From the NCBI GenBank assembly GCA_021654635.1, contig AP025179.1, positions 496,001 to 560,000 on the forward strand: 64,000 nucleotides of DNA, given 5' to 3'. Source of the stretch: Mycobacterium kiyosense (GTDB taxonomy: Bacteria > Actinomycetota > Actinomycetes > Mycobacteriales > Mycobacteriaceae). Positions 1 to 64,000 of this stretch are shown here, piece by piece (positions within the stretch are counted from its first letter, which is position 1; every line of letters begins with the position of its first letter). The notes under the pieces were generated by a model, which saw nothing but the letters and a program-made list of their open reading frames with translations, ran no database searches and was not told the origin of the DNA. A program made the translations under genes and the position numbers.

Positions 1-400
1 GTTGTCCGGCACCGCCCGTTCCGTCGACCCCGTTGGCGCCGTCACCGATCAGGGGGCGACCGAACAGGAAGTTGGTGGGGGCGTTGATCAGGTCGAGCAG
101 CGGCTGCAGGGGGGTTGCGGCCGCGGCTTCTGCGGCCGCGTAGGACTGCGCGCCCGCCGCCATCGCCTGGGTGAACTGCGTGTGGAACGCCGCGGCCTGA
201 CCGCTGATGGCCTGGTAAGCCTGCCCGTGGCTGCCGAACAGCGCCGCAATGGCGGTCGACACCTCGTCCTGGGCCGCGGCCAGCAGGCCGGTGGTCGACG
301 CGGCCGCGGCCGCGTTCGCTGTTTCCAGCGACGTGCCGATAACGGCGAGGTTTGACGCCGCGGCGGTCAGCACGTCGGGCGCTGCAATTAAGTACGACAT
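1..400 (-). CDS. PE_PGRS family protein, N-terminal part (cut by window edge)
   Basis: The reverse strand starts with ATG at 398-400 and stays open to the window edge, giving 133 residues of a longer protein. It begins [20 protein letters not shown], a typical PE-domain start. A YxxxE motif at residues 87-91 (YAAAE) matches the ESX/type VII secretion signal of PE proteins. After the PE domain comes the GRPLIGDG linker and the first Gly-Gly-Ala units (GTGGAG), which mark the PGRS branch. Proteins of this kind are exported to the mycobacterial surface; no enzymatic role is evident. The size of the glycine-rich part cannot be judged from this window. The start is secure because the PE domain starts exactly there. 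Confidence 0.88.
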
Positions 401-426
401 CGGGAACCGTCCACTAACTAGGTCAC

Positions 427-439
427 GACCTCAGAGGTC
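427..439. promoter_or_regulatory. 13-bp palindrome upstream of the PE_PGRS gene
   Basis: GACCTC-A-GAGGTC is a perfect inverted repeat 27 bp upstream of the PE_PGRS start codon (400, reverse strand). Its position fits an operator, but no regulator is encoded next to it, so the role is inferred only. Confidence 0.35.
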
Positions 440-621
440 TTGACATGTCCCCCGGTCATGCTGATTGGCACAAGCCGATACTGACGATAACTCGACTCGG
501 CCCAAAACAGACTAACTTTCACTCAAATAGTGATGAAATCATCCAAACGGTCTCTTGCGGCAGCTCAACCCTGCACCTGATTAGGCCTAGCGCGGGCATC
601 TTCTGCGGCATGGCATCGGTT

Positions 622-640
622 TCGGTTCTCCCCGAACCGA
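622..640. promoter_or_regulatory. Inverted repeat upstream of the CoA-transferase gene
   Basis: TCGGTTC, a 5-nt spacer (TCCCC), then GAACCGA: perfect 7-bp arms about 100 bp ahead of the CoA-transferase start. It could be an operator or an RNA hairpin. There is no T run after it, so it is unlikely to be a simple terminator. Confidence 0.35.
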
Positions 641-743
641 GTGACGGCGATCGGCCTCCCGGTCACGACAAGCGCCAGGTGAGCACCCTGACGGCGGCCC
701 ACCCGCCTGAGTCGTGGCCGATCATGCGCGCAACCATGGAGGA

Positions 744-1883
744 GTGAGTTCGCAGCAGGCCGCCTGGGGCAGTAGTGGGCTGGCCTACCTGACGGGTCGG
801 CCCGACGGCGCCCCCGACTTCTGCCGCGCCGGTGTACTCGAGCGCGCCGCCCGGATTGTCCCCGACGCGGCTGTCCTGCTCGCCGGCCGGGCCGGGTTGC
901 TGGGTCTGACCCGCGGTGGTCGCGTGTCGGCCGGCGGCGCCTCCCGGCTACTGCAGGCCCGTGACGGCTGGTGTGCCATCACGTTGTCCCGCGCCGACGA
1001 TGTCGCTGTGCTGCCCGCGCTGTTGTGCGAAGACGAGGTGCCCGACGACCCCTGGCCGGTGCTGCAGCGCTGGGTGGCGACGCGGGCGTCGACCGAGATA
1101 CTCGATCGGGCCGAACTGCTCGACATCCCCGCCGCCGCCCTCGGGGAGGCCGCCGCGGCACCGCCGCGGATTCGCCGGATGGCCCCGCGGGGTCCGGTGC
1201 GCAGCACGGCCGGTTTGCTGGTGGCCGATCTGTCCTCGATGTGGGCCGGTCCGCTGTGCGGGTACCTGCTGGCCCGGGCGGGCGCCACCGTCGTGAAGGT
1301 GGAAAGCCCTGTCCGGCCCGACGGCACCCGCGCCGGCGACAGCGCCTTCTTCGACTGGATCAACGCGGGCAAGCTGTCCTGCTGCCTGGATTTCGACGGG
1401 CACGCCGACGAACTGCGCGCGCTGCTGACGGCCGCCGACGTGGTGATCGAAGCGTCCCGCCCGGACGGGCTGGCGCGCCGCCGGCTCGGCCCCGAGGATC
1501 TCGAGCCGCGGCCCGGTCGGGTCTGGCTGCGGATCCGCGGTCACGTTTCACGGCGGCCGGCGTTCGGCGACGACGCCGCCGTGGCCGGCGGTTTGGTCGG
1601 CCGCGGTCCGGTGTTCTGCGGCGATGCGATCGCCGACCCGCTGGCCGGGCTGGAAGCATTCGGCGTGGTGTGCGAATCGTTGGAGCGCGGCGGTGGTGAG
1701 CTGATCGAGGTGTGCATGGCCGCCGTCGCCGCGACGTACGCCGCGCTGCCCGCCGGCCCGGCGGTCGCGCCGGTCGAGGCGCCCGCGCCGTCTCCACCGC
1801 TGGTCGCCGGGAAGGCCGCCGCCTTGGGCGCCGACAACGAGGCGGTGCGCCGCTTGGTCGCGAACCGACGCTGCCCATGTTGA
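744..1883 (+). CDS. CoA-transferase family III (CaiB/BaiF) protein
   Basis: About 379 residues. The central part (LLVADLSSMWAGPLCGYLLA, then ATVVKVESP, RPDGTR and the NAGKLSCCLDF stretch) matches class III CoA-transferases of the CaiB/BaiF type, which move CoA between carboxylic acids through an aspartyl-CoA intermediate. The N-terminal segment with WGSSGLAYLTGRPDG resembles the extended mycobacterial members. The start is uncertain: GTG 744 directly follows GGAGG at 738-742, which is very close, and GTG 714 is the other in-frame option. The stop overlaps the ATG of the next gene (1877), so the two are probably cotranscribed and translationally coupled. The acyl substrate cannot be told from sequence. 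Confidence 0.8.
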   Translation: MSSQQAAWGSSGLAYLTGRPDGAPDFCRAGVLERAARIVPDAAVLLAGRAGLLGLTRGGRVSAGGASRLLQARDGWCAITLSRADDVAVLPALLCEDEVPDDPWPVLQRWVATRASTEILDRAELLDIPAAALGEAAAAPPRIRRMAPRGPVRSTAGLLVADLSSMWAGPLCGYLLARAGATVVKVESPVRPDGTRAGDSAFFDWINAGKLSCCLDFDGHADELRALLTAADVVIEASRPDGLARRRLGPEDLEPRPGRVWLRIRGHVSRRPAFGDDAAVAGGLVGRGPVFCGDAIADPLAGLEAFGVVCESLERGGGELIEVCMAAVAATYAALPAGPAVAPVEAPAPSPPLVAGKAAALGADNEAVRRLVANRRCPC

Positions 1884-3180
1884 TTCAGCGGGCCACGCTG
1901 CTGGACGGGTGCGGCGTCGATATCCGGGTCGGCGCGCGGATCGAGGAGGTGGGCCAGCGCTTGGCGCCGCGACGCGGGGAGGGCGTGCTGGACGCCGGCG
2001 GCGGCACGGTGCTGCCCGGATTGCACGACCACCACGTGCACCTGCGTTCGGCGGCCTCCGCGCTGGATTCGCTGTCGGTTGGTCCGCCTGCCGTGTTCAC
2101 CGAAGAGCAACTCCGACAAGCACTTTCGTCTGCGGTGCCCGGGCCGGACGGTTGGATTCGCGCTGTCGGCTATCACGAGTCGGTGGCCGGGGAGCTGAAC
2201 CGGGCCACCTTGGATGCGGTACTGGCCAACGTTCCGGTGCGCATTCAGCACCGCAGCGGCGCGCTGTGGATGCTCAACTCCGCTGCGCTGGGGCGGGTGG
2301 GTCTGGCCGCGCATCCTGACGGGCGGCTGCGCAGCGCGGACCCGTGGTCGGAGGCGCTGCAGCGGCGCGAAACCGATCTCGCCGAACTAAGTCGGCGCAT
2401 CACCGCGACCGGTGTCACCGGAGTCACCGACGCCACCCCGGATATCGATGCGGCAGAACTGATCTCGCTGATGATGGCGCACCGCAGCGGCGAATTCCGG
2501 CCCGGCATCCGGTTGTTGTCGCCGGGCAAGAGGATTCTGCACGACGACGGCCTGGATCTGGATGCGCTGGCTGAGTGGATCGCGCAACGGCACGCGCTGG
2601 GGCAGCCGGTCGCCGTGCACTGCGTGACAGCCGCCCAGCTGGTGGTGACGATCGCGGCGTTGCGCGTGGCCGGCAGCCATCCGTTCGATCGGATCGAGCA
2701 CGCCGCCGTCGTCGCCGACGACAATGTTGCCGACTTGGCCGAGCTGGGTGTCACCGTGGTGACCCAGCCCAACTTCGTCGCCGAGCGGGGGGGACCAGTA
2801 CCTGACCGACGTGCCGGCCCACGAACACGACCAGCCTGTGGCGGGTCGCGTCGTTGCTGGATGCTCAGATCCCGGTCGCGTTGTCGACGGACATGCCGTT
2901 CGGACACGGCGACCCGTGGGCGGCGATGCGGGCCGCGGTTTCTCGCACCACGCGCAGTGGCGCCGTGTTGAATGCGAGCGAATGTGTCTCGGGGCGAACG
3001 GCTTTGACGATGTTTCTGGGCTGGCCGGATCGCCCGGACCGGCCGCGCACGGTGGAGATCGGGGAGCCGGGCGATTTGTGTGTGCTTTCCGAACCGCCCG
3101 CGGTGGTGCTGGCAGAACTGGATGCCGGACTGGTGGCGGCCACCGTGATCAGGGGCGAACTCGTCTACTTCGCCATGTGA
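1877..3180 (+). CDS. Amidohydrolase family protein (YtcJ-like), interrupted by two +1 frameshifts
   Basis: Metal-dependent amidohydrolase-3 type protein. The first part (ATG 1877) carries the HDHHVHLR metal-binding motif, a later AVHCVTA histidine and FDRIEHAA. The last part, in another frame from about 2836, reads STDMPFGHGDPW and ends at 3180. Two single-base insertions explain the break: seven G where six are expected at 2787-2793, and an extra C at 2835-2836. Removing both restores one continuous frame of about 433 residues, with the intervening stretch reading DQYLTDVPAHEHDQ. It overlaps the CoA-transferase gene by 7 bp and runs 16 bp into the convergent lipW 3' end. Whether the breaks are real or sequence errors is unresolved. 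Substrate unknown. Confidence 0.75.
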
Positions 3181-4073
3181 CCGAACAGGGCCGGTCGCAG
3201 CGCGTCGCACTGCATCCCGAAAAACTGTTGCGAGACACCGGCTTTGGAGGCCACCAGGTCGAAGCCGTGAAACGCGCCCGGGATCGTCTCGAGTTGGCAG
3301 GGCACTCCGGCTTCGGTGAGCCGGCGCGCGTATTCGACGTCTTCGTCGTGAAACAGGTCGTGGGTGCCGACGCCGATCCACGCCGGCGGCAGCCCGCTCA
3401 GATCGGTGCGGCGCGCCGGGACTGCGCGAGTGGGGTCGGCGTTGCCCAGATAGGAGGTCCAGCCGAACCGGTTGGCCGCCGGGTCCCACAGCCGGAAGTT
3501 CGGGTCGGCCGGCGCCGCGGAGCTGCGGTCGTCGAGCATCGGGTAGACCAGCAGCTGAAAGGCGGGCGTGAGTTCGCCGCGGTCGCGGGCCAGCAGCGCC
3601 AGCGCCGCCGCCAGGCCGCCGCCCGCGCTGGCTCCCCCGATGGCGACCCGGTCGCGGTCCACTGCGGGCAACGCGGCCAGCCACTCGAGCACCGCGTAGC
3701 AGTCCTCGAGGGGAGCGGGGTAGGGGTGCTCGGGGGCCAGCCGATATTCCACTGACGCCACGGTGATCCCCAGTCTGCTGCTAAAACGCAGGCACAGCTC
3801 GTCGTCCTGTTGCGCCGAACCCAGCACGTAGCCGCCGCCGTGGATCCATAGCATCGCCGGGCCCGGCTCGAGCGCCTCGGTGGGCCGGTACAGCCGCGCG
3901 CCGGCGCCGGACGGCAGGGTGAGGACCTCGACGTCTTTCGGGGTCCGGCCCAGCCGGGTTTGCAGTCCCATCACGGCACGTATCAGCGGCAACGTGCGGG
4001 GGCTGGCCAGCCGCTTCGGGGCAAACCGGGCGATGCGGCGCAGATCGGGGTGGACGTCGGCGTTGGCTGCCAT
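3165..4073 (-). CDS. lipW: Esterase LipW (hormone-sensitive lipase family)
   Basis: Alpha/beta-hydrolase of the HSL family, which cleaves short-chain carboxyl esters. The oxyanion motif HGGG lies at residues 78-81 and the nucleophile motif GASAG around Ser149; Asp (GTHDLFHDED) and His (GAFHGFD) near the C-terminus complete the triad. ATG 4073 was chosen over an upstream in-frame TTG at 4088 because it gives 302 residues, the length I recall for M. tuberculosis LipW (Rv0217c), and begins just before the conserved DVHPDLRRIARF. No signal peptide is evident. It is convergent with, and overlaps by 16 bp, the amidohydrolase gene. Confidence 0.87.
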   Translation of the reverse strand: MAANADVHPDLRRIARFAPKRLASPRTLPLIRAVMGLQTRLGRTPKDVEVLTLPSGAGARLYRPTEALEPGPAMLWIHGGGYVLGSAQQDDELCLRFSSRLGITVASVEYRLAPEHPYPAPLEDCYAVLEWLAALPAVDRDRVAIGGASAGGGLAAALALLARDRGELTPAFQLLVYPMLDDRSSAAPADPNFRLWDPAANRFGWTSYLGNADPTRAVPARRTDLSGLPPAWIGVGTHDLFHDEDVEYARRLTEAGVPCQLETIPGAFHGFDLVASKAGVSQQFFGMQCDALRPALFGHMAK

Positions 4074-4460
4074 CGGACCAGTATCCAAGTTGCCCGCCGG
4101 CGGCTTCTCAAGGGGTGGTCGGCCGCCGTACCTAAGTCCGAATATTGTTCTAAATCAACGTATTTCGATGTGTAAGATGGGTGAAGCCCGCCATGGAAGC
4201 TCAAAACTGCTGGGCTGCAACAGGTTTAGATGAAATCACCGGAAGTTTCGGGGTCCGGCCCGCCTGCGCCGAGCCGGAGCGGCTTCAGACCTGGACGGAT
4301 CCCCACCCGGGATCACCCCAGTAGCAAACACCGAAATGATCCCTGAGCATGCATCGGTCAACCCCCCGGCAAGCCCAGTACAACGAGTTTTCGGACTGGG
4401 GGCACGCAACCGCGAGATATTGCTGGGTTATTACCCGTCAGTAGGGGTACGCTCCCCTGC
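4074..4460. other. Divergent intergenic region between lipW and lipC
   Basis: A stretch of 387 bp between two divergent esterase genes. M. tuberculosis has Rv0218 and Rv0219 here; I find no trace of either. An AT-rich island at 4138-4180 probably carries the lipW promoter. The phrase TTTCGGGGTCCGGCCC occurs both inside lipW (about 3936) and here (about 4246), possibly a small duplication. No RNA gene or terminator is seen. Confidence 0.5.
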
Positions 4461-5660
4461 ATGACGTCGACTGGACAGTCCAAATCCTGCGTCAAGTGGA
4501 TGTTGCGGGCTGGTCCCGCGGACTACCTGCTGGCACTGAGTCGCGCGGGGGCAGCGCTGCCGGTCATCGGCAAGCACCTGGAACCGCTGGGCACCGTCAC
4601 CGCGATGAGCGTGTGGGGGATGCGCTTCGCTCCCGAACTGGTGACCGCCACCGCCAAGGGGCGGTTCGCCCCGGGCAGCGGCGAGGTGCGCCGGCGCGAG
4701 CGGGACAGCACCAACGACGTCTCGATCGCGGCGCTGCGCGGAACCGTCTCTCCGGAGGAGCTGGACCTGGAGTGGCCGGCGGCCGACCGCCGGCCACCGT
4801 TCTGGGAAGCGCTGCGCCGCAGCAAGTATCTGCACCGCCGCGGCGTGCACTACGGCGACCACCCCGCGCAGACGCTGGATGTGTGGCGGCGTAAGGACCT
4901 GCCCGCCGAACCCGCTCCGGTGTTGGTGTTCGTGCCCGGTGGGGCCTGGGTACACGGCAGCACCGTCATGCAGGGCACCGCGCTGATGTCGCGGCTGGCC
5001 GAGCAGGGCTGGGTGTGCCTGGCGATCAATTACCGGGTCTCACCGCACAACCGCTGGCCGCGGCACATCACCGACGTCAAGACCGCCATCGCCTGGGCGC
5101 GGGCCAATGTCGACAAGTTCGGTGGCGACCGCAGTTTCGTCGCGGTCGCGGGCTGCTCGGCCGGCGGGCACCTGGCCGCGTTGGCCGGCCTCACCGACGA
5201 CGACCCGGCCCATCAGGCGCGGCTGCCCGAGGGCGCCGACAGCTCGGTCGACGCCGTGGTCGGCATCTACGGCCGGTACTGCTGGGAAGACCGCTCCACG
5301 CCCGAGCGGGAACGGTTCGTCCAGTTCCTGGAGCGGGTGGTGGTGCAGCGTTCGATCGACCGCAACCCCGACGTGTTCCGCGACGCCTCTCCGATGGCGC
5401 GGGTGCACCGAAATGCGCCGCCGTTCTTGGTGATTCACGGCAGCCGGGACAGTGTGATCCCGGTGGCGCAGGCGCGCAGCTTCGTCGAGCGGCTGCGGTC
5501 GGTGTCCGCGTCGCTGGTCAACTATGTGGAGCTGCCCGGCGCCGGTCACGGCTTCGACATGACCGACGGCCCCCGGGCCGGCGCGATGGCCCACGCCACC
5601 GCCCTGTTCCTCAACCAGGTGCACCGCACCCGGACACAGTTCGCCAAAGAGGTCATCTGA
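4461..5660 (+). CDS. lipC: Esterase/lipase LipC
   Basis: Alpha/beta-hydrolase of 399 residues, close to M. tuberculosis LipC (Rv0220, about 403), a cell-surface esterase. The oxyanion-type motif is VPGGAWVHG (158-166), the nucleophile elbow GCSAGG (Ser233), and the acid and base are in HGSRDSVIP and GAGHGFDM near the C-terminus. The N-terminal 110 residues form a mycobacterial extension of unknown role. It starts a same-strand run lipC, WS/DGAT, echA1 with gaps of 43 and 59 bp, which suggests an operon handling acyl esters. The ATG lacks an obvious ribosome site, so translation may be leaderless or the site weak. Confidence 0.88.
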   Translation: MTSTGQSKSCVKWMLRAGPADYLLALSRAGAALPVIGKHLEPLGTVTAMSVWGMRFAPELVTATAKGRFAPGSGEVRRRERDSTNDVSIAALRGTVSPEELDLEWPAADRRPPFWEALRRSKYLHRRGVHYGDHPAQTLDVWRRKDLPAEPAPVLVFVPGGAWVHGSTVMQGTALMSRLAEQGWVCLAINYRVSPHNRWPRHITDVKTAIAWARANVDKFGGDRSFVAVAGCSAGGHLAALAGLTDDDPAHQARLPEGADSSVDAVVGIYGRYCWEDRSTPERERFVQFLERVVVQRSIDRNPDVFRDASPMARVHRNAPPFLVIHGSRDSVIPVAQARSFVERLRSVSASLVNYVELPGAGHGFDMTDGPRAGAMAHATALFLNQVHRTRTQFAKEVI

Positions 5661-5703
5661 TAACCGGCCGCTTGTAAGGTCGCGCTATGGCTAGGGAACT
5701 GCG

Positions 5704-7113
5704 GTGAAACGGCTCACCGGCTGGGACGCGGTACTGCTGTACAGCGAGACGCCCAATGTGCACATGCACACCGTCAAGGTCGCCGTCATCGAGTTGGACG
5801 CGGCCAGGCGGGGATTCACCATCGACGCGTTCCGCGAGGTCATCAAGGGCCGGATGGACAAGCTGGTCCCGCTCGGCTATCAGCTGATCGACGTGCCGTA
5901 CAAGTTCCACCACCCGATGTGGCGGGAGAACTGCGAGATCGACTTCGAGTATCACGTCCGGCCGTGGCGGGTGCCGGCGCCGGGCGGCCGTCGCGAGCTC
6001 GACGGGGCGGTCGGGCAGATCGCCAGCACGCCGCTGGACCGTGCCCGTCCGCTGTGGGAGATGTACTTCGTCGAGGGTCTGGCCAACGACCGGATCGCGG
6101 TGGTGCTCAAGATCCATCACGCGCTGGCCGACGGCGTCGCATCGGCGAATCTGATGGCCCACGGCATGGATTTGATGCCGACGCCGCAGTCCGAGTCCTA
6201 CCAACCCGATCCCGCTCCCACCAAGCGCGAGTTGATGAGCACGGCGTTCGTCGACCACATGCGGCACATCAAGCGGATCCCGGGAACGCTCGCCTACACC
6301 GCGCAGGGCATCGGCCGGGTGCGACGCAGTTCGCGCAAGCTGTCACCGGAGCTCACCCGCCCGATCGAGCCACCGCCGTCGTTCATGAACCACATGCTCA
6401 CCCCGGAACGCAGGTTCGCCACCGCGACGCTGGCGCTGGCCGACGTCAAGGAGACCGGCAAGAAGCTCGGCGCGACGATCAACGACATGGTGCTGGCCAT
6501 GTCCAGCGGTGCGCTGCGCACCCTGTTGTTGCGCTACGACGGCAAGGCCGAGGCGCTGCTGGCCTCGGTGCCGGTGGCCTACGACTTCTCCCCGGAACGC
6601 ATCTCCGGCAACCATTTCAGCGGGATGATGGTCACAATTCCGACCGACGTGGACGACCCGCTGAAAAGGGTGCAGGCCGCGCACGACAGTGCGGTCTCGG
6701 CCAAGGAGAGCCACCAGTTGCTGGGGCCGGAACTGATCAGCCGGTGGGCCGCGTATTGGCCGCCGCGTGCGACCGAGGCCATGTTCCGGTGGCTGTCCAG
6801 CCGCGACGGGCAGAACAAGGTGCTGAACCTGAACATCTCCAACGTCCCGGGTCCCCGCGAGCGCGGCCGGGTGGGCGGCGCGCTGGTCACCGAGATCTAT
6901 TCGGTGGGCCCGCTGACCGCGGGCAGCGGCTTGAACATCACCGTGTGGAGTTACGTCGACCAGCTCAACATCTCGGTGCTTACCGACGGCGCGACGGTCG
7001 ATGACCCGCACGAGGTGACCGCGGCGATGATCGCCGACTTCGTCGAAATACGCAGGGCGGCAGGTCTTTCCGAGGAGTTGACGGTGGTCCCGGAGGCGAT
7101 GGCTCAAGCCTGA
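5704..7113 (+). CDS. Wax ester synthase/diacylglycerol acyltransferase (Rv0221-like)
   Basis: A 469-residue WS/DGAT enzyme, which joins acyl-CoA to diacylglycerol or fatty alcohols to build storage lipid. The condensation-type active site HHALADG is at residues 138-144, preceded by the conserved PLDRARPLWEMYFVEGL. Further family landmarks are NDMVLA, the VPV run and the C-terminal NISNVPGP. The gene begins with GTG 5704; a six-codon ORF (ATG 5687) ends across this start (TGA 5705-5707), possibly a coupling leader. Position after lipC equals Rv0221 in M. tuberculosis. Confidence 0.9.
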   Translation: MKRLTGWDAVLLYSETPNVHMHTVKVAVIELDAARRGFTIDAFREVIKGRMDKLVPLGYQLIDVPYKFHHPMWRENCEIDFEYHVRPWRVPAPGGRRELDGAVGQIASTPLDRARPLWEMYFVEGLANDRIAVVLKIHHALADGVASANLMAHGMDLMPTPQSESYQPDPAPTKRELMSTAFVDHMRHIKRIPGTLAYTAQGIGRVRRSSRKLSPELTRPIEPPPSFMNHMLTPERRFATATLALADVKETGKKLGATINDMVLAMSSGALRTLLLRYDGKAEALLASVPVAYDFSPERISGNHFSGMMVTIPTDVDDPLKRVQAAHDSAVSAKESHQLLGPELISRWAAYWPPRATEAMFRWLSSRDGQNKVLNLNISNVPGPRERGRVGGALVTEIYSVGPLTAGSGLNITVWSYVDQLNISVLTDGATVDDPHEVTAAMIADFVEIRRAAGLSEELTVVPEAMAQA

Positions 7114-7172
7114 GCGGGCTTTACACGCACCGGCCGGTTCGTCACGCGGGGTGGCGGCTAACATCTCCCCTT

Positions 7173-7949
7173 GTGAGCGACGAAGCTACCGAACCCGAGG
7201 TCCTGGTCGAACAGCGTGACCGGATCCTGGTCATCACCATCAACCGTCCCAAGGCCAAGAACGCGGTCAATTCCGCGGTGGCTCATGGGCTCGCCGACGC
7301 CATGGACCGACTCGACGGCGACGCCGGCCTGTCGGTGGCCGTCCTGACCGGAGCCGGTGGCTCGTTCTGCGCGGGCATGGACCTCAAGGCCTTCGCCCGC
7401 GGCGAGCTGCCCATCGTCGAGGGCCGCGGCATGGGGTTCACCGAGCGTCCGCCGGAGAAGCCACTCATCGCCGCGGTGGAGGGTTACGCGCTGGCCGGTG
7501 GCACCGAGCTGGCGCTGGCCACGGATTTGATTGTGGCAGCCAAGGATTCGGCGTTCGGCATCCCGGAGGTCAAGCGCGGCCTGGTGGCCGGCGGCGGGGG
7601 ACTGCTACGGCTGCCCGAGCGCATCCCGTACGCCATTGCCATGGAGCTGGCGCTGACCGGTGACAACCTGTCCGCCGAACGCGCCCACGAGCTGGGTCTG
7701 GTGAACGTGCTCGCCGAACCGGGCGAGGTGCTGGACGCCGCGCTGAAGCTGGCCGAGAAGATCGCCGCCAACGGCCCGCTTGCGGTGGCCGCGAGCAAGA
7801 AGATCATCGTGGAGTCCCGCGGTTGGAGCCGCGACACCATGTTCGCCGAGCAGATCAAGATCCTGGGTCCGGTGTTCGCCTCCAACGACGCCAAGGAGGG
7901 CGCGATCGCGTTCGCCGAGAAGCGCCCGGCGCGCTGGACCGGCACCTGA
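7173..7949 (+). CDS. echA1: Enoyl-CoA hydratase EchA1
   Basis: Crotonase-fold protein of 258 residues acting on 2-enoyl-CoA in beta-oxidation. The oxyanion segment GSFCAGMDLKAF and the catalytic segment FGIPEVKRGLVAGGGG with its conserved Glu are intact, as is the ALAGGTELALA core. GTG 7173 is used as start. Gene order after the WS/DGAT gene and length match Rv0222. Confidence 0.9.
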   Translation: MSDEATEPEVLVEQRDRILVITINRPKAKNAVNSAVAHGLADAMDRLDGDAGLSVAVLTGAGGSFCAGMDLKAFARGELPIVEGRGMGFTERPPEKPLIAAVEGYALAGGTELALATDLIVAAKDSAFGIPEVKRGLVAGGGGLLRLPERIPYAIAMELALTGDNLSAERAHELGLVNVLAEPGEVLDAALKLAEKIAANGPLAVAASKKIIVESRGWSRDTMFAEQIKILGPVFASNDAKEGAIAFAEKRPARWTGT

Positions 7950-7979
7950 TCCGACAACACCGGCCGTCGTCGCGCCGTC

Positions 7980-8102
7980 GGGATTCCTGATCTGCTCACC
8001 GCCACACTGGCCGCCGCGCACCGGCTAACGGTGGTTCACTACGACGCCGGCTTGGTCGGGGCCTTCGATCATCGGTGGGTGCTGCCCCGAGGCAGCATCT
8101 GA
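7980..8102 (+). pseudogene. C-terminal remnant of a VapC-type PIN-domain toxin
   Basis: The forward frame 7980-8102 reads IPDLLTATLAAAHRLTVVHY followed by a divergent stretch and HRWVLPRGSI, then TGA. This matches the last third of mycobacterial VapC toxins, where DLL and VHYD carry active-site acidic residues. No start codon, N-terminal half or vapB is present upstream; the fragment begins about 30 bp after echA1. It is therefore a relic of a lost toxin-antitoxin module. Identity rests on about 40 codons only. Confidence 0.6.
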
Positions 8103-8179
8103 GCATCATCTAGACTAAGTTGCTAGTTACACTATGGCCAGGATTTGTAAAGGGTCGGGGATCCCGGAGGGGATTTGAT

Positions 8180-9673
8180 TTGAGCATTTCGTTGCTGCTC
8201 GAGATGGCTGCGTCGAGCAACCCGGACCGCATCGCAGTCGTCACCGACGATCTGCGGCTGACCACCCAGCAGCTCAGTGACCTCGCCGACGGCGGAGCCG
8301 GAGTGATCGCCGCCTCGGGCGCCCGGCACGTCGTGTACGTCGGTACCGGCGGCACCATGTTGCCGCTGCTCATTTTCGCCACCGCCCGCGCCGGCCTGGC
8401 CTTCACCCCGATCAACTACCGGCTGTCCGGCGAGGGCATCGGGGCCCTGATCGAGCGGCTGCCCGAACCGCTGGTGGTCGTCGACGACCGCTACCGCGAC
8501 ATGGTCGCCGGCTCAGCCAAGCACCTGATGACCTCCGACGAATTCCTGACCGCCGCCAACACCGCCGAGCCGGCCGCGGAATTTCCCGACCCGGACGCGG
8601 TGGCCGTCGTGCTGTTCACCTCGGGCACCACGTCGCAGCCCAAGGCCGTCGAGCTCTCGCACAACAATCTGACCAGTTATGTCACCGGCACCGTCGAATT
8701 CGATTCGGCCGCACCGCAAGACGCCGCGCTGATCTGTGTACCGCCGTATCACGTAGCCGGAGTCGGCGCGGCACTGTCCAACCTGTACGCCGGGCGCAAG
8801 ATGGTCTATCTGCCCAATTTCGATGCGCAGGAATGGGTCCGGTTGATCGAGGCCGAGCACGTCACGACGGCGACCGTGGTGCCGACCATGCTGGACCGCA
8901 TCGTCACGGTGCTCGAGTCGGGCGAGCATCGGCTGCCGTCGCTGCGCAACCTGGCCTACGGCGGCTCGAAAGTGCCGCTGCCGCTGGTCCGCCGGGCTCT
9001 CGAGTTGTTGCCGCATGTGGGTTTCGTCAACGCCTACGGGCTGACCGAGACCAGTTCGACGATCGCCGTGCTGACCCCCGACGACCACCGGGCGGCACAC
9101 ACTGCGGCCGACGCCGCCGCCGCCCGGCGACTGGGATCGGTCGGCCAACCGGTGCCCGGCATTGAGCTGCAGGTCCGTGACGAGGACGGCAACGTGCTGG
9201 GGCCGGGGGAGACCGGTGAGCTGTTCGTGCGCGGCGAGCAGGTGTCGGGTCGCTACACCGGGATCGGCTCGGTGCTCGACGAGCAGGGCTGGTTTCCCAC
9301 CCGGGACATCGCCATGCTGGACGAGGACGGCTTCCTGTTCATCGGCGGACGCAGCGACGACACCATCATCCGCGGCGGGGAGAACATCGCACCCGCCGAG
9401 CTGGAAGAGGTGCTGATCGAGCACTCCCATGTCCGCGACGTGGCGGTGGTCGGTGTCGACGATCCGCAGTGGGGCCAGGCGATCGTGGCCGTGGTGGTGC
9501 CTGCCGTGGGTATCGACCCCGATCCCGAGGAACTGCGCGAACATGTGCGCAAGAGTTTGCGGGGGTCGCGTACCCCCGACCGAGTAGTGTTTCGCGACGA
9601 GCTGCCCACCACCCCGACCGGCAAAGTGCTGCGGCGGGAGATCATCGAGGGGCTGAAGGGACTGCACGCATGA
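8180..9673 (+). CDS. Acyl-CoA synthetase (FadD-type AMP-dependent ligase)
   Basis: Member of the ANL superfamily, activating a carboxylic acid as acyl-AMP and then acyl-CoA. Seen in order: the P-loop FTSGTTSQPKAVELSH, the GLTETSS motif, GWFPTRDIA, the hinge GGRSDDTIIRGGENIAPAEL, and the C-terminal lysine segment TPTGKVLRREI. TTG 8180 is taken as start because GGAGGGG sits at 8166-8172, 7 bp ahead, and the protein proper (SISLLLEMAASSNPDRIAVV) begins there, giving 497 residues; an upstream TTG at 8120 lacks this support. M. tuberculosis has no fadD at this spot. Its stop overlaps the next start (ATGA). Confidence 0.87.
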   Translation: MSISLLLEMAASSNPDRIAVVTDDLRLTTQQLSDLADGGAGVIAASGARHVVYVGTGGTMLPLLIFATARAGLAFTPINYRLSGEGIGALIERLPEPLVVVDDRYRDMVAGSAKHLMTSDEFLTAANTAEPAAEFPDPDAVAVVLFTSGTTSQPKAVELSHNNLTSYVTGTVEFDSAAPQDAALICVPPYHVAGVGAALSNLYAGRKMVYLPNFDAQEWVRLIEAEHVTTATVVPTMLDRIVTVLESGEHRLPSLRNLAYGGSKVPLPLVRRALELLPHVGFVNAYGLTETSSTIAVLTPDDHRAAHTAADAAAARRLGSVGQPVPGIELQVRDEDGNVLGPGETGELFVRGEQVSGRYTGIGSVLDEQGWFPTRDIAMLDEDGFLFIGGRSDDTIIRGGENIAPAELEEVLIEHSHVRDVAVVGVDDPQWGQAIVAVVVPAVGIDPDPEELREHVRKSLRGSRTPDRVVFRDELPTTPTGKVLRREIIEGLKGLHA

Positions 9674-9966
9674 TCAAGAACGGAACCCGTCTCGCCAGCC
9701 AGGTGTGTGACACCCAGATCATCGTTGTCCGCAGCGCGGACAGCCTCGACGACCTGCGCTGCGGCGGTGCGCCGATGGTGGAGATGGGCGCCGAGCGTTC
9801 CGGCGAGCTGGACCCCGCTTTCGCCGACGGCAGCGTGATGGGCAAGCGCTACGTCGACGAGTCGGGTGCCGAGGTGCTGGTCACCAAGCCGGGCGCGGGC
9901 TCGTTGAGTGTCGGGGACATCAAGCTGACCCTCAAAGAGGTCAAGCCGCTGCCGGCCAGCGACTGA
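9670..9966 (+). CDS. Small conserved protein coupled to the acyl-CoA synthetase
   Basis: A 98-residue soluble protein starting ATG 9670 inside the fadD stop codon (ATGA overlap), so translation is coupled. It contains CDTQIIVVRSADSLDDLRCG, an acidic middle part and MGKRYVDESGAEVLVTKPGA. I recall similar small proteins next to acyl-CoA ligases in other actinobacteria but know no function. It has two cysteines, no signal peptide and no membrane segment. A partner or carrier-like role for the ligase is only a guess. Confidence 0.72.
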   Translation: MIKNGTRLASQVCDTQIIVVRSADSLDDLRCGGAPMVEMGAERSGELDPAFADGSVMGKRYVDESGAEVLVTKPGAGSLSVGDIKLTLKEVKPLPASD

Positions 9967-9969
9967 GAA

Positions 9970-10059
9970 TTACAGCGCGGGTCCGCTAGGCCCGTCTTCC
10001 CCGGGGAGGCCCAGGAGCAGCCCGCCGTTGCCACCGGCGCCACCTGCCCCCGTTCCGGA
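9970..10059 (-). pseudogene. 3' remnant of a PE_PGRS gene
   Basis: On the reverse strand, codons ending at the TAA (9970-9972) read GTGAGGAGGNGGLLLGLPGE then DGPSGPAL. This is the usual C-terminus of PE_PGRS proteins (compare [14 protein letters not shown] in the intact gene at 12099-13565). Upstream of about 10060 the frame loses all PGRS character and no PE domain follows, so only the tail survives. Confidence 0.6.
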
Positions 10060-10238
10060 CGGTGGGAGCCACCGTCCTTCCGCCGCCGGGTGGGCGGTCG
10101 GCTGCATCCTCGCCGCAGATTTCGGGCCGGTAAACGAAGGAATAAATCTAATCTGCCTTCGGATCCGGAAGGTTCGTTTTACGCTCAGCTCAGTGGCACT
10201 GACTCTGGGTGGCTCGCAATGAAGCGAGGGAGGCGGAC

Positions 10239-12047
10239 ATGTCCTACGTTGTCGCGGCAACGGACCTGCTGGAAGCGGCAGCATCGGATCTGGCAGGAAT
10301 CCATTCCGTGCTGGGCGAAGCGGCGGCCGCAGCGGTAGTCCCGACTACGGGAGTCGTGCCCGCTGCTGCTGACGAGGTTTCGGCCGCCCTGGCCGCGCTG
10401 TTCGGCAACTTCGGCCGGCAATTCCAGATGATGAGTGCTCAGGCGCAGAGCTTCCACGCGCAGTTCGTCGCGATGCTGAACTCCGGCGCCGGCGCCTACA
10501 TCAGCGCCGAGATCGCCAATGCCGAGCAGGCTATCGCCAACGCGGTGATTGCGCCGGTGCAGTCACTGCTCGCGGGCGCCGGCTCGCTGGGTTCGGCGGC
10601 ATCCAGCGGCAACGGACTGCTGGGCGGGCTCATCGGGGCGACGAGCGGCAGCGGCACGGTGGGCTCGCTACTCGGCGGTGTGACCAGCAGCACCGGCGGT
10701 CTGACCGGCGTCAGCACCGGCCTGGGCACCGGCCTCGGCGGAGTGTTGAGCGGCGTCACCGCGAGTACCGGGGGTCTGGGCGGCCTCACCGCGGGTCTCG
10801 GCAGCGTGGGCAGCACCATCAGCAGCGCCGTGGGCGGATTGACCGGGGCCAGCACGGGTTTGGGTGGGCTGCTCGGTGGCGCCACCCCCTTGAGTGGGCT
10901 GCTGGGCGGCCTGACCGGCGGCACCGGCAACATCGGGTCGCTGCTGGGCAACCTGGGTGGCGGCTTGAACGGGGTCGTCGCCTCGCTGGGCGGCTCGCTG
11001 GGTGCGCTCGGGAACATCGGTTCGGTCACCGGTTTCCTGAATTCGGTCCCCGGCCTGCTGGGCACGGTCAACAACCTCGGTGCGCTCGGGGCCAACCTGC
11101 AGACGACGTTGGCCAGCCTGCTGCCCGGGCTGCCGACTTCGCTTACCGGCCTTGAGAATTCGTTGTCCGGTCTGGTGAACTCGCTGCTGCCCAACCTGGT
11201 CAACGTCAACTTCGGCAATGCCGGTCCGGTGTTCACCGGCTTGTTCGGGCCCTACAACCAGTTGGTCTACAACACGGTGACCAACCTGCAGGCGCTCGGC
11301 GCCGACTGGCTGGCCGACCCCTTCCCGTTCCTGCGCCAGTTCCTGGCTAACCAGGCGGGCTACGGCCAAACCATCCTGACCGCGCTGCAGACCGGAAACT
11401 TCGCGCCGGTGTCGGCGATCCCCGGCAAGATCGCGACCAACTTCGGCAACGTGGTGCACACGCTCACCGACATGTCCGTCACGCCGACCATCGAGGTGCT
11501 CACCAGTGGTGGCGCGCCGCTGGCGGTGAACAACATGATCGGGTTGCCGCTGGTGGCGGGCGCGGCGGTGATCGGTCCACCGACCGCCGCATTCCAGGCG
11601 GCCCAGGCGGCCGGCGCCGCGTTCACCAGTGCGGTGCAGGCCGGCAATGGCGCGGCAGCGTTCGCCGCCGCGTTCGGGTTCCCGGCGACGGTTTTGGACG
11701 GCTTTCTCAACGGACATGCCGTCTTCCCGTACTCGCTGAACTTGGGGCAAATCGCCATTCCGGCAGTGAACTTGTTTGGGATAAACCTGCCATCGATTGT
11801 CAACGCCACCGCGGTGGCGAATCTCCCGCTCGACGGCTTGCTCGTGCAACCCGGCTACTACCCCATATCGGTGACTCTTTCGACGCTCGCGGCTCCGATC
11901 GTGCCGATCACCTCCGTCGATATCGGCGCCGGCGGTACACCCTTCAGCGGACTGCTGCAGCTCCTGATCAACTACGCACCGCAGCAATTGGCCGTGGCGA
12001 TCGGCGCGCCCACGTCGCCGCCGCCGCTCATCTCGATCCCGATCTGA
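10239..12047 (+). CDS. PE family protein with glycine/leucine repeats and conserved C-terminal region
   Basis: A 602-residue protein. Residues 1-95 form the PE domain (MSYVVAATDLLEAAASDLAG) with the YISAE secretion motif at 87-91. About residues 110-320 are low-complexity Gly, Leu, Ser and Thr repeats such as STGLGGLLGG and GGLTG, unlike the strict Gly-Gly-Ala repeats of PGRS proteins. Residues 330-602 form a non-repetitive domain ending in SPPPLISIPI. ATG 10239 is preceded by GAGGG and matches the PE start. Export through a type VII system is expected. It is convergent with the next PE_PGRS gene, 51 bp apart. Confidence 0.87.
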   Translation: MSYVVAATDLLEAAASDLAGIHSVLGEAAAAAVVPTTGVVPAAADEVSAALAALFGNFGRQFQMMSAQAQSFHAQFVAMLNSGAGAYISAEIANAEQAIANAVIAPVQSLLAGAGSLGSAASSGNGLLGGLIGATSGSGTVGSLLGGVTSSTGGLTGVSTGLGTGLGGVLSGVTASTGGLGGLTAGLGSVGSTISSAVGGLTGASTGLGGLLGGATPLSGLLGGLTGGTGNIGSLLGNLGGGLNGVVASLGGSLGALGNIGSVTGFLNSVPGLLGTVNNLGALGANLQTTLASLLPGLPTSLTGLENSLSGLVNSLLPNLVNVNFGNAGPVFTGLFGPYNQLVYNTVTNLQALGADWLADPFPFLRQFLANQAGYGQTILTALQTGNFAPVSAIPGKIATNFGNVVHTLTDMSVTPTIEVLTSGGAPLAVNNMIGLPLVAGAAVIGPPTAAFQAAQAAGAAFTSAVQAGNGAAAFAAAFGFPATVLDGFLNGHAVFPYSLNLGQIAIPAVNLFGINLPSIVNATAVANLPLDGLLVQPGYYPISVTLSTLAAPIVPITSVDIGAGGTPFSGLLQLLINYAPQQLAVAIGAPTSPPPLISIPI

Positions 12048-12098
12048 GGCCGACCCCCGGACGGCACGGGCCGCAGAGGCGGCTACCTTCGGGGCCTC

Positions 12099-13565
12099 TC
12101 ACGGCCCCTGCCGACCGTCGGTTCCGGGCACTCCGAGTATCAGGCCTCCGGCGCCGCCGGTACCGCCGGCAGTGTTGAAGCCGCTACCGCCGTTGCCGCC
12201 GTTGCCGATGAATTGCGCGTCTCCGCCGTTACCGCCCGCCGCTGTCAGCAGCCCGATGCCACCGGCGCCGCCTGCTCCGCCGCTGCCGATGATGGCCCCG
12301 TTGCCGCCCCGGCCACCAGCTCCTCCCTTGGCCGCGGCTTGGCCGCCATCGCCGGCGTCGCCGCCGCTGCCGATCAGGCCAATAGCGTTGCCGCCGGCGC
12401 CACCGTTGCCGCCGGTGTTGTCGACGCCGGTGGCTGATTGGCCACCCGTGCCGCCATGACCGCCGTCGCCGAACAGGCTGCCCCCAGTGCCGCCGTTGCC
12501 GCCGTTGCCGCCGATGACGCCCAAGGTGTTGGCGGTGGCCGCACCCCCGGCACCACCTGCGCCGCCGTTGCCGACCGCGCCCGCCGCTCCGCCGTTGCCG
12601 CCGTTTCCGCCACCCGCGCCGGCCCCGCCGTTGCCGCCGTTGCCGCTCAACATTCCGCCGGCCCCGCCGTTGCCACCGTTGCCCTTGTAGTGGCTCAGGC
12701 TGTTAAGGGCGCCCGCGCCGCCGTTGCCACCGTTGCCGCCGTTGCCGTTGATCAGTCCGCCGTGCCCACCGTCGCCGCCGCTGCCGCCGTATCCGCGTTC
12801 CAGCGCGCTGCCGCCGTCGCCGCCCGCCCCACCGGTGCCGAACAACCCGCCGGCATCTCCGCCGGCGCCGCCCTGTCCAGCGGCGACGTGACCGGTGCTG
12901 TTGAGGTTGACGCCGCCGACACCGCCGGCACCACCGTTGCCGAACAGCAGCCCGCCGGCCCCTCCGGCGCCACCAGCGCCGGGGAAGAAGTTGACGTTGG
13001 CGGATGTCCCGCCGGCCCCGCCGGCGCCACCGTGGCCGATCAATCCGGCGGCGCCGCCGTTGCCACCATTGCCGGCCGCGGAAGTGGCGGTCGCGGGTGT
13101 GCCGGATCCACCGTTGCCGCCGTTGCCCCACAGCAGGCCGCCGGGGCCCCCGTTTTGCCCGGTGCCCGCAACGCCGTTGGTGCCGTTGCCGATCAGGGGG
13201 CGGCCCAACAGTGCCTGGGTGGGTGCGTTGATCGCGGCGAGTATCTGCTGCTGCAGCAGCTGCCACGGGTTGGCGGCGGCCGCGGCATTGGCCGCTTCGG
13301 CGGCGGCGTAGGCGCCGCCGGCCGCGTTCAGGGCCTGCACGAATTGTTGGTGAAACACTACGGCTTGGGCGCTCAGCGCCTGGTAGGCCGCCGCGTGCTC
13401 GCCGAACAGCGCAGAGATGGCCACCGATATCTCGTCGGCGGCGGCGGCCAGGATGCCCGTGGTCGGTGCCGCCGCGGCCGCTCCGGCCTCGGCGACCGCC
13501 TCGCGGAGGGTTGCTAAATCCGTTGCAGCCGTGCCGATCACGTCAGGAATCGCGGAGACGAACAT
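12099..13565 (-). CDS. PE_PGRS family protein
   Basis: Complete 488-residue PE_PGRS protein. Residues 1-95 are the PE domain ([20 protein letters not shown]), with YAAAE at 86-90. The linker [20 protein letters not shown] leads into about 340 residues of Gly-Gly-Asn and Gly-Gly-Ala repeats, ending in the short tail [14 protein letters not shown]. The repeat region is low complexity, which raises the risk of assembly collapse. Expected to be a surface protein exported by a type VII system; function not derivable from sequence. Confidence 0.92.
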
Positions 13566-13753
13566 GCTTAACCCCCAGCTTTGCGGCCTGAGTGTGGCCC
13601 GTGTGGCCGCAGCGCGGGGCGATCATCCAGCGACGTGATCGCCCTCACAGCTTAACCAGATCCGCAAGGCTTCACAGGGTATTCCCAGTTAATTGTGCGT
13701 ATCGAGCAACAAACGCGTGTTGCCGGCGGAGATCCAGTCCTCAGACCGGGAGC

Positions 13754-14365
13754 TTACGGCTGATCGATCTTATTGCGAGCAACGAATTCCCTTGCCTTGA
13801 CCAGGAATTCGAGTTGTTCCCCGACGTCTCGCAACGGTCCCACGCTGCGCGTGGAGCGGCACAACATGATCGCGCCTTCCAAAGCGGCGATCGACGTCAC
13901 CGCCAGAGATGCCGCGTCGCGCCCGTCGAAGCCGTCGGCGACGAACGCGCGTGTCATGGCCGCACACCAGCGGCCCAGGATGTCGCCGGCCTCGGTCTTG
14001 AGTTCGAGTTCTTCGTCGGCCGAGCCGAGTGCGGCCGCCGCGACGGGGCAGCCGGCGGTGAAGTCACCCTCGGTCAGTTGGCGTTCCCAGTGCTCGACGA
14101 ATTCGCGGATCAGGGCCCGTGCGCCGCGGTCGGCGGCCCGGTCGATGACGGTGGTGATGGTGTCGCCCGAGTAGCGCAGCGCCTCGGCCAGGATCTGGTT
14201 GCGTCCGTCGGGGAAGTGGTAATACACCGACCCGCGCGGCGCGCCGCTGCGGGCGAGCACCGAATCGATGGTGACCCCGGCGGCGCCACGCTCCCGCATC
14301 ACCTGGGCTGCGCTGACCACCATCTTGTCCCTGGTGCCGCCGCGCTTGGTGGAGACGGATGTCAT
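13754..14365 (-). CDS. TetR family transcriptional regulator
   Basis: A 203-residue repressor. Residues 12-60 are the TetR helix-turn-helix (GVTIDSVLARSGAPRGSVYY then HFPDGR). The C-terminal part, with FTAGCPVAAAALG, resembles the LmrA/YxaF-like branch. The start codon overlaps the stop of a 45-residue ORF (ATGA, 14362-14365), so the two are coupled. A perfect 22-bp palindrome and a second inverted repeat lie upstream, between this unit and the divergent enoyl-CoA hydratase gene. It probably represses both itself and that hydratase. Ligand unknown, possibly an acyl-CoA given the neighbour. Confidence 0.88.
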   Translation of the reverse strand: MTSVSTKRGGTRDKMVVSAAQVMRERGAAGVTIDSVLARSGAPRGSVYYHFPDGRNQILAEALRYSGDTITTVIDRAADRGARALIREFVEHWERQLTEGDFTAGCPVAAAALGSADEELELKTEAGDILGRWCAAMTRAFVADGFDGRDAASLAVTSIAALEGAIMLCRSTRSVGPLRDVGEQLEFLVKAREFVARNKIDQP

Positions 14366-14499
14366 GCCGCGTGCGAGGGCTCGGGAGTGGATCCGGTGAG
14401 TGGGAAGTGCTGCTCGCGCGGACGAAGTCGACTTCGACGCGGCTCGGGAATCTCACGCGTGAAACGGAGGCCGGCGATATTGAACTCGATGACCCACAT
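14362..14499 (-). CDS. 45-residue ORF coupled to the TetR gene
   Basis: ATG at 14497-14499 is preceded on the reverse strand by AGGAGA at a good distance, and the frame ends in a TGA that overlaps the TetR start. The product begins MWVIEFNIAGLRFTREIPEP and is then basic (RRSRLRPREQ). No known domain is recognised. The ribosome site and the overlap argue for translation, either as a leader controlling TetR synthesis or as a small protein of its own. Confidence 0.55.
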   Translation of the reverse strand: MWVIEFNIAGLRFTREIPEPRRSRLRPREQHFPLTGSTPEPSHAA

Positions 14500-14541
14500 T
14501 GGTCTCTCCTGGCGCTTCGCACAGGCCTGGGACGCGCCTGT

Positions 14542-14563
14542 GAATATGTTAAGAAGCATATTC
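14542..14563. promoter_or_regulatory. Inverted repeat, possible second TetR operator
   Basis: GAATATG, an 8-nt spacer, then CATATTC, in the divergent region between the TetR unit and the enoyl-CoA hydratase gene. It lies about 45 bp upstream of the small ORF and is AT-rich, so it may overlap that promoter. Confidence 0.45.
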
Positions 14564-14620
14564 GACGGATGGTTAGTAAGCAAACGCTCGCTGGGCACTT
14601 GTGATCTAGACCACCTAGGT

Positions 14621-14642
14621 AATTATGCAATATTGCATAATT
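14621..14642. promoter_or_regulatory. Perfect 22-bp palindrome, probable TetR operator
   Basis: The half AATTATGCAAT is followed directly by its exact complement ATTGCATAATT. It sits 26 bp upstream of the hydratase ATG (14669), where it would block RNA polymerase, and 120 bp from the start of the TetR unit. Size, symmetry and place are those of a TetR-family operator. Confidence 0.65.
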
Positions 14643-14668
14643 CATACCTTTGGGGTTCACTCACCCGT

Positions 14669-15448
14669 ATGACCACGGTGACCCTGGAGCGGGACGGCCA
14701 CGTCCTGCTGATCGGCCTGAACCGGCCGCACAAGCGCAATTCCTTCAACCGCGAGATGCTGGCCGACCTGTCTCGCGCCTACGCGGTACTGGAATCCGAC
14801 GACGAGTTGCGCGCCGGTGTGCTGTTCGCCCACGGCGACCATTTCACCGCCGGTCTGGACCTGATCGACGTGGCGCCCGGCATAGCCGCGGGGGAATCCG
14901 TTCAGCCCGCGGACGGCCGAGACCCCTTCCGGTTGGACGGCCCCTGGCAGACCCCGTTGATCGCCGTCGCGCACGGTTGGTGCATGACGCTGGGCATCGA
15001 ACTGCTGCTGGCCGCCGACATCCGCATCGCCGCCGCCGGCACCCGGTTCACCCAGCTGGAGGTGCAGCGCGGCATCTATCCGTTCGGCGGCGCCACGATC
15101 CGGCTGCCCCGCGAGGCGGGGTGGGGGAACGCCATGCGCTGGCTGCTCACCGGCGACGAGTTCGACGCCGCCGAGGCTTACCGTCTCGGGCTGGTCCAGG
15201 AAGTCGCCGACGACGCGGCGACCGCGCAGGCCCGGGCCCGCGAGATCGCCGCCACCATCGCCGAACGCGCCGCCCCGCTGGGGGTGCGGGCCACGCTGGC
15301 CTCGGCGCATCTGGCGCGTACTCGGGGTGAGGCCGCGGCGATCGAACGGCTGCGGCCGGCCGCGGCCGAACTGTTCGCCAGCGCCGATGCCGCCGAGGGT
15401 GTGCAGTCGTTCGTCGAGCGCCGACAGGCTAGGTTCCAGGGCCGCTAG
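14669..15448 (+). CDS. Enoyl-CoA hydratase/isomerase family protein
   Basis: Crotonase-fold protein of 259 residues starting MTTVTLERDGHVLLIGLNRP. The oxyanion region is HFTAGLDLIDV and the catalytic-side region FTQLEVQRGIYPFGGATIRL retains a Glu. The variant WCMTLGIELLLAADIRIAA replaces the common GGG core, so activity on standard enoyl-CoA is likely but not certain. The divergent TetR gene and the palindrome just upstream suggest induction by a ligand of that regulator. Not part of the M. tuberculosis gene order as I recall it. Confidence 0.85.
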   Translation: MTTVTLERDGHVLLIGLNRPHKRNSFNREMLADLSRAYAVLESDDELRAGVLFAHGDHFTAGLDLIDVAPGIAAGESVQPADGRDPFRLDGPWQTPLIAVAHGWCMTLGIELLLAADIRIAAAGTRFTQLEVQRGIYPFGGATIRLPREAGWGNAMRWLLTGDEFDAAEAYRLGLVQEVADDAATAQARAREIAATIAERAAPLGVRATLASAHLARTRGEAAAIERLRPAAAELFASADAAEGVQSFVERRQARFQGR

Positions 15449-15588
15449 GCCCGTTCACCCCGCCGCCAGCCCCCGCTCAGCCGGCCTCGAGTCCCGCCGA
15501 CTGCGAACTAGACGACGCTCAATCGGCGTGTCGCGCAGCACAATTCACACTCGGCGGCCAGAAACCGGCTACGGCAACCAGAAACGAG

Positions 15589-17058
15589 TTACTCGACCGT
15601 GTAACCCATCGGCATCAGCACGCTCTTCTGCTGGGTGAAGTGCTCGACACCCTCGGGTCCGTTCTCCCGGCCGATGCCCGAGTTCTTGTACCCGCCGAAC
15701 GGGCAGCACGGGTCGAACGCGTACCAGTTGATCGCGTAGGTCCCGGTGCGGATCTGCTCGGAGATCTTGATGCCGCGCGGCACGTCGGTGGTCCACACGC
15801 TGCCGGCCAGGCCGTACACCGAGTCATTGGCGATCTTGATCGCGTCCTCTTCGGTGTCATAAGGGATGATGCTCAGCACCGGCCCGAAGATCTCCTCCTG
15901 GGCGATCGTCATCTTGTTGTCGACGTCGGCGAAAACCGTTGGCTGCACAAAGAATCCGTTGTCCAGGCCCTCGGGACGGCCGCCGCCGCAGACCAGCCGC
16001 GCGCCTTCCTCGATGCCCTTGGCGATGTAACCCTCGACCCGTTCGCGCTGCTTCTCCGAGATCAGCGAGCCGATCTGGGCGGCCGGGTCCGACGGCGGCC
16101 CCACCGGCAGTGCCTGCACGAAAGCGCTTACCGCGTCCACGATTTCGTCGTAGCGCGACCGCGGCGCCAGGATGCGGGTCTGGCCCACGCAGGCCTGTCC
16201 GGTGTTCATGATCCCGGAGAACACCATCATCGGGACGGCGGCGGCCAGGTCGACGTCCTCGAGCACGATGGCCGCCGACTTCCCGCCCAGCTCCAGGGTG
16301 CACGGCTTGAGCATGTCGGCGGCGCGCTTGCCGATCTCCTTGCCGACCGACGAGCTGCCGGTGAAGGTGAACAGGTCGACATCGGGGTTGGAGGTCAGCG
16401 CCTGCCCGGTCTCGATGCCGCCGGGCACCACCGACAGCACGCCCTCGGGCAGCCCGGCGTCGGCGAACACTTCAGCCAAAGCGTTTGTGGTCAAAGGGGT
16501 TTCGGCGGCCGGCTTGAGCACCACGGTGCAGCCGGCCAGCAGCGCCGGACCCAGCTTGTTGACCGCCAGGAACAGCGGCACGTTCCACGCCACGATCGCG
16601 CCCACCACGCCGATCGGTTCGCGGTGCACGATGGTCTGCCCGTAGGAGCCGTTGCGGATCTCGCGCCACTTGACCTGGTCGACGGCGGGGCCGGCGAAGA
16701 AGCTCATCGCCCCCATCGAACCCATCCAGTGCATCGTCTCGATGGTCATCGGCGGCTGCCCGGTCTCGTCGGCGAGCAGCTTGGCGAACAGCTCCTTGCG
16801 CTCCTCGAGCAGCTGCTGTGCCTTGGCGAGGACGGCAGCACGCTCCTGGGGCGGCATCGTCGGCCAGGGACCGTTGTCGAACGCGGCGCGCGCCGCGGCG
16901 ACGGCCGCGTCCACGTCGGCCGGCGCGGCCAACGGCACCTTGCCGACGTACTCGCCGGTGGCCGGGCAGTGCACCTCGATGACCTGGTCGGTCGACGGCT
17001 CGACCCACTTGCCGCCGATGAAGAGTTTGTCGTACTCCGTCGTGTCGCTCTTGGTCAT
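15589..17058 (-). CDS. Aldehyde dehydrogenase (Rv0223c-like)
   Basis: NAD(P)-dependent aldehyde dehydrogenase of 489 residues. The general base Glu256 (LELGGKS) and nucleophile Cys290 (GQACVGQ) are present, with the cofactor segment FTGSSSVGK at 232-240. GAGGAGG precedes the ATG on the reverse strand by about 11 bp. Followed in M. tuberculosis order by the methyltransferase gene, which here lies upstream on the same strand with a 98-bp gap. The aldehyde substrate is unknown; fatty aldehydes are plausible given the lipid genes around. Confidence 0.88.
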   Translation of the reverse strand: MTKSDTTEYDKLFIGGKWVEPSTDQVIEVHCPATGEYVGKVPLAAPADVDAAVAAARAAFDNGPWPTMPPQERAAVLAKAQQLLEERKELFAKLLADETGQPPMTIETMHWMGSMGAMSFFAGPAVDQVKWREIRNGSYGQTIVHREPIGVVGAIVAWNVPLFLAVNKLGPALLAGCTVVLKPAAETPLTTNALAEVFADAGLPEGVLSVVPGGIETGQALTSNPDVDLFTFTGSSSVGKEIGKRAADMLKPCTLELGGKSAAIVLEDVDLAAAVPMMVFSGIMNTGQACVGQTRILAPRSRYDEIVDAVSAFVQALPVGPPSDPAAQIGSLISEKQRERVEGYIAKGIEEGARLVCGGGRPEGLDNGFFVQPTVFADVDNKMTIAQEEIFGPVLSIIPYDTEEDAIKIANDSVYGLAGSVWTTDVPRGIKISEQIRTGTYAINWYAFDPCCPFGGYKNSGIGRENGPEGVEHFTQQKSVLMPMGYTVE

Positions 17059-17156
17059 ATTCCGCGGATCCTCCTCATTGCTCCGCCCTGCATCGTCGCC
17101 GGCGGACTCATGCGCGCCACCCTACCCAAGCCGCCGCGAAATTAGAACACGTTGCA

Positions 17157-17924
17157 TTATCGCGGTGAGAGGACCAGCACCAGATTGCTCACCAGGAACT
17201 CCCGCAGCAGCGGCACCCACGTCAACCCCCACGCCCAGCGCGGGTGGTAGCGAGGGAAAGTCGCGATCAACGCGCCGGTGCTGGCGGCCCACTCCAGGCC
17301 GTCGGCGGCCGACACCGCGAACAACGACGACCCGTAGTTGTTTTTGGCCGGGTGGCCGTGTTTGCGGGCATATCGGGCGGCGGCGCGGGCGCCGCCGAGG
17401 TAGTGGGTCATACCCATTTCGTGCCCGCCGAACGGGCCCAGCCACACGGTGTAGGAAAGCACCACCAGCCCGCCCGGCCGGGTCACCCGCAGCATCTCGT
17501 TGCCGAGTTGCCACGGCCGCGGCACGTGCTCGGCGACGTTGGACGACAGGCAGATGTCCACCGAGTCGTCGGCGAACGGCAGCGCCATGCCCGACGCCCG
17601 GACGAACCTGCCGACCCGGGGCGCCAAATTGGGCCCGGCGGCGTGCATTTCGCCGGGATCGGGCTCCACGCCGAGGTAGCGGACCCCGGCGTCGTCGAAC
17701 GCCGACGCGAAGTAGCCGGGCCCGCCGCCAACGTCGATCAGCGTGGTCCCGGCCAGGTCCCGGCCGCGCAGCGCCAGCCACAGGTCCCCGACCATGGCGA
17801 CGGTGTCGGCGGCCAGCGCGCCGTAGAACCGCGCCGGGTCGGGCTGCTCGTAGCGGAATTCCGAGAGCAGTCGCACCGACCGGCGCAGCGTCGCGCGCCG
17901 CGCGAAGAGGTCGGTGACCGGCAT
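17157..17924 (-). CDS. SAM-dependent methyltransferase (Rv0224c-like)
   Basis: Class I methyltransferase of 255 residues. The SAM-binding motif I is LIDVGGGPGYFASAF with the acidic ribose-binding residue in LGVEPD; motif SVDICLSSNVAEHVP follows. The C-terminus (WAWGLTWVPLLREFLVSNLV) is hydrophobic and may touch the membrane. It is divergent from the glycosyltransferase gene with 43 bp between, so the two probably share a promoter region. Confidence 0.87.
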   Translation of the reverse strand: MPVTDLFARRATLRRSVRLLSEFRYEQPDPARFYGALAADTVAMVGDLWLALRGRDLAGTTLIDVGGGPGYFASAFDDAGVRYLGVEPDPGEMHAAGPNLAPRVGRFVRASGMALPFADDSVDICLSSNVAEHVPRPWQLGNEMLRVTRPGGLVVLSYTVWLGPFGGHEMGMTHYLGGARAAARYARKHGHPAKNNYGSSLFAVSAADGLEWAASTGALIATFPRYHPRWAWGLTWVPLLREFLVSNLVLVLSPR

Positions 17925-17967
17925 GCGGAAACCCTACGGCCCGCACCTGCCACTACGCTGGTGACCG

Positions 17968-19122
17968 ATGTCTGACCTGCGCTCCGTCCTGCTGCTGTGC
18001 TGGCGCGATACCGGCCACCCGCAGGGCGGTGGCAGCGAGACATATCTGCAGCGCATCGGCGCGCAGTTGGCCGCCGAAGGCGTCGCCGTCACGCTGCGCA
18101 CCGCCCGGTACCCGGGCGCGCCCCGCACCGAGGTGGTCGACGGGGTGCGCATCAGCCGTGCCGGCGGGCGCTACTCGGTCTACATCTGGGCGTTGCTGGC
18201 CATGGCGCTCGCCCGGGTCGGGCTGGGTTCGCTGCGGCACGCCCGGCCCGACGTCGTCGTGGACACCCAGAACGGCCTGCCGTTCCTGGCCCGGCTGGTG
18301 TATGGACGACGCTCGGTGGTGCTGGTGCATCACTGTCACCGCGAGCAGTGGCCGGTGGCCGGCCCGGTGCTGTCCCGGGTGGGCTGGTTCGTCGAATCGT
18401 TGTTGTCGCCGCGGCTGCACCGGCGCAACCAGTACGTGACGGTGTCGCTGCCGTCGGCGCGCGACCTGGTGACGCTCGGGGTGGACAACGAGCGGATAGC
18501 GGTGGTGCGCAACGGCCTCGACGAAGCGCCGCCGCAGACGCTGTCGGCGCCGCGGGCGACCGCGCCACGGGTGGTGGTGCTGTCCCGGCTGGTGCCGCAC
18601 AAGCAGATCGAGGACGCGCTGGAGTCGGTCGCCGAACTGCGCCCGCGGATCCCGGGTCTGCACCTCGACGTGGTCGGCGACGGCTGGTGGCGCCCGCGGC
18701 TGGTCGACTACGTGCACAAGCTGGGTATCGGTGACGCCGTCACCTTCCACGGCCATGTCGACGACGTGACCAAACACCATGTGCTGCAGAGCGCTTGGGT
18801 GCAGCTGCTGCCGTCCCGCAAGGAAGGCTGGGGTCTGGCGGTGGTCGAGGCCGGCCAGCATAGCGTGCCCACCATTGGATACCGGTCCTCCGGCGGTCTG
18901 TCCGACTCGGTCATCGACGCGGTGACCGGCATCCTGGTCGACCACCGCGGTGAGCTGGTGGACCGGCTGGAGGAGTTGTTGGACGACCAAGTGCTGCGCG
19001 ATCAGCTCGGCGCCAAGGCACAGGCGCGCAGCGGGGAGTTCTCCTGGCGGCAGAGCGCCGCCGCGATGCGTGCGGTGCTGGAGAAGGTGCAGGCGGGCGA
19101 GTACCTCAGCGGTCTGGTCTGA
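17968..19122 (+). CDS. Glycosyltransferase family 4 protein (Rv0225-like)
   Basis: Retaining GT-B glycosyltransferase of 384 residues. The N-terminal domain has the GGGSETY motif near residues 19-25; the C-terminal domain has VVLSRLVPHKQIEDAL, the phosphate-binding region LPSRKEGWGLAVVEAGQ (E-x7-E type) and GYRSSGGL. It probably transfers a sugar from a nucleotide donor at the inner membrane face. The surrounding Rv0226c to Rv0228 genes are membrane and acyl-transfer proteins, so a role in envelope glycolipid or polysaccharide is likely; the product is unknown. Confidence 0.88.
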   Translation: MSDLRSVLLLCWRDTGHPQGGGSETYLQRIGAQLAAEGVAVTLRTARYPGAPRTEVVDGVRISRAGGRYSVYIWALLAMALARVGLGSLRHARPDVVVDTQNGLPFLARLVYGRRSVVLVHHCHREQWPVAGPVLSRVGWFVESLLSPRLHRRNQYVTVSLPSARDLVTLGVDNERIAVVRNGLDEAPPQTLSAPRATAPRVVVLSRLVPHKQIEDALESVAELRPRIPGLHLDVVGDGWWRPRLVDYVHKLGIGDAVTFHGHVDDVTKHHVLQSAWVQLLPSRKEGWGLAVVEAGQHSVPTIGYRSSGGLSDSVIDAVTGILVDHRGELVDRLEELLDDQVLRDQLGAKAQARSGEFSWRQSAAAMRAVLEKVQAGEYLSGLV

Positions 19123-19165
19123 GTAAGCCCCCGGCTTCGCCCGCTGCGCCCCGTTGCCGCGTCGC

Positions 19166-19221
19166 CTGACGTGAGATCAGGGCGGTCTCAAGACCGGTTT
19201 TCCGCCCTCATTTCACGCGAG
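19166..19221. repeat. 56-bp dyad element, copy B
   Basis: Left arm CTGACGTGAGATCAGGGCGG, 16-nt spacer, right arm CCGCCCTCATTTCACGCGAG; the arms are complementary at 16 of 20 positions. A second copy with the same arm and spacer lengths is at 57890-57945. It spans the junction of the convergent Rv0225 and Rv0226c genes and includes the last codons of the latter. Confidence 0.6.
19183..19201 (+). terminator. Possible terminator after the glycosyltransferase gene
   Basis: CGGTC-TCAA-GACCG forms a short hairpin with a 4-nt loop, followed by GTTTT, about 60 bp after the glycosyltransferase stop. It lies inside dyad element copy B. The stem is short and the T run is only four, so this is a weak candidate. 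Confidence 0.35.
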
Positions 19222-20870
19222 ACGAGCGCTCCGACCGCCCCGCCGACGAGCATCAGCAGCCACGCCCAGTGGGCGGCCAGCACGGTGCGACGACGCCCGG
19301 CCGGCACACCCGGAGCCGCCCCGCCGATCCGGTATAGCGTCAGATCGCCGTCCCGGTAGACCGGCGACAGCCCCGCCGCGGTCCGCGCAAAGGCGCCCAT
19401 GTCACCGGGCGTGCCCGACTCGACCACCAGCCACCGCACCCCCGCCGAAGCCAATGCTGACGGCTCGGTTCCAGCCAACAGCGCCTGCTGAACCGCGCGG
19501 GCGTGCGAGCCCTCGCCGGGCACGGTGACGCCGGAGATCACCAGGTCGCCGGTGCTCAGCACGTCGGCGCGCACCCAGCGGGGCAGCGGCTCGAGCACCG
19601 GCGCCGGGCCCGACCAGGCGAAGCGCCGCATGGTGCCGGCCGGCAACACCGCCACCGGTCCGGGATCGCCGTTGATCCGGCTGGCCACCGCCGTCCAGCC
19701 CGGCGGATAGCGCACCGGCGTCACCTTGCCCCACACACCGAACGCCAGGTCGGGCAACGCCAGCAGCAGCGCCACGCAGCACACCGTGGCAGCGACCGCC
19801 GGCCGCCAGCGGCGGAGCGTCACCACCGCACCCGCGCCGGCCAGCGCGTAGCCAGGCATCGCCAGCGCCACCCACTTCTGCCCGTCGCGCAGCATCCCGA
19901 AGGCCGGTGCCTGTTCGACCAGCGCCCGCAACAGATGCAGGCCCGGGCTGGTGGCCAGCAGCGTCGGCGCCAGCACCGACACCCCGGCCAGCGCCAGCAG
20001 CGGCAGCGCCGTACCCCGGCGCAGGACCACGGGCAACCCGGCCGCCACCACCGCGAGCAGTACCAGAGCCGACACCACCGCGAACAGCGTTGTGCGTGAC
20101 GACGGGACGGCCGATCCGTTCCATATCCCGCCCAGGCTGGCCAGGCTGACCAGGGTGCCCAGCCCCGGTTCGGCGCGCGCGGCGAACACGTCGACGCCGA
20201 CGGCATCGCCGGCGTTCAGCGACGAGCCCAGCACGGACGCCGTCAGCCACGGCAAAGCGCCCACCACCGCGCAGCCCGTGGCTGCCACCGCGCACAGCCA
20301 CCGCGGCCGGCCCGACCCCGGGGCGGCCACACACACCAGTGCCACCGCCGCCGCCAGCAGCAGACCGGTCGGCGTCAGCCCGGCCAGCCCAATCCAGCAC
20401 GCCAGCCCCCAAAATCCGCGGCCCCGCGACCGCAACTGCAGACTGGCCGCAGCCACCCACGGCAGGCACCCGTATCCGACCAGCAAACTCCAATGGCCTT
20501 GCAGCAGCCGCTCGGCGACGTAGGGATTCCACACCGCCAGCGTCGCGGCGACGAACTCACCGGGCACACCCGCGTCGGGCAGCACCGACCCGGCCAGTCG
20601 CGCCGCCCCCCAGCCGGCCAGCCACAGCCCGAGCAGCAGCAGCGCTTTGACCAGTACTCCGCCGTCGACCAACCCCGACGCCAGCGCCAGCGCGAAATCC
20701 TGGGGTGTGGCGCGCGGTGCGGCTGTGAGACCCAACGCGGTGTCGGACAGATAGGAGCGCGGCGTGGAGACCGCGTCCCGCAACAGCAGATAGCCGGGAC
20801 GCAGCAGCGGCGCGCCCACCAGCAGCGCCAGGGTCAAGGAGTACGCCGGCCGGGCCAGCTCGGCCCGCAC
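19188..20870 (-). CDS. Polytopic membrane protein (Rv0226c-like)
   Basis: A 560-residue integral membrane protein starting GTG 20870 with about a dozen hydrophobic segments, for example LTLALLVGAPLLRPGYLLL and ALLLLGLWLAGWGAARLAG. The last 130 residues are soluble-like (WLVVESGTPGDMGAF) before a final membrane helix. The architecture resembles GT-C glycosyltransferases that use lipid-linked sugars, but no catalytic motif can be named with certainty. It follows the Rv0227c-like gene by 5 bp, so the two form one transcription unit. In M. tuberculosis the neighbouring genes are reported as essential. Confidence 0.82.
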   Translation of the reverse strand: MRAELARPAYSLTLALLVGAPLLRPGYLLLRDAVSTPRSYLSDTALGLTAAPRATPQDFALALASGLVDGGVLVKALLLLGLWLAGWGAARLAGSVLPDAGVPGEFVAATLAVWNPYVAERLLQGHWSLLVGYGCLPWVAAASLQLRSRGRGFWGLACWIGLAGLTPTGLLLAAAVALVCVAAPGSGRPRWLCAVAATGCAVVGALPWLTASVLGSSLNAGDAVGVDVFAARAEPGLGTLVSLASLGGIWNGSAVPSSRTTLFAVVSALVLLAVVAAGLPVVLRRGTALPLLALAGVSVLAPTLLATSPGLHLLRALVEQAPAFGMLRDGQKWVALAMPGYALAGAGAVVTLRRWRPAVAATVCCVALLLALPDLAFGVWGKVTPVRYPPGWTAVASRINGDPGPVAVLPAGTMRRFAWSGPAPVLEPLPRWVRADVLSTGDLVISGVTVPGEGSHARAVQQALLAGTEPSALASAGVRWLVVESGTPGDMGAFARTAAGLSPVYRDGDLTLYRIGGAAPGVPAGRRRTVLAAHWAWLLMLVGGAVGALVSREMRAENRS

Positions 20871-20875
20871 CGCGG

Positions 20876-22159
20876 TCAGTCCCGTTCGGGTGGGCCCGTC
20901 GGAGGTTCAGCGGGCGGGCCGGTGGGGCCCGGGTCGCCCGACTCGGCCGTCGGTGAATCCGCCGGCGGTGGCTCGTCGGGCGGTTCGGGTCGCTGCGCCG
21001 GTATCTTCTCGGTCACGGCTTCGGCGCCGGGCACCGGCGGTTCCAGGCCGGCGCGGCGCAGGAAGTCGGTGTCGTCGCGGTCCAGGCCGGGATCGGTCAG
21101 CGCGCTTTCGGTGCGCAGGCTGAACGACGCCAGCACGCCGCCGCCGATCAGCGCGATCAATCCGATCGCGGTGAGCGTGATGGGCAGCACGCGCGACCAT
21201 AGCGCCATCCGGTCCCGCTCGTCGCGGGCCGCGTTGACCTGCGATTCCACCGTGTCCGGAGTCGAGGTCACCTTGTAGTCGGCCAGCGTCACCTCGGGCT
21301 TGAGCGCGTCGCGCGCGTAGTAGTGGTGGGCCTGGTCGGTTTGCTTGACGATGGTCCCGGATACTGGGTCCACCCAGAAGGTCCGCTTAGCCGTGTAGTA
21401 GCGGGTCATGGTGATCTGCTCGCCGGGCTCACCGGGCACGCCCCACATCTGGGCGCTGGTGGTGATCTTGCGGTCTTCTTCGCCGGAGTACAGCGACGGG
21501 TACGGGATGGGGGCCACCGGGTTGCCTTCGGAGTTGACCCCGACGGTTTGGGTGAACCGGTATGCGGTCAGCCCGTTGACGTCTTCTTCACCCTCGTATT
21601 CGGCGTCGAACGTCTTCTGCGCGATCGCGTCGAAGTACGGGTAGGACTTGCGCTCGGTGTGGATCGGGAAGCGGTAGGACAACCCGCGGTGGGTCAGCGG
21701 CGTCGACGTCGGCGGGCTTTCGTCGCCGATGCCGCGCGGCTTCTGCACCGACCCGCCCGGGTGCGAGTCGTCGGAAACCGCCATGGCCGTCTTGCGGTTG
21801 AGGGTGACGGTGTCGACGATGGCCAGCAGCAAACCGCTGTCCTTCTGTTTGTCGCTGCGCCGCACCGAGGAGCCGACCTGCAGCGTGACTACTTGGGCGT
21901 TGGACGGCAGCTCCACACTGACTTGCTGCTGGGATACCAGCGGCACGTTCTGGTTGACCACCACGTGGTCCCCGGACAGCGACGCCGCATCCAGTGCGGT
22001 CCCGTTGCCCTCGCTGATCAGCGTGGCGTCGATGTTCAGCGGGATCTTTTCGATTCTGCTGCTGGTGTAGGCCGACAGCAGTAGCGCGGCGGTCAGCAGC
22101 GCGGCTCCGAGTCCGATGGCGCCGCATGCGGCGAAGCGCAACATGACTGCTCGGTTCAC
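20876..22159 (-). CDS. DUF3068 membrane-anchored protein (Rv0227c-like)
   Basis: About 427 residues from GTG 22159, chosen because AAGGAGGT lies 9 bp ahead on the reverse strand and the first transmembrane helix (FAACGAIGLGAALLTAALLL) follows at once. A large outer domain contains FPIHTERKSYPYFDAIAQKT and YTAKRTFWVDPVSG. A second helix (VLPITLTAIGLIALIGGGVL) near the C-terminus is followed by an acidic, proline-rich cytoplasmic tail. This is the DUF3068 family, to which corynebacterial porin PorA-related and mycobacterial essential envelope proteins belong. It is cotranscribed with the Rv0226c-like gene. Confidence 0.85.
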   Translation of the reverse strand: MNRAVMLRFAACGAIGLGAALLTAALLLSAYTSSRIEKIPLNIDATLISEGNGTALDAASLSGDHVVVNQNVPLVSQQQVSVELPSNAQVVTLQVGSSVRRSDKQKDSGLLLAIVDTVTLNRKTAMAVSDDSHPGGSVQKPRGIGDESPPTSTPLTHRGLSYRFPIHTERKSYPYFDAIAQKTFDAEYEGEEDVNGLTAYRFTQTVGVNSEGNPVAPIPYPSLYSGEEDRKITTSAQMWGVPGEPGEQITMTRYYTAKRTFWVDPVSGTIVKQTDQAHHYYARDALKPEVTLADYKVTSTPDTVESQVNAARDERDRMALWSRVLPITLTAIGLIALIGGGVLASFSLRTESALTDPGLDRDDTDFLRRAGLEPPVPGAEAVTEKIPAQRPEPPDEPPPADSPTAESGDPGPTGPPAEPPTGPPERD

Positions 22160-22336
22160 GTTGCTGTGACCTCCTTCTGGTCCCTGGACACATCGGTGAC
22201 TCGGCGGCGCCGGCCCGCTCCGACTGATCGAGCAGCGAGGCAAACCCGTTCGACCCTAACAGCAGAAACTAAGGCGACGTTGTGCGAACCGGCCCGCTTG
22301 CCGGGTAGTTCCCCTGTACCCGCTCAGCGGGTGGAC

Positions 22337-23524
22337 ATGCACAGGCAGACTGGGACCGTGACCGACGGCGCGCAGGTGGGTGGCACCCGTAGCTTCCTGC
22401 CCGCCGTCGAGGGGTTGCGCGCCTGCGCGGCCATGGGCGTGGTGGTCACCCACGTGGCTTTTCAGACCGGGCATTCCAGCGGGGTGGACGGCCGGTTGTT
22501 CGGTCGCTTCGACCTGGCGGTGGCGGTGTTCTTCGCGTTGTCGGGTTTTCTGTTGTGGCGCGGACATGCGGCGGCCGCCCGCAACCTGAAGCCGCGGCCG
22601 CGTACCGGCCACTACCTGCGGTCGCGGGTGGTGCGCATCATGCCGGCGTATCTGGTGGCGGTGGTGGTGATTCTGACGTTGCTGCCGGAGTCCGACCACG
22701 CCAGCCTGACCGTGTGGTTGGCGAACCTGACGCTCACCCAGATCTATGTGCCGCTGACCCTGACCGGCGGGTTGACGCAGATGTGGAGCTTGTCGGTGGA
22801 GGTCAGCTTCTATTTGGCGCTGCCGATTCTCGCGTTCGGCGCCCGACGGCTGCCGGTGGGCGCGCGGGCGCCGGTGATCGCTGCGTTGGGTGCGCTGAGC
22901 TGGGTCTGGGGGTGGTTGCCGCTGGCGGTGCTGGGCGGCGGCCTGGAGGCCAACCCGCTGAACTGGCCGCCCGCCTATTTTTCCTGGTTCGCGGCGGGCA
23001 TGTTGCTGGCCGAGTTGGTGTACAGCCCGATCGGCTGGGTGCATCGGCTGTCGAGGCGACGGGTGGCGATGGCCGCGATCGCGCTGGCCGCCTATCTGGT
23101 GGCGGCCTCCCCGCTGGCCGGTCCGGCTGGCCTGGTGCCCAGTAGCGCCGCGCAGTTTTCGGTGAAGACGGCGATGGGTGCGCTGGTGGCGTTCGCGCTG
23201 GTGGCTCCGTTGGTGCTGGACCGCGCGGGCACGCCGCACCGGTTGTTGGGCAGCACGCTGATGGTGACGTTGGGCCGGTGGTCCTACGGGCTGTTCATCT
23301 GGCACCTCGCCGCGCTGGAGATGGTGTTCCCGGTGCTGGGCATCTTCGCGTTCAACGGCCATATGCCCGTGGTGCTGGCGTTGACGCTGGTCTTCGGGTT
23401 CGCGCTGGCGGCGGTCAGCTACGCCCTGGTCGAGTCGCCGTGCCGGGGAGCGTTGCGGCGCTGGGAGAAACGCGAGCACAAAGCCGAGCCGACGGATCGG
23501 GAAGCCGACGCGATCGCGCCCTGA
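22337..23524 (+). CDS. Acyltransferase 3 family membrane protein (Rv0228-like)
   Basis: An OafA/YrhL-type membrane acyltransferase of about 395 residues that O-acylates glycans or lipids. The N-terminal signature is FLPAVEGLRACAAMGVVVTH, followed by about ten membrane segments and MWSLSVEVSFYLALPIL; the C-terminal tail is charged. ATG 22337 is used; GTG 22331 or GTG 22358 are possible. It is divergent from the Rv0227c-like gene, and the group Rv0225 to Rv0228 probably acts together on an envelope glycan. Confidence 0.86.
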   Translation: MHRQTGTVTDGAQVGGTRSFLPAVEGLRACAAMGVVVTHVAFQTGHSSGVDGRLFGRFDLAVAVFFALSGFLLWRGHAAAARNLKPRPRTGHYLRSRVVRIMPAYLVAVVVILTLLPESDHASLTVWLANLTLTQIYVPLTLTGGLTQMWSLSVEVSFYLALPILAFGARRLPVGARAPVIAALGALSWVWGWLPLAVLGGGLEANPLNWPPAYFSWFAAGMLLAELVYSPIGWVHRLSRRRVAMAAIALAAYLVAASPLAGPAGLVPSSAAQFSVKTAMGALVAFALVAPLVLDRAGTPHRLLGSTLMVTLGRWSYGLFIWHLAALEMVFPVLGIFAFNGHMPVVLALTLVFGFALAAVSYALVESPCRGALRRWEKREHKAEPTDREADAIAP

Positions 23525-23529
23525 ACCGC

Positions 23530-25215
23530 TCAGGCGGGGACGACGCCGCGCCGGTCGACGTCGCGCCAGATCGCGATTTCACCGACTCGTTCGGGCGGCC
23601 GGCCGAACAGGTCGGCGAAGAACGCGAGCATGGCCGGCCACTGCTGCATCGGCCCGACGATCACGTGCCGGACCCCGGCGTCCCGCAGGTCGGCGGCGAC
23701 TTGGGCGCGGTCGTCGCCGCGTGCCAGCACCGGGGTACCGCCCTGGATGTCCAGCATGATCGCGAACAGCTGCGTGGGCGGCGGTCCGGTCCTGGTGCTG
23801 CCGTCGGGTTGCGGCAGGTATGCGTAGGCCTCGGGCATCCGCAGCCCGTAGTCCGTCTCCGCCGCCCACAGCATCGGGTCGGCCCGGCCCTCGTAGTCGA
23901 TGAAATACGGTGCGACGAGCACGGTTTCGCCGGCGCCGATATGCCGGCCGGCCCAGGTCCGGAAGAAGACGGGGGTGTAGAACGAGGTCCGCTCCAGCGG
24001 GGCGGGCAGGATTAGCAGCAGCGTCGCGCCCACGGCGAGCAGCCACCCCAGGGCGGGTCGCCGGGCCAGGCGGGTGGCCCGCGCCACGACCAGCCCCACG
24101 ATCACGGCGACGGCCAGCCAGGCGAACAGCGTGAAACGGCCCGGCAGCACGTGTTCGAGCAACGGCAGCTTCCCCAATGGCAGCCACGGCAGCGGGACCG
24201 GCACAGCGTCCTTGCCCAGGTGCAGCCGCGGTCCGAGGGACAGCACCAGCAGCACCGTGCCGGTCACGCCGGCGACGCGGATCCGGATGTCGTGCCACTG
24301 CCGGACCGCCACCACCACGAGCAGCACCAGCAGCGGCAGCGAGAGGTAGCCGGTGGCCTCGTGGTACATCCCGCTGAAGTGCTGGGATACCCGAGTGGCC
24401 GCGCGCGGGGCGATCAGCTGGTACGGCGTCGGGATGACCAGGTTCAGCAGGTCGGTGGAGAACGTGGTGGGGTCCTGTACCGGTGCGGTGATCCGCTGCC
24501 GCCCGAAGAACTGGGTGGCCAGCGGCCAGGCCGCCAGCAGCATGAACGTCGCGGTGGCGACCGCGAGTGCGGGCGCCAGCCGGCTCAGCGCCCGGCGGCA
24601 CCGGTCACCGAGGTGCCCGTCGCGGTGCGCCACGGCCATCACGCCGACCAGCACGGCGGCCGCGACAACGCTGGTGGCGAGCATTTCCGCGGCGATCAGT
24701 AGCTGCGCGCAGCTCAGCACTCCGAGCGCCAGACCGGATTGCCAGGCCGGGCGGCGGCGGGTGATAAGCAACTCGTCGATGACGATCAGGAACAGTGGCG
24801 GCACCCACGCCGTCGCGAGGTTGAGGTGCAGGGCCGCGTGCGAGGCGACGTACGGCGAAAAGGCATACACCGCGCCGCCCACCGAAGGGCCGAGGCCGTC
24901 GCCGGTCCAGCGCCGGATCGCCAGCCGTGCGGTGAGTCCGCTCAGGGCGATGCCGAGCACCATCAGCACGTTGAACCCGAAGATCGGGCCGCCGATCCGG
25001 GCCGGCAGCCAGCCGAGCAGCCCAAGCAGCGTCATCGGCGTGTTCCACATCAGGTTCACCCCGGCGGGCGCCCCGATCTGGGTGGTGAAGAACGGATTGA
25101 GGCCGTGGCCCAGCGCGTGCGGTGCCCAGCCCAGGTACCAGATGGTTTGTTCCTGATCGCAGCAGCCGCCGGCCCAGCCGGACGTCGGGTCGCGCCAGGC
25201 GGCGATGGTCAGCAC
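23530..25215 (-). CDS. Polytopic membrane protein, GT-C-like
   Basis: At least 561 residues with about ten membrane helices. The start of the frame (DPTSGWAGGCCDQEQTIWYL, then HALGHGLNPFFTTQ) resembles mycobacterial membrane glycosyltransferase-like proteins. The C-terminal 130 residues form a soluble domain. The start is doubtful: GTG 25215 cuts into the first helix, whose upstream part (GLTAFLCYLLGAVV) is in frame, yet no ATG, GTG or TTG occurs back to the stop at about 25308. A base error or a rare start codon is possible. It ends the reverse-strand run that begins with the kinase gene. Confidence 0.75.
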   Translation of the reverse strand: MLTIAAWRDPTSGWAGGCCDQEQTIWYLGWAPHALGHGLNPFFTTQIGAPAGVNLMWNTPMTLLGLLGWLPARIGGPIFGFNVLMVLGIALSGLTARLAIRRWTGDGLGPSVGGAVYAFSPYVASHAALHLNLATAWVPPLFLIVIDELLITRRRPAWQSGLALGVLSCAQLLIAAEMLATSVVAAAVLVGVMAVAHRDGHLGDRCRRALSRLAPALAVATATFMLLAAWPLATQFFGRQRITAPVQDPTTFSTDLLNLVIPTPYQLIAPRAATRVSQHFSGMYHEATGYLSLPLLVLLVVVAVRQWHDIRIRVAGVTGTVLLVLSLGPRLHLGKDAVPVPLPWLPLGKLPLLEHVLPGRFTLFAWLAVAVIVGLVVARATRLARRPALGWLLAVGATLLLILPAPLERTSFYTPVFFRTWAGRHIGAGETVLVAPYFIDYEGRADPMLWAAETDYGLRMPEAYAYLPQPDGSTRTGPPPTQLFAIMLDIQGGTPVLARGDDRAQVAADLRDAGVRHVIVGPMQQWPAMLAFFADLFGRPPERVGEIAIWRDVDRRGVVPA

Positions 25216-25291
25216 GACGGCGCCGAGTAGGTAGCAGAGGAACGCGGTGAGTCCGCCGCTCCACCGCCGCCGGGGTGCGACGGCGCCCGGG

Positions 25292-26035
25292 CTACGCCGG
25301 GGCGACGTTGATCACCAGCGCCGTGATGTTGTCCGGCCCGCCGCCGTCCCGCGCGGCCGCGATCAGGGCGGCGCAGGCGTAGCCGGGAGCCGGATTCTCT
25401 TCGAGGATCTGGGACAGCTCCGGTTCCCGGACCACGCCGTGCAGGCCGTCGCTGCACAGCAGGATCCGGTCCCCGGCGCTCAGTTCCACCGCGCTGGCGT
25501 CGGCCCGCGCCGGCGGTTTCATCCCCATGTACTTGGTCACCACGTTGCGGGCCTTGTGCCGCCCGGTGTCGGCGGCATCGACCTGATTGGCGTCGACCAG
25601 CGCCTGGACCAGGGTGTGGTCGCGGGTCAGCCGGGTCAGCTGGCCTGCGCGCCGCAGGTAGGCGCGGCTGTCACCGAGGTGGGCGACCAGTGCGCGGCTG
25701 CCCGCGATGACCACCGCCACCAGGGTGCTGTTCGCCCCCGCGTAACGGCTGTCGGTTTGCGCGATGCCGTGCAGGTCGTCGGAGAGTTCGGAGACCGCGC
25801 GGCCCAGTCGGTCGGCGGCCTCCGGTTCGTTGCGGTGCTCCGGGGGCAGGTGGTGGGCCACGTAGCCGGGTAGCTTGTCGACCATCGTCTGGGCGGCCAG
25901 GGCGCCGTCGCGGCTGCCGCCCACGCCGTCGGCCACCATGAACAGGTACTGGTCGGCGTCGGCGCCCCAGCGGTCCTGGTTGTCCGATCGTTCGCAACCG
26001 ACGTCGCTGAGTGCGGAGTACTCGAGGGCGTACAT
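25292..26035 (-). CDS. PP2C-type Ser/Thr protein phosphatase
   Basis: A 247-residue PPM phosphatase. Metal-binding motifs are in order: DVGCERSDNQDRWG, ADGVGGSRDG, HLGDSRAYL and GGGPDNITALV. It lacks any membrane segment, unlike PstP, so it is a soluble catalytic domain. ATG 26035 lies 4 bp after the stop of the acyl-CoA ligase gene, so the two are cotranscribed. Together with the Ser/Thr kinase at the head of the same run it could reverse phosphorylation of shared substrates; this pairing is inferred from position. Confidence 0.88.
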   Translation of the reverse strand: MYALEYSALSDVGCERSDNQDRWGADADQYLFMVADGVGGSRDGALAAQTMVDKLPGYVAHHLPPEHRNEPEAADRLGRAVSELSDDLHGIAQTDSRYAGANSTLVAVVIAGSRALVAHLGDSRAYLRRAGQLTRLTRDHTLVQALVDANQVDAADTGRHKARNVVTKYMGMKPPARADASAVELSAGDRILLCSDGLHGVVREPELSQILEENPAPGYACAALIAAARDGGGPDNITALVINVAPA

Positions 26036-26039
26036 GGGT

Positions 26040-27497
26040 CTATGTTCGCAGCCGCGAGAGCACCTCGTCACGCACCAACGTGCGACGCGCCTTGCCCGCG
26101 TCGTCGCGCAGCGGCGTGTCGACGAATTCGACGGTGCGTGGAACCTTGTAGGCGGCCAGTCGTGCGGACACGAATTCCCGCACCGCCGCCGCGTCCAGGA
26201 CCGACCCGGCCGCGGTGTGCACCAGCGCGTACGGCACCTGTCCCAGGTCGCCGTCCGGGACACCAACAACCAAGCAGGACAACACCTCTGGATGTTCGGA
26301 CAGCGCGTTCTCGATCTCGGCCGGGTACACGTTGCGGCCCCCGACGGTGAACATGTCGACGCGACGGTCGGACAGGTAGAGGAACCCGTCGGCGTCGAAG
26401 TAGCCCAGGTCGCCCAGCGAATCCCAGCCGTCGCGGGTTTTCGCCGAGGTGCCGATGTAGCGGTAGGTCGGCGCGCTGCCGGGGCTGGGCCGCAGGTAGA
26501 TCTCGCCGACCACTCCGGGCGGGCAGACCCGGCCGTCGTCGTCGAGCACCGTCATCTCGCCGCTGACCACCTGGCCGACCGAGCCCGGGTGGGTCAGCCA
26601 CTGTTCCCCGGAGATGAAGGTCAGCGCCTGCAGTTCGGTGCCGCCGTAGAGTTCCCAGACCTTCTCGGGCCCCAGCAGGTCGATCCAGGCTTGTTTGACC
26701 GCGGGCGGGCAGGGCGCGCCGAGGTGCCAGAACCGCCGGATCGACGACAGGTCGTAGGCGTCCGGGTCGGCGCGGTGGACGGGCAGCAGCCGCTGCATGA
26801 TGGTCGGCACCGTGGTGAGAAAGGTGACCCGGTAATCGGTGATGGCCCTGAGGAATTGGTGCGGGTCGAAGCGCGGCAGCAGCACCAGGTGGTGGCGCAT
26901 CAGCAACGCGATGGTCGCGGTGGTGAAGCCGGTGTTGTGGCTCAGCGGCACCGGCACCAGTGTGGTGTCGCCTTCCTGGGCACCCAGCGGGTACCCGATG
27001 GCCGGCGGCACCCGGCTGTCGCCGCCGGCCTCGATGAGCTTGGGGCGGCCGGTGCTGCCGCCGGAGGCCAGCGACTTCCACACCGGCGACACCGCTTCGG
27101 GCAGCGCTGCATCCGAAAGGGCCGGATCGGGTTCGAAACCTGTTGGCACAGCGCGTATTCGGCCGGTGGGGTCGTCGCGGCCGACCAGCAGCGCGCGCGG
27201 CTTGAGTTCCAGCAGGGCAGCCAGTTCCGCATCGGGCAGCCGCGGCGACAGGGGTTGCGGCACCGCACCCAGCTTCCAGCATGCCACCGCCGCCTGTACC
27301 CATTCGATGGAGTTGGGCAGCAGGATGGTCACGTAGTCGCCCGTGGTGACTCCGAGTTCGGCGTAGGCGCGGGCCAGCCGGTTGGTCGACGCGTCGAGTT
27401 CGCCCCGGGTGATGGTCTTTTGATCGCAGCTGACGGCCGGTTCGTCGGGAGCCAGCGCGGCCAGCTGCGAGATCTGGGTTCCGATCGGCGCGGTCAC
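26040..27497 (-). CDS. Acyl-CoA synthetase (FadD-like AMP-dependent ligase)
   Basis: ANL-family ligase of 485 residues. The P-loop is SLASGGSTGRPKLIE; then come WELYGGTE, the aspartate in GWDSLGDLGYFDADGFLYLS, the hinge DRRVDMFTVGGRNVYPAE and a C-terminal lysine in DDAGKARRTLV. It resembles bile-acid or aromatic acid CoA ligases more than long-chain FadDs, as judged by eye. GTG 27497 overlaps the stop of the upstream lactonase gene by 4 bp, so translation is coupled. A lactonase that yields a hydroxy acid followed by an acid:CoA ligase is a sensible two-step order. Confidence 0.86.
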   Translation of the reverse strand: MTAPIGTQISQLAALAPDEPAVSCDQKTITRGELDASTNRLARAYAELGVTTGDYVTILLPNSIEWVQAAVACWKLGAVPQPLSPRLPDAELAALLELKPRALLVGRDDPTGRIRAVPTGFEPDPALSDAALPEAVSPVWKSLASGGSTGRPKLIEAGGDSRVPPAIGYPLGAQEGDTTLVPVPLSHNTGFTTATIALLMRHHLVLLPRFDPHQFLRAITDYRVTFLTTVPTIMQRLLPVHRADPDAYDLSSIRRFWHLGAPCPPAVKQAWIDLLGPEKVWELYGGTELQALTFISGEQWLTHPGSVGQVVSGEMTVLDDDGRVCPPGVVGEIYLRPSPGSAPTYRYIGTSAKTRDGWDSLGDLGYFDADGFLYLSDRRVDMFTVGGRNVYPAEIENALSEHPEVLSCLVVGVPDGDLGQVPYALVHTAAGSVLDAAAVREFVSARLAAYKVPRTVEFVDTPLRDDAGKARRTLVRDEVLSRLRT

Positions 27498-28474
27498 TGA
27501 TAGGCGCCCTGCCGGTCGAAGATCCGGCGCGGGTTGTCGACCAGCATGGTGTGGATCTGCTCGTCGGTGACGCCCCGCTTTTTCAACGCGGGCAGCACGT
27601 CGTTGTGGATGTGCAGGTAGTGCCAGTTGGGTGCCATCTGCGGCACCAGCGCCTCGGGCAGCGCGTCGAAGTAGCAGTTGGCGTCATGGGAGAGCACCAT
27701 CTTGTCGGCATGGCCGCGTTCGCACATGGTCGCCACGATGTTCACTCGGTCCTCGAACGGGGAGATCGTGTCGATACCGAACCGGTCCATGCCCAGGTAG
27801 GAACCGGCGGAGATGAGCTCCTCGAGGTAGCCGACGTCGGTGCTGTCGCCGGAGTGCCCGATGATCACCCGGGTCAGGTCCACGCCTTCCTCTTCGAAGA
27901 TGCGTTGCTGATCGAGTCCGCGCCGCAGTCCGGCGTGGGTGTGGGTGGAGATCGGGACACCGGTGCGCTTGTGGGCCTGGGCGACGGCGCGCAGCACCCG
28001 CTCGACGCCGGGGGTGAGGCCGGGTTCGTCGGTGGCGCACTTGAGGATTCCGGCCTTGATGCCGGTGTCGGCGATGCCTTCTTCGATGTCGCGCACGAAC
28101 ATGTCGGTCATGATCTCCGGGCCGTCCAGCATGCCGCCGGGCCCTTCGTAGTGGAAGCGGAACGGCACGTCGTTGTAGGTGTACAAGCCGGTCGCCACCA
28201 CGATGTTCAGCTCGGTTTGGGCGGCCACCCGGGCGATGCGGGGGATGTAGCGGCCCAGCCCGATCACGGTCAGGTCGACGATGGTGTCCACGCCGCGCGA
28301 TTTGAGTTCGTTGAGTCGGGTGACGGCGTCGGCCACCCGCTGCTCCTCGTCGCCCCAGGCTTCGGGGTAGTTCAGTGCGATCTCGGTGGTCATGATGAAC
28401 ACGTGCTCGTGCATGAGCGTCACGCCGATATCAGCGGTATCGATGGGGCCGCGGGCGGTATTGAGTTCTGACAC
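27494..28474 (-). CDS. php: Phosphotriesterase-like lactonase Php
   Basis: A TIM-barrel amidohydrolase of 326 residues with all binuclear metal ligands of the phosphotriesterase family: H22 and H24 (MHEHVF), carboxylated Lys145 (GILKCA), H178 (STHTHAG), H207 (IGHSGD) and D264 (LSHDAN). Members from M. tuberculosis (Rv0230c, PPH) hydrolyse lactones, with weak organophosphate activity. Its stop overlaps the acyl-CoA ligase start. The ligase and phosphatase genes downstream are not in the M. tuberculosis order as I recall it. Confidence 0.9.
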   Translation of the reverse strand: MSELNTARGPIDTADIGVTLMHEHVFIMTTEIALNYPEAWGDEEQRVADAVTRLNELKSRGVDTIVDLTVIGLGRYIPRIARVAAQTELNIVVATGLYTYNDVPFRFHYEGPGGMLDGPEIMTDMFVRDIEEGIADTGIKAGILKCATDEPGLTPGVERVLRAVAQAHKRTGVPISTHTHAGLRRGLDQQRIFEEEGVDLTRVIIGHSGDSTDVGYLEELISAGSYLGMDRFGIDTISPFEDRVNIVATMCERGHADKMVLSHDANCYFDALPEALVPQMAPNWHYLHIHNDVLPALKKRGVTDEQIHTMLVDNPRRIFDRQGAYQ

Positions 28475-28544
28475 GTCCTCGATGCTAGGCCGTGCACCCC
28501 GTCAGCGGAACGTGCTTTGCGGGGTCATCCGGACCTGCTCCGGA

Positions 28545-29546
28545 TCAGATTTCACCGGGGCGGAGCTGGGTCACCGCGGCGGTGTCACCGGTGTGCAACG
28601 AGGTCAGCGCCGCCTCCACCACCGCGCTCGTGGCATACCCGTCGTAGCTCGTGGGACCGTCGACCGAGCGGGTGGCCACACCGCGCAGCCAGGCGGCATC
28701 CTGGGCCCGGTAGGCGGCGTCGAAGCGTTCCATCCAGGTGTCCGGCAGTCGCTGTGCGGCCATTGCGCCGGCCACCGCCTGGGTGACCAGTGACGGTGAG
28801 CCGAGTGTGAGGCTGCCGCGGTCGGCCACCAGCTCGAGGCCGATGTCGTATTGCATGCCGGGGCCACGGCCGAGTTGCAGCACACCGAGAACGCCCGACT
28901 GCGATGTCAGCGTGACGACGACGGTGAGTGTCGCTCCGGAGCCGCCCTCCTTGACCAGGCAGTGAACCGACCTGATCTCGTCACCGGTCAGCCAGCGAAA
29001 CAGGTCGATGTCGTGGGCGGCCGAACTGTTGACGAGTTGGCGCGCGTCAAAGTTGTTGACGGCCGAGGGATTATAGTGACGTTGCGTGATCAGGACGGGT
29101 TCACCGACCCGGCCTGACCGGACGGTGTCGTAGAGGTAGCGATAGTTCGCGTCGTAGCGGCGCATGAAGCCGACCTGCACCAGCCGCCGCCCGGCGACCC
29201 GCTCGGCCGCCACCAGTTGCAGTGCTTGCCGGGTCGACACCGTCAGCGGCTTCTCGCAGAACACGTCCAAGCCTCTGGCCAGGCACGCGTCGACGATCCC
29301 GTAGTGGGTCTCGTCGGCGGACGCGACGACGACAGCGTCGACGTCGGCAGTGCGTACGCACTCGATCGGGTCTTCGAAGACGGCGACATCGGCCATGCCG
29401 CCCGCGGCGCGTTCCACGAAGGGCCGGTGGCTGTCGGCCACGGCAGCGATCTCGGCCCACGGGGCCAGGCCGGTGAAAATCTCCAGGTGGCGCATGCCCA
29501 TGCTGCCGAGCCCGCACACCGCGAGCCGCACGGGTGCGGCGCTCAT
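28545..29546 (-). CDS. Gfo/Idh/MocA family oxidoreductase 1
   Basis: NAD(P)-dependent sugar or inositol dehydrogenase of 333 residues. Rossmann motif VCGLGSMGMRH at the N-terminus, conserved EKPL (VFCEKPLTVS) and the substrate-side DIDLFRWL with its conserved Asp. ATG 29546 overlaps the stop of the upstream paralogue by 4 bp. Two adjacent MocA-type enzymes often oxidise and then epimerise or reduce the same sugar; the substrate is unknown. Confidence 0.87.
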   Translation of the reverse strand: MSAAPVRLAVCGLGSMGMRHLEIFTGLAPWAEIAAVADSHRPFVERAAGGMADVAVFEDPIECVRTADVDAVVVASADETHYGIVDACLARGLDVFCEKPLTVSTRQALQLVAAERVAGRRLVQVGFMRRYDANYRYLYDTVRSGRVGEPVLITQRHYNPSAVNNFDARQLVNSSAAHDIDLFRWLTGDEIRSVHCLVKEGGSGATLTVVVTLTSQSGVLGVLQLGRGPGMQYDIGLELVADRGSLTLGSPSLVTQAVAGAMAAQRLPDTWMERFDAAYRAQDAAWLRGVATRSVDGPTSYDGYATSAVVEAALTSLHTGDTAAVTQLRPGEI

Positions 29547-30661
29547 GGGCGGCAGGGCCGCTCGCCGGCACCGGCGAGTCGGCCGGGGCCGGCCGGTGCG
29601 GCCACGTCGACCCAGGAACCGCGCCGCACCGAGGCGGCGACCGCGGCATGAATCGTCGTCGCCCGTAGCCCGTCGCTGAACGACGGCAGTCCGTCCGGCG
29701 CGACACCGGTGCGCACGGCTTCGTAGACGTCGGCGACGAAGAGGTCGAAACAGTCCTGGTAGCCCTGCGGATGGCCGCTGGGCAACAGCGAATATCGGGC
29801 GTTGCCGGGATCGAGGACGGCCGCATCCCGGGAGAGCACCGTGTTGCCGCGCAGCCCGCCGACCACCAGGTCGTCGGGATGTTCCTGGTCGAACAGCACC
29901 GCCACGTCGCGGCCGTCGAACGAGAACGACAGCTGATTCTTGCGGCCCGGCGAGGTCTGGCTGACGACGACGCTGCCGATTCCACCGAGATCGGTCCGAA
30001 AGGCCACGACGGCGCCGTCGTCGGGCCGGACCGCGGTCCCCGAAGCCCTGCCTTCCGTCGCAGCGAGAGCCGTAATCCTATGTCCGGTAACGAATTCCAT
30101 CAGGTCGCACCAGTGCGAGCCGATGTCGGCGAAGGTCATCGACGCCCCGGTCTGCGACGGGTCGGATCGCCAGCCGGTGGGGTCGGCGGTGGCCATGTAG
30201 TCCTGCAGGTAGCTGCCGTGGATCAGCCACACGGGCCGGCCGGCCAGCCGGGAGCGGGCCTCGCGCACCATCGGGTAGAAGCGATAGATGAACGGCACGG
30301 CCGCCACAGTCGCGGCCTTGGCCGCCGAGATCGCCAGTGCTGCGGCGTCCTGGACGCTGGTGGCCAGGGGCTTTTCGCAGATCACGTGCTTTCCGCTGGC
30401 CAGGGCCGCCATCGCCTGGTCGTGATGCAGGTCGTTGGGGGTGCAGATGTGCACCACGTCGATGTCGTCGGCCGCGAAGATCTGCTCCGCCGTCGCGGCC
30501 CGCTCGGCGTTGAGCCGCTCCGCGGCGGCCTGGCTGCGCTGCGCGGTACTGGCGCAGACGGCGGCCAGTGTCCCGCCGGCGCGCTGAACGGCGTGGGCGT
30601 GCACCGCGCCGACCATTCCGGCGCCGATCAGCGCGCTGCGCGGGTTGTGGGTCGCGGCCAC
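29543..30661 (-). CDS. Gfo/Idh/MocA family oxidoreductase 2
   Basis: NAD(P)-binding dehydrogenase of 372 residues. The Rossmann motif is ALIGAGMVGAVHA and the EKP motif HVICEKPLATS; ADIGSHWCDL supplies the usual catalytic-region His. GTG 30661 is used: AAAGGA lies about 10 bp ahead and the Rossmann fold begins immediately. The reading frame extends further upstream, but that part is the antisense shadow of the kinase gene. Coupled to the next MocA gene; 65 bp separate it from the kinase stop. Confidence 0.86.
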   Translation of the reverse strand: MAATHNPRSALIGAGMVGAVHAHAVQRAGGTLAAVCASTAQRSQAAAERLNAERAATAEQIFAADDIDVVHICTPNDLHHDQAMAALASGKHVICEKPLATSVQDAAALAISAAKAATVAAVPFIYRFYPMVREARSRLAGRPVWLIHGSYLQDYMATADPTGWRSDPSQTGASMTFADIGSHWCDLMEFVTGHRITALAATEGRASGTAVRPDDGAVVAFRTDLGGIGSVVVSQTSPGRKNQLSFSFDGRDVAVLFDQEHPDDLVVGGLRGNTVLSRDAAVLDPGNARYSLLPSGHPQGYQDCFDLFVADVYEAVRTGVAPDGLPSFSDGLRATTIHAAVAASVRRGSWVDVAAPAGPGRLAGAGERPCRP

Positions 30662-30726
30662 GGTCGATGTCCTTTGCGTGCGGCGGGGTTGGTGAATTGT
30701 AGTGCTCACCGGCGGCGGCACCGCGC

Positions 30727-32682
30727 TCAATGCCGCTCCCGGGCCGGCACGATCACCGACACCGTGGCGTCGTGGTTGGCGGTGTAGAGGATGTGGGTGT
30801 CGGGGTCCACGGCCAGCGCGAAGGTGTCCTTGCCGATCCGAATGACCCCGGCCACCGCGAGGTCGCTCGTGTCGATCACCGACACGCTGTCGTTGTGGTT
30901 GGCGGTGTAGACGGTGTGGACGGTCGGGTCGACGGTGACGCCGTACGGACTGTTGCCGACGTGGATGGTGCCGGCCACGCTCCGGTTGTCCAGGTTGATC
31001 ACGGATACGGCACCCTCGGCCTCCTGGGTGACGTAGGCCCGGTGCGCGGCGAGGTCGAGACCCACACCTCGGGGGTCGTTGCCGACGGGGATGGTTGCGG
31101 TGACGGTATGGCTGACGGTGTCGATCGCCGACAGCGTGCCGTCGCTGCTGTTGGCCACGTAGGCGGTCGCGGTGCTGGGGTCGATGGCTATGCCGTACGG
31201 ATTCTTGCCGACGGGGATGGTTGCGACCACCCGGTGCGTGGCCAGATCGATCGCCGACACGCTGTAGTCCCACATATTGGCGACGTAGGCGACATGGGAG
31301 GTCGGGTCCACCGCGATCCCCCACGGGTTGGTGCCGACTTTGACGGTGGCGGTGACGGCGCGGCTGCCGGTGTCGATGAGCGATACCGTGTCGTCGCGGT
31401 TGTTGGCGGTGCAGGCCAGGTGCGTCCCCGGGTCGACCGCCACCCACACCGGGCCCTTGCCGACCGGGACGGTGGCAGTCAGGGTGTGACTGGCGGCATC
31501 GATGATCGACATGGTGCTGTCGCCGTAGTTGGCGGTGTAGACGGTGTGGTTGGCGGGATCGACGGCGACCGCCTCGGGCCGTGCTCCGACTCCGATGGTG
31601 GCGGCGATGCGTGCGATCGGGGTGGTGCCCGCATTCGCGGCGGCGGCCTTGGCAGGTGTCGCCGGTCGATGCTGCAGCCGCGGGATGACCGCACCGGCAA
31701 CCGCCAGGACGAGGGCGAGCGCGCCGACCAGCGCGGCGATCCTGCGTCGGCGGCGCCGCATCGCGTCGACGGGGGGTAACGGGTTGGCCGGCCCGGATGG
31801 CGCGGAAACTGTGTCCGGGTGCTCAGCCGCCAGCGCCTGGGCGGCGGCGGCCGCGAGTGCGCCGGCGCTCGCGTAGCGGTCCTCGCGATCCTTGGCCATG
31901 CCGCAGGTGACGACCTCGTCGAACTGGTGCGCAATACCCGGCCGCTGCCGGCTGGGACTCGGGATCGGGGCGGTCAGGTGGGCGGCGATGAGCGCGGCCA
32001 GGTCAGCATGCGGAAAAGGCGGAGTACCGGTCAGGCACTCGTAGAGCACACAGGTCAGGGCGTAGACGTCGGTGCGAAGGTCGATTTCCTCGTCGGCGAG
32101 CCGCTCCGGGGACATATAGGCGAAGGTGCCCACCGTGTTGCCCGCCGTGGTGAGTTTGGCGTCGGTGGCGGCGTTGGCCAGCCCGAAGTCGACCAGGCAG
32201 GCGAAATCATGGCCGGTGAGCAGGATGTTCGCGGGCTTGACGTCGCGGTGGATGATCTGCTCGGCGTGCGCAGCGTCGAGCGCCGAGGCGATCTGGTCGA
32301 CGATCCGCACCGCGCGGGCCGGCTCCATCGGTCCACTCTCGTCGAGCACGCCCCGCAGATCAGAACCCCGGACCAAGCGCATGTCGATGTAGAGCTGACC
32401 GTCGATCTCGCCGTAGTCGTGAATGGGAACCACATGCGGCTCGTTCAGCCTGCCCGCGGTGGACGCCTCGCGGAACAGCCTTTTACGGAAGATCGGGTTG
32501 CCCGAGTAGGACGGCGGCAACAGTTTCAGCGCGACGGTGCGGCTTTTTCTGGTGTCGAAAGCTTCGTACACCTCGCCGAAACCGCCGCTGCCCAGCAGCC
32601 TGATCAAGCGGTAGTGGCCGAACGTGGCCCCTGTGCCCCACTCCGCCGTCGTGCCGTCATCGGACGGCCCCTCTGCCACCAA
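30727..32682 (-). CDS. Receptor-type Ser/Thr protein kinase with seven-bladed YVTN beta-propeller
   Basis: A 651-residue Hanks-type kinase. The kinase domain covers residues 23-283: glycine loop GSGGFG (31-36), Lys53, HRD (145-147), DFG (165-167), and SPE (191-193) as the activation-segment end. A basic stop (RRRRRR) and one transmembrane helix (about 315-335) follow. Residues 360-651 form seven repeats of about 42 residues of the type VGxxPxGVAVDPxxHxxYVAN, enough for a closed propeller outside the membrane. This parallels PknD, whose sensor is an NHL propeller. Ligand unknown. GTG 32682 starts the gene, divergent from fadE4. It may control the enzymes encoded downstream. Confidence 0.9.
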   Translation of the reverse strand: MVAEGPSDDGTTAEWGTGATFGHYRLIRLLGSGGFGEVYEAFDTRKSRTVALKLLPPSYSGNPIFRKRLFREASTAGRLNEPHVVPIHDYGEIDGQLYIDMRLVRGSDLRGVLDESGPMEPARAVRIVDQIASALDAAHAEQIIHRDVKPANILLTGHDFACLVDFGLANAATDAKLTTAGNTVGTFAYMSPERLADEEIDLRTDVYALTCVLYECLTGTPPFPHADLAALIAAHLTAPIPSPSRQRPGIAHQFDEVVTCGMAKDREDRYASAGALAAAAAQALAAEHPDTVSAPSGPANPLPPVDAMRRRRRRIAALVGALALVLAVAGAVIPRLQHRPATPAKAAAANAGTTPIARIAATIGVGARPEAVAVDPANHTVYTANYGDSTMSIIDAASHTLTATVPVGKGPVWVAVDPGTHLACTANNRDDTVSLIDTGSRAVTATVKVGTNPWGIAVDPTSHVAYVANMWDYSVSAIDLATHRVVATIPVGKNPYGIAIDPSTATAYVANSSDGTLSAIDTVSHTVTATIPVGNDPRGVGLDLAAHRAYVTQEAEGAVSVINLDNRSVAGTIHVGNSPYGVTVDPTVHTVYTANHNDSVSVIDTSDLAVAGVIRIGKDTFALAVDPDTHILYTANHDATVSVIVPARERH

Positions 32683-32843
32683 CCACCTCCCGCGGTCGTG
32701 CGCCCTCGCGGGGCAAGTCTAGGCAGGTCGAGCGCGTTTGGCAGGCAGTTCGCGGTGTCCGGACCCGGCGACGGCGCTGCGCACCTACACTCAACCACCG
32801 ACCTGTCTGACCAAGCTTGCTCGAACCCCGCGGGAGTCACGTC

Positions 32844-34559
32844 ATGCTGCTCGACCCCAACAACCTGCAACGCACGTATCCGGATGCGCGGTCGGCGGAG
32901 ATCATGCAGGCCACGGTCGATTTCTTCGAGAACCGCGGCAAGGCCAAGCTCAAGCACGACGATCACGAGCGCGTCTGGTACTCGGAGTTCCTCGACCACA
33001 TCGCCGAGAACCGGATCTTCGCCTCGCTCATGACTCCCGCGGCGTACGGGGCCGACGACTGTCGGTGGGACACCTACCGGATCAGCGAGTTCGCCGAGAT
33101 CGTCGGCTTCTACGGCCTGAGCTACTGGTACCCCTTCCAGGTGACCGCCCTTGGCCTGGGGCCGATCTGGATGAGCGACAACGAGGACGCCAAACGCAAA
33201 GCCGCCGCCCAGCTCGAGCAGGGCGAGGTGTTCGCGTTCGGCCTGTCCGAGCAGGCCCACGGCGCCGACGTCTACCAGACCGACATGATCCTGACGCCTT
33301 CGAAAGAGGTAGGGCACGGCTGGGTCGCCAACGGGGAGAAGTACTACATCGGCAACGCCAACGTGGCCCGGATGGTCTCGACGTTCGGCCGCATCGACCA
33401 CGGGTCGAAGGAACCCGAATACGTCTTCTTCGCCGCCGACTCCCAGCACGACCGGTACGAATGCAGGAAGAACGTAGTGAATTCGCAGAACTACGTGGCG
33501 AATTACGCGCTGCACCAATACCCGGTCACCGAGGCGGACCTGCTGCACCGCGGCATGGGTGCCTTTCACGCCGCGCTGAACACGGTCAACGTGTGCAAGT
33601 ACAACCTGGGCTGGGGCGCGGTCGGCATGTGCACGCACGCCTTCTACGAGGCCATCACCCACGCCGCCAACCGGCAGTTGTACGGCAGCGTCGTCACCGA
33701 CTTCAGCCATGTCCGGCGGCTGCTCACCGACGCCTACGCGCGGCTGGTCGCCATGCGTCTGGTGTGCACCCGGACGTCGGACTACATGCGCAGCGCCTCG
33801 GCCGAAGACCGCCGTTACCTGCTGTACAGCCCGCTCACCAAGGCCAAGGTCACCAGCGAGGGCGAGCGGGTGGTCACCGCACTGTGGGATGTCATCGCGG
33901 CCAAGGGCGTGGAGAAGGACACCTTCTTCGAGACCGTCGCCCGCGAGATCGGGCTGCTGCCCCGGCTGGAGGGCACCGTGCACATCAACATCGGGCTGCT
34001 GGCCAAGTTCATGCCGAACTTCCTGTTCGCCCCGGATGCCGCGCTGCCGCTGATCGGGCGTCGCGACGACGACGCCGACGACACCTTCCTGTTCGATCAG
34101 GGGCCGACCGGCGGCCTGGGCAAGGTGCGGTTCCACGACTGGCGCGCGTCCTTCGACGGCTACGCCCACTTGCCGAATGTCGCGCTGCTGCGCCGCCAGG
34201 TCGAGGTGCTGGCCGAGATGCTTGCGTCGGCGACACCAGATGCTGTGCAGCAGAAGGACATTGACTTCGCCTTCGGGGTGGGTCAGATTTTTGCCCTGGT
34301 GCCCTACGCGCAGCTGATCCTGGAGGAGGCGGGCATCTCGGGTGTGGACGAGGCGCTGCTGGACGAGATCTTCGGCCTGCTGGTGCGCGACTTCAACAGC
34401 TACGCAGTCGAACTCAACGACAAGGCCGCCACCACCGACGAGCAGGCGCGCTTTGCGCTGCGGATGATTCGGCGCCCGGCGCACGACCGCGCCCGCTACG
34501 ACAAGGTGTGGAAGGAACAGGTGCTGCCGCTCAACGGCGCCTACCAGATGCGGCCCTAA
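32844..34559 (+). CDS. fadE4: Acyl-CoA dehydrogenase FadE4
   Basis: Flavin-dependent acyl-CoA dehydrogenase of 571 residues, close to Rv0231 (568). Recognisable segments are AFGLSEQAHGADVYQTDM in the flavin-binding middle domain, NGEKYYIGNANVA, and SPLTKAKVTSEGERVV in the C-terminal helical domain. ATG 32844 follows CGGGAG by about 8 bp. It introduces the alpha-beta double bond during fatty acid degradation; chain preference is unknown. The gene stands alone, with 161 bp to the divergent kinase gene and 275 bp to the TetR gene. Confidence 0.88.
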   Translation: MLLDPNNLQRTYPDARSAEIMQATVDFFENRGKAKLKHDDHERVWYSEFLDHIAENRIFASLMTPAAYGADDCRWDTYRISEFAEIVGFYGLSYWYPFQVTALGLGPIWMSDNEDAKRKAAAQLEQGEVFAFGLSEQAHGADVYQTDMILTPSKEVGHGWVANGEKYYIGNANVARMVSTFGRIDHGSKEPEYVFFAADSQHDRYECRKNVVNSQNYVANYALHQYPVTEADLLHRGMGAFHAALNTVNVCKYNLGWGAVGMCTHAFYEAITHAANRQLYGSVVTDFSHVRRLLTDAYARLVAMRLVCTRTSDYMRSASAEDRRYLLYSPLTKAKVTSEGERVVTALWDVIAAKGVEKDTFFETVAREIGLLPRLEGTVHINIGLLAKFMPNFLFAPDAALPLIGRRDDDADDTFLFDQGPTGGLGKVRFHDWRASFDGYAHLPNVALLRRQVEVLAEMLASATPDAVQQKDIDFAFGVGQIFALVPYAQLILEEAGISGVDEALLDEIFGLLVRDFNSYAVELNDKAATTDEQARFALRMIRRPAHDRARYDKVWKEQVLPLNGAYQMRP

Positions 34560-34583
34560 TGTGCCTTGACCAGCTCTACCGTT

Positions 34584-34632
34584 GGGCGCCGAGCGCCGAG
34601 CGCCGAGCGCCGGGCGCCGGGCGCCGGGTGCC
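34584..34632. repeat. Seven tandem heptamers (minisatellite)
   Basis: Seven uninterrupted 7-bp units: GGGCGCC, three GAGCGCC, two GGGCGCC and GGGTGCC. A degenerate CAGCGG-rich stretch follows to about 34675. It lies between fadE4 and the TetR gene and looks like a variable-number tandem repeat. Confidence 0.8.
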
Positions 34633-34776
34633 AGTGCCCAGCGGTCCAGCGGCCAGCGCCTACCGCCCAGCGGCCCCATATGTACGGTCAAAGCCCCGTT
34701 TCACCGACATTTTGCGGACTCTCATGCCGGTCGACATCGGCGGATGGTGCGATATGCGGCGCGGCCCGCCACAGCC

Positions 34777-34804
34777 TTGACTGTGAACCACGTCACAGTA
34801 GAAT
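34777..34804 (+). promoter_or_regulatory. SigA-type promoter of the TetR-R2lox operon
   Basis: TTGACT (34777-34782), 16-bp spacer, TAGAAT (34799-34804), about 30 bp upstream of the TetR ATG (34835), which has AGGAGG at 34825-34830. The fit to housekeeping consensus boxes is good. Confidence 0.65.
34781..34798. promoter_or_regulatory. CRP-like palindrome between the promoter boxes
   Basis: CTGTGA, 6 nt, TCACAG. This contains TGTGA-N6-TCACA, the consensus of CRP-family sites. It fills the spacer between -35 and -10, so binding here would repress. Confidence 0.55.
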
Positions 34805-34817
34805 GACCACCGGTCAT
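34803..34817. promoter_or_regulatory. Inverted repeat at the transcription start, probable TetR operator
   Basis: ATGACC-ACC-GGTCAT: perfect 6-bp arms overlapping the -10 box and expected start site. The first gene of the unit encodes a TetR protein, so autorepression is likely. Confidence 0.55.
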
Positions 34818-34834
34818 ACCAGTCAGGAGGCCGC

Positions 34835-35515
34835 ATGCCGACAGTGACCTGGGCCCGCGTCGACCCGGCCCGGCGGGCTGCCATCATCGAGGCCGCCGAG
34901 GCCGAATTCGGCGCCCACGGCTTCTCCAACGGCAGCCTGAACGTCATCGCCCGTCGGGCCGGCGTCGCCAAGGGCAGCCTGTTCCAATACTTCGCGGACA
35001 AGCGCGATCTCTACGCCTTCATCGCCGACGTCGCCAGCCAACGGGTGCGCGTCTTCGTGGAGGAGGTCATCCGCGAAATCGAGCCCAGCCGAACGTTTTT
35101 CGAATTCCTCACCGAACTGCTCGACGCCTGGGTCACCTACTACGCCGAGCATCCGCGGGAACGCGCGCTGCACGCCGCGGCCACCCTCGAGGTCGACACC
35201 GACGCCCGGATCAGCGTGCGCAATGTCATCCACCGGCACTACCTGGAGGTGCTGCGCCCGCTGGTGACCGAGGCGCTCCGCCGCGGCGACCTGCGGCCCG
35301 ATTCCGACACCGAGGCATTGCTGTCGCTGCTGCTGATGATCTTCCCGCACCTGGCACTGGCCCCGTATATGCGCGGCCTCGATCCCATTCTCGGCCTCGA
35401 CGAACCCAACCCCGAACAGCCGGCACTGGCCGTGCGCCGTCTGGTCTCGGTACTGGCTGCCGCGTTCTCACCCGTCCCCAGCCCAGCCCCACTAGACACC
35501 AGGAGCGTCACATGA
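34835..35515 (+). CDS. TetR family regulator (Rv0232-like)
   Basis: A 226-residue repressor, similar in length to Rv0232 (about 229). Its helix-turn-helix is at residues 28-50 ([20 protein letters not shown]). AGGAGG lies 4 bp upstream of ATG. The stop codon overlaps the start of the R2-like oxidase gene (ATGA at 35512-35515), so the regulator and oxidase are made together. A clear promoter with two palindromes lies directly upstream. Confidence 0.9.
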
Positions 35516-36450
35516 CCCGCACCCACACCGGCTCGATGGTGGCCGGCGGCCTCAACTGGGAGAGCTTGCCGCTCAAGCTGTTTGCCGGTGGTAACGCCAA
35601 ATTCTGGAATCCCGCCGATATCGACTTCTCCCGCGATCGGGCCGACTGGGAGAAGCTCTCCGACGACGAGCGCGATTACACCATCCGGCTGTGCGCGCAA
35701 TTCATCGCCGGTGAGGAGGCGGTGACCGAGGACATCCAGCCGTTCATGGCCGCGATGCGCGCCGAAGGCCGGATCGGCGACGAGATGTACCTGACGCAGT
35801 TCGCGTTCGAGGAGGCCAAGCACGTCCAGGTGTTCCGGATGTGGCTGGACGCCGTCGGGGTCACCAACGACCTGCACGGCTACCTCGACCCGCTGCCCAC
35901 CTACCGGCAGATCTTCTACGACGAGCTGCCGGACTGCCTGAATGCGCTGACCAAAGACGCGTCCCCGGCCGCGCAGGTACGGGCGTCGGTCACCTACAAC
36001 CACATCGTGGAAGGCATGCTGGCGCTCACCGGCTACTACGCCTGGAACAAGATCTGCGTGGAGCGTGGCATCCTGCCCGGCATGCAGGAGCTGATCCGGC
36101 GCATCGGGGACGACGAGCGGCGCCACATGGCGTGGGGCACCTTCACCTGCCGTCGCCACGTCGCCGCCGACGACGCCAACTGGACGGTCTTCGAATCGCG
36201 GATGAACGAGCTCATCCCAATGGCTCTGCGGCTCACCGAGGAGGGGTTCGCCCTCTACGGCGAACATCCGCCGTTCGACCTGTCGCAGGACGAGATGCTG
36301 CAGTACTCGATGGACAAGGGCATGCGGCGGTTCGGCACCATCAGCAGCGCCCGCGGCCGCCCGGTCGGTGAGATCGACCTGGACTACTCACCGGTGCAGC
36401 TCGAGGACGACTTCGCCGACGAGGACGCCCGGGCGCTGGCCGCGGTTTAG
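35512..36450 (+). CDS. R2-like ligand-binding oxidase (Rv0233-like, annotated nrdB)
   Basis: Ferritin-like protein of 312 residues. All features of the R2lox family are visible at the positions known for M. tuberculosis Rv0233: metal ligands Glu68, Glu101, His104, Glu167, Glu202 and His205, and the Val71 and Tyr162 pair that forms the ether cross-link. It holds an Mn/Fe cofactor and binds a fatty acid; it is not a ribonucleotide reductase subunit despite the old name nrdB. Its stop lies 9 bp from the convergent gabD1 stop. Substrate unknown. Confidence 0.92.
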
Positions 36451-36459
36451 CGCGGGCCG

Positions 36460-37836
36460 TCAGCCCACCCACACCGTCTTGGCGTTGCAGAACGCCTTGA
36501 TGCCCAAGCCGGCCAGTTCGCGTCCGTAGCCCGATCGCTTGACGCCGCCGAACCCGAGTTCGGGATAGGACACCGTCATGCCGTTGATGAACACCTGACC
36601 GGCTTCGATGTCGTCGATGAAGCGCTCCTGCTCGGCTTCGTCCTGCGTCCACGCGTTGGAGCCCAACCCGAAGCTGGTGGCGTTGGCGATCTCGATGGCC
36701 TCGTCGATGTCGGAAACCCGGTACATGGAGGCGACTGGCCCGAACACTTCCTCGGTGTACAGCGCCATGTCCTTGGTGATGTCGGTGATGACGGTCGGCG
36801 GGTAGAACCAGCCCGGCCGGTCGGGGCGCTCGCCGCCGAGGCGAACCTTCGCACCGGCGGCGACGGCGTCGTCGACCTGCTTGGCGATCTCGTCGCGGCC
36901 GGACTCGGTGGCCAGCGGGCCCACGTCGGTGTCCGGGTCGGTCGGATCGCCGACCTTCAATGCCTGCATCTGCTCGACGAACTTGTCCACGAACTCGTCG
37001 TAGATGTCGGTGTGCACGATGAATCTCTTTGCCGCGATGCAGGATTGGCCGTTGTTCTGCACGCGGGCCTTGACTGCGGTCTTGACCGCGTCGTCCAGCG
37101 GCGCCGACGGCATCACGATGAACGGGTCGCTGCCGCCGAGTTCGAGCACGGTCGGCTTGATCTCGTCACCGCAGATGGCGGCGACGGCTTGCCCGGCCGG
37201 CTCGCTGCCGGTCAGGGTGGCCGCCGCGACGCGCGGGTCCCGCAGGATGCGCTCGACGGCGCTCGAGGAGACGAGCAGCGTCTGGAAACACCCGTCCGGG
37301 AATCCGCCGCGGGCGATCACGTCGGACAGATACAACGCCGACTGCGGCACGTTGGAGGCGTGCTTGAGGATGCCGACGTTGCCCGCCATCAGGGCCGGCG
37401 CGGCGAACCGCACGGCCTGCCACAGCGGAAAGTTCCACGGCATCACGGCCAGCACTACGCCTAGCGGCTGGTAGCGCACGTAGGCCCGCTTCGCGCCGAC
37501 CTTCGACGCCTCGGCGGGCTCGTCGGCCAGCAGCTTCTCGGCGTTCTCGGCGTAGTAACGAAAACCCTTGGCGCACTTGAGCGCTTCGGCTTTGGCCGAC
37601 GCCAGCGTCTTACCCATCTCCAGGGTCATCATGGCCGCGACTTCGTCGGCTTCTTTCTCCAGCAGGTCGGCGGTCGCGTTTGCCCATTCGGCGCGCTGGG
37701 CATAGGTGGTCGAATGGCGGTAGTCGAGAAAGCGCTCGTGCGCGCGGGCGATGGCGGCGTCCACTTCGTCGTCGGTGGCCGCGGTGAAGGTTTCGACGGT
37801 CTCGCCGGTGGCCGGGTTGATGGTGGCGATGGGCAC
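36460..37836 (-). CDS. gabD1: Succinate-semialdehyde dehydrogenase GabD1
   Basis: Aldehyde dehydrogenase of 458 residues oxidising succinic semialdehyde to succinate with NADP. The base Glu232 (VLELGGSDP) and nucleophile Cys266 (NNGQSCIAAKRF) are present, as is the PWNFPLW segment at 133-139. Length and neighbours fit Rv0234c. A divergent TPP enzyme gene starts 80 bp away; if that enzyme decarboxylates 2-oxoglutarate, GabD1 would take its product. Confidence 0.9.
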   Translation of the reverse strand: MPIATINPATGETVETFTAATDDEVDAAIARAHERFLDYRHSTTYAQRAEWANATADLLEKEADEVAAMMTLEMGKTLASAKAEALKCAKGFRYYAENAEKLLADEPAEASKVGAKRAYVRYQPLGVVLAVMPWNFPLWQAVRFAAPALMAGNVGILKHASNVPQSALYLSDVIARGGFPDGCFQTLLVSSSAVERILRDPRVAAATLTGSEPAGQAVAAICGDEIKPTVLELGGSDPFIVMPSAPLDDAVKTAVKARVQNNGQSCIAAKRFIVHTDIYDEFVDKFVEQMQALKVGDPTDPDTDVGPLATESGRDEIAKQVDDAVAAGAKVRLGGERPDRPGWFYPPTVITDITKDMALYTEEVFGPVASMYRVSDIDEAIEIANATSFGLGSNAWTQDEAEQERFIDDIEAGQVFINGMTVSYPELGFGGVKRSGYGRELAGLGIKAFCNAKTVWVG

Positions 37837-37916
37837 GCGGGCCCTCCTTCGTTCGGTGGGTTCTCGGAACGTCCACCATCTAGCCTGCCACTATTCTCAG
37901 CACCGGGAGGTGGCGG

Positions 37917-39560
37917 ATGAGCACAGCGGCCCAACTGATCGTCAAGTGCCTGGAAAACGAGGGCGTGGAGGTCGTCTTCGGGATTCCGGGGGAGGAGAAC
38001 ATCCGCTTCGTCCAAGCGCTGGCGGCCTCCGACATCCGTTACGTACTCACCCGGCACGAGCAGGCCGCGGCGTTCATGGCCGAGATGTACGGCCGGGTCA
38101 CCGGGCGTGCCGGAGTGGTGTCGGCGACCCTCGGGCCGGGCGCCATCAACATGCAGCTCGGCGTGGCCGACGCCACCACCAACAGCACCCCGGTGGTCGC
38201 GATCTCGGCGCAGGTGGGGCAGGACCGCGAGTTCAAGGAATCCCACCAGTACGTCGACCTGGTGTCGATGTTCGCCCCGATCACCCGTTGGTCGGCGCCG
38301 ATCCCCACTCCGCACGCCATTCCCGAGATGGTCCGCAAGGCGTTCAAGGTCGCCGAGACCGAGCGCCCGGCCGCGGTGTACCTGGCCGTACCGGAACACA
38401 TCGACGAGGACGACTCCGATTACGAGCTGAAGCCCTTGCCCCGCAACGTCGTTCGCGCCGATGCGCCGGCCGCCAGGCAGGTGGCCCGCGCGGTCGACAT
38501 CCTGCGCGAGGCGAAGCGCCCGGTGGTGTTGGCCGGCCACGGCGCCGCCCGCAGCGACGCCACCGCGGCGCTGGTCCGGTTCGCCGAGAAGCTCGGCGTC
38601 AAGGTGGCCAACAGTTTTCACGGCAAGGGCGTGATGCCCGACGACCACCCCAACAGCATCGGCACCCTGGGCTTCATGCGGCACGACTACGTCAACTTCG
38701 GCTTCGACAACGCCGACGTGGTCATCGCGGTCGGCTACGAGTTGCAGGAGTTCGACCCGGTCCGGATCAACCCGCAGGCCGACAAGAAGATCATCCACAT
38801 CCACCGCTTCCCGGCCGAGGTCGACGCGCACTACTCGGTGGAGGTCGGCATCATCGGCGACATCAGCGACTCACTCGACGCGGTTGCCGACGCTCTCGAG
38901 GGCCACAGTTTCGCCGACGCCGACGTCCCGGGGTCAGGCTTGCTGGCCGAGGAATTCGAGCGGGGACAGAAGGATTCGCGTTTCCCGCTGGCGCCGCAGC
39001 GGGTGGTCGCCGACACGCGGGCGGCGCTGGGGCGCTCCGATGTGGTGCTGGTCGACACCGGGGCCACCAAGATGTGGATGGCCCGGCTGTACCCGACGTA
39101 CGAGCGCAATACCTGTCTGATCTCAAATGGTTTGTCCACTATGGGTTTTGCGCTTCCCGGCGCGTTGGGTGTCAAGCTGGCCAGGCCGCAGGCCAAGGTC
39201 CTGGCCGTGGTCGGCGACGGCGCTTTCCTGATGAACTCCCAGGAGATCGAGACCGCGGTCCGGGAGAAGATCCCGCTGGTGGTACTGGTCTGGGAGGACG
39301 GCGGATACGGGTTGATCGAGTGGAAGATGGACCTCGAACTCGGCGATCACTACTACGTGAAGTTCGGCAACCCGGACATCGTGAGTTACGCGGAAAGCTT
39401 CGGCGCCAAGGGATATCGAATCGGCAACGCCGACGAGTTGTTGCCGACGCTGCGGACGGCGCTGGACGACGACGGGGTGTCGCTGATCGCGTGCCCGGTG
39501 GACTATTCGGAGAACCTGCGGTTGACCGACCGGCTCGGGGAGCTGGACGAGACGCTGTAG
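37917..39560 (+). CDS. TPP-dependent acetolactate-synthase-like enzyme, candidate 2-oxoglutarate decarboxylase
   Basis: Three-domain thiamine diphosphate enzyme of 547 residues. The catalytic Glu48 is in [10 protein letters not shown]; the TPP-binding GDG motif is in [32 protein letters not shown] is the usual N-terminal signature. It would normally be called acetolactate synthase large subunit. However, the C-terminus ([31 protein letters not shown]) resembles, as I recall it, the cyanobacterial 2-oxoglutarate decarboxylase that is paired with succinic semialdehyde dehydrogenase. Here it is divergent from gabD1, and no small regulatory subunit gene is near. Absent from this place in M. tuberculosis. 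GGGAGG precedes the ATG. Confidence 0.85.
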
Positions 39561-39666
39561 ATCTCTGTGCGCAGGACCCCGGCGGCTTTGTGCACAGTTG
39601 GGAGTTTGTCCACAGGGTCGCGCTCGGGGGCGGTGTCGTGTCGTACCCCGGCGATATCATTCGAAC

Positions 39667-41030
39667 ATGCTTGCGAACACGCGTGCGGAGATCGTCGAGG
39701 TTCTCGACGCGTGCGATGCGGCGGTCGAGCGGTTGTGCGAGTTGCGGTTTGAGGTGCTGAGCACCCCGGAGCGGATGGCGATCCTGGAGCGCTTGGAGAC
39801 GGTGGTGCGGCGGCTGCCGGTGCCGCAGCATCAGTTGTTGAATCAGCTCGCCGCGGTGAGCAAGGAGGAGTTGGGTGACACCCTGCGTAACGCGCTGGCC
39901 GATCGGCTGCGGATCACGACTTCGGAGGCTGGCCGGCGGATCGGCGACGCCGCCGATCTCGGTGAACGGCATGGTTTGACGGGGGAGCCGTTGGCGCCGC
40001 GGTTGGAGGCCACCGCCGCCGCCCAACGCCAGGGCCGTATCGGTAGCGGCCACGTGAACGAGATCCGCGACTTCGTCAAACACTTACCGACGGAAGTGGA
40101 TGCCGGTGCCCGCGAGCAGGCCGAAGCCGACCTGGCCGGCCAAGCCGCCGCCATGCGCCCCGACCAACTCAAGGACTACGCCCTCACGCTGCTGGCCTAC
40201 CTGCACCCCGACGGGGAATTCTCCGACGACGAACGCGCCCGCAAGCGCGGCCTGAGTCTGGGCAAACAAGACCCCGACGGCATGTCCAAACTCACCGGCT
40301 GGATCACCCCGCCCTGCGCGCCGCCCTGGAAGCCGCCTGGGCCAAACTGGCCGCCCCCGGCATCGCCAACCCCGAGGACCACCTGCCCCACATCGACGAG
40401 GGCGAGCCGGACCCCGAAGCGGTCCGCCGCGACACCCGCGGTACCGCTCAGCGTCAGCATGATGGGCTGCACGCCGGGCTGATGGCGCTACTGGCCTCCG
40501 GGGACCTCGGGCAGCACCACGGGCTGCCCGTCACCATCGTGGTCACCACCACCCTGGCCGAACTGGAAGCCGGCACCGGCACAGCCCGCACCGGCGGCGG
40601 CAGTCTAGTGCCGATGTCCGATGTGATCCGCTGGTCGGGCGCCGCGCACCCCTACCTCGCCCTGTTCGACGGCGCCACACCCCTGGCGCTGTATCACACC
40701 AAGCGGCTGGCCAACCGCGCCCAACGCCTGATGCTGTATGCGCGGGATCGCGGCTGCACCCGACCCGGCTGCACCGCTGCGGCGTATCACACCGAGGTCC
40801 ATCACCTCACCGCCTGGCACACCTGCCTGAGCACCCACATCACCAACCTCGCCCTGGCCTGCGGCATCCACAACCGCCTCGCCGAACACGGCTGGACCAC
40901 CCGCACCAACCACCGCGGCCTCATCGAATGGCTACCCCCGGCACACCACGACCGGGGCCAACCACGCGTCAACACGATCCACCACCCCGAACGACTCTTC
41001 GCCCCCGACGAAGACAACGACGATCCCTAG
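39667..41030 (+). CDS. 13E12 repeat family HNH endonuclease, broken by one frameshift
   Basis: DUF222/HNH protein of the mycobacterial REP13E12 family. The N-terminal helical part ([20 protein letters not shown]) is in one frame, and the C-terminal HNH nuclease ([18 protein letters not shown], then [15 protein letters not shown]) in another. Restoring one G at about 40311 (CCCCGCCC for CCCCGGCCC) joins both into about 454 residues reading [10 protein letters not shown] across the site. These genes occur in several dispersed copies in mycobacteria and behave like mobile elements; some carry phage attachment sites. It is absent here in M. tuberculosis. The frameshift may be a sequence error. 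Confidence 0.8.
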
Positions 41031-41205
41031 GTAGGCAAGGACTTGGGTGACGCCTCGGAGGCCACGAATCCGAGGGGTGCATTGGCATGCGTCGGGCCTC
41101 CGGTGTGAGCAACACCAGATCCGCTGCGCAACGCGACTGGGCCGCGGTACCCTCTCGGCGATCGCCCGCGTCGGCGTCCCACTGTCGGTCATCGAGGAGG
41201 CGGCT

Positions 41206-42474
41206 TTGTCCCAGGTCGTGGCGGTACCGGACCTGGTGGCGACCGCCGCAGCCGAGTTGGCCGCGACCGGATCGGCGATCGATTCCGCCGGCGCGTCCGC
41301 CGCCAAAGCCACCACCTCGCTCTTGACCGCGGCCGCCGACGAGGTGTCGACCGGGGTGGCGGCGTTCTTCGACACGTACGGCCAGCAGTACCAGGCCGCC
41401 AGCGCGCAGGTGGCGCAGTTCCATCAGCGGTTCGTGCAGAACCTGGCGTCGGCCGCGACCGCCTACCTGAGCACCGAAATCGGCAGCGCGACAAGCATGC
41501 TGGGCGGCGACACCATGACCGGCGCGGCGGCAGCGACCAGGATCACCGTCCCCGGCGCCGGCCCGCTCTACATACCGGATGTCCTGCTGCGGCTGCCCTA
41601 CCTGGGACAGGTGCTCCTTCAGGGCGGCATTCCCGGACCGGCTTCGGTGTCCCTGCTGCAGGGCTACATCCTGCAGAACACAGCCATCGGGCAGAACTGG
41701 TTCTCCGACAGCATCGCCCAAGTGGTCAACTATCCGGCGAGTATGGGCCTGTTGAGCGGCAACTTGTGGGCCCCCTCCGTCAACGATGCCGTCGCCGTCG
41801 GGCAGCGGCTGCTGAACGACCAGATCGCCACCGCGGTCGCCGCCTCAGGCGGGTCCCCGGTGCAGATCGCGGGGCTGTCCGAGGGAACGCTCGTCGTCAA
41901 CCGCGAGTTGGCGTACCTGGCGACCTCGCCGACCGCACCGCCGCCGAGCGCCCTGCAGTTCGCGATGTTCTCCAGCCCCGAAGTCGGCGGCCTGGCCAGC
42001 ACCTACCTCCCGAATGGCATCACCGTGCCGCTGCTCGGTTACACGTCGCAGAGCCTGGCGAACACGCAGTACAACGTCAGCGTGGTCTTCGGCCAGTACG
42101 ACGGGTGGAGCAACCCGCCCGACCGGCCCTGGAATCTGCCGGCGGTGGTGAATTCGATGTTCGGCATCCTGTATCAGCACAACCCGGCGGCGCTGACCTC
42201 GCTGTCGAACGCGGTCACGTTGTCCAGCGTCACCACTGCGGCGGGCGGCACGGTCACCACGTACATGATCCCCGCACCCACCCTGCCGATGTTGTTGCCG
42301 CTGGCGCAGATCGGTGTGCCGCAGCCCATCGTCGGAGGTCTCAACTCCTTGCTCAAGCCGATCGTCGACGCCGGCTACTCGTCACTGACGCCCACTGCCG
42401 GGCCGTACTTCTCCCACGGATCGTTGATCGGTTTGCCCACCGCCGCGGACGTGCTGGGCGACCTGCTGACGTGA
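41206..42474 (+). CDS. PE family protein with PE-PPE alpha/beta-hydrolase domain
   Basis: A 422-residue protein. The PE domain spans residues 1-95 with YLSTE at 87-91. The PE-PPE domain follows, a serine-hydrolase fold: VPGAGPLYIPDVLL, the nucleophile motif GLSEG (Ser225), and FGQYDGWSNPPDRPWN. TTG 41206 is chosen because GAGGAGG ends 5 bp ahead and the PE domain begins exactly here. Related mycobacterial proteins are esterases secreted by type VII systems. A 20-bp gap leads to the LysR gene. Confidence 0.87.
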   Translation: MSQVVAVPDLVATAAAELAATGSAIDSAGASAAKATTSLLTAAADEVSTGVAAFFDTYGQQYQAASAQVAQFHQRFVQNLASAATAYLSTEIGSATSMLGGDTMTGAAAATRITVPGAGPLYIPDVLLRLPYLGQVLLQGGIPGPASVSLLQGYILQNTAIGQNWFSDSIAQVVNYPASMGLLSGNLWAPSVNDAVAVGQRLLNDQIATAVAASGGSPVQIAGLSEGTLVVNRELAYLATSPTAPPPSALQFAMFSSPEVGGLASTYLPNGITVPLLGYTSQSLANTQYNVSVVFGQYDGWSNPPDRPWNLPAVVNSMFGILYQHNPAALTSLSNAVTLSSVTTAAGGTVTTYMIPAPTLPMLLPLAQIGVPQPIVGGLNSLLKPIVDAGYSSLTPTAGPYFSHGSLIGLPTAADVLGDLLT

Positions 42475-42494
42475 CGAGCGTGGTCGAATGAACC

Positions 42495-43379
42495 ATGCTG
42501 TTGCGTCAGCTCGAGTATTTCGTCGCGCTCGCCCAGGAGCGGCACTTCGCGCGGGCCGCGGCCGCCTGCTTCGTGTCGCAGCCGGCTTTGTCGGAGTCGA
42601 TCCGCAAGCTCGAACAGGAGCTGAAGGTTCCGCTGGTGCGCCGCGGGCAGAAGTTCGAAGGTCTCACCCCCGAAGGTGATCGGCTGGTGCCCTGGGCCAG
42701 GCGCATCCTGGCCGATCGCGACGCCCTGAAGCAGGAGGTCGCGGCTCTTCAGACCGGTCTGACCGGAGAGCTGCGGATCGGCGTGGTCCCGGCCGCCTCC
42801 ACCACGGTCGCCCTGCTCACCGATCCGTTCTGCAGCGCACATCCGCTGGTACGCGTGCAGCTCGAGATGAATCTGCGGTCCGCCCAGATCGTCGAACGCA
42901 TCCGCCGTTTCGAACTCGACGCCGGTGTCCTTTACCCCGATCAGCAGGACACCGCCGACCTGGTGGTCACCCCGCTGTACGAGGAGACGCCGGTGCTGAT
43001 CGCCAGCGCCGAGCTGCTGCCCGTCAAAGCCGACGTCATCACCTGGTCGGACGCGGCAACCCTGCCGCTATGCCTGCTGACCCGCGGCATGCGCGGCCGC
43101 CGGCTCATCGATGACGCGCTGGCCAGTCAAAACCTAGTGGTGACACCGCAATTGGAAACCGACTCGCTGGCGGCGCTGCTCGCGCACGTGGGCACCGGCC
43201 GGTGGGCCAGCATCGTCCCGCAGCCCTGGCTGCGCAGCCTGCGTCCGGCCGCCGACATCAGCGTGCTGCGATTGGAGCAGCCGGCCGTCACCGCATCGAT
43301 CGCACTCGTCACCAGCAAGGCGGAGCCCGGTTCGGTGCTCGCCCGCGCGTTGGTGCAGATCGCGGCCAACGTGCGATAG
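42495..43379 (+). CDS. LysR family transcriptional regulator
   Basis: A 294-residue LysR protein. The winged helix at residues 1-60 (LRQLEYFVALAQERHFARAA then CFVSQPALSESIRKLE) is typical, followed by a substrate-binding domain from residue 90. It lies 99 bp upstream of, and on the same strand as, the formate dehydrogenase gene, with a LysR-type T-N11-A dyad in between. It probably controls that gene; the effector is unknown. Confidence 0.88.
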   Translation: MLLRQLEYFVALAQERHFARAAAACFVSQPALSESIRKLEQELKVPLVRRGQKFEGLTPEGDRLVPWARRILADRDALKQEVAALQTGLTGELRIGVVPAASTTVALLTDPFCSAHPLVRVQLEMNLRSAQIVERIRRFELDAGVLYPDQQDTADLVVTPLYEETPVLIASAELLPVKADVITWSDAATLPLCLLTRGMRGRRLIDDALASQNLVVTPQLETDSLAALLAHVGTGRWASIVPQPWLRSLRPAADISVLRLEQPAVTASIALVTSKAEPGSVLARALVQIAANVR

Positions 43380-43391
43380 GCGCTGCCTATC
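43375..43391. promoter_or_regulatory. Dyad at the lysR stop, candidate LysR box
   Basis: GATAGG-CGCTG-CCTATC, perfect 6-bp arms overlapping the lysR stop codon. The inner part ATAGGCGCTGCCTAT has the T-N11-A form of LysR binding sites and lies about 90 bp upstream of the formate dehydrogenase start. It could also be a weak hairpin. Confidence 0.45.
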
Positions 43392-43478
43392 AGCTGTTCG
43401 GAACTGTGTCTTGGACATCGGAGCCGGAGCACGGCGAAACTGAAACCGGTTCTGATACAGCAGGTTAGGAGATCTCCG

Positions 43479-44633
43479 GTGGCCAAGTGTGTGATGGTGC
43501 TATATCCCGATCCCGTCGACGGATACCCACCGCGCTATGCCCGCGACGCCATCCCGGCCATTCACAGCTACCCCGGCGGAAGCACCGTGCCGACCCCGTC
43601 GCAAATCGAGTTCACCCCTGGTGAACTACTCGGCTGCGTCTCGGGTGGACTGGGGCTGCGCGAGTTCTTTGAAGCCGCCGGTCACGAGCTGGTGGTGACC
43701 TCGGACAAGGAAGGTCCCGACTCGGAGTTCGAACGCGAACTGCCGGACGCCGACATCGTTATCTCCCAGCCGTTTTGGCCGGCGTACCTGACGGCTGAGC
43801 GAATCGCCAAGGCGCCCAACCTGAAACTGGCGCTCACCGCCGGAATCGGCTCGGATCACGTGGATCTCGACCTGGCCAAGGAGCGCGGGATCACCGTCGC
43901 CGAAGTGACCTACAGCAACAGCATCAGCGTCGCCGAGCATACGGTGCTGCAGATCCTGGCGCTGGTGCGCAACTTCGTCCCCTCGCACCGCTTTGCCGTC
44001 GACGGCGGCTGGAACATCGCCGACTGCGTACAACGCGCCTACGACCTGGAAGGCATGGACGTCGGAATCATCGCCGCCGGGCGGATCGGCCGTGCCGTCC
44101 TGCGCCGGCTCGCCCCGTTCGACGTCAATCTGCACTACACCGACACCCGCCGGCTGCCGCCCGAGGTCGAGACGGAGCTGAACGTCACCTTCCACCCCGA
44201 CGTGCAGTCCCTGGTCGGGTCGGTCGACGTGGTGTCGGTGCACTCGCCGCTCTACGCGGACACCCGCGCGATGTTCGACGAGAAACTGCTGGCCTCGATG
44301 CGCCGTGGCTCCTACCTCGTCAACACGGCGCGTGCCGAAGAGACTGTCCCGGAAGCGATCGCGGCGGCGCTCCGCAGCGGCCGGCTCGCTGGCTACGCGG
44401 GCGACGTGTGGTTCCCGCAGCCGCCGCCCGCCGACCACCCGTGGCGGACCATGCCGAACAACGCGATGACGCCGCACGTGTCGGGCACTACGCTGTCGGC
44501 TCAGGCGCGCTACGCCGCGGGCACCCGCGAGATCCTGGAGTGCTGGTTCGGCAGCCGGCCCATCCGGCCCGAGTACCTGATCGTGGACGGCGGGAAGCTC
44601 GCCGGTACCGGAGCGTTGTCGTACCAGAAGTGA
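43479..44633 (+). CDS. fdh: NAD-dependent formate dehydrogenase
   Basis: D-2-hydroxyacid dehydrogenase-fold enzyme of 384 residues oxidising formate to CO2 with NAD. Residues matching the known methylotroph-type enzyme are Asn147, Asp222 (NAD choice), Arg285 (NTAR), Gln314 and His333. The whole chain parallels, as I recall it, the M. vaccae N10 enzyme. Unlike it, positions 146 and 256 are Ser instead of Cys. GTG 43479 is preceded by AGGAGA at 43467-43472. It can supply NADH from formate without molybdenum or a membrane. A LysR gene lies just upstream. Confidence 0.93.
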   Translation: MAKCVMVLYPDPVDGYPPRYARDAIPAIHSYPGGSTVPTPSQIEFTPGELLGCVSGGLGLREFFEAAGHELVVTSDKEGPDSEFERELPDADIVISQPFWPAYLTAERIAKAPNLKLALTAGIGSDHVDLDLAKERGITVAEVTYSNSISVAEHTVLQILALVRNFVPSHRFAVDGGWNIADCVQRAYDLEGMDVGIIAAGRIGRAVLRRLAPFDVNLHYTDTRRLPPEVETELNVTFHPDVQSLVGSVDVVSVHSPLYADTRAMFDEKLLASMRRGSYLVNTARAEETVPEAIAAALRSGRLAGYAGDVWFPQPPPADHPWRTMPNNAMTPHVSGTTLSAQARYAAGTREILECWFGSRPIRPEYLIVDGGKLAGTGALSYQK

Positions 44634-44644
44634 ACCCACACCAG

Positions 44645-46072
44645 CTAGCGAGGCAGCGATCTCGGCGGCGCATAGCTCCCGATCAGCGTGCGATGCCACC
44701 ACGCCCGGTCGCGCCGCAGCTCGGTCGGCGTGGTGAACCGGTACTGGTACAGTTGGGCCCGCACGAAATGCGGCGGCGTATCCGGGAAAGGATTGTGCCG
44801 CAACAGTTTCAGCGTATCGGCGTCGTTGCGCAGCAGCCGGGTCAGCAACGGCGTCAGCCACGCCAGCGCGTAACCCGGCGAGATCGCGGCGAACCACATC
44901 AGCCAATCCAGCCGCAGATGGTACGGCGCGAATTGCCGCGGCAGCCGCCGCACCGAGCCGGGTTTGCCCTTGAATTCGTACTCCCGCCATACGGTTTGGT
45001 CGCCAACCGAGGTGTCCGCGGTGCCCTCGACGACCACTTCGTACCGGGTACGGCTGATGCTGCCGAAAGCGCCGTAGGTATTGCACAGATGGAACGCATT
45101 GAACGACGCGTTCATTCGCTGCCGCGACGACAGCATGTTGCGGGCCGGCCAGTAGCTCAGCACCAGCATCGCTGCAGCGAGAGCGATCACCAGAACCGCG
45201 AACCACGGCGGGGTAGCCGGAAACTCCGGCGTATTGGCCGCCAGTCCCAACCTGGCGAACGTCGACTGGTCGATGGCGCTGAACGCCAGCAGGATGGTCA
45301 ACCAGTTCAGCCAGGCGAAGTTCCCCGACAGCACCAGCCACAACTGGGTGACGACGATGACCGCCGCGGCCATCCCGGCCACCGGCTGCGGGGCGAACAA
45401 CCCGAACGGCACCACCAGTTGTGCGAAATGGTTGCCTGCCACCTCGATTCGGTGCAGCGGCTTGGGCAGGTGATGGAAGAACCAGCTCAGCGGTCCCGGC
45501 ATGGGCTGGGTTTCGTGGTGGTAGTACAGGCAGGTCAGGTCGCGCCAGCAGCGGTCTCCGCGCATCTTGATCAACCCGGCGCCGAACTCGACCCGGAACA
45601 GCAGCCAGCGCGCCAGCCACAACGTCAGCACCGGCGGCGCCACCCGTCCACCGCCCAGGAAGACCAGCAAAAATCCGGCTTCCAAAAGCAGTGACTCCCA
45701 GCCGAACCCGTACCAGGTCTGGCCCACGTTGACGATCGAGAGGTACAGCACCCACAGCGTCAGCCAGACCAGCATCCCGGCCCACACCGGCACTAACCCC
45801 GTCGACCCGGCCGCCACCGCCGCCGCCAGGGCCGCGCCGAACCAGCAGACCGATGCGAAAAACCGGTCGGAATACCGGAACTGGAAGATGCTGGGCGCTT
45901 GCCAGAACGATCGCCCGGCCAGATATGCCGGTACCGGCAGCAGGCCGCGCGCCCCGAGCAGCGGCCGGAACTGACGCGCTGCCGCCACGAACGCGATCGC
46001 GTAGATCACCGCCACACCGCGCTGCAGGACCAGGCTGCCCAGCCAGTAATCGGGCGCCGAGAACCACGTCAT
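44645..46072 (-). CDS. Lipase maturation factor family membrane protein (Rv0235c-like)
   Basis: A 475-residue membrane protein with about eight helices, starting MTWFSAPDYWLGSLVLQRGV. Conserved features of the LMF1 family are GRSFWQAPSIFQFRYSD, the GLIKMRGDRCW motif, the NTYGAFGSI segment and the C-terminal FKGKPG region. ATG 46072 lies 7 bp after the aftD stop, so it is cotranscribed with aftD. Longer upstream readings are antisense to aftD and were not used. Its biochemical role in mycobacteria is unknown. Confidence 0.84.
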   Translation of the reverse strand: MTWFSAPDYWLGSLVLQRGVAVIYAIAFVAAARQFRPLLGARGLLPVPAYLAGRSFWQAPSIFQFRYSDRFFASVCWFGAALAAAVAAGSTGLVPVWAGMLVWLTLWVLYLSIVNVGQTWYGFGWESLLLEAGFLLVFLGGGRVAPPVLTLWLARWLLFRVEFGAGLIKMRGDRCWRDLTCLYYHHETQPMPGPLSWFFHHLPKPLHRIEVAGNHFAQLVVPFGLFAPQPVAGMAAAVIVVTQLWLVLSGNFAWLNWLTILLAFSAIDQSTFARLGLAANTPEFPATPPWFAVLVIALAAAMLVLSYWPARNMLSSRQRMNASFNAFHLCNTYGAFGSISRTRYEVVVEGTADTSVGDQTVWREYEFKGKPGSVRRLPRQFAPYHLRLDWLMWFAAISPGYALAWLTPLLTRLLRNDADTLKLLRHNPFPDTPPHFVRAQLYQYRFTTPTELRRDRAWWHRTLIGSYAPPRSLPR

Positions 46073-46079
46073 GGCACAA

Positions 46080-49000
46080 CTATTCCTCGTCGTGTTCCCC
46101 GTTGCATCCACCATCCTGCGCGGAATCTCCGAATACCACCACCGATGCGGCCAGCACCGCCAGCGAAAGCAGCGCCAGCAGTTGGACATTCGCCCAGTGG
46201 CCGGCGTACCCGTGCTCGGAGCGCCAGGGGTGGCGCGACAGCAGCGCCCCAGCCGCGATCAGACCGCCCGCACTCAGCGCCACCATCAGACGCCTGGCTG
46301 AACCGAAACGGCGCCGTAATCCCAACACCGCCGCGAAGACCACTGCACCGGCAGCGCCGGAGATCAGCGCGCCGGCTCCCAGCAGCGGTACCACCGCCCA
46401 GGGGCCCGGCGCCCACGGAGCCGCGGCGGGGCCGTCGTCCGGGACGCCGCGGCGTCGCCAGAACGCCAGCAACGCCAGCAGCGGCAGTAACGCCAGCCCG
46501 AACGCCAGCCCGGCCCGGTATACGGCGTTGGCGGCGAAGGTCAGCGTGATGGTGCCCGGATCGCCGGCGGGCACCAACCAGCCCTGCTGCCACCCGTTCA
46601 CCGCGATCGGCGTCAGCCGGGTCCCGTTGCTGGTCCGGGCCACCCAGCCGGGGTTGATGCTCTCCGGGATCACCAGCACCCGTGCGGCCGCCGACGCCGG
46701 GGCCCGCACTTCGCGCCGGGCCGGACCCCAGGACCCGATTACCGCCGATGTCGTTGCAGCACTTGGCAATTCAGTGCCAGCAGACAGCTGTGCGCCGTCC
46801 ACCACGAACGCCGGCCCCGGGCTGATCAACAACTCCTGCTGCCCGGGCGGCAGTGCGATCGGATCGGCCTGGCACGGCTGGGCGGCCACCGCCGACCCGT
46901 CCAGCAGCGCGCCGACCGTGGTCCGGATCGCGGTGTGCACGAATCGGCCCGCCACCGCGATCACCGGGCCGTGTTCGCAGTCGACGACAATCTCGCGGGC
47001 ACGGTTGCGCGACGCGTCGGCGGGCGCGATCGGGCTGCCGTCGGCGCCCAGCGCGACGACCTCGGCCAGCCCGGGCGCCTTGAGCTGGTCGAAACCCAGC
47101 GCGTTGCGGTCGATGACGTCCTCCCAGTCCAGCAGGCTCACCGTCACCGTGTCGGTGACCCGCGGCTGCAGCGAAAGCGTCTGTCCCCCAACGTCAGTCG
47201 TCAACGGTCGTACCTGCGGACCGTCACCCAGGTCGACGGCCACCAGTTTCGGGTGAGCCGGCAACGTGGAACGACTGGCCGTCAGCCGCAACCCGGCCAC
47301 CTCGGTGGCCCGCGGTAGCGTCAGCGTCAGCGTGGGCGGGCTCTTGTGCTGAACCACTCGCTGCGGCGCAGTCCACGACGTGGCCGGGTCGCCGTCGGTG
47401 GCCGCGTACGCCGAGCCCTCGACCTCCACCAGGTCGGAATCGCCACGCGCCCGGGCGGTGTCCGGTTCGGCGATCAGGTCGGCCAGCTTCGGTCCCTGGC
47501 GTGGCCGCACCCATACGGTCGGCAGCACCGGTAACGGGGCGGGCACCGTCAGGGTGCGGCTCAGGTTCACCGGCTCTTCGGGGGCCAGCGCCATCGACGC
47601 CGCGCAGCGCATGTCGTCGGGACCTGGTGCACAGCCCGGCCTGCCCAGCAGCTCGGCGCCCAGATCCCAACCCGCGACCGCTGCTCCCGGCGGTGGGCCG
47701 GGCACCAGCACGGTGTGCCGCAACGCAACCGGGTGCGCGAAACCGGAGGCGTCGTACTGCGTGATCGCCAGGTCGGTGATACCGAACTGCACGCCGGGCG
47801 AGCCGTCGTCGGTGGCGGCCGCGGTGATGCGTACCCACGGTGTCTCGCCGAACGGCAACGCGGCGCTCAACGGTTTGCCGGCCTCGTCGAACCGCAACGT
47901 GGTGCTGCCGTTGGCGGTTTCCACCACGATGCGGCGGACCTGCGCGCCGACGGCCGTCGCGCTGGGTGTCAGGGTGAGGACGGCGTTGGTCACCGGATGG
48001 TCGAAATCCACCCGCAGCCATTGCCCGACCGCAGCCTGCAGCGAGTTGGACACCCACGCGGTGGCCGGGTCGCCGTCGATCGCGGCGGCCGGCGAGGTCG
48101 CGGGCGCGACGTCGGGCAGCGCGGTGGCATCCGACGACGAACTGGAGGCCGTGACGCGGCCGCCGGTCCAGCCGCCGTAGACCGTCTGGGCCCCGGGGAC
48201 GGGATAGTCGGGAACCCGGTTGTAGGTGTGCCGGGCGTCGCCGGGCGCCCGGATCGCCGACGAGTGCAGATCGACTCGGCCGTAGTCGGTTTCCCGGGCC
48301 AACGGGGTGTCGGTGACCGTGACCAGCGGGGATTGCAGCCCGGCGGCCTGAGCGTCGGCGTTCATCAGCACCGGCCCCAGCGGCGGGCGGCCCAGCAGCC
48401 GTCGTCGCTCGTCCAGACGCAACAGCGCTTCGGGGCCGCCGGTCACCCGTGCCATCCGGTCGGTCTCGGCGAAGTAGGGGCCCACCGCCGCGCCGCCGGC
48501 GCCGCCAACGGCATTGACCCGGTAGATCTGCACCGCGGGATACCGCGGCCGCAACCCGCTGTCGTTGACGAACCCGGCCAGTGTGCCGGGGCCCACCGGC
48601 CGGCCGAACTCGGCTACCTTGTCCAACCCGGGCGATCCCGCGACCGCGCGGTGCACCAGGATGGGCCGCGCCGACCGGGACGACTCCGGATCCAGGTCGT
48701 TGCGCACCACCACGTACGAAATGCCTTGCCGGGCAAGGGTATCGGCCAGACCCGCGGACGGGCGGCCGGCGGCGAACAGGCGCTGCACCGAATCCAGCGC
48801 CCGAATTGTCTGCGGCGGGTTCAGCGGGATCGAGTCCCGGACCCCCCACGGTGCGGCACCCAGCACCTGCAGCGGCTCGTCGTGGCTGGTGCCCCACACC
48901 TGGGTGGCGAACGGTGCACCCGGCGCCACCAGCACCCGGCCGCTCTGGTGCTCGGTGAGCCAGTCGGCTGCCTGCTGCCAGTAGTCGGGTATCGCGGTGA

Positions 49001-50258
49001 ACGTGCCGGGCGGGGTCAGCCGGCCCGACCAGGCCAGTGACGTGCTCACCAGCAGTGCGGTCAGCGCCACCACTCCGACCGCCACCCGCCGGTCGCGCTC
49101 GGGGTGCGCGAAGGCGGCCAGCCACACCGGCCGCGGGGCACTGCCGGGCAGGGGAATGCCGCCCAGCAGCTGGGCCAGTCCCAGCGCCAGCGGGATGCGC
49201 ACCAGCGGATCCAGCTTGTGTACGTTGCGCAGCGGCGTGCCGCCCGCATCCAGGAACGCCTGCACCTGGTGGGCGATCGGCGAGCCCAGGCCGCCGCTGT
49301 AGCCGATGGCCAGCAACACCACCCCGGCCAGCAGCATGCTCACCAGCCGGCCCCGGGCCGGCATCGCCGCGCCGGCCAGCCCGGCCAGCCCGGCCGCCGC
49401 GACCAGGCAGGTACCCAGGACCGCGACCGAGCCGGTGACCAGCGGCGCCCCCGCCGTCGCGGTCGGGGCCACGAACGGCGTCCAGCTGTGGGTGCCGCGC
49501 AGCACTTCCACCAGCGAGGACCACTGGGTGGTCACCCCGGAGGACTCGATGAAGTCCAGGAACGGCGGGCTCACCCCGCGTAGCTGGCTCAGTGCCACCG
49601 CCCACCACAGCACCGCCAAGGCGGTGGCCAGCAGCAACCACCCGCTGTACCGCCACCATCGGCGGTTGGGCCGGTGACAGGCCAGCCAGATCAGCGCGGG
49701 CAGACACCCGGCGGCCGTCGCGATCGCGTTCACCGCGCCCATCAGCGCCACCGCCAGCCCGGCCTGGCCGGCCAGCACCCGCACCGAACGCGCGGAACCG
49801 CCCCGCAGCGCCAGGATCGTCGGCAACAGCACCCACGGCGCCAGCATCATCGGCAGCGTCTCCGACGAGATGGACCCCAGCGTGGTCAGCACCCGCGGCG
49901 ACAACGCGAACGCGGCCGCACCCAGCACCCGCGACCCCGGGCTGCCGATCCGCAGCGCCTCGGCGACGCGCAACAGCCCCCAGAAACCGGCGGTCAACAG
50001 CAGCGCCCACCACAGCCGCTGGGTCATCCACCCGGGCACGCCGAGCAGGTGGCCGACCAGGAAGAAGCTGCCGTGCGGGAACAGGTAGCCGTAGGCCTGG
50101 TTCTGCGACTGGCCGAACGGCAGCTCGCTGTTCCATAGGTTGGCCGCACGCGCCAGGAACCGCAGCGGGTTCGCGGTGAGGTCGAGTTTGGTGTCGGGGG
50201 AGACCTGTCCGGGAGCCTGGGCGAAGGTCAAGGCCAGTGCGGCCGCCCCGACGAGCAT
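46080..50258 (-). CDS. aftD: Alpha-(1->3)-arabinofuranosyltransferase AftD
   Basis: A 1392-residue membrane protein, close to Rv0236c (about 1400). The N-terminal half is a GT-C fold with about eleven helices, beginning SPDTKLDLTANPLRFLARA with an early acidic residue typical of the active site, plus PHGSFF. The periplasmic half contains carbohydrate-binding modules of F5/8 type, marked by DGDPATAWVSN and DGDPATSWTAP. C-terminal helices follow. It adds arabinofuranose branches to arabinogalactan and lipoarabinomannan and is essential in related species. ATG 50258 was taken because no upstream start is in frame, although in-frame sequence SRRWL precedes it. Confidence 0.92.
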   Translation of the reverse strand: MLVGAAALALTFAQAPGQVSPDTKLDLTANPLRFLARAANLWNSELPFGQSQNQAYGYLFPHGSFFLVGHLLGVPGWMTQRLWWALLLTAGFWGLLRVAEALRIGSPGSRVLGAAAFALSPRVLTTLGSISSETLPMMLAPWVLLPTILALRGGSARSVRVLAGQAGLAVALMGAVNAIATAAGCLPALIWLACHRPNRRWWRYSGWLLLATALAVLWWAVALSQLRGVSPPFLDFIESSGVTTQWSSLVEVLRGTHSWTPFVAPTATAGAPLVTGSVAVLGTCLVAAAGLAGLAGAAMPARGRLVSMLLAGVVLLAIGYSGGLGSPIAHQVQAFLDAGGTPLRNVHKLDPLVRIPLALGLAQLLGGIPLPGSAPRPVWLAAFAHPERDRRVAVGVVALTALLVSTSLAWSGRLTPPGTFTAIPDYWQQAADWLTEHQSGRVLVAPGAPFATQVWGTSHDEPLQVLGAAPWGVRDSIPLNPPQTIRALDSVQRLFAAGRPSAGLADTLARQGISYVVVRNDLDPESSRSARPILVHRAVAGSPGLDKVAEFGRPVGPGTLAGFVNDSGLRPRYPAVQIYRVNAVGGAGGAAVGPYFAETDRMARVTGGPEALLRLDERRRLLGRPPLGPVLMNADAQAAGLQSPLVTVTDTPLARETDYGRVDLHSSAIRAPGDARHTYNRVPDYPVPGAQTVYGGWTGGRVTASSSSSDATALPDVAPATSPAAAIDGDPATAWVSNSLQAAVGQWLRVDFDHPVTNAVLTLTPSATAVGAQVRRIVVETANGSTTLRFDEAGKPLSAALPFGETPWVRITAAATDDGSPGVQFGITDLAITQYDASGFAHPVALRHTVLVPGPPPGAAVAGWDLGAELLGRPGCAPGPDDMRCAASMALAPEEPVNLSRTLTVPAPLPVLPTVWVRPRQGPKLADLIAEPDTARARGDSDLVEVEGSAYAATDGDPATSWTAPQRVVQHKSPPTLTLTLPRATEVAGLRLTASRSTLPAHPKLVAVDLGDGPQVRPLTTDVGGQTLSLQPRVTDTVTVSLLDWEDVIDRNALGFDQLKAPGLAEVVALGADGSPIAPADASRNRAREIVVDCEHGPVIAVAGRFVHTAIRTTVGALLDGSAVAAQPCQADPIALPPGQQELLISPGPAFVVDGAQLSAGTELPSAATTSAVIGSWGPARREVRAPASAAARVLVIPESINPGWVARTSNGTRLTPIAVNGWQQGWLVPAGDPGTITLTFAANAVYRAGLAFGLALLPLLALLAFWRRRGVPDDGPAAAPWAPGPWAVVPLLGAGALISGAAGAVVFAAVLGLRRRFGSARRLMVALSAGGLIAAGALLSRHPWRSEHGYAGHWANVQLLALLSLAVLAASVVVFGDSAQDGGCNGEHDEE

Positions 50259-50313
50259 CAGCCAGCGACGTGAAAGAGCCTCGTGAGAAGTGGAGGCGCC
50301 GACCGCCGACCGG

Positions 50314-50571
50314 CTAGCTGCGGTTGCCGTATTCGACCCGGTTGAGCACCGACGACCCCGGATCGCCCCCGGGCAATGGCGGCTTCGTGTCCTGCTGGAT
50401 CATCAGGGTCACTCCGAAGACCGCGGCCATCCCCAGCAACATACCGACCACCCCGTACGCCCCGACCGGCGCCAGGATCCGCAGGGCCGAAGTGCTGCGT
50501 GCCCCGACTATCGTCGCCGCACCCAGCAGCAGACCCACGCAGACCAGGATGATCCAGATGGTCGGGGACAT
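50314..50571 (-). CDS. Small membrane protein (Rv0236A-like)
   Basis: An 85-residue protein from ATG 50571, which follows AAGGAG by 7 bp. It has two transmembrane helices (IWIILVCVGLLLGAATIVGA and YGVVGMLLGMAAVFGVTLMI) and a polar tail with proline and glycine. It sits 55 bp upstream of aftD on the same strand and is likely cotranscribed. In M. tuberculosis a small protein gene is also found beside aftD; function unknown. Confidence 0.75.
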   Translation of the reverse strand: MSPTIWIILVCVGLLLGAATIVGARSTSALRILAPVGAYGVVGMLLGMAAVFGVTLMIQQDTKPPLPGGDPGSSVLNRVEYGNRS

Positions 50572-50730
50572 CGACTTGCTCCTTGGGGTCGCAGAGCTAC
50601 TCGGCACTGATGGGGGATCGAGAGCAACCTAGCCGCAAACCTAGCAGAAGGGCGGCCGGCCGCGATTCGTCCCGCGGGGCCCGCCGCCCCCCGAACCGGG
50701 CGGTGCCGCGACCCGTGACAGCATGTCCGG

Positions 50731-51933
50731 ATGGCATTTTCCCGCCCCCTGGCCGTCGGGCTGGCCTTCTTGGTCACCCTATCGATGCTGGTCGCGGCCT
50801 GTGGTCACGGCGGCAAGCGACCCGGGTCCTCGTCGAAGACCTCCCCGCCCAGCTCGTCGGCCGCGCCCTCGCCGTCGACGCCGGCCGCCGCGCCCGGCCC
50901 ACGGGTGTGCGCCGATCCTAAAGACGTGCCCGCCAAGATCCCGAACCTGCGGGACAAGCTGGCCCAGTTGCTGATGGTCGGAGTGCGCGACGCCGCCGAC
51001 GCCCGGGCCGTGGTCACCGAGTCCCACGTCGGCGGCATCCTGATCGGCAGTGACACCGACCTGTCCATGCTGCCGGACGGGTTGCGCGACATCGCGAACG
51101 CGGCGACACCGCTGCCGTTGGCGGTCGGGGTCGACGAGGAGGGCGGCCGGGTGTCGCGGTTGCGCACGCTGCTGGGCGGCCGTGGGCCGACGGCCCGGAA
51201 GATGGGCCAGACGATGTCCACGCAGCAGGTGCACGACCTGGCGCTGGACCGCGGCCGCAAGATGAAGGACCTCGGCATCACCGTCGATTTCGCCCCGGTG
51301 GTCGACGTCACCGACGCGCCCGACGAAACCGTGATCGGCGACCGCTCGTTCGGTTCGGATCCGGCCGTGGTGGCCGCGTACGCCGGCGCGTACGCCCAGG
51401 GCCTGCGCGAGGCCGGGTTGTTGCCGGTGCTCAAGCATTTCCCCGGTCACGGCCACGGCTCGGGCGACTCGCACACCGGTGAGGTCACCACGCCTCCGCT
51501 GAGCGAACTGGTCGGCACCGACCTGGTGCCCTACCGGACGTTGCTGAACCAGAGCCCGGTCGCGGTGATGATCGGACATATGGAGGTGCCCGGCCTTACC
51601 GCGGGCGCCCCGGCCAGCCTGAGCGCGCCGGCGGTGACCTTGCTGCGCGTCGGCGAGGGGTACGGCGGGCCCGCGTTCGACGGTCCGATCTTCAGCGACG
51701 ACCTGTCCAGCATGGCCGCCATCTCCGACCGGTTCGGCGTCACCGAGGCGGTGCTGAAGACGCTGCAGGCCGGACTCGACATCGCATTGTGGGTCACCAC
51801 CAAAGAGGTGCCCGCCGTGCTGGATCGGCTGGAGCAGGCGGTCAACGCCAACGAATTGCCCGCCGCGACGGTCGACGCCGCACTGGTGCGGGTGGCGGCG
51901 ATGAAGCGCGTCACGCCGACCTGCGGCGGGTGA
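50731..51933 (+). CDS. lpqI: Lipoprotein LpqI, GH3 beta-N-acetylglucosaminidase
   Basis: A 400-residue secreted lipoprotein. The signal peptide ends in the lipobox LVAAC (Cys24). The GH3/NagZ catalytic domain has DEEGGRVSRL, KHFPGHG (235-241), the Asp-His dyad GDSHTGE (D246, H248) and the nucleophile region FSDDLSSMA. It removes GlcNAc from peptidoglycan fragments outside the membrane. It is followed by a TetR gene and a ClC gene at gaps of 41 and 4 bp. Length and order match Rv0237. Confidence 0.92.
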   Translation: MAFSRPLAVGLAFLVTLSMLVAACGHGGKRPGSSSKTSPPSSSAAPSPSTPAAAPGPRVCADPKDVPAKIPNLRDKLAQLLMVGVRDAADARAVVTESHVGGILIGSDTDLSMLPDGLRDIANAATPLPLAVGVDEEGGRVSRLRTLLGGRGPTARKMGQTMSTQQVHDLALDRGRKMKDLGITVDFAPVVDVTDAPDETVIGDRSFGSDPAVVAAYAGAYAQGLREAGLLPVLKHFPGHGHGSGDSHTGEVTTPPLSELVGTDLVPYRTLLNQSPVAVMIGHMEVPGLTAGAPASLSAPAVTLLRVGEGYGGPAFDGPIFSDDLSSMAAISDRFGVTEAVLKTLQAGLDIALWVTTKEVPAVLDRLEQAVNANELPAATVDAALVRVAAMKRVTPTCGG

Positions 51934-51974
51934 CTGGCCTAAAGTCGGATCGAGCGGTGAGAGAGGCGTAACCA

Positions 51975-52601
51975 ATGGCAGGTGGTACCAAGCGATTACC
52001 GCGTGCTGTTCGCGAGCAGCAGATGCTCGACGCCGCCGTGCAGATGTTCTCGCTGAACGGCTACCACGAGACCTCGATGGACGCCATCGCGGCCGAGGCG
52101 CAGATCTCCAAGCCGATGCTCTACCTGTATTACGGCTCCAAGGAAGACTTGTTCGGTGCCTGCTTGAACCGGGAGATGGGCCGGTTCATCGATGGGCTGC
52201 GCGCCGACATCGATTTCACCCAAAGTCCGAAAGACTTGCTGCGCAACACTATCAGCGCGTTTCTGCGTTACATCGACGAGAACCGGGCGTCTTGGATCGT
52301 GATGTACACCCAGGCCACCAGTTCGCAGGCGTTCGCTCACACGGTGCGGGAGGGGCGCGAGCAGATCATCGAGCTGGTGGCGGGGCTGGTGCGGGCGGGG
52401 ACCCGCAGTCCTCGTTCGGACACCGAAATCGAGATCATGGCAGTGGCTTTGGTGGGTGCCGGTGAGGCGATCGCAAGCCGGCTCAGCACCGGCGACGTCG
52501 ACGTCGAGGCCGCCGCGCAGATGATGATCGACCTGTTCTGGGCGGGTCTGCGTGGTGCACCGGCAGACCGGGACGCCGGTCCACACACCGCGACGGGCTA
52601 G
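51975..52601 (+). CDS. TetR family regulator (Rv0238-like)
   Basis: A 208-residue repressor. Its helix-turn-helix (HETSMDAIAAEAQISKPMLY then LYYGSKEDLF) occupies residues 30-55. It lies 41 bp after lpqI and 4 bp before the ClC channel gene on the same strand. Its target is unknown; neighbouring fatty-acid genes with shared palindromes (fabG4, fadA2, fadE5) are candidates but this is inference only. Confidence 0.88.
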   Translation: MAGGTKRLPRAVREQQMLDAAVQMFSLNGYHETSMDAIAAEAQISKPMLYLYYGSKEDLFGACLNREMGRFIDGLRADIDFTQSPKDLLRNTISAFLRYIDENRASWIVMYTQATSSQAFAHTVREGREQIIELVAGLVRAGTRSPRSDTEIEIMAVALVGAGEAIASRLSTGDVDVEAAAQMMIDLFWAGLRGAPADRDAGPHTATG

Positions 52602-52605
52602 CCCC

Positions 52606-53856
52606 GTGCCCCGCCGGAACCTCGACTTCTTCTGCGCGGTAATCATTGTCGGCTTGCTTGCCGGGCTTGCCGGGTTGGCGACGACGATCGTGCTGGAGTC
52701 GGTGCAACACCTCATGTACCACTACAGTTTCGGCTCGCTGCTGGACGGCATCACCGGCAGCGGTCCGGCGCGTCGTGTCCTGGCCCCGATGTCCGGCGCC
52801 GCGCTGGCCGGCTTGGGGTGGTGGCTGCTGCGGCGGCGCACCGAGGTGCCGCCGCTGGCCGGGACCGTCGCCCGGCACGAACGTATTCCGCGGTTGGCGT
52901 GGAGCCTCGATGCGCTGCTCCAGGTGGTGCTGGTCGGCTCCGGAGCATCCCTGGGCCGGGAGGGCGCCCCGCGTCAATTCGCTGCTGTACTGGGCGATTT
53001 CGGCACCGGATGGCTCAAGAGGCTGACCCCGGACGATCGGGAGATTCTGCTGGCGTGCGCGGCCGGGGCCGGTTTGGGCGCCGTGTACGCGGTCCCGGCG
53101 GCCGGCGCGCTGTTTACGCTGCGAATCCTGCTCAACACCTGGCGGCTGCGGGCGGTGGGCGCGGCGCTGCTCACCTCGAGCCTGGCGGTCGCGGTCGGCT
53201 CGCTCGTCACGCACAACCGGCCGGAGCTGGACTGGCCGCGGGCCGACTCGGCTTATCTGCTCAGTGCCCATGCCCTGGCGCTGGCGCCGGTGGCTTTCGC
53301 GGTGGGGTGGGCCTTCAGCAAGATCATCGCCGCGGCGCAACCGGCCACGCTCATCCGGTCGTGGGTGTTGATCCCGGGGCTCGCGGCGGCCGGACTGCTG
53401 ACCGGAGTCTGCTCACACTGGTGGCCGCAGCTGCCCGGCAATGGCAAGAGCATCCTGACGATCAGCCTGGCCAGCGGACTGACCTTGACGTCGGCGGCGG
53501 TCCTGCTGGTGCTGAAACCGCTTCTGACGGCGCTGTTTCTGCGAGCCGGGGGCGCCGGCGGCCTGCTCACGCCGTCGTTGGCGACCGGTTCGGCGGCGGG
53601 CGCCCTGTTGGTGCTGACGCTGAACGCGGTCGCCGGCACGCACTGGTACGGGCCGGTGAATTCGCTGTGTGGGGCCGCCGGGGTGCTCGCGGTCACGCAG
53701 GGTTCACCGGTGTGGGCGGCGATCTTCGTGTGGGAGCTGGCGCACCCGCCGATCCGGATGTTGCTGGCCTTCGCGGTCACCGCGCTCGGGGCGCACGCGA
53801 TCAAGACATTGGTGCTGGGGCGCAAGCCGCCGCATCCCGACCACCGGTCCGGGTGA
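52606..53856 (+). CDS. ClC-family chloride channel/antiporter
   Basis: A 416-residue membrane protein with about ten helices. The selectivity motif GREGAPRQF (compare GKEGP in the family) carries the gating Glu, and GGAGGLLTPSLATG corresponds to the GxFxP region with a changed Phe. GTG 52606 was chosen for its place 4 bp after the TetR stop and start of the first helix (FFCAVIIVGLLAGLAGLATT). M. tuberculosis has vapBC24 at this position. Transport of chloride or another anion is expected; channel or exchanger mode cannot be told. Confidence 0.85.
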   Translation: MPRRNLDFFCAVIIVGLLAGLAGLATTIVLESVQHLMYHYSFGSLLDGITGSGPARRVLAPMSGAALAGLGWWLLRRRTEVPPLAGTVARHERIPRLAWSLDALLQVVLVGSGASLGREGAPRQFAAVLGDFGTGWLKRLTPDDREILLACAAGAGLGAVYAVPAAGALFTLRILLNTWRLRAVGAALLTSSLAVAVGSLVTHNRPELDWPRADSAYLLSAHALALAPVAFAVGWAFSKIIAAAQPATLIRSWVLIPGLAAAGLLTGVCSHWWPQLPGNGKSILTISLASGLTLTSAAVLLVLKPLLTALFLRAGGAGGLLTPSLATGSAAGALLVLTLNAVAGTHWYGPVNSLCGAAGVLAVTQGSPVWAAIFVWELAHPPIRMLLAFAVTALGAHAIKTLVLGRKPPHPDHRSG

Positions 53857-53881
53857 GTGCTACACGTCCGCAGGCTGCCGG

Positions 53882-54736
53882 TTACAGCGGTTCGACGCTG
53901 CCCGTCAGGTGCGGGTAGCCCTTCGACAGATTGCGCAACGACAACTTCCAGCCGCGCGAGCCGTCGGAGTCGACCTCGTCGATGTACAACCCGGCGGTAG
54001 CCGGCAGCAACACCGGCTTCCCGAACCGCACCGAGTACTGCACCGCGTCCGGGAACCGCGCCTCGATGTTCGCCAATACCGCTGCGGCACTGAACATTCC
54101 GTGTGCGATCACGGTCGGGAAACCGAACAGCTTGGCTGCCACCGAGTTGACGTGAATCGGGTTGTGGTCACCGCCCACCGCCGCATAGCGGCGGATCTGC
54201 GCGGCGGAGATCTTCAGCACGGTCGGCGGCGGCGGCAGCTTGGGCTGTTTCTGCGGCGGCGGCTTGGGCTCGTCGGACAGGCTGGTGCGCTGCTGGTGCA
54301 GGAACGTGGTCACCTGGTGCCAGGCCAGTTCGTTGCCGACACTGACGTCGCTCACCAGATCCACCAACAGTCCCTTGCGGTGCTCGCGCAGGTTCTCCGC
54401 ATGCACCCGCACACCGACGGTGTCGGTCACCGCGATCGGCCGGTACTGAACGATTTTGTTCTCGGTGTGCACCGATCCCATTGCGGAGAAAGGGAAGTCG
54501 AATCCGCTCACCAACGCCATCACCGACGGGAAGGTCAGGGTGAACGGGTAGGTCAGCGGCACGTTGTTGCCGTAGCGCAGCCCGGTGACCGCCGCGTACG
54601 CGGCGACGTTGGTGTGGTCCACGGCCAGTTCCTCGACCGTCACCGTGCGTTTCGGCAGCTGGTCGGACCGCGGCAGCACGGGCAACGCCCCGGCCACCGC
54701 GCGCAGCATGTTGCGCAATCCGCTTGGCTGACTCAT
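53882..54736 (-). CDS. htdX: (3R)-hydroxyacyl-thioester dehydratase HtdX
   Basis: Double-hotdog MaoC-type dehydratase of 284 residues, close to Rv0241c (280). The hydratase-2 motif YAAVGGDHNPIHVNSVAAKL followed by FGFPTVIAHGMFS carries the catalytic Asp and His. It removes water from (3R)-hydroxyacyl thioesters in fatty acid synthesis. The fabG4 gene lies 64 bp upstream on the same strand, so reductase and dehydratase of one cycle are made together. Confidence 0.9.
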   Translation of the reverse strand: MSQPSGLRNMLRAVAGALPVLPRSDQLPKRTVTVEELAVDHTNVAAYAAVTGLRYGNNVPLTYPFTLTFPSVMALVSGFDFPFSAMGSVHTENKIVQYRPIAVTDTVGVRVHAENLREHRKGLLVDLVSDVSVGNELAWHQVTTFLHQQRTSLSDEPKPPPQKQPKLPPPPTVLKISAAQIRRYAAVGGDHNPIHVNSVAAKLFGFPTVIAHGMFSAAAVLANIEARFPDAVQYSVRFGKPVLLPATAGLYIDEVDSDGSRGWKLSLRNLSKGYPHLTGSVEPL

Positions 54737-54800
54737 CGCAAATCCTCCTTAATTGTCCGGCTTCTCCTCGGGCCGGTGCGGCCCGCATCGTCGCCGGACA

Positions 54801-56165
54801 CTAGGCGCCGATCATGCCCTGGCCGCAGACCCGAACGACGTTGCCGGTCACCGCGTTCGATGCCGGGCTGGCGAAGTAGGCGATGGTCTCGGCGACGTCC
54901 ACGGGCTGGCCGCCCTGCAGCAACGAATTGAGCCGGCGGCCGACCTCCCGGGTGGCCAGCGGAATCGCGGCCGTCATCTTGGTCTCGATGAATCCCGGTG
55001 CCACCGCGTTGATGGTGATGCCCTTCTCGGCCAGGCTCGGCGCCAGCGCCTGGGTGATGCCGATCATGCCGGCCTTGGTGGTGCCGTAGTTGGTCTGCCC
55101 GCGGTTACCGGCGATGCCCGCGATGGACGACAACCCGATCACCCGGCCGCCTTCGCCGATGGTGCCGTTACCCACCAGGCCCTCGGTAAGCCGAAGCGGC
55201 GCAAGCAGATTCACGGCGATGACGGCATCCCAGCGGGCGTCGTCCATGTTGGCCAGCAGCTTGTCCCGGGTGATGCCGGCGTTGTTGACCAGAATGTCGG
55301 CCTTGCCGCCGTGCTGGTCGCGCAAGTGCTCGGTGATCTTTTCCACCGCGTCGTCGGCGGTCACATCCAGCCACAACGGGGTACCGCCGACCCGGCTGGC
55401 GGTTTCGGCCAGCGCATCGGCGGCGGACTCCACGTCGATCGCGACCACCCGGGCGCCGTCGCGGGCGAACACCTCGGCGATGGTCGCTCCGATGCCGCGG
55501 GCGGCGCCGGTCACCACCGCCACTTTGCCGTCCAGTGGCTTGTCCCAGTCCGCGGGTGGCGTGGAGTCCTCGGACCCGACGTAGAACACCTGGCCGTCCA
55601 CGTACGCGGATTTGGCCGACAGTACGAACCGCATGGTCGATTCCAGACCCGTGGCGGCGGGTTTGGCGTCGGGCGCCAGGTAGACCAGGTTCACCGTGGC
55701 GCCGTGGCGGACTTCTTTGCCCAGCGAACGGGTGAACCCCTCGAGAGCACGTTGGGCGATCCGTTCCTCGACGCTGGCCGCCGCCTCCGGCGTGGTGCCC
55801 ACCACCGCGATCCGGGCGCAGTGTTTCAGGTTGCGCAGCAGCGGTGTGAAGAACTTGTGCAGACCCTTCAGCGCGATCGGGGTGGTGATGCCCGTCGCAT
55901 CGAAGACCAGTCCGCCGAACGAGTCGGCCCAGCGTCCGCCCAGGTTGTTGCCCAGCAGGTCGTAGTCACCGTCCAGGGCCGAGCGCAGTGGCTCGACGAC
56001 GCGGCCCTCCCCGCCGATCAGCAACGGTCCGGGTAGCGGAGCGTCGCCGACGCTGTACCGGCGCAGCGGCTCGGGCTGCGGCACGCCGAGTTGCTTGGCC
56101 AGGAACGATCCGGGGCCGGAGTTGACCACCTGCGAGAACAGATCGGAGGAAACCTTGGTTGCCAC
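54801..56165 (-). CDS. fabG4: High-molecular-weight 3-oxoacyl reductase FabG4
   Basis: A 454-residue protein with an N-terminal flavodoxin-like domain (about 1-205) and a C-terminal short-chain dehydrogenase. NAD binding: [14 protein letters not shown] (213-226); catalytic residues Ser347, Tyr360 and Lys364, at the same numbers as known for M. tuberculosis FabG4. It reduces 3-oxoacyl thioesters using NADH. A TTAC-N6-GTAA palindrome lies 32 bp upstream, shared with the divergent fadA2 gene. Confidence 0.94.
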
Positions 56166-56195
56166 TGAGCTTTGCCTTCCGTGGATGGGGACGAA

Positions 56196-56211
56196 CTTAC
56201 TTGAGAGTAAG
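56196..56211. promoter_or_regulatory. Palindrome between fabG4 and fadA2
   Basis: CTTACT-TGAG-AGTAAG, perfect 6-bp arms, in the divergent promoter region 31 bp from fabG4 and 78 bp from fadA2. Its core TTAC-N6-GTAA recurs upstream of fadE5 (59902-59915), so one regulator may control both. Confidence 0.6.
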
Positions 56212-56288
56212 AACAGTGGGTAGTATTGCCTGCCGAGGCGGGTACCCCAAAATTAACCCCCGACAAGCGCCGACACACGGAGAGAAAA

Positions 56289-57602
56289 TTGAGCCCTGCA
56301 AGTTCCGAGCCGAGACGGCGGGTCGCAGTACTCGGCGGCAACCGCATCCCGTTCGCACGTTCCGATGGCGCCTACGCCGAGGCGTCCAACCAGGACATGT
56401 TCACCGCGGCACTCGGCGGCCTGGTCGACCGGTTCAACCTGCGCGGTGAACGGCTGGGCATGGTGGTCGGCGGCGCCGTGCTCAAGCACAGCCGTGATTT
56501 CAATCTCATGCGCGAATGCGTGCTGGGTTCCGAGCTGTCGCCCGCCACCCCGGCTTTCGACATTCAGCAGGCTTGTGGCACCGGCCTGCAGGCCGCGATC
56601 GTGGCGGCCGACGGTATCGCCGCCGGTCGCTACGACGTGGCCGCCGCCGGCGGGGTGGACACCACCTCCGACCCGCCGATCGGCTTCGGCGACGACCTGC
56701 GCCGCACCCTGCTGAGGCTGCGCCGGGCCAAGTCCAATGTGCAGCGGCTCAAGCTGGCCGGCACGCTGCCGGCCAACCTGGGGGTGGAGATCCCGTCGAA
56801 CAGCGAGCCGCGTACCGGCCTGTCGATGGGCGAGCACGCCGCCATCACCGCCAAGCAGCTGGGCATCAAACGCGTCGACCAGGACGAGCTGGCGGCGGCC
56901 AGTCACCGCAACATGGCCGCCGCCTACGACCGCGGCTTCTACGACGATCTGGTGTCGCCTTTCTTGGGTTTGTACCGCGACGACAACCTGCGGCCCGACT
57001 CCAGCGCCGAGAAACTGGCCAAGCTGCGCCCGGTGTTCGGCGTCAAGGCCGGCGACGCGACGATGACGGCAGGAAACTCCACCCCGCTGACCGACGGTGC
57101 CTCCGTCGCGCTGCTGGCCACCGACGAGTGGGCGGCTGAGCATTCGCTGTCTCCGCTGGCCTACCTGGTGGATGCCGAGACCGCCGCGGTCGACTACGTC
57201 AACGGGTACGACGGCCTGCTGATGGCGCCCACTTACGCGGTGCCGCGGCTGCTGGCCCGCAACGGGCTGACCCTGCAGGATTTCGACTTCTACGAGGTCC
57301 ACGAGGCGTTCGCGTCGGTGGTGCTGGCACACCTGCAGGCCTGGGAGTCCGAGGAGTACTGCAAAGAGCGGCTGGGCCTGGATGCGGCGCTGGGTGCCAT
57401 CGACCGGTCCAAGCTCAACGTCAACGGGTCCTCGCTGGCCGCTGGGCATCCCTTCGCCGCCACCGGCGGGCGGATCCTGGCGCAGACCGCCAAGCAGCTC
57501 GCGGAGAAGAAGAAGGAGCAGGGCGGATCGGGCACGGTGCGTGCGCTGATCTCGGTCTGCGCCGCGGGTGGTCAGGGCGTCGCAGCGATATTGGAAGCCT
57601 GA
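56289..57602 (+). CDS. fadA2: Acetyl-CoA acetyltransferase FadA2 (thiolase)
   Basis: Thiolase of 437 residues. The acyl-accepting Cys96 is in FDIQQACGTGLQAA; the EVHEAFASV and VNGSSLAAGHPFAATGGR motifs complete the active site, and a second Cys in ISVCAAGGQG ends the protein. TTG 56289 is chosen because GGAGAG is 5 bp ahead and the protein proper begins within 10 residues. It carries out the last step of beta-oxidation or the reverse condensation. Divergent from fabG4. Confidence 0.9.
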   Translation: MSPASSEPRRRVAVLGGNRIPFARSDGAYAEASNQDMFTAALGGLVDRFNLRGERLGMVVGGAVLKHSRDFNLMRECVLGSELSPATPAFDIQQACGTGLQAAIVAADGIAAGRYDVAAAGGVDTTSDPPIGFGDDLRRTLLRLRRAKSNVQRLKLAGTLPANLGVEIPSNSEPRTGLSMGEHAAITAKQLGIKRVDQDELAAASHRNMAAAYDRGFYDDLVSPFLGLYRDDNLRPDSSAEKLAKLRPVFGVKAGDATMTAGNSTPLTDGASVALLATDEWAAEHSLSPLAYLVDAETAAVDYVNGYDGLLMAPTYAVPRLLARNGLTLQDFDFYEVHEAFASVVLAHLQAWESEEYCKERLGLDAALGAIDRSKLNVNGSSLAAGHPFAATGGRILAQTAKQLAEKKKEQGGSGTVRALISVCAAGGQGVAAILEA

Positions 57603-57652
57603 CCTGGCGCGCACCTGGCCACCGAGAGATCCTCGCGGAGTGTCTTTCCGAT

Positions 57653-57678
57653 GGTTTGGTACGCGGACAGGTGGGTAT
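57653..57678 (+). promoter_or_regulatory. SigF-type promoter
   Basis: GGTTT (57653-57657), 15-bp spacer, GGGTAT (57673-57678). This is the mycobacterial SigF consensus. No gene start follows within 300 bp, only a structured region and a terminator, so it serves an RNA. Confidence 0.7.
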
Positions 57679-57684
57679 CCGTTG

Positions 57685-57826
57685 CCGCGGATAGCCCCGT
57701 GTTGTGGTCTGACCCCCCGACCCCGACGGCAACGCGGGGCAATCCCTAGATCGACCGCCGGTCAGCGGAGACGGGCGAACGAGAAGGGCCGCCGCTGGAG
57801 TGAGGGGATCCAGCGGCGGTCTTTTT
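57685..57826 (+). ncRNA. F6-like SigF-dependent small RNA
   Basis: The stretch begins about 7 bp after the SigF -10 box and ends at the T run of a strong terminator. M. tuberculosis has the SigF-dependent sRNA F6 between the same two genes, fadA2 and fadE5. The 5' part can form a stem CGTTGCCG/CGGCAACG (57680-57687 with 57727-57734) if transcription starts slightly earlier. From memory F6 is about 100 nt, whereas the promoter here predicts about 140 nt, so the 5' end is uncertain. Confidence 0.7.
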
Positions 57827-57827
57827 G
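57789..57827 (+). terminator. Intrinsic terminator of the F6-like RNA
   Basis: CCGCCGCTGGA (57789-57799), 9-nt loop, TCCAGCGGCGG (57809-57819): an 11-bp perfect stem followed by TCTTTTTG. It is the only classic L-shaped terminator I find in the window. Confidence 0.88.
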
Positions 57828-57889
57828 CCCTGAGTGCGCCACGCCTTCGCGCGACCCGCGCTCTCCCGCCGGAACTAGCCACCGCCGCT

Positions 57890-57945
57890 CTCGCGTGAAC
57901 ACGGGGCGGTTCTCCGGCCCGGATTCCGCCCACATTTCACACGAG
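57890..57945. repeat. 56-bp dyad element, copy A
   Basis: Left arm CTCGCGTGAACACGGGGCGG, 16-nt spacer, right arm CCGCCCACATTTCACACGAG; the arms are complementary at 15 of 20 positions. Same arm and spacer lengths as copy B (19166-19221), and again between convergent genes. Confidence 0.6.
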
Positions 57946-57966
57946 CCGCTGGCTGACAAAGACTGA

Positions 57967-57993
57967 TGCCCCCGCTTCCGAAGAACGGGGGCA
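57967..57993 (-). terminator. Hairpin after fadE5
   Basis: TGCCCCCG, 11-nt loop, CGGGGGCA, 20 bp beyond the fadE5 stop (58013) on the reverse strand. There is no T run, so it would be a mycobacterial I-shaped terminator or RNA-stabilising stem. Confidence 0.5.
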
Positions 57994-58012
57994 CCAGGTA
58001 TTGCTCAGCGGA

Positions 58013-59848
58013 CTAGAAAGCCGCTTCTTCGAGCTCCATGATTTCGTTGTCCAGCGTCTCGATCACCTCGCGGGTGCTGGTCAGCAGCGGCAGGAAGTTC
58101 TTCGCGAAGAACGCGGCGACCGCGATCTTGCCCTCGTAGAAGGACCGCTCCGCGCCGGTCGCACCGGCGTCGAGGGCCTCGATGGCCACCGCCGCGTGAC
58201 GCTGCAGCAACCAGCCGATGATCAGGTCACCGACGCTCATCAGGAAGCGCACCGAACCCAGGCCCACCTTGTAGAGGCTGGTGACGTCCTCCTGCGCGGC
58301 CATCAGGTAGCCGGTCAGCGAGGCGGCCATCGCCTGGACGTCGGTCAGCGCCTTGGCCAGCAGCGCCCGCTCGCTCTTCAGCCGTCCGTTGCCGGATTCG
58401 CTGTCGACGAACTTCTGGATCTCGCCGGCCACGTACCCCAGCGCCACACCCTTGTCGCGGATGATCTTGCGGAAGAAGAAGTCCTGCGCCTGGATGGCGG
58501 TCGTACCTTCGTACAGCGAGTCGATCTTGGCGTCCCTGATGTACTGCTCGATCGGGTAGTCCTGCAGGAAGCCGGAACCGCCGAAGGTCTGCAGGCTCTC
58601 GGTGAGCTTGGCGTACGCCTGCTCCGAGCCCACGCCCTTGACCACCGGCAGCAGCAGGTCATTGACCTTCACCGCGAGGTTCGCGTCCACACCGTGCACG
58701 GCCTCGGCGACCGCCGCGTCCTGGAACGTCGCGGTGTAGAGGTACAGCGCCCGCAACCCCTCGGCGTAAGCCTTCTGCGTCATCAGCGACCGGCGCACGT
58801 CGGGGTGGTGGGTGATGGTGACCCGCGGTGCGGTCTTGTCGGTCATCTGGGTCAGGTCGGCACCCTGCACGCGCGACTTGGCGTATTCCAGAGCGTTCAG
58901 GTAGCCGGTGGACAGGGTGGCGATGGCCTTGGTGCCCACCATCATCCGGGCCTGCTCGATGACCTCGAACATCTGCGCGATGCCGTCGTGCACTTCGCCG
59001 ACCAGCCAGCCCTTGGCGGGCACGCCGTGCTGGCCCAGGGACAGCTCGCAGGTCGCGGAGACCTTCAGGCCCATCTTGTGCTCGACGTTGGTGACGAAGA
59101 CGCCGTTACGCTCGCCCGGCTCGCCGGTTTCGAAGTCGATCAGGAACTTCGGCACGAAGAACAGCGACAGACCTTTGGTGCCGGGGCCGGCGCCCTCGGG
59201 GCGGGCCAGCACCAGGTGGAAGATGTTTTCGAACATGTCGTCGGAGTCGGCCGAGGTGATGAACCGCTTCACGCCGTCGATGTGCCAGGAGCCGTCCTCC
59301 TGCTGTACAGCCTTGGTGCGGCCCGCGCCCACGTCGGAGCCGGCGTCCGGCTCGGTGAGCACCATGGTCGAGCCCCAGCCGCGCTCGGCGGCCAGCACCG
59401 CCCACTTCTTCTGCTCCTCGGTGCCGAGGTGGTAGAGGATCTGCGCGAACCCGGCGCCGCCGGCGTACATCCAAACCGCCGGGTTGGCTCCGAGAATGTG
59501 CTCGTTGAGGGCCCACATCAACGCCTTGGGCATCGGCATGCCGCCGAGTTCCTCGTCGAGGCCGGCCTTGTCCCATCCGGCGTCGATGACGGCTTTGACG
59601 GACTTCTTGAACGACTCCGGCAACGAGACGGAGTGGGTCTTCGGGTCGAACACCGGCGGGTTGCGGTCACCTTCGGTGAAGGAGTCGGCCACCGGCCCCT
59701 CGGCGAGGCGGGCCATCTCGGCCAGCATCTCGCGGGCGGTGTCACCGTCGAGGTCGCTGTAGTCGCCTTGACCCAACGCTTTGTCGACGCCAAGTACTTC
59801 GAACAGGTTGAATTCCTGGTCGCGGACGTTGCTCTTGTAGTGGCTCAC
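58013..59848 (-). CDS. fadE5: Acyl-CoA dehydrogenase FadE5
   Basis: A 611-residue acyl-CoA dehydrogenase, the length of Rv0244c. The flavin domain has [19 protein letters not shown] and [13 protein letters not shown]; the C-terminal part has [18 protein letters not shown] and [10 protein letters not shown], and an extra helical domain as in long members of this family. FadE5 is known to accept broad-range acyl-CoAs. Two palindromes (59900-59917 and TACC-CGCC-GGTA at 59929-59940) lie 50-90 bp upstream, so regulation by a repressor is likely. Confidence 0.93.
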
Positions 59849-59899
59849 TGAAGGTTCCTCCTCGTTGAGAATGCCACTTGTGGTTGGGTACTAGGACTA

Positions 59900-59917
59900 A
59901 GTTACCCACCAGTAACT
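59900..59917. promoter_or_regulatory. Palindrome upstream of fadE5
   Basis: AGTTAC-CCACCA-GTAACT, perfect 6-bp arms, 51 bp upstream of the fadE5 start. The core TTAC-N6-GTAA is the same as in the fabG4/fadA2 site. Confidence 0.6.
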
Positions 59918-59973
59918 CCTTAAAAATATACCCGCCGGTAACTTCGTGCAAGTGGATGTGACGCAGATTCCAA

Positions 59974-59985
59974 CCAACCGGTTGG
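59974..59985. promoter_or_regulatory. 12-bp palindrome upstream of the 2OG oxygenase gene
   Basis: CCAACCGGTTGG, self-complementary, 44 bp ahead of ATG 60030 in the divergent region shared with fadE5. Possible operator; regulator unknown. Confidence 0.4.
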
Positions 59986-60029
59986 GTTCTCGCTGATCGT
60001 GTTCCTGGCACCCGCTGCCACCTGCGACG

Positions 60030-61037
60030 ATGATGGTGCTCATGACGAATGTGGGGAGCGTCACGGCGCTGCCGACGGTGGATCTGCGCGCCCGGCCAAA
60101 GGTGCTGCGCGACGGCCTCCGAGCGGCCGCACACAACGTCGGTTTCTTCTACCTGACCGGCCATGGCGTGCCCGAGGCGCTGGTCGCCAAGGTGTTCGAC
60201 GCCGCATCGCGGCTCTTCGCGCTGCCGCAGGCCGACAAGGACGCGATTGCGATGGTGCGCAGCCCGCACTTCCGCGGTTACACCCGCCTCGGCGGCGAAC
60301 TGACCCGCGGCGAGGTCGACTGGCGCGAACAGATCGACATCGGCCCCGAACGCCCGCCGATCGGCGGCCCCGGACGGCCCGACTACTTGTGGTTGCAGGG
60401 CCCCAACCAGTGGCCGTCCGCGCTGCCGGAGCTGCCGGGGATCGTCGCGGAATGGGACGCCGCCCTGGCGAAGGTGTCCGGCCACCTGTTGCGGCACTGG
60501 GCCGCTTCGCTGGGCGCCCCGGCGGAGCTCTTCGATGCGGCCTTCGCCGAGTCACCGGCGACGCTGATCAAGATCATCCGGTACCCGGCCCACGCCGCGT
60601 CTTCGCAAGGTGTCGGCCCGCACAAGGACTCCGGCGTGCTCACGCTGCTGCTGGCCGAGCCGGGTAGCCGCGGTCTGCAGGTGCGGCCGCCCGGCTCGCC
60701 GGACTGGGTGGACGTGCCCCCGCTGGAGGGGGCGTTCGTCGTCAATATCGGCGAGCTGCTCGAGTTCGCGACCGGCGGCTACCTGCGCGCGACCGAGCAT
60801 CGGGTGGACCTCGGCGCGGCGACCGCCGAACGCATCTCGGTGGCGTATTTCTTCAACCCGCGGCTGGATGCCCGGATCCCGGTGCTGGCCTCAGGTGCCG
60901 AACGGGCCGCCGCCCAATGGGCGCCGCCGGCCGATCCGTCGGATCCGATCTACGCCGAATACGGCCGCAACGCCTGGAAGAGCCGGTTGCGCGCGCACCC
61001 GGATGTGGCTGCCGCGCACGGCTACGCGCCGGGGTAG
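60030..61037 (+). CDS. 2-oxoglutarate/Fe(II)-dependent oxygenase (isopenicillin N synthase type)
   Basis: A 335-residue double-stranded beta-helix oxygenase. The N-terminal DIOX_N part has GFFYLTGHGVPEAL; the iron ligands are His198 and Asp200 (GPHKDSG) and His257 (ATEHRV), and Arg268 with Ser270 (ERISVAYF) hold 2-oxoglutarate. It oxidises a small organic substrate that cannot be named. ATG 60042 is a possible later start. It lies between fadE5 and the flavin reductase gene, a place where I recall no such gene in M. tuberculosis. Confidence 0.87.
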   Translation: MMVLMTNVGSVTALPTVDLRARPKVLRDGLRAAAHNVGFFYLTGHGVPEALVAKVFDAASRLFALPQADKDAIAMVRSPHFRGYTRLGGELTRGEVDWREQIDIGPERPPIGGPGRPDYLWLQGPNQWPSALPELPGIVAEWDAALAKVSGHLLRHWAASLGAPAELFDAAFAESPATLIKIIRYPAHAASSQGVGPHKDSGVLTLLLAEPGSRGLQVRPPGSPDWVDVPPLEGAFVVNIGELLEFATGGYLRATEHRVDLGAATAERISVAYFFNPRLDARIPVLASGAERAAAQWAPPADPSDPIYAEYGRNAWKSRLRAHPDVAAAHGYAPG

Positions 61038-61080
61038 GCTCCAATGCGAGAATCCCGTTCTCGGCTCGAGGAGCGAATGA

Positions 61081-61575
<495 letters not shown>

Positions 61576-61588
61576 CGCTGCCTGGCGG

Positions 61589-61744
61589 CTAGGGTCGTTC
61601 GCTCAGTTTCGCCCGGTAACCGGCGATCCGTTGCTCGATTTCGGCGGCGTCATCGGGACGCCCCTCCTTGCGGGCCACCTCGGCGCGCACCGAGAGTTCG
61701 CGAATTGCGGTGCGAATGTCGTTGATACTGGTGATTTCTGGCAT
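61589..61744 (-). CDS. 51-residue coiled protein downstream of sdhB
   Basis: ATG 61742-61744 on the reverse strand, preceded by AAAGGCAGG, opens a frame of 51 residues beginning MPEITSINDIRTAIRELSVR and continuing with charged helix (KEGRPDDAAEIEQRIAGYRA). The pattern suggests one amphipathic helical hairpin. It lies 75 bp after sdhB on the same strand and ends 13 bp from the convergent flavin reductase stop. Too short for most gene finders; function unknown. Confidence 0.6.
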   Translation of the reverse strand: MPEITSINDIRTAIRELSVRAEVARKEGRPDDAAEIEQRIAGYRAKLSERP

Positions 61745-61819
61745 TTGCGACCTGCCTTTCATATCGCTGGCAGACTTCGACCCCTCCAGGTGTACCCGAA
61801 GCTACCGGGCAATAACAGG

Positions 61820-62565
61820 TCAGCGCCGGAACAGCTTGTTGCCCAGCCAGACCACCGGGTCGTACTTGCGGTCGGCGACCCGTTCTTTCATCGGGATCAA
61901 CGCGTTGTCGGTGATTTTGATGTGTTCCGGGCACACCTCGGTGCAGCACTTGGTGATGTTGCAGTAGCCCAGGCCGAACTCCTCCTGGGCCTGCTTCTGC
62001 CGGTCCACGGTATCCAGCGGGTGCATGTCCAGCTCGGCGACCCGCATCAGGAAACGCGGGCCGGAAAATGCCTGCTTGTTCTCGTCGTGGTCACGGATGA
62101 CGTGGCAGACGTTCTGGCACAGGAAGCACTCGATGCACTTGCGGAACTCCTGCGACCGCTGCACGTCGACCTGGGCCATCCGGTACTCACCCGGCTGCAG
62201 ATCCTTCGGCGGCGTGAACGACGGGATCTCGCGGGCCTTCTCGTAGTTGAACGACACGTCGGTCACCAGGTCCCGGATCACCGGGAAGGTCCGGATCGGG
62301 GTGACGGTGACGACCTCGTTCTCCTCGAACGTCGACATCCGGGTCATGCACATCAGCCGGGGCTTGCCGTTGATCTCCGCCGAACAGGACCCGCACTTGC
62401 CGGCCTTGCAGTTCCACCGCACCGCGAGGTCGGGTGTCTGCGTCTGCTGCAGCCGGTGGATGACGTCGAGCACCACCTCGCCTTCGTTGACCTCGACGGT
62501 GAAGTCGGCGAGCTCGCCGCCGTCCTCGTCGCCCCGCCACACCCGCATGCTCGCGTTGTAGGCCA

Positions 62566-62566
<1 letters not shown>
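61820..62566 (-). CDS. sdhB: Succinate dehydrogenase iron-sulfur subunit (Rv0247c-like)
   Basis: A 248-residue iron-sulfur protein. The [2Fe-2S] ligands are Cys53, Cys58, Cys61 and Cys73; the second set is Cys144, Cys147, Cys150 and Cys154; the third is Cys202, Cys207, Cys208 and Cys212. It passes electrons from the flavoprotein to the membrane anchor and quinone. Its ATG overlaps the sdhA stop by one base (TAATG), so the subunits are translated together. Matches the Sdh1 complex of mycobacteria. Confidence 0.92.

Positions 62567-64000
<1,434 letters not shown>

Follow-up and report, generated by a model that had tools for sequence, protein, structure and literature searches.

The divergent neighbours gabD1 and a ThDP-enzyme gene of Mycobacterium kiyosense are best read as encoding a bypass from 2-oxoglutarate to succinate, and we consider this reading rather probable. 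The ThDP enzyme, a decarboxylase like the cyanobacterial KGD, would remove CO2 from 2-oxoglutarate non-oxidatively and release succinic semialdehyde. GabD1, from the divergent neighbour gene, would oxidise the semialdehyde to succinate with NADP. Together they would make a CoA-independent route around 2-oxoglutarate dehydrogenase and succinyl-CoA synthetase, like that of cyanobacteria, alongside the usual Kgd, and may thereby offer these bacteria a second means of completing the TCA cycle.

By computation, the ThDP enzyme belongs to the family of the cyanobacterial decarboxylases, stands apart from AlsS and AHAS, retains the catalytic residues and both docked lysines, and is conserved in its pairing with succinate-semialdehyde dehydrogenase (SSADH). 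We infer its substrate, the release of a free aldehyde, the co-expression of the pair and the flux through it.

It is debated whether mycobacteria pass from 2-oxoglutarate to succinate through Kgd, a ferredoxin oxidoreductase or the GABA shunt. In the part of PMC10418658 used here, the assayed cyanobacterial decarboxylases are specific for 2-oxoglutarate and release the aldehyde, with no aldehyde coming from pyruvate, and the mycobacterial Kgd acts on 2-oxoglutarate with ThDP. Table 1 of PMC10418658 gives kcat/KM values from 0.8 to 9 x 10^3 per M per s for cyanobacterial enzymes, either expressed with a chaperone or, in earlier work, from PCC 7002. PMC4224347, in the part used here, distinguishes the PCC 7002 decarboxylase, described as an acetolactate-synthase gene, from the Mycobacterium-type decarboxylase. 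Cyanobacteria are already known to have this route, and the mycobacterial enzyme is a member, though a diverged one, of the family to which theirs belongs. The open-licence literature, covered mostly at the title and abstract level, yielded no description of this enzyme in mycobacteria.

Divergent gene pair in the window

The window, the whole stretch of 64,000 nucleotides analysed here, is part of a 6.35-Mb genome in a single contig. Its gabD1 (36460..37836, minus strand) has a GTG start and encodes an NADP-dependent SSADH of 458 aa. The adjacent ThDP gene (37917..39560, plus strand) encodes 547 aa of the NF006187 (PRK08322) family and is labelled KGD-like. Both frames are open at these coordinates and, being divergent, the two genes form no operon, a point that the initial annotation leaves out.

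The 80 bases between both start codons (37837..37916), read directly, contain purine-rich, ribosome-binding-like stretches at 37905-37911 (plus strand) and 37842-37849 (minus strand). They also contain AGCCTGCCACT (37882..37892), a candidate for a shared promoter signal specific to the pair. We rejected this candidate because the same element lies upstream of gabD1 in a genome without the ThDP gene (G085, locus L166), so it is probably gabD1's own.

Among the scanned neighbour proteins, an acyl-CoA dehydrogenase, a TetR regulator and a ribonucleotide-reductase R2-like protein lie on the gabD1 side, and all three are found likewise in G085 and G124. A split DUF222 gene, a PE-PPE protein and a LysR regulator lie on the other side. 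No acetolactate-synthase small subunit is among the scanned neighbours of the ThDP gene, just as the initial annotation had remarked.

That annotation was also right to name SSADH as the partner. GabD1 scores 902.7 bits with NF006915, far over the cut-off of 730, and is like the known GabD1 (Rv0234c type), with no difference of note. Among solved structures it matches best the SSADH entries 4it9 and 3vz1 (573 bits), which we take to be the Synechococcus PCC 7002 enzyme. It carries the aldehyde-dehydrogenase cysteine in NGQSC and the glutamate in ELGG. A cyanobacterial SSADH scanned also had NF006915 as its best model but scored 662 bits, below the cut-off.

Family and phylogeny of the ThDP enzyme

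The description of the product of 37917-39560 as acetolactate-synthase-like holds, as the open frame encodes the three usual ThDP-enzyme domains and its best NCBIfam model, NF006187 (788 bits, cut-off 509), is named 'acetolactate synthase large subunit'. However, four cyanobacterial relatives scanned reach 868-879 bits with the same model, which, despite its name, takes in the cyanobacterial 2-oxoglutarate decarboxylases too. The ThDP enzyme falls short of the cut-offs for AlsS (TIGR02418, 448.8 against 551.1 bits) and for the biosynthetic acetolactate synthase (TIGR00118, 376 against 538.35 bits). It is the sole protein of the host genome over the NF006187 cut-off, the next being an AHAS-like protein (L010) with 374 bits.

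Among the best 120 of 8000 matches, the closest named protein is from Mycobacterium vicinigordonae (96% identity), and the named records there call the enzyme acetolactate synthase. This name is probably wrong. We take RFDDR to be a motif of FAD-binding AHAS; by eye, it is absent from the ThDP enzyme and from the AlsS compared. The initial annotation had regarded a C-terminal segment as a cyanobacterial mark, but B. subtilis AlsS has a similar one (NIDIVKYAESFGATGLR, PVDYSDN), so the segment is not diagnostic.

The predicted structure has a mean pLDDT of 87.3, and AlsS-type folds rank first in its fold comparison, with no 2-oxoglutarate decarboxylase named in the best 50 matches of either list. 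We set the model aside as substrate evidence, since foremost AlsS-type folds are as expected and would not settle the substrate. AlsS (4rjj, 1ozf) is the nearest solved fold and has the ThDP domains in common with the enzyme. Yet the two are only 34% identical, fall into separate clades and differ in the pocket, where the AlsS residues are missing from the ThDP enzyme.

Three trees were built, in which several rows are long-branched and their joins carry a tool warning. In the 68-row tree, 46 NF006187 rows are split from 21 AHAS rows at 100/100; a single AlsS row, on a long branch, separates from them at 98/78. In the 48-row tree, with seven AHAS rows as the outgroup, eight AlsS rows make one clade (100/100) and the NF006187 rows with two second-class rows make another (84/74). 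The ThDP enzyme is thus outside the AlsS clade in the 48-row tree and outside the AHAS clade in both. The initial annotation had been staked on the enzyme not grouping with true acetolactate synthases, and this refuting outcome did not occur. The enzyme groups with the family of the cyanobacterial decarboxylases, away from the eight AlsS and seven AHAS rows and likewise apart from the 21 AHAS rows and the one AlsS row.

The window's own clade is supported at 100/100 in all three trees, and the ThDP enzyme lies outside the clade of the cyanobacterial enzymes in every one of them. Hence, it is labelled KGD-like, not cyanobacterial KGD. The 48-row tree places the window clade (with L123) as sister to the cyanobacterial clade (with the actinobacterial row L127) at 94/87. 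The 68-row tree groups it with nine other actinobacterial rows (89/76), cyanobacteria outside, and the 34-row tree leaves the branching order near it unresolved. The sister relation comes from the 48-row tree alone and is unstable across the trees, and the separation from AlsS and AHAS is independent of it.

Substrate pocket

The part of PMC10418658 used here docks 2-oxoglutarate to Microcystis KGD via K386, K471, Q254, V382, A408 and L467, with residues 385 and 437 touching ThDP; this is a model, not a structure. The ThDP or catalytic residues mutated in the same part of that work are E50, M410, D435, D462, Y465 and L467. All six are present in the ThDP enzyme. Its E48, K385, M409, D434, D461, Y464, L466, K470 and Y530 equal E50, K386, M410, D435, D462, Y465, L467, K471 and Y531 of KGD, and A384 in the Microcystis numbering is likewise kept.

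Lys385 (codon 39069..39071, plus strand) equals Lys386, which makes a hydrogen bond to 2-oxoglutarate in the docking, and Lys470 (codon 39324..39326, plus strand) equals Lys471, which makes a salt bridge to it (PMC10418658, in the part used). Among the docked contacts of that model, K386, K471 and L467 are kept and Q254M, V382T and A408S are changed. Altogether, 6 of the 16 positions checked differ from every cyanobacterial row compared, namely Q254M, V382T, H385T, A408S, A409T and G437A. Cyanobacterial relatives, at 45-48% identity to the ThDP enzyme, represent the assayed SYNPCC7002_A2770, sll1981 and MAE_06010 in our comparisons. One such protein (L047) has the published Microcystis residue at 17 of 17 positions compared with the part of PMC10418658 used, so it was treated as an orthologue.

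M254, T382, T409 and a non-His residue at 385 are common to the ten nearest actinobacterial rows (L124-L126, L128-L134). The AlsS rows have Tyr or Ala at 386, Gln at 471 and Gln at 408, all absent from the ThDP enzyme. K385 and K470 are invariant in all 26 family members of alignment A1; in a wider set, position 471 is His in L144 and Asn in L141. The AHAS column at 471 is uncertain, as the AHAS-like row L010 has Trp there in one alignment and Gln in another. Judged from these residues, the kept lysines and the altered surroundings favour a substrate bearing a distal acid group, bound in a pocket different from that of the cyanobacterial enzymes.

Pairing with aldehyde dehydrogenases

Our survey took 148 Mycobacterium genomes out of a larger group and divided the genes by NF006187 score into a main class (>700 bits) and a second class (620-646 bits). 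The cut-off was exceeded in 67 of the 148, with 66 main-class genes in 65 genomes and nine second-class genes in nine, and GabD1 was over its own cut-off in 76. GabD1 adjoins 45 of the 66 main-class genes, in one of these pairs (G575) being cut by a contig end. All 45 pairs are divergent and 40 of them are less than 150 bases apart. The pairing is beyond chance.

The other 21 main-class genes are not adjacent to GabD1, and four of them (in G514, twice in G491 and in G474) represent another branch with 39% identity. Near 14 of these 21 copies examined, there was no GabD1 match over 90 bits. At six such loci (L169, L170, L172, L175, L179 and L183), the ThDP gene and its overlapping frames were all that recurred in at least three loci. 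Among 151 genomes of Mycobacteriaceae, six had the gene over the cut-off, five of them beside GabD1.

In G085, which has no ThDP gene, the acyl-CoA dehydrogenase, TetR, R2-like and gabD1 genes are followed by genes that in the window are found beyond the ThDP gene. The ThDP gene was therefore gained or lost at one constant site, and the 45 cases do not count as independent; they are probably one inherited arrangement. The pairing with SSADHs in distant relatives is more telling than these 45 cases.

An SSADH query brought 80 loci, 53 of them with cyanobacterial titles. In 46 of these 80 loci the SSADH gene is followed downstream, on its own strand, by a ThDP relative, and four of the 46 have partial or split ThDP matches; some loci without a match stop at a contig end. 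The 46 comprise 45 of the 53 cyanobacterial-title loci and one MAG titled Gracilibacteria (L026), as against none of the 26 others. They are all co-directional, whereas the mycobacterial pair is divergent.

The SSADH pairing recurs in the cyanobacteria and in two other actinobacterial lineages. In one lineage (L159) the ThDP gene is beside an NF006915-like SSADH of 553 bits, below the cut-off. In the other (L161 and L163, both of family f42) it neighbours GabD-type SSADHs with 589 and 581 bits for TIGR01780, whose cut-off is 646. In a sample of 296 actinobacterial genomes, the window counted, an aldehyde dehydrogenase detectable with GabD1 was within 1.5 kb in 8 of the 24 genomes over the NF006187 cut-off and at none of the 20 sub-cut-off loci examined.

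Two branches adjoin other aldehyde dehydrogenases. The best model of the neighbour is of the lactaldehyde type in one (L138, the same as L162 in G286) and of the phosphonoacetaldehyde type in the other (L143, the same as L164 in G225), both below the cut-off. The NF006187 family has, therefore, more than one function. In 14-15 kb around the closest relatives of the window clade outside Mycobacteriaceae (L151-L156), no GabD1-like gene was found, and three f15 loci scanned have secA at that place instead.

Kgd and other routes

The mycobacterial Kgd (Rv1248c type, NF008907) also uses ThDP and 2-oxoglutarate, but is much larger, matches another model (1241 positions) and is encoded elsewhere in the genome. 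Kgd spans almost the full model in a single frame in 13 of 22 genomes examined, five of them with the ThDP gene (G069, G124, G015, G042 and G253) and eight without. It is mostly present in two more (G344 and G289), is cut by contig ends in another (G136) and gives weak partial matches only in five (G369, G263, G172, G252 and G331).

In the host assembly, kgd is not one frame. About 70 interior model positions are unmatched, and a lower-GC sequence that occurs once in the genome stands in their place; there is also a change of frame close to the start. Glutamate decarboxylase, the DUF222 gene of the window and another ThDP gene are also split there. An assembly error is thus likely, and we draw no conclusion on Kgd loss. 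As a reason for the bypass, such loss was rejected, because it rests on this error-prone assembly and the relatives with the ThDP gene keep Kgd.

In family f15, an E1 over the NF006914 cut-off is found in none of nine genomes with a gene over the NF006187 cut-off and in two of eight without. The direction fits a replacement of 2-oxoglutarate dehydrogenase, but we do not adopt this idea as the numbers are not decisive, and one of the nine (G198, L144) belongs to another branch. Glutamate decarboxylase is over its cut-off in all eight mycobacteria tested. GabD1 hence has another substrate source and does not need the ThDP enzyme.

Discussion

The cyanobacterial-type bypass of the initial annotation appears to stand in its outline and less so in its details, as far as sequence comparison tells. 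Like the cyanobacterial 2-oxoglutarate decarboxylase (SYNPCC7002_A2770, sll1981 and Microcystis MAE_06010), the ThDP enzyme is in the same NCBIfam family and has the catalytic residues, both docked lysines and an SSADH partner with NF006915 as the best model. It differs from that decarboxylase, known here through relatives of the assayed enzymes, in its separate clade at 45-48% identity, its six changed positions and its divergent gene pair, and the mycobacterial relatives retain Kgd besides. The C-terminal motif common to AlsS and the two branches beside other aldehyde dehydrogenases also count against accepting the initial annotation in full.

The changed pocket around two kept lysines would suit an aldehyde-releasing decarboxylase of another distal-acid 2-oxo acid, such as 2-oxoadipate, oxaloacetate or a sulfonated or phosphonated acid, whose semialdehyde GabD1 oxidises or beside which GabD1 lies for other reasons. 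The different aldehyde dehydrogenases adjoining other family branches speak for this too. We consider it unlikely, as the partner is an NADP-dependent SSADH at 902.7 bits, far over a curated cut-off, and SSADH-paired lineages recur elsewhere in the family tree. Mycobacterial Kgd performs a carboligation with glyoxylate, and the ThDP enzyme could similarly decarboxylate 2-oxoglutarate or another donor and transfer the fragment held on ThDP to an aldehyde or a 2-oxo acid as the acceptor. Such a carboligase seems improbable, because the recurrent aldehyde-dehydrogenase partners indicate that the aldehyde is set free, as it is by the assayed cyanobacterial relatives according to the part of PMC10418658 used.

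That the enzyme is an acetolactate synthase, as annotated, is the most doubtful reading. It has on its side the name of the NF006187 model, the named records among the best 120 of 8000 matches, the fold and the 34% identity to AlsS. However, the enzyme scores below both the AlsS and the biosynthetic cut-offs, lies outside the AlsS clade, has the AlsS pocket residues replaced and has no small subunit gene among its scanned neighbours. Moreover, the host genome has the separate AHAS-like protein, and some relatives with the ThDP gene have an AlsS-type protein besides.

Returning to the bypass by a KGD-like decarboxylase and GabD1, we find a wider statement evenly balanced between true and false. 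It is that roughly two fifths of Mycobacterium species (a main-class gene is present in 65 of the 148 genomes sampled) have, beside Kgd, a second route from 2-oxoglutarate to succinate, which is CoA-independent and NADPH-yielding. The route would come from a misnamed decarboxylase with a remodelled pocket and both substrate lysines kept, hard-wired divergently with gabD1 in 45 of the 66 main-class genes. If true, the presence of a dedicated decarboxylase next to gabD1 across many species would alter the reading of flux and knockout results, and GabD1 would gain an obvious substrate source. It would also put right the name of a family in which decarboxylases of the cyanobacterial type are called acetolactate synthases.

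Gene integrity in the host assembly

The usual mycobacterial 2-oxoglutarate decarboxylase/dehydrogenase gene, kgd, lies outside the window (C1:4907214-4910882 of the own genome, locus L120) and is broken into several frames. Its interior holds an unmatched stretch of lower GC, which occurs only once in the genome. The break is probably an assembly fault, because further genes of the same assembly are also split. Directly downstream of the ThDP gene, a DUF222 gene of the 13E12 type occupies two reading frames (39598-40482 and 40482-41030). The glutamate decarboxylase gene (C1:1140026-1141321, outside the window) is found in three stretches with the middle one in a different frame, a pattern typical of assembly indel errors.

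The gabD1 gene and its neighbour

The succinate-semialdehyde dehydrogenase gene gabD1 (36460-37836) adjoins a gene for a ribonucleotide-reductase R2-like protein (35512-36450), and this arrangement is common to the relatives G085 and G124. We take the R2-like protein to be perhaps of the R2lox type. By profile count, GabD1 is above the cut-off in 76 of the 148 Mycobacterium genomes. A listing within PMC3756022 gives gabD1 as exclusive to pathogens.

Related ThDP enzymes

Besides the KGD-like gene, Mycobacterium carries a second class of NF006187 genes, scoring 620–646 bits and present in 9/148 genomes. In the two members compared, L183 (G442) and L184 (G452), Met replaces Lys386 (Microcystis KGD numbering) and Lys471 is kept. 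A third branch comprises L169, L170, L171 and L182 from G514, G491 (two copies) and G474. These four proteins exceed 790 bits with NF006187, yet share 39% identity with the window protein, and they have Ser254, Asn382, Met384 and Tyr385.

Catabolic acetolactate synthase (AlsS)-type proteins, L187-L192, occur in six Mycobacterium genomes (G124, G442, G500, G463, G545 and G540). They score at most 476 bits with NF006187, have the AlsS pocket residues and are placed inside the AlsS clade in the tree. The KGD-like gene co-occurs with them in five of the six genomes.

At L162 and L164, relatives of the ThDP enzyme adjoin dehydrogenases nearest the lactaldehyde and phosphonoacetaldehyde types. These neighbours suggest other substrates within the ThDP enzyme family.
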